From an uncultured Tepidimonas sp. (GTDB lineage Bacteria > Pseudomonadota > Gammaproteobacteria > Burkholderiales > Burkholderiaceae_C), in the NCBI GenBank assembly GCA_937949455.1, contig CALEDU010000098.1, forward strand, positions 1 through 13,706: a stretch of 13,706 nucleotides of DNA, written 5' to 3'. Below are positions 1 through 13,706 of this stretch, piece after piece; the stretch's first letter is position 1; each line of letters begins with the position of its first letter. The notes beneath the pieces were generated by a model. The model was given only the letters and a program-made list of their open reading frames with translations, searched no databases and was not told where the DNA came from. Position numbers and translations under genes: made by a program.

Positions 1-280
1 GGCTAGACCAAACATAGCCGCCGAGCGCCCCAGCCCCAGCCCCAATGGCTGCACCGCGCACCGCCCCCTTGCTGCCATCGGTCACCGCACCCAGCACGGC
101 CCCGGCGGCCGCGCCGATCATGGCGCCCTTGGCGGTGCCAGACTGTTGCGCTTCGGACATGTTGGCGCAACCGCCCAGCGCCACGGCGGTGGCGAGCGCG
201 GCAAGCCAAGCGGTGTGGAGCGGGCCGCGGGATGGGCCTCGAGATGGTCCCTGGAAACGGACGAAATCCAGCGGTGTCAT
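1..280 (-). CDS. Glycine-zipper lipoprotein, N-terminal part (gene runs off the window)
   Basis: The reading frame is open from an ATG at 278-280 to the left edge, giving 93 codons with no stop. The ATG is preceded by a good ribosome site (AGGAG, about 7 nt upstream), which fixes the start. The protein has a polar N-region with a GPSRGPSRGP stretch, then a hydrophobic segment ending in VALGGC, a plausible lipobox with Cys38 as the lipidated residue. After the Cys comes a Gly/Ala-rich glycine-zipper stretch (GAMIGAAAGAVLGAV, then GAAIGAGAGALGGY). This arrangement is typical of outer-membrane lipoproteins of the YiaD/OmpA type or SlyB/17-kDa-antigen type. The C-terminal part that would decide between them lies outside the window. 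The N-region before the hydrophobic core is longer than usual, about 22 residues. The gene is divergent from the Nudix gene, with 119 nt between the two starts. Confidence 0.72.
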   Translation of the reverse strand, partial: MTPLDFVRFQGPSRGPSRGPLHTAWLAALATAVALGGCANMSEAQQSGTAKGAMIGAAAGAVLGAVTDGSKGAVRGAAIGAGAGALGGYVWSS

Positions 281-399
281 GGCGAAACTCCTGCGTGATG
301 CGCCCAACGGCGCGGGATCGCTACCATTGTGATCCAGATCCGCCCGGCCAGCCACTGCGCGGCCACTGCTGTTACCCACGGTGACAACCGATACACATC

Positions 400-2145
400 A
401 TGGTCCGTCCCCACCTGCGCCTGCGACCGCCCCAACCCCCTGCCCCTGCGCGTCCGGCGGCAACCTTGCTGCTGGTGCGCGATGGCGACGCCGGCCTGGA
501 GGTGCTGATGACGCGGCGCTCGGCACACGCCAGCTTCGCGCCCGGGGCCTACGTCTTTCCTGGCGGTGCCATCGACGAGGCGGACCGCGCCGCCGCCCAC
601 GATCCGGCGCTGGCCTGGCGACGGGACCAGGATGCAGCCCTGCGCCCGGCGCTGCTGGCCGCCGTACGCGAGAGCTTCGAGGAATTGGGCATACTGTTGG
701 CCCGCGATGCGCACGGCCGCTGGGTCGCCCCTGCCACCGTGGCCGCCCTCGATCGGCACAGCCCGCTGCTGCCGCAGTGCCGGGCGCACGGTTTGATGCT
801 GGCGCTGGACGCCTTGTGGTGGCTGGCGCACTGGATCACGGACCGCGATCTGCCCAAGCGCTTCGACGTGCCTTTTTTCATCGCCCGCATGCCGCCGCAG
901 CAAACGCCGCTGGCCGACAACCGCGAGCAGTTCGAACCCGTCTGGGTCGCCCCGAGCGAGGCATTGCGCCGCCACGCGGCGGGGCACTTTCCCATGGTCT
1001 ACCCGACCGTGCGCACCCTGGCGTATCTGCAGCGCTACCCCGACAGCGCAGCCCTGCTGGACGACTGCGCGGCCCGCCAGGGCCCACAATGGGTCAGCTG
1101 CCCCCGCGCGGGCTGGCTAGGAGGGCAGGAAGCGCGCTTCATGGAACACGAGCCGCCTTTCGGCGAACTGGAGCTGACCTGCCCCGACGGGCAACTGGAA
1201 CACCACCTGGACTGGCGGCATGACGCGCCGGTGGCCTTGACCCGCCATGTGCTGCGCTTGACCGCCCCCAACCCCGGGACCATGACCGGTCCCGGCACCA
1301 ACAGCTATCTGGTGGGCGAGTCCGAGACCGGCCATATCGCCATCGATCCTGGGCCCAACGACGCCGGCCACCTGCAACGGCTGTTCGAGGCGGCGGGCGG
1401 CGACCTGCGCGCCATCGTCTGCACCCACTCGCACCCCGACCACTCGCCGGGCACCTATCCCTTGCAGGCGCTGTGCCGCGCTGTCGGCCGCCCCGCCCCG
1501 CCGGTACTCGGCCTGCCCAGCGCGCCGACGGTGCGAGCGCACAGCCACTTCCGCCCCGAGCGGGCGCTGGCAGACGGCGAGCAGCTGGTGCTGTCGGCAA
1601 CCGATGGCGACCCCCGTCATACCCTGCGCGTGCTGCACACGCCCGGCCACGCCGCCAACCACCTCTGCCTGGTGCTGGAGGAAGACGGCCTGCTGTTCAG
1701 CGGCGACCACATCCTCAATGGCAGCACCACGGTCATCGACCCGCCCGATGGCGACATGGATGCCTACCTGGCCTCGCTGCAGCGGCTGCGGGCGGCTTGC
1801 GACGAGTACGACATCCGCTACATCCTGCCGGCCCATGGCCATGTGCTGGGCGATGCCCCGCGCGCCATCGAACGGCTGTTGACCCACCGATTGCAGCGCG
1901 AGGCAAAAATTGCCCGTGTGCTGGCCGAACACCCCGACGGCGATCTGGCGATCTGGGTACGCCACGCTTATGATGATGTGCCGCCCCACCTGTGGCCGGT
2001 GGCTCGGCGCTCACTGCTGGCCCATCTGCTGCGCCTCGATCCTGCGCGCTTTGATGCGGGGATGGAGGATCGTCAGTCAATCACCGACTTCTGCCCGTTC
2101 GGGAGGCAGGGGGCACCGAACACGCCGATTCCAGGGCACGGTTGA
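400..2145 (+). CDS. Nudix hydrolase / metallo-beta-lactamase fold fusion protein
   Basis: This 581-aa protein joins two hydrolase domains. Residues about 18-200 are Nudix-like: FPGG (53-56) begins the Nudix box, and RESFEELG (90-97) ends it after an insertion of roughly 25-30 residues, as in NUDT19-type proteins. Residues about 280-500 are a metallo-beta-lactamase fold of the LACTB2 type: THSHPDH (His343, His345, Asp347, His348), a ligand in HTPGH (His413/His417), the bridging Asp436 in FSGDH, and His479 in LPAHGH. A C-terminal tail of about 90 residues fits the winged-helix part of LACTB2-like proteins. All metal ligands expected of an active MBL enzyme are visible. Substrates are unknown; nucleotide-diphosphate or CoA derivatives (Nudix) and RNA or thioester (MBL) are possible from family knowledge. 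The ATG at 400 is the first start after an in-frame TGA at 382 and has no clear Shine-Dalgarno. A cytoplasmic location is likely, as no signal peptide is seen. Confidence 0.85.
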   Translation: MVRPHLRLRPPQPPAPARPAATLLLVRDGDAGLEVLMTRRSAHASFAPGAYVFPGGAIDEADRAAAHDPALAWRRDQDAALRPALLAAVRESFEELGILLARDAHGRWVAPATVAALDRHSPLLPQCRAHGLMLALDALWWLAHWITDRDLPKRFDVPFFIARMPPQQTPLADNREQFEPVWVAPSEALRRHAAGHFPMVYPTVRTLAYLQRYPDSAALLDDCAARQGPQWVSCPRAGWLGGQEARFMEHEPPFGELELTCPDGQLEHHLDWRHDAPVALTRHVLRLTAPNPGTMTGPGTNSYLVGESETGHIAIDPGPNDAGHLQRLFEAAGGDLRAIVCTHSHPDHSPGTYPLQALCRAVGRPAPPVLGLPSAPTVRAHSHFRPERALADGEQLVLSATDGDPRHTLRVLHTPGHAANHLCLVLEEDGLLFSGDHILNGSTTVIDPPDGDMDAYLASLQRLRAACDEYDIRYILPAHGHVLGDAPRAIERLLTHRLQREAKIARVLAEHPDGDLAIWVRHAYDDVPPHLWPVARRSLLAHLLRLDPARFDAGMEDRQSITDFCPFGRQGAPNTPIPGHG

Positions 2146-2146
2146 A

Positions 2147-2484
2147 AAGTGAAGTCTGCCGGTACGCCGGATTCTGTGCACGGGGCCCGAGGGCCCCGCG
2201 TGACCGCCATTCCTCTGGGCCGCTGGTCACCCAGACGGCTCGATGCCACCTACCCGCCAGCTCGGCCCGCGGGCCACGGGCAGGGGTTACCCCCAGGCTG
2301 GCCTACTTGGTGTTGCTGCGCGTAGAGATTGCCCGTTTCACCCGAACTGAATCGGCTCGTCTCTGTTGCTCTAATCCTCACCTCGCGGTGGAGAGGTGTT
2401 ACCTCCTACGCTGCCCTGCGCAGTCCGGACGTTCCTCCAGCGCGCCCTTGCGGGCCCTGCGCCGGCGGCGGTCTGGCAGACTTC
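2147..2484 (-). ncRNA. rnpB: RNase P RNA, bacterial type A
   Basis: The catalytic RNA of RNase P matures tRNA 5' ends. The terminal helix P1 is a perfect 10-bp pairing: the 5' strand GAAGTCTGCC (plus positions 2475-2484) with the 3' strand GGCAGACTTC (2151-2160). The conserved core is present in the expected order on the minus strand: GGAGGAACGTCCGGACT near the 5' end, then GCGCAGGGCAG and GGAGGTAACACCTC, GAGCAACAGAGA, GGTGAAACGG, GGTAGGTGGC, and ACAGAATCCGGCGTACCGG at the 3' end. Length is about 338 nt, normal for type A. The 3' end is set four nt past P1 by analogy with E. coli. It lies within 2 nt of the stop codon of the convergent Nudix/MBL gene, and no hairpin plus T-tract follows it. 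One core position differs from the E. coli GGAGGAAAGTCC (an A to C change). Confidence 0.96.
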
Positions 2485-2492
2485 ACCCGTTT

Positions 2493-2498
2493 ATTATC
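2493..2498 (-). promoter_or_regulatory. Probable -10 element of rnpB
   Basis: On the minus strand, GATAAT (5 of 6 matches to TATAAT) ends 8 nt before the first base of mature RNase P RNA, the right distance for a sigma70 -10 box feeding a start at or near the RNA 5' end. No convincing -35 hexamer sits 16-18 nt further upstream (the 17-nt position reads AAGCAC). Confidence 0.45.
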
Positions 2499-2519
2499 GC
2501 TGCTGCGCCCGCCGGGTGC

Positions 2520-2548
2520 TTGGCCGGCAGCGCCGGCCTGCGTATCAT
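2520..2548 (+). promoter_or_regulatory. Probable sigma70 promoter of the FAD-dependent dehydrogenase gene
   Basis: TTGGCC at 2520-2525 (4 of 6 matches to TTGACA) and TATCAT at 2543-2548 (5 of 6 matches to TATAAT) are separated by exactly 17 nt. Transcription would begin near 2555, leaving a leader of about 36 nt before the ATG at 2591. It lies back to back with the rnpB promoter, so the two genes appear to be divergently transcribed from about 60 bp of DNA. Confidence 0.55.
2522..2538. repeat. Perfect 7-bp inverted repeat inside the promoter region
   Basis: GGCCGGC and GCCGGCC flank a 3-nt AGC centre. The palindrome covers the end of the -35 hexamer and most of the spacer of the FAD-gene promoter and lies upstream of the rnpB -10 box. 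It could be an operator or a chance GC-rich palindrome; no regulator can be assigned. Confidence 0.35.
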
Positions 2549-2590
2549 CCGCGCCATGCCCGATCACCACGGGCCCCGAGGACCCACCGC

Positions 2591-4453
2591 ATGATCCGCA
2601 TTGCCGAACTGAAGCTGCCGCTGCAGGCTTTGCCTGTCGAAACCCGTCGCGCTGCCGACGCCCCACCCGAAACTGCAGCCGATCGCGCACCGCCCCCGCA
2701 CCCCATCGCCGCGCTGCGGGCGCTGGCCGCCCAGGCGCTGGACGTGCCAGCCAGCGCCATCACCCAGTTGAATGTGTTCAAGCGCGCATTCGATGCACGG
2801 GGCGCGCAGATCCGCGCCGTCTATATCGTGGACGTAGCCCTGACCGATGCCGCCCAGGAAGCTGCCGTGCTGCAACGGTGGGCGGGACATCCGCACATTC
2901 AGCCCACGCCAGACATGGCGTGGCGGCCGCCTGCTCGCGCCGCACGGGATGGGGTGAGCGCCGATGGCGAACGACCGGTCGTGGTGGGTTTTGGGCCCTG
3001 CGGCATCTTTGCCGCCCTGACGCTGGCCGAGATGGGGCTGCGCCCCCTGGTGCTGGAACGCGGCCGCCCCGTGCGCCGCCGTACAAAGGACACCTGGGGG
3101 CTGTGGCGCAAACAGGTCCTCACGCCCGAATCGAATGTGCAGTTTGGCGAAGGCGGTGCCGGGTTGTTTTCGGATGGCAAGCTCTACAGCCAGATCAAGG
3201 ACCCGCGCCACCTGGGGCGGCGGGTGATACAGGCCTTCGTGGATGCCGGCGCGCCGCCCGAAATCCTGTACGAGGCGCATCCGCACATCGGCACTTTCAA
3301 ACTCGTCAAGGTGGTGGAGGCGCTGCGCGAGCGCATCACCGCGCTGGGCGGCGAGGTGCGCTTCGAGCAGCAGGTCACGGACTTCGTGCTGGAGCGCACG
3401 GCTGAGGGCCAACTGGCGCTGCAAGGGCTGCGCGTGCGCGACCTGGCCAGCGGCCAAGAGATCACCCTGCCCGCCCGCCGCGTGGTGCTGGCGCTGGGCC
3501 ACAGCGCGCGCGACACTTTCGAGCAACTCCACCGCCACGGTGTGTTCCTGGAAGCCAAACCGTTTTCGATCGGTGTGCGCATCGAACACCCGCAAAGCGT
3601 CATCGACCGCGCCCGCTGGGGCCGCCACGCCGGCCACCCGCTGCTCGGTGCAGCGGCGTACAAGCTGGTACATCATGCCCATAACGGGCGTGCCGTGTAC
3701 AGCTTCTGCATGTGCCCGGGGGGGACGGTGGTGGCGGCCACCAGCGAACCCGAGCGCGTCGTCACCAACGGCATGAGCCAGTACTCGCGCGCCGAGCGCA
3801 ACGCCAATGCCGGGCTGGTGGTGGGCATCGGGCCCATGGATTTTGCGCAGCACGATGCAGCGGCCTGGCACGCCGCCTTTGGCGACGAGGCGGGCAGCCG
3901 CTATGCGGCCGAAGCCGCAGCGCTGTCCGCCCACGGAGCGACCCACCCCCTGGCGGGCGTGGTGCTGCAGCGCCGCTTGGAAAGCGCCGCCTACCATGCT
4001 GGGGGTGGCGGCTACCTAGCGCCAGGACAGTTGGTCGGTGATTTTTTGGCCACCCGGCCCTCCCGCGCTTTCGGGGACGTGATGCCGTCGTACAAACCCG
4101 GGGTCACCCTGGGCGATCTGGCCACGGTGCTGCCCGCCTACGCGGTACAGGCCATGCGCGAGGCATTGCCCGTCTTCGGTCGGCAGATCCAAGGCTACGA
4201 CCGCGCCGATGCGCTCATGACCGGGGTGGAGACCCGCACCTCGTCGCCCCTGCGCATCACCCGCGGGGCGGACTACCAAAGCCTCAATACCGCTGGCCTA
4301 TACCCCGCGGGCGAAGGGGCGGGCTATGCGGGGGGCATTCTGTCGGCAGCGGTCGATGGCACCAAAGTGGCCGAGGCGCTGGGCTGTCATATGCTTGGGG
4401 TGACACCGCCCCCGCCCGAGCGCAGCGCCCCTACGTCCATCAGCTACGGCTGA
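2591..4453 (+). CDS. NAD(P)/FAD-dependent dehydrogenase, uncharacterised (COG2509-like)
   Basis: This 620-aa flavoprotein is predicted to be a soluble oxidoreductase whose substrate is unknown. The N-terminal 110 residues form the family's preceding domain, with NVFKRAFDAR at 61-70. The dinucleotide-binding site VVVGFGPCGIFAALTLAE (Gly133, Gly135, Gly138) then binds the FAD ADP moiety. The family motif GEGGAGLFSDGKL follows at 186-198. Near the C-terminus AGEGAGYAGGILSAAVDG is the second FAD-contacting segment that closes the Rossmann domain. The length matches the longer members of this family. The ATG at 2591 is chosen because GAGGA lies 8 nt upstream and the protein begins as relatives do (MIRI-ELKLPL). 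An in-frame start further upstream, at 2396, would lie inside rnpB. It converges on htpX. The E. coli-type function is not established, so no symbol is given. Confidence 0.88.
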   Translation: MIRIAELKLPLQALPVETRRAADAPPETAADRAPPPHPIAALRALAAQALDVPASAITQLNVFKRAFDARGAQIRAVYIVDVALTDAAQEAAVLQRWAGHPHIQPTPDMAWRPPARAARDGVSADGERPVVVGFGPCGIFAALTLAEMGLRPLVLERGRPVRRRTKDTWGLWRKQVLTPESNVQFGEGGAGLFSDGKLYSQIKDPRHLGRRVIQAFVDAGAPPEILYEAHPHIGTFKLVKVVEALRERITALGGEVRFEQQVTDFVLERTAEGQLALQGLRVRDLASGQEITLPARRVVLALGHSARDTFEQLHRHGVFLEAKPFSIGVRIEHPQSVIDRARWGRHAGHPLLGAAAYKLVHHAHNGRAVYSFCMCPGGTVVAATSEPERVVTNGMSQYSRAERNANAGLVVGIGPMDFAQHDAAAWHAAFGDEAGSRYAAEAAALSAHGATHPLAGVVLQRRLESAAYHAGGGGYLAPGQLVGDFLATRPSRAFGDVMPSYKPGVTLGDLATVLPAYAVQAMREALPVFGRQIQGYDRADALMTGVETRTSSPLRITRGADYQSLNTAGLYPAGEGAGYAGGILSAAVDGTKVAEALGCHMLGVTPPPPERSAPTSISYG

Positions 4454-4467
4454 TCGCGACAGACGCC

Positions 4468-4486
4468 GACGGGCGCGCGGCCCGTC
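4468..4486. terminator. Inverted repeat between convergent genes, weak terminator candidate
   Basis: GACGGGC and GCCCGTC form a perfect 7-bp stem around a 5-nt GCGCG loop, 14 nt after the stop of the FAD gene and 20 nt beyond the stop of htpX on the other strand. No T-tract follows on either strand. It is placed where a bidirectional terminator would be expected. Confidence 0.4.
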
Positions 4487-4506
4487 CATTCGGCACCGGG
4501 GCCCGC

Positions 4507-5376
4507 TCAGGCCGCCTGCAGCGCGGCAATGCGCTCTTCGATCGGCGGGTGGGTGCTGAACAGTTTGCCCAGCCCGCCCGTGATACCCAAGGCCTGCATG
4601 CCTTGCGGCAAGGCCCCAGGCTGCAGCCCGCCCAAGCGCGCCAGCGCATTGATCATCGGCTGCTTGCGCCCCATCAAAGCCGCAGAACCCGCATCGGCGC
4701 GGAACTCGCGCTGGCGGCTGAACCAGGCCACGATGATCGCGGCGAGAAAGCCCAAGATCACCTCCATCACGATGCTGGTAACCAGATAGCCGATGCCGGG
4801 GCCGGACTGCTCGCTGTCGCCGCGGCGCAAAAAGCTGTCCACCACATAGCCGATCACACGGCTCAGGAACACGACGAAGGTGTTCATCACGCCCTGGATC
4901 AAGGTCATGGTCACCATGTCGCCGTTGGCGATGTGCGCCACCTCGTGGCCAATGACGGCTTCGACTTCCTCGCGCGTCATGTTTTGCAGCAGGCCGGTGG
5001 AGACCGCCACCAGCGCCGAATCCTTGAACGCCCCGGTAGCGAAGGCGTTGGGTTCGCCCTCGTAGATGCCGACTTCGGGCATGCCGATGCCCGCCTTGTC
5101 GGCAAAGCGGCGCACGGTATTGACGATCCACGCCTCCTCGGCATTGCGCGGCTCGTTGATGACGACCAGCCCGGTCGTCCATTTGGCCATGGGCTTGCTG
5201 ATCAGCAGCGAGATGAAGGCGCCACCAAAGCCGATGACCAGCGAGAATATCGCCAGCGCCGTCAAATCCAGTCCGTTGGCGGTCAGAAAGCGATCCACGC
5301 CCAGGATGCGGGTGGTGATCAACAGCACCGCCATCACGGCAAGGTTGGTCAGGACCAGCAGCAAGATGCGTTTCAT
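4507..5376 (-). CDS. htpX: Membrane-bound zinc metalloprotease HtpX (M48 family)
   Basis: HtpX is an inner-membrane protease that, together with FtsH in E. coli, degrades misfolded membrane proteins. The 289-aa length matches the family. Two N-terminal membrane segments are visible (about 4-25 and 37-58). The cytosolic catalytic domain carries HEVAH (His144, Glu145, His148) and the third zinc ligand Glu224 in RQREFRAD, with two further hydrophobic segments (about 155-180 and 190-218) between them. The start ATG is preceded by GGAG at about 5 nt. The gene is the last of a minus-strand run after pyrC and the EEP gene, but has its own sigma32-type promoter in the 111-nt gap. The active-site residues are intact. 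Confidence 0.97.
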
Positions 5377-5432
5377 GGAGTCTCCGTAGCAGGTTGATCA
5401 AGCCGTGCCCTTTGACACAGCCCTGGTTCCCA

Positions 5433-5460
5433 AGATGGGGCCAAGCCCGCGCAACTCAAG
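5433..5460 (-). promoter_or_regulatory. Heat-shock (sigma32, RpoH) promoter of htpX
   Basis: Read on the minus strand, CTTGAGT (5454-5460) is a -35 matching CTTGAAA at 5 of 7 positions. It is followed after 13 nt by CCCCATCT (5433-5440), which fits the sigma32 -10 consensus CCCCATNT completely. The predicted start is near 5426, giving a leader of about 50 nt to the htpX ATG. htpX is a known heat-shock gene in E. coli, so the match is expected biologically. Confidence 0.8.
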
Positions 5461-5487
5461 ATGTCCAAATCGAATGGTATCAGATAC

Positions 5488-6363
5488 TCAGAGTCGAGCC
5501 GGCACCCCGAGTTCCAGCACCAGCGGCTGGTGATCCGACAGGCGGGTATCGGCATCCAGCCGCACGCTCCGCACGGCCGACGCCAGCCTGGGCGTGACGA
5601 AGATGAAATCGCAGGCCATGGGTGTTTCGCCAGGCTCGTGCACCCGAAAGGTCGCGGGCCTGGGTCCCGGCCCGTGGGCCTGGGTCCAGGCATCGACAAA
5701 GACACCAGCCCCATGCGCGGATGGCCCGACCAAGACGCGATAGGCCTCGCTGCCAGGCGCGGTGTTGAAGTCCCCGCACAACACCGCCTCGCCCGCCCAC
5801 ACCCGGGCATGGAAAGGGGTGTCTGCGGGCTCTGTGTCGGTGCGGGGCGGCGCTGCAGCCACTGCGGCCCCCTCCTGCTGCCAGGCGGCCAGCGCGCGGG
5901 CCTGGGCCAGGCGCTGTGTGGCGGAGTAGTACGCCAAATGGGTGGCACCGATGCGCAATGGCCCCCAGGGGGCCTGCACGGTCAGCGCCGCCAGTACACG
6001 CGGCATGGACGGCACCGCAGGGTCGGCCGGATATGGCAGCGGCTGGTGGCACACCTGCAGTGCGGGCAAGCGGGTGGCAATCAGATTGCCGAAACGCTGG
6101 CGCGTGGCACGACCCGGCCGCCAATCGTCCACTGCGGGTGCAAAAAACACCTCGTAATCGGGCAGGGCCGCAGCCACCGCAGCAACCTGGTCCACCTCGG
6201 CGGCACCGGCCAGGCCGCCAAAGTGCTGTGCCACCTCTTGCAGGCAGATCACTTCGGGATTTCCGCCCCAATCCCGCGCATACGCCAGCACCCGCGCGAC
6301 ATCCACACGGCCGTCCATGCCGCGAAACCACTGCACATTCCAGGTCAGGATACGCATCTCCAT
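5488..6363 (-). CDS. Endonuclease/exonuclease/phosphatase (EEP) family protein
   Basis: This 291-aa protein has the EEP (DNase I / exonuclease III-like) motifs in order: LTWNVQW (Asn9), CLQEV (metal-binding Glu43), ATHLAYY (His142), CGDFNTAPG (Asp198, Asn200), ACDFIFVT (Asp252) and LSDHQPLVLEL (Asp277, His278). All catalytic positions are present, so it should be an active Mg-dependent phosphoesterase. The substrate (DNA, RNA, phosphoinositide-like or other) cannot be told from the family alone. No signal peptide is seen, so a cytoplasmic role is likely. It follows pyrC by 70 nt on the same strand and may be co-transcribed with it. Two ATGs, two codons apart, could start the protein. The upstream one is taken, with a weak G-rich ribosome site before it. 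Confidence 0.88.
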   Translation of the reverse strand: MEMRILTWNVQWFRGMDGRVDVARVLAYARDWGGNPEVICLQEVAQHFGGLAGAAEVDQVAAVAAALPDYEVFFAPAVDDWRPGRATRQRFGNLIATRLPALQVCHQPLPYPADPAVPSMPRVLAALTVQAPWGPLRIGATHLAYYSATQRLAQARALAAWQQEGAAVAAAPPRTDTEPADTPFHARVWAGEAVLCGDFNTAPGSEAYRVLVGPSAHGAGVFVDAWTQAHGPGPRPATFRVHEPGETPMACDFIFVTPRLASAVRSVRLDADTRLSDHQPLVLELGVPARL

Positions 6364-6433
6364 CCCCCAGACCAGCCTCTATGGCCAGCGGTATCTGTAT
6401 CGTACCTGGCGGGGCAACACCGCGTGCGCGGCT

Positions 6434-7489
6434 TCAGGCCACAGCAGCGGGCTGCACCCGCCAATACAGCGTCTCGCCGGCACGCAGCGGCCGCAGCTGC
6501 GCCTCGCCAAAGGCGTAGCCATCGGGCACCGTCCACGCCTCGCGTTTGAGCGTGACGCGCTCAGCGTTGCGCGGCAGGCCATAAAAGTCCGGTCCGTGCA
6601 GGCTGGCAAAGCCCTCCAGCTTGTCCAGCGCGCCTGCGGCCTCGAAAGCCTCCGCGTACAGCTCCAACGCCGCCGGCGCGGTGTAGCAGCCGGCGCAACC
6701 ACAGGCGTGCTCTTTCAGATGCACCGCGTGTGGCGCACTGTCGGTGCCAAGGAAGAAACGGGGGTGACCACTGGTGGCCGCTGCGAGCAACGCTTGTCGA
6801 TGCACCTCGCGTTTGAGCACCGGCAGGCAGTAGTGGTGGGGCCGGATGCCGCCAGCCAGCAGCGCGTTGCGGTTGTACAGCAAATGATGCGCGGTGACGG
6901 TTGCCGCCAGGTTCGGCCCAGCCTCGGCAACATACTGCGCTGCCTCCCGGGTGGTGATGTGCTCCAACACGATCTTCAGGCCGGGGAAGTCGCGCCGCAG
7001 CGGCTCCAGCACCCGCTCGATGAACACCGCCTCGCGGTCGAAGATATCGACCTCGCTGTCGGTCACCTCGCCGTGCACCAGCAGCAACAGCCCAGCGCGC
7101 TGCATCGCCTCCAGCGTCCGGTAGACGCGGCGAATATCGGTGACACCGGCGTCGCTGTTCGTGGTGGCCCCCGCCGGGTAGAGCTTGACCGCCACCACGC
7201 CGGCCTCGCGTGCGTGGGCGATCTCCTGCGGCGGCAGCTTGTCGGTCAGGTACAGGGTCATCAGCGGTTCAAACGCCATACCCGCTGGCCGCGCTGCCAG
7301 AATGCGCGCGCGGTAGGCAGCTGCCTGCGCTGCGGTGGTCACCGGCGGCTTGAGGTTGGGCATCACGATGGCGCGCGCAAACTGTGCCGCCGTGTGCGGC
7401 ACCGTGGTAGCCAGCGCCGCGCCGTCGCGCAGGTGCACATGCCAGTCATCGGGGCGGGTCAGCGTCAAGGTGTCAGGAACGTGGCTCAT
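6434..7489 (-). CDS. pyrC: Dihydroorotase, class II (pyrC type)
   Basis: This enzyme cyclises N-carbamoyl-L-aspartate to dihydroorotate, the third step of pyrimidine synthesis, in the cytoplasm. The 351-aa length is normal for the PyrC type. Zinc-site residues are all visible: DWHVHLRDG (His17, His19), the carboxylated lysine in AVKLYPAG (Lys102), His139 in LLVHGEV, His177 in VLEHITT, and the catalytic Asp250 in LGTDSAPH. The ATG at 7489 is chosen because [17 protein letters not shown] begins as relatives do. An upstream in-frame ATG would add 13 unrelated residues ([13 protein letters not shown]). No strong Shine-Dalgarno precedes it. Its 5' end lies only about 50 nt from the truncated YeeE/YedE remnant, so the upstream region may be a new junction. 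Confidence 0.96.
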
Positions 7490-7540
7490 GGGCCGGATTG
7501 TCGCCGAGCGAGAGGGCGGGCACAGCACAAGGGGGCAGGT

Positions 7541-7915
7541 CCGGGATTTGCCACCGCGCTGTTCGGCGGCCTGCTGGTCAGCGCGGCTAGCGGCCGACTG
7601 GATACGCTGGTATTCTTTGCTGGACTGATCATCGGCACAGCCGCTTTCGCTGGCCTATACGGGCCAGCGATCGAGGCCCTGATGACGATGGCCGAGGTCG
7701 AATCCGGCGACACGCTGCACGACACCCTGGATATCCCGCCGTGGTGGATCATCGGCGCGATGGCCGTGGTGCTGGTCGGGGTGTACCCCCTCGGCCGCTG
7801 GTTCGAACAGCGCCATGGCGGGCTGATGGATGCGCGGGAGGCCGTGCCCGGTCAGGCCGGCTGCCGCGCGCAGGGCTGCAGTGGTGCGATGTCGTCCTCC
7901 CCCCTTCCACGTTAG
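7541..7915 (+). pseudogene. 3' remnant of a YeeE/YedE-family sulfur transporter
   Basis: From about 7541 to the TAG at 7913-7915 the frame encodes an integral-membrane C-terminus. A PG motif is followed by [19 protein letters not shown], a second hydrophobic stretch [19 protein letters not shown], and later PPWWIIGAMAVVLVGVYPL. The ASGRLD..FF..GL..G pattern followed by a late single helix resembles the C-terminal part of YeeE/YedE (thiosulfate or sulfur transport) proteins. No ATG, GTG or TTG in this frame lies between the pyrC start and the homology. The nearest, a GTG at 7481, is inside pyrC, and everything upstream in frame is antisense to pyrC. Full-length proteins are far longer, so the N-terminal part is missing. 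It could alternatively be a short expressed fragment, but no start supports that. The family assignment is from pattern memory and is moderately sure. Confidence 0.6.
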
Positions 7916-7936
7916 CGATAGACACCTAGGCAAACC

Positions 7937-8188
7937 ATGAAAACTTGTCAGCAACCCCTCTCCCAAACCCTGACGGCACTGCTGGTGGCTACGAGTCTGG
8001 TGGCCCCTGCCGCGCTGGCGCAGCAGGCACCCAAATCCAACGGCAAGCCTGCCGCCAGCGCCGCCGGCAATCCTTGCGCCCCATCCAACCCATGTGCACC
8101 CGGCGGTACCAAGAAGAAAAAGAAGAAACGCGCCGAGGTGGATAACCCCTGCGCGCCAGACAACAACCCGTGCGCGCCAACGCGCTGA
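7937..8188 (+). CDS. Exported small Cys-repeat peptide with NPCAP motifs
   Basis: This 83-aa protein belongs to no family I can name. Residues 1-28 form a clear Sec signal peptide (hydrophobic TALLVATSLVAPAALA, cleavage after ALA). The mature 55 residues are low in complexity. Two NPCAP motifs (Cys47, Cys53), a lysine run of six plus Arg (59-65), then two more NPCAP motifs (Cys72, Cys79) ending at the C-terminus. The spacing is C-x5-C in the first pair and C-x6-C in the second. Four cysteines paired in this way suggest metal, heme or persulfide binding, or two disulfides; this is inference. The ribosome site is weak (TAGG). It follows the YeeE remnant by 21 nt and precedes the His-rich gene by 21 nt, with a rhodanese next, so a sulfur- or metal-related periplasmic role is plausible. 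Confidence 0.78.
   Translation: MKTCQQPLSQTLTALLVATSLVAPAALAQQAPKSNGKPAASAAGNPCAPSNPCAPGGTKKKKKKRAEVDNPCAPDNNPCAPTR
8069..8179 (+). repeat. Four NPCAP-coding repeats
   Basis: The codons for Asn-Pro-Cys-Ala-Pro recur four times, at residues 45-49, 51-55, 70-74 and 77-81 of the small exported peptide. The pairs are split by a lysine-rich linker. Synonymous codons differ between copies (AAT CCT, AAC CCA, AAC CCC, AAC CCG), so the repeat is kept at the protein level and is not a recent DNA duplication. Confidence 0.75.
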
Positions 8189-8209
8189 TGGCACACCAAA
8201 TTCCTGTCC

Positions 8210-8905
8210 ATGGCCGTTGTGCCCGAATACGCACCGGACGCTCGACGCACCCTGCACCCCGACGTCGCGGCAACCGAAACGGTGGATCTGGCCAGTTGGG
8301 CCGAGACGGCGTTGCGCGTACCGCTGGACTATGCCCTACGGGGAATGTCGTTGGCGCAGGTAGCGCTGGCCGGCGCGCGCCATTTCGAAGCGTTGCGTCA
8401 CTATCCGGCGCGCGACGTCGTCGATGCGACACACGGTACGCGCTTTTACTACCACGCGCACGGCGGCGCGCTGCGCTGGGGTAGCGACGCTGCGCCCGAG
8501 CATGGCCACTTCCATTTGTTCTGGGACGGCCCCGGGCCTGGCGCGCATCGGCACATGGCGGCGCTGGCGCTGGACGCACACGGCCAGCCGCTGCGCTGGT
8601 TCACCACCAACCGCTGGGTCACGGCAGGGCACTGGGCATCCGCGCAGGAACTGATCGCGCGCCTGCCCGCATTTCGTCTCGCCGCGCGCGGCGGGCGGCT
8701 GGCGCCACTGGCACGCTGGCTGACGGCCATGGTGCAGTTATTCGCCGACGAGCTCGCCGCGCTGCTGCGCGCGCGCGACGCGGCGCTGGAGCCACACCTG
8801 CGCCAGCGTCCAGCCGAGCTGGTGTGGGAAGACCGCACGCTGGAGGTGCTCAGTGTCGCCGACGCAACTCTGGCGCCGCGCCTGCGGCGGCTGGGCCTGG
8901 CTTGA
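8210..8905 (+). CDS. His-rich protein of unknown function (possibly DUF6969-like)
   Basis: This 231-aa soluble protein has no signal peptide or membrane segment. Its centre is rich in His and aromatic residues: FYYHAHGG (His82, His84), EHGHFHLFWDG (Glu97, His98, His100, His102), AHRHMAALALD (His113, His115) and FTTNRWVTAGHW (131-142). The spacing of His pairs resembles a metal-binding or cupin-like barrel, but no named enzyme motif is recognised. From memory it resembles the domain called DUF6969; I am not certain. The ATG at 8210 is the first start after the upstream gene's stop, which lies in the same frame 21 nt before. No Shine-Dalgarno is clear, so translational coupling to the NPCAP gene is likely. 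A rhodanese gene follows after 30 nt, making a three-gene operon probable. Confidence 0.82.
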   Translation: MAVVPEYAPDARRTLHPDVAATETVDLASWAETALRVPLDYALRGMSLAQVALAGARHFEALRHYPARDVVDATHGTRFYYHAHGGALRWGSDAAPEHGHFHLFWDGPGPGAHRHMAALALDAHGQPLRWFTTNRWVTAGHWASAQELIARLPAFRLAARGGRLAPLARWLTAMVQLFADELAALLRARDAALEPHLRQRPAELVWEDRTLEVLSVADATLAPRLRRLGLA

Positions 8906-8935
8906 TCGTTTTTTGCCCCAAGGAGAGACACAACG

Positions 8936-9925
8936 ATGAAAACCCTTCGGCGCATCGCCGTGGCACTGGGCGCGGCTGCACTCGCCGCCAGTGTCTGGGC
9001 CCAGGGTGTGCTGCCCGGCCCGGTGGTCAACACCCAGTGGCTGGCCGATAACTTGGACAAGGTCCAGGTGATCGAGATTCGCAACGATGCCAAGAGCTTT
9101 ACCCGCGAGCCGGCGTTCGAAACCAGCAAGGACGGCAAGAAGGTGCCGGATGAGTTTGGCGGCCATATCCCCGGCTCGCGCCTGTTTCTGGCCAAGGAAC
9201 TGCGCACCGAGAGAGAAATTGGCAGCAACAAGGTCAAGTACCTGCTGCCCGACCGCACTGCGTTCGAGAAGGTGGTGCAGGCGGTGGGGGTGCTCGCCGA
9301 CAAACCGATCGTGCTGGTGCCTGAGGGGCAGAAGATCTCTGACTTCAACGACGCGGCGCGGCTGCACATCCTGCTCAAGGCATACGCCGACACCCCAGTG
9401 GCGATGCTCGACGGTGGCATGGTGGCTTGGCTGTTAGAAGGCCGCCCGTGGAGCAAAGATGCCCCTGTGGCCATGCCGAGCACCTGGAAGGCCATTGCCG
9501 ACCGCTTTACCGACATGGTGGCCGACTCGCCGGACGTGGCCGCTGCGATGGAAAAAAAGGACGTGCAACTGGTCGACACCCGGGCCGCGCCGTTGTACTT
9601 GGGCATCCTCAAGCGTGACTATGTATACGCCTATGGCCACATCCCAGGCGCGCGCAACGTGCCGCTGGACACGTTGTACATCAGCCGCGGTGGCGCAATC
9701 CGGCTGCTCAAGCCCGACACCTACCGCGCGGTGTTTCGGTCGCTCGGCGTCGATCCGTCCAAGCCGCTTGTCACCTACTGCAACAGCGGCAACGACTCCT
9801 CGCTGCCGTGGTTCATTGCGCGCGAGATCTTGGGCAACACCCAGGCGCGCAACTTCGACGGCTCGCTGCACCAATGGACGCTGGAGAAGCGTGCCATGAA
9901 TGCGCCAGTGCCAGCGGCCATGTGA
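8936..9925 (+). CDS. Exported tandem-rhodanese sulfurtransferase
   Basis: This 329-aa protein transfers sulfane sulfur to a thiol or cyanide acceptor through a cysteine persulfide. Residues 1-22 form a signal peptide (cleavage after SVWA), so it acts in the periplasm. Two rhodanese domains follow, at about 30-170 and 195-325. Each has the usual HIPGS/HIPGAR turn (GGHIPGSRLF and YGHIPGARNVPLD). Only the second has an active-site cysteine (Cys282 in TYCNSGNDSS). The first domain carries EGQKISD in that position and looks structural. The start is supported by AAGGAG 10 nt upstream. The two-domain form with an active C-terminal half is typical of thiosulfate/mercaptopyruvate sulfurtransferases, but the physiological donor is not identifiable. 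It is the last gene of the plus-strand block and converges on gltL. Confidence 0.9.
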   Translation: MKTLRRIAVALGAAALAASVWAQGVLPGPVVNTQWLADNLDKVQVIEIRNDAKSFTREPAFETSKDGKKVPDEFGGHIPGSRLFLAKELRTEREIGSNKVKYLLPDRTAFEKVVQAVGVLADKPIVLVPEGQKISDFNDAARLHILLKAYADTPVAMLDGGMVAWLLEGRPWSKDAPVAMPSTWKAIADRFTDMVADSPDVAAAMEKKDVQLVDTRAAPLYLGILKRDYVYAYGHIPGARNVPLDTLYISRGGAIRLLKPDTYRAVFRSLGVDPSKPLVTYCNSGNDSSLPWFIAREILGNTQARNFDGSLHQWTLEKRAMNAPVPAAM

Positions 9926-9937
9926 TGACGAGCGCAG

Positions 9938-9962
9938 GCGGGCGGCGGCAGACGCCGCCCGC
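9938..9962. terminator. Hairpin between rhodanese gene and gltL (bidirectional terminator candidate)
   Basis: A perfect 10-bp GC stem (GCGGGCGGCG with CGCCGCCCGC) surrounds a 5-nt GCAGA loop in the 44-nt gap between two convergent genes. It is very stable but has no T-tract on either strand, so it may act as a structural barrier or protect RNA ends, more than as a classical intrinsic terminator. Confidence 0.6.
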
Positions 9963-9969
9963 GGCTGCC

Positions 9970-10719
<750 letters not shown>

Positions 10720-10764
10720 GACGACTCCTCAGCGTTCGGGTGGGGACTGCGCGGCCCCAGGGGT

Positions 10765-11433
10765 TCAACGGATGATGGCGATGCGGGCATGCACACGCTT
10801 GACCCATGCCGACAGGCCGTAGCAGATGACGAAGTACACCACCGCAGCGGCCAGATAGGCCTCGATGGGGCGGCCGTAGTTCTTGCCGGCGATCTCGAAG
10901 CCCTTGAGCATGTCATAGGCCCCGATCGCGTACACCAGCGAGGTGTCCTGAAACAGAATGATGGTCTGTGTCAGGAAGACCGGCAGCATGTTGCGAAACG
11001 CCTGCGGCAGGATCACAAAGCGCATGTTCTGGCCATACGTCAGCCCCAAGGCGTGGCCGGCCATGACCTGCCCGCGCGGGATGGACTGGATGCCGGCGCG
11101 CACGATCTCGCTGAAATACGCCGCCTCGAACGCGATGAAGGTGATGATCGCCGACAGCTCCGCGCCGATGGGTCGGCCGATGACGAATGGCACCAACAGG
11201 AAGAACCACAGAATCACCATCACCAGTGGGATGCTGCGCATGCCATTGACGTAAACGGTCGCGGGCCACGCCAGCCAGGGCCGGCCGGACAAGCGCATGA
11301 GCGCCAGCACCGTGCCGAACGCCACACCGCCCAGCGTGGCCACCACCGTCAGCAGCAAGCTGAACTGCAGCCCCTTGAGCACGAAGCTGCTGATGATGTC
11401 CCAGCGGTAGAAGGACCAGTCGAGGTCGAGCAT
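10765..11433 (-). CDS. gltK: Glutamate/aspartate ABC transporter permease
   Basis: This inner-membrane subunit pairs with GltJ to form the channel. The 222-aa protein has about five hydrophobic helices (for example SLLLTVVATLGGVAFGTVLA and LVMVILWFFLLVPFVI). The cytoplasmic coupling loop ALGLTYGQNMRFVILPQAF carries the EAA-type motif that docks onto GltL. The length fits the HisM/GltK family. Its ATG lies one base after the gltJ stop (TGA G ATG), so translation is very probably coupled. No separate promoter is seen. Confidence 0.93.
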   Translation of the reverse strand: MLDLDWSFYRWDIISSFVLKGLQFSLLLTVVATLGGVAFGTVLALMRLSGRPWLAWPATVYVNGMRSIPLVMVILWFFLLVPFVIGRPIGAELSAIITFIAFEAAYFSEIVRAGIQSIPRGQVMAGHALGLTYGQNMRFVILPQAFRNMLPVFLTQTIILFQDTSLVYAIGAYDMLKGFEIAGKNYGRPIEAYLAAAVVYFVICYGLSAWVKRVHARIAIIR

Positions 11434-11434
11434 C

Positions 11435-12190
11435 TCAGTGCCCTCCCGCGGCGCCGCTGGCGATGAAGCCCGGCACGCGCACGCGCCGCTCGACGAAGGC
11501 CATCAGCCGATTGATCGCAAACGCCGAAACGATGTACAGCCCCGTGACCGCCAAGTAGATCTCGATGCCACGCGCAGTCTCTTCCTGCGCCTGCATGGCA
11601 AACATCGTCAGCTCCGCCACCGACACGGCAAACGCCACCGAGGAGTTCTTGAAAATGTTCATCGTCTCGCTCGTCAACGGCGGGATGATGATGCGAAACG
11701 CCATCGGCAACAGCACATAGCGGTAGGCCTGTGCGGTGGTCAGCCCCAGCGCCAGCGCGGCATAACGCTGGCCGCGCGGCAGGGCCTGAATGCCGGATTT
11801 GACCTGCTCGGCAATCCGTGCCGAGGTGAACAGGCCCAGCGCGATCACCACCAGCACGAAGCCAGGGACGGCCTTGAGCGCCGGCACCAGCGCCGGAATG
11901 ACGTGGTACCACAAAAAAATCTGTACCAGCAGCGGAATGTTGCGAAACAGCTCCACCCAGGCGTTGCCCAGGCGCACGACCCAAGGGCTGCCGGGCAAGG
12001 TGCGCAGCGTGCCAATCACGCTGCCCGCCAGCAGCGCCAGCAGCAGGGCCAACAGCGACACCGACACGGTCCAGCCCCAGGCGGACAGCATCCAGTCGAG
12101 GTATGTGATGTCACCGCCCTGCCCAAAGCAGCGCGGCTGAACCTCGCGGGTGATGGTGTCCTCGCAGAACACCTGCCAGTCCCATTGCAT
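11435..12190 (-). CDS. gltJ: Glutamate/aspartate ABC transporter permease
   Basis: This is the second membrane subunit of the uptake system. The 251-aa protein begins with a longer periplasmic-type N-terminus (MQWDWQVFCEDT...) as GltJ does, then has about five hydrophobic segments (such as SLLALLLALLAGSVIGTL and GFVLVVIALGLFT). The EAA loop ALGLTTAQAYRYVLLPMAF contacts the ATPase. A GGGAG ribosome site lies about 8 nt before the ATG. It follows gltI by 79 nt, a gap that holds a terminator-like hairpin, and abuts gltK by one base. Expression is therefore likely lower than that of gltI. Confidence 0.93.
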   Translation of the reverse strand: MQWDWQVFCEDTITREVQPRCFGQGGDITYLDWMLSAWGWTVSVSLLALLLALLAGSVIGTLRTLPGSPWVVRLGNAWVELFRNIPLLVQIFLWYHVIPALVPALKAVPGFVLVVIALGLFTSARIAEQVKSGIQALPRGQRYAALALGLTTAQAYRYVLLPMAFRIIIPPLTSETMNIFKNSSVAFAVSVAELTMFAMQAQEETARGIEIYLAVTGLYIVSAFAINRLMAFVERRVRVPGFIASGAAGGH

Positions 12191-12208
12191 GCGATGAGCT
12201 CCCGTTGC

Positions 12209-12246
12209 AAAACAAAAGACCCCGAGGTGCCAGACGCACCCGGGGT
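12209..12246 (-). terminator. Intercistronic terminator/attenuator after gltI
   Basis: On the minus strand a GC-rich stem pairs 12236-12246 (ACCCCGGGTGC) with 12219-12230 (GCACCTCGGGGT) around a 5-nt GTCTG loop, with one bulged base. It is followed at once by CTTTTGTTTT (12218 down to 12209). This is a near-canonical intrinsic terminator placed inside the operon, which would let gltI be made in excess over the membrane and ATPase subunits and protect the gltI mRNA end. Confidence 0.75.
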
Positions 12247-12269
12247 TCGGCAGGGCCCGTCGGGACCGC

Positions 12270-13172
12270 TTACTTGGCCGCGTAGGCCTCCATCGGCCGG
12301 TCGTTCGGGTTGGCGATGGCGGCCTTGAGGGCCTCGCTCATCGGCATGTTCATGCGCACATTGTTCGGCGGCGTGGGCTGCATGAACCACTTGTCGTAAA
12401 TCTTGGCCAGCTCGCCGGACTTCATCATCGCGACGATGGAGTCGTCCACCGCCTTTTTGAACGCCGGGTCGTCCTTGCGGAACATGATGGCAATGGGCTC
12501 GACGCTGAGTACCTCGCCGACGATCTTGAAGTCAGCCGGATTCTTGGAGCGCGCAATCAGGCCTGCCAGCAAGGACCCATCCATCACGAAGGCATCGGCC
12601 CGACCCGACTCCAGCAGCAGGAAGCTGTCGGCATGGTCCTTGCCATACACCTCTTTGAAGTCCACGCCGCCGGCGCGTTCGTGCTTGCGCAGCGTCTGCA
12701 CCGAAGTGGTGCCCGTGGTGGTGGCAACGTTCTTGCCGTCGAGGTCCTTGATCGATTGGATTCGCGAATTGGCCTTGACCGCGATACGCACCTCTTCGAC
12801 GAAAGTGGTGACGGCAAATGCCACATCACGCTGGCGCGCCTGGTTGTTGGTGGTGGAGCCGCACTCGATGTCCACCGTGCCGTTTTGTACGAGCGGGATG
12901 CGGTTTTGCGAGGTCACCGGCTGGTACTTGATGTCCAGCTTGGCCAAGCCGAGCTGCTTTTGGATGTCGCCCAGCACACGCTGGCAGATTTCGACGTGGT
13001 AGCCGGTGTATCTGCCGTCGCCCAGCGTGTAGGACAGCACGCCCGACGATTCGCGCACGCCCATGGTGACCGAACCGGTGGACTTGATCTTGGCCAGGGT
13101 GTCGTTGGCCTGGGCGTGGGCGGCGGTGGCCGCCAGGACTGTCAGGGCCAGTGCCAGCAGTGGCTTTTTCAT
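12270..13172 (-). CDS. gltI: Glutamate/aspartate periplasmic binding protein
   Basis: This periplasmic receptor delivers acidic amino acids to GltJK-GltL. The 300-aa length matches E. coli GltI. Residues 1-20 form a Sec signal peptide (cleavage after AHA). The mature protein is a type II periplasmic binding fold with family hallmarks: TGYHVEIC near the first lobe, RIPLVQNGTVDIECGSTTNN (91-110, with Cys104), DLDGKNVATTTGTTS, and the C-terminal IYDKWFMQP. The CGSTTNN motif distinguishes the GltI/DEBP subgroup from glutamine or arginine binding proteins. The ATG at 13172 follows AAAGGA by about 8 nt. It is the first gene of the glt operon, and the upstream 96 nt separate it from the broken LysR gene on the same strand. 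Confidence 0.95.
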   Translation of the reverse strand: MKKPLLALALTVLAATAAHAQANDTLAKIKSTGSVTMGVRESSGVLSYTLGDGRYTGYHVEICQRVLGDIQKQLGLAKLDIKYQPVTSQNRIPLVQNGTVDIECGSTTNNQARQRDVAFAVTTFVEEVRIAVKANSRIQSIKDLDGKNVATTTGTTSVQTLRKHERAGGVDFKEVYGKDHADSFLLLESGRADAFVMDGSLLAGLIARSKNPADFKIVGEVLSVEPIAIMFRKDDPAFKKAVDDSIVAMMKSGELAKIYDKWFMQPTPPNNVRMNMPMSEALKAAIANPNDRPMEAYAAK

Positions 13173-13268
13173 GCAGCAATCCTTTCCATTGGGATAACGG
13201 TGACGCCAATCTTACAAGCATCTGCCGTGCCAGGGCAGAGGAAAAACCCGCGCCATGCGCGCCGACAG

Positions 13269-13706
13269 TCAGGCGCAGGTGCCGCACAAGCGCTGCACAT
13301 CCGCCCAAAACCGCTGCGCGGCAGCCTTGGGGCGACCGCCGCGCGCGCGGTACAGACGGATGTCCAGCTCACCTTGCCAGGTGCCCTGCCGCGGGGCGGC
13401 GGACACCAGGCGGCCATCGGCCAGCGCTGGCTGGACCGCGCTGGTCGGCAAGAAGGCCACCCCGTACCCCTCGATGGCCATGGCCTTCAGGCTCTCGGCC
13501 ATGTCGGTCTCGTACACGCGGTCCAGGTAGGCCGGCTCGGCGGACTGGCGCAGCACCCAATCCACCACCCGCCCTCGGTCAGCCGCATCACCGCGTCGTG
13601 CACATTCAGCGCCACCAACCGCGTCTTGATCGGCCCAAGCGCTGCCCGCAGCCGCGACAGCCACGCCGGAACGAAGGTAAACGCCAGCGTGTGCGGAACG
13701 GCGAAT
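13269..13706 (-). pseudogene. LysR-type regulator with internal out-of-frame deletion (partial)
   Basis: Two halves of a LysR substrate-binding domain lie in different frames. From the right edge to about 13575 one frame reads PHTLAFTFVPAWL and VALNVHDAVMRLTEGG, the first lobe. That frame then turns to non-family sequence and stops at 13487-13489. The neighbouring frame from about 13574 to the TGA at 13269-13271 reads GRVVDWVLRQSAEPAYLDRV, YETDMAESLKAMAIEGYGVA and FLPTSAVQPALADGRL, the C-terminal lobe. In intact relatives a stretch of roughly 60-70 residues separates these motifs; here it is absent. So the gene has lost an internal segment whose length is not a multiple of three. The DNA-binding N-terminus lies outside the window. 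It would originally have been a transcription factor; any link to the adjacent glt operon is unproven. Confidence 0.8.

Follow-up and report, generated by a model that had tools for sequence, protein, structure and literature searches.

The window, the whole stretch of 13,706 nucleotides analysed in the present study, comprises the full length of contig C98 from a MAG of 1.48 Mb that is 73% complete. The nearest named relatives belong to Tepidimonas, which is therefore the probable genus. The analysis is based throughout on sequence evidence, with signal peptides judged visually or with a crude rule, and with rough ORF calls in the survey genomes. The following features were observed.

7529..7915, plus strand: degenerate remnant of a half-size YeeE pair (comparison with loci L012-L020; Sulf_transp match below cut-off)
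7937..8188, plus strand: putatively exported Cys-repeat (NPCAP) peptide, 83 aa (ORF; family alignment A2 of 24 peptides)
7937..8020, plus strand: Sec-type leader of the peptide, residues 1-28, ending in ALA (read by eye)
8069..8083, plus strand: NPCAP motif 1 (sequence)
8087..8101, plus strand: NPCAP motif 2 (sequence)
8111..8128, plus strand: six consecutive Lys separating motifs 2 and 3 (sequence; kept in most of A2)
8144..8158, plus strand: NPCAP motif 3 (sequence)
8165..8179, plus strand: NPCAP motif 4 (sequence)
8210..8905, plus strand: DUF6969 protein, 231 aa (PF22308 match, alignment A1, AlphaFold model)
8936..9925, plus strand: putatively exported two-domain rhodanese (two PF00581 stretches, sulfurtransferase relatives in the PDB, Cys loop)

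According to the ORF list and the sequence, the peptide, DUF6969 and rhodanese genes follow one another, separated by 21 and 30 nt, and an earlier note on this DNA had given their coordinates, order, strand and spacing correctly. In comparisons with three relatives, the dN/dS values were 0.13-0.15 for the peptide, 0.17-0.30 for DUF6969 and 0.12-0.16 for the rhodanese, and this range of 0.12-0.30 shows the signature of purifying selection on all three genes; the comparable part of the YeeE remnant gave 0.21-0.24. A comparison with PHROGs yielded no match, and the result of a promoter and terminator scan lay within the shuffled expectation.

By reading, a linker connects the Sec-type leader of the peptide to a first pair of NPCAP motifs, and a second pair follows after the six Lys residues; the four motifs and signal peptide described by the earlier note were thus seen again. 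No Pfam or NCBIfam family matched the peptide above cut-off, no cytochrome domain was observed in the Pfam scan, and Cys-repeat peptides of this kind are filed in databases as hypothetical or low-complexity proteins. A VAGGL-like leader was observed in 16 of 57 peptides compared with 0 of 296 other signal-like ORFs, which gives at most a hint of leader recognition because the motif was picked post hoc and most of the 16 peptides are related.

The middle protein, previously described as His-rich, indeed contains 14 His in 231 residues and is a member of DUF6969 (PF22308; 173.9 bits against a cut-off of 27, E=4.1e-51). The alignment of 55 members (A1) revealed 16 invariant columns, five of which are His (H82, H84, H100, H102 and H115), with H64 and H98 almost invariant; the motifs YYHAH and EHGHFHLF, with invariant columns in A1, are present in the window protein. 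A signal peptide was absent by reading, the protein is read as probably cytoplasmic, and the His cluster might form a metal site. The AlphaFold model is well supported (pLDDT 89.9, pTM 0.85), and in a Foldseek search of the PDB with this model no match reached E<=0.001, the best having E=0.4 and none a probability above 0.13, although a faint fold relative may have escaped Foldseek; the best match in a profile search of the PDB had E=0.28. A relation to MNIO enzymes was undetectable by family scan and Foldseek. Membership in another known family was considered and rejected, as scans of five members to E=10 returned DUF6969 alone in three and a chance-level extra match in two. In the literature searched, comprising one library, nothing was found on DUF6969/PF22308 or on such Cys-repeat peptides.

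The third gene encodes a predicted sulfurtransferase with the two PF00581 stretches and the Cys loop (CNSGNDSS; Cys at residue 282, 9779-9781) of a two-domain rhodanese, a signal-like N-terminus by reading, and relatives among the solved sulfurtransferases of the PDB, consistent with the exported two-domain rhodanese of the earlier note; the score against the NCBIfam 3-mercaptopyruvate sulfurtransferase model was 82 bits, below the cut-off of 250. Upstream of the peptide, where the end of a sulfur-transporter gene had been noted, the sequence is YeeE-like, but instead of the tail of an intact gene this is the remnant of a deleted hybrid: in-frame, startless and internally deleted, it runs from a piece resembling the first half-gene into the C-terminal portion of the second. 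The remnant lies between pyrC and the peptide, is approximately 1.7 kb shorter than its counterparts in L012-L020, scores 25.9 bits against Sulf_transp (cut-off 27), and lacks the GCTSG and GYCPG motifs of intact YeeE half-genes, reflecting either a real loss or a fault of MAG assembly. In related Tepidimonas, both half-size YeeE genes are complete between pyrC and the peptide, and the window genome contains two full-length YeeE genes at other places. In these relatives, the C-terminal half of Sulf_transp corresponds to the first half-size YeeE and its N-terminal half to the second (positions 176-308 in L012, protein P0239, and 3-150 in L014), and both halves were also found in L082.

Several findings concern the linkage of these genes. 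First, a set of 33 relatives (L012-L044) was collected by similarity to the window's gene, such that its clade is over-represented, and YeeE, peptide, DUF6969 and rhodanese occur in succession at 20/20 loci of L012-L031. At L027 (5662-5913), a frameshift in the Lys run splits the peptide gene, which may be a homopolymer sequencing error. Second, the PF22308 model was found in 20/398 genomes of a phylum survey and 25/399 genomes of a Burkholderiales survey, from which 40 loci with flanks were taken after excluding the entry of the window itself, loci that both surveys had returned and a fragment of 36 codons in genome G416. The total including the window is 74 DUF6969 loci, 73 of which are distinct (L079 repeats L039). 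By a mechanical rule, a signal-bearing Cys-repeat ORF lies within 2 kb of DUF6969 at 60/74 loci, and such ORFs numbered 68 in 286 kb of near flank compared with 4 in 526 kb of far flank, although among the near matches the second ORF of L014 and that of L116 look spurious (L116 nonetheless has a true peptide) and among the far matches those of L110 and L112 look real. Reading added peptides at L015, L019, L027, L085, L124, L125 and L126, giving 67/74 loci; for the survey loci alone, the counts were 31/40 by rule and 35/40 with reading. Among the loci positive by rule, not counting L079 and L116 (n=58), 51 have the peptide upstream of DUF6969 on the same strand within 250 nt. This recurrence in other genomes indicates that the gene linkage exceeds chance.

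At the remaining seven loci (L032, L044, L066, L067, L073 at a contig edge, L076 and L108), no peptide was found within 2 kb. In the genomes of L073 and L108, Cys-repeat proteins are encoded on a different contig; the L066 genome gave one weak distant match, and none was found genome-wide for L067 and L076. Upstream of DUF6969 at L044 (match from 5908), a leader of the sphingomonad peptide family is retained with a mature part containing one Cys. Among plasmid loci, the peptide is present in Ciceribacter (L143), Burkholderia glumae (L145) and Skermanella (L146), and no Cys-repeat peptide was found near DUF6969 in Azospirillum (L142) and in two Sinorhizobium meliloti records (L141, L144).

Third, the linkage was also observed from the side of the peptide. 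A profile of 24 NPCxP peptides (A2) matched 13/399 Burkholderiales genomes, and the ten matches with E<=1.2e-17 were all (10/10) directly upstream of DUF6969; among the three weak matches, the one in G416 shares its contig with a DUF6969 fragment, and G436 and G758 are without DUF6969. A profile of 11 NPCAAK-type peptides (A3) matched 16/300 genomes, of which 11 have DUF6969 and 5 do not (Fisher p=4e-10, assuming at most 25 DUF6969 genomes in the sample and ignoring kinship); four of these 11 genomes are also NPCxP genomes. In a large protein database, A3 had 832 matches at E<=1e-5, and other phyla occur among the 120 matches listed, suggesting that Cys-repeat proteins range more widely than DUF6969 has been shown to. 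The repeat texts vary with lineage (NPC[AG]P with a Lys run, NPCAAK, AACGA, GCCAA, KCAPK, PCVKTK and KCGAK), and the peptide type follows the DUF6969 tree, with 11 changes compared with a shuffled mean of 37.1 when L085 and L124-L126, whose peptides were read only afterwards, are scored as 'none'. In nine loci (L070, L072, L074, L075, L107, L109, L111, L112 and L123), one protein combines repeats of the NPCAAK or KCAPK type with a cytochrome c domain of the SoxA/TsdA type (PF21342, above cut-off), the fused gene of L112 lying more than 3 kb from DUF6969, and PF21342 was observed in 23 of the 120 A3 matches listed.

The genes around the pair differ between clades. The comparison of genome neighbourhoods, the check named in the earlier note, revealed conserved linkage to sulfur genes in the NPCxP clade, in which the rhodanese is present at 28/30 loci and YeeE within 2.5 kb at 29/30 (window remnant counted); at L120, which lacks the rhodanese, the contig ends just past DUF6969. 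Outside this clade (n=43), the rhodanese was observed at 1/43 loci (L085) and a near YeeE at 3/43 (L085, L109 and L111), and at L122 the peptide and DUF6969 stand together without the rhodanese, YeeE or other operon genes. The tie of the peptide to the rhodanese and transporter that the earlier note had drawn is thus not obligate. Because L122 lacks the sulfur genes and few loci outside the NPCxP clade have them, the peptide and DUF6969 constitute the core, and the half-size YeeE pair and rhodanese are the setting of one clade. We consider it very probable, from this recurrence, that DUF6969 and the exported Cys-repeat peptide belong together as a dedicated pair.

ArsR regulators were also observed near the pair. 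BigR and SqrR are persulfide-sensing ArsR repressors. An ArsR gene is present in the fetched flanks of 10/30 NPCxP loci, in seven cases on the same strand within 2 kb, and the ArsR protein of L118 has as its nearest PDB structures BigR (3pqj) and the 6o8l group, which we take to be SqrR, with both Cys aligned; by reading, two Cys are also kept in the ArsR proteins of L082, L083, L117 and L120.

Herein, we suggest the following mechanism for the pair. DUF6969 would remain in the cytoplasm, with a metal held by the conserved His cluster, and would act on the Cys-repeat precursor before Sec export through chemical modification or loading. The exported multithiol peptide would then serve as a periplasmic carrier or buffer for thiophilic species, either sulfane sulfur or metal. 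In the NPCxP clade, the cargo would be sulfane sulfur moving among a periplasmic pool, the exported rhodanese and an importer resembling YedE1E2/PmpAB, the importer being present in the relatives. The pairing of a cytoplasmic DUF6969 with exported peptides in unrelated settings fits a maturase, a loader or a chaperone, and for maturation or loading of the peptide by DUF6969 we regard the case as evenly balanced. Sulfane sulfur is favoured for the NPCxP clade because of the operon partners and the type of ArsR, and as the main cargo there it may be right or wrong in equal measure; the idea of the earlier note that the peptide is a persulfide carrier appears plausible. The mechanism is further favoured by the invariant His of DUF6969 and its lack of a signal peptide by reading, the peptide having one, and, for the sulfur setting, by the importer-like layout of the half-genes in relatives and the SoxA/TsdA fusions at nine other loci. 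The full mechanism is advanced tentatively, with slightly less assurance than either of these steps. Several observations count against it: the transporter of the window is broken and the other three genes are kept; no relative in fold or sequence lends DUF6969 an activity; DUF6969 occurs without a nearby peptide (7/74 loci and the Azospirillum and S. meliloti plasmids), and 5/16 Cys-repeat genomes are without DUF6969; and SoxY is not enriched in DUF6969 genomes. The last point also removes DUF6969 as a marker of Sox genomes, as SoxY was found in 17/25 DUF6969 genomes compared with 247/399 overall (p=0.67).

Some settings outside the NPCxP clade point to metals and count against the sulfur reading. 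At L080 (5160-9161), genes for DUF2282, BufB, DUF2063 and DoxX directly precede a KCGAK peptide and DUF6969, placing MNIO and DUF6969 in one cluster; merT is near the pair at L110, and arsenosugar genes at L075 and in B. glumae (L145, L153). On the B. glumae plasmids (L145 6553-7645, L153 2553-3645), the pair lies within an arsenosugar cluster with thioredoxin, CcdA and sigma-70-type genes. Thioredoxin and CcdA genes were further detected by tblastn at L108 (also by Pfam), L112 and L119, FGE-sulfatase genes at L068, L069 and L108 by Pfam and at L071 by tblastn, and ECF-type sigma genes by tblastn at L072, L073, L080 (also by Pfam), L111 and L124-L126. An exported VIELTQ-type protein, cupredoxin-like by reading, adjoins DUF6969 at L108 (2879-3379) and L111 (8205-8675), and the L108 protein had no Pfam match at E<=0.01. 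The chemistry common to the settings of the pair in all clades would be thiophilic, namely that of sulfane sulfur, copper, mercury and arsenic.

These settings raise an alternative, in which DUF6969 matures the peptide into a periplasmic chelator that resembles the bufferins and binds Cu, Hg or As, the sulfur genes of the NPCxP clade being merely co-located. The bufferin, merT and arsenosugar neighbours argue for such a metal buffer, as do the thioredoxin/CcdA and ECF sigma genes near some pairs, given that sigma-factor genes also occur in bufferin operons in the available part of PMC12452194. However, the near-constant presence of YeeE and the rhodanese at the NPCxP loci speaks against it, and neither Pfam scanning of the gene calls nor tblastn searches using bufferin and mer sequences identified copper or other metal genes in the window; we consider this alternative unlikely, if deserving of attention. 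A second alternative casts DUF6969 as a chaperone or a pilot for export, serving a Cys-rich chain that is reactive and disordered and works unmodified. This role would explain one constant partner despite widely varied repeat texts, suits a DUF6969 that is cytoplasmic by reading, and agrees with thioredoxin and CcdA keeping thiols reduced at some loci. The invariant His pattern, however, probably resembles a metal or catalytic site more than a binding groove, and a role without chemistry seems decidedly improbable. Co-transcription of peptide, DUF6969 and rhodanese as plain operon neighbours without a common process, although consistent with the shared strand and short gaps, is very hard to credit, since the peptide-DUF6969 pair recurs across settings and without the other genes.

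The present study offers a first testable role for PF22308, a family for which no publication was found in the literature searched, and groups peptides filed as hypothetical or low-complexity into a class that has DUF6969 as its usual partner. Should DUF6969 indeed modify or load Cys, it would represent a second route, besides the MNIO enzymes, to exported Cys-based carriers of sulfur or metal, and a periplasmic sulfane-sulfur shuttle linking the rhodanese and YedE-type importers might exist. In its broadest form, DUF6969 would be a new, MNIO-independent maturase family of unrecognised fold, modifying Cys repeats of Sec-exported peptides and of SoxA/TsdA-type cytochrome tails across Pseudomonadota to yield periplasmic polythiol carriers of sulfane sulfur, copper, mercury or arsenic; this generalisation is possible but on balance doubtful.

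Among known systems, the peptide-DUF6969 pair is most similar in layout to the MNIO-matured bufferins. In the available parts of PMC12452194 and PMC13097082, the MNIO-matured precursors (bufferins, oxazolins and captophorins) are Cys-rich, carry a Sec signal peptide and adjoin the gene of a cytoplasmic partner, and they often contain low-complexity repeats, with ECF, DoxX, FGE or mer genes sometimes nearby. The window peptide, with its leader and four Cys motifs by reading, likewise resembles a Sec-exported Cys-rich precursor. However, its motifs are of the NPC type instead of EGKCG, neither MNIO (PF05114) nor DUF2063 was found in the window by Pfam scan or by tblastn with the BufB of L080, and MNIO genes are near only 2/74 DUF6969 loci (L080 and L074). 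In SoxYZ and SoxA/TsdA, a periplasmic Cys is proposed to carry sulfur, and the nine fused loci join Cys repeats to a cytochrome c domain of the SoxA/TsdA type, whereas the window peptide has no SoxY or cytochrome domain and many Cys per chain. As with BigR and SqrR, ArsR genes with two Cys adjoin the cassette in some relatives and may, by analogy, sense persulfide, although no such gene was found in the window by tblastn.

The comparison with sulfur importers concerns the relatives of the window more than the window itself, which has a remnant instead of two half-genes. According to the available parts of the sources, YedE1E2, a half-size YeeE pair, has been shown to import zero-valent sulfur (PMC10812762), and PmpA/PmpB have the same half-gene layout with approximately 130 aa each (PMC11582611). 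The half-genes of the relatives differ in length (166-219 aa compared with approximately 130 aa in PMC11582611) and in having the peptide and DUF6969 alongside. Cys motifs, which may or may not correspond to the one essential Cys in each half of the importers, are present in the relatives and absent from the remnant. Nevertheless, like YedE1E2/PmpAB as described in those parts, the relatives possess two half-size YeeE proteins covering complementary halves of Sulf_transp, with a rhodanese gene adjoining.
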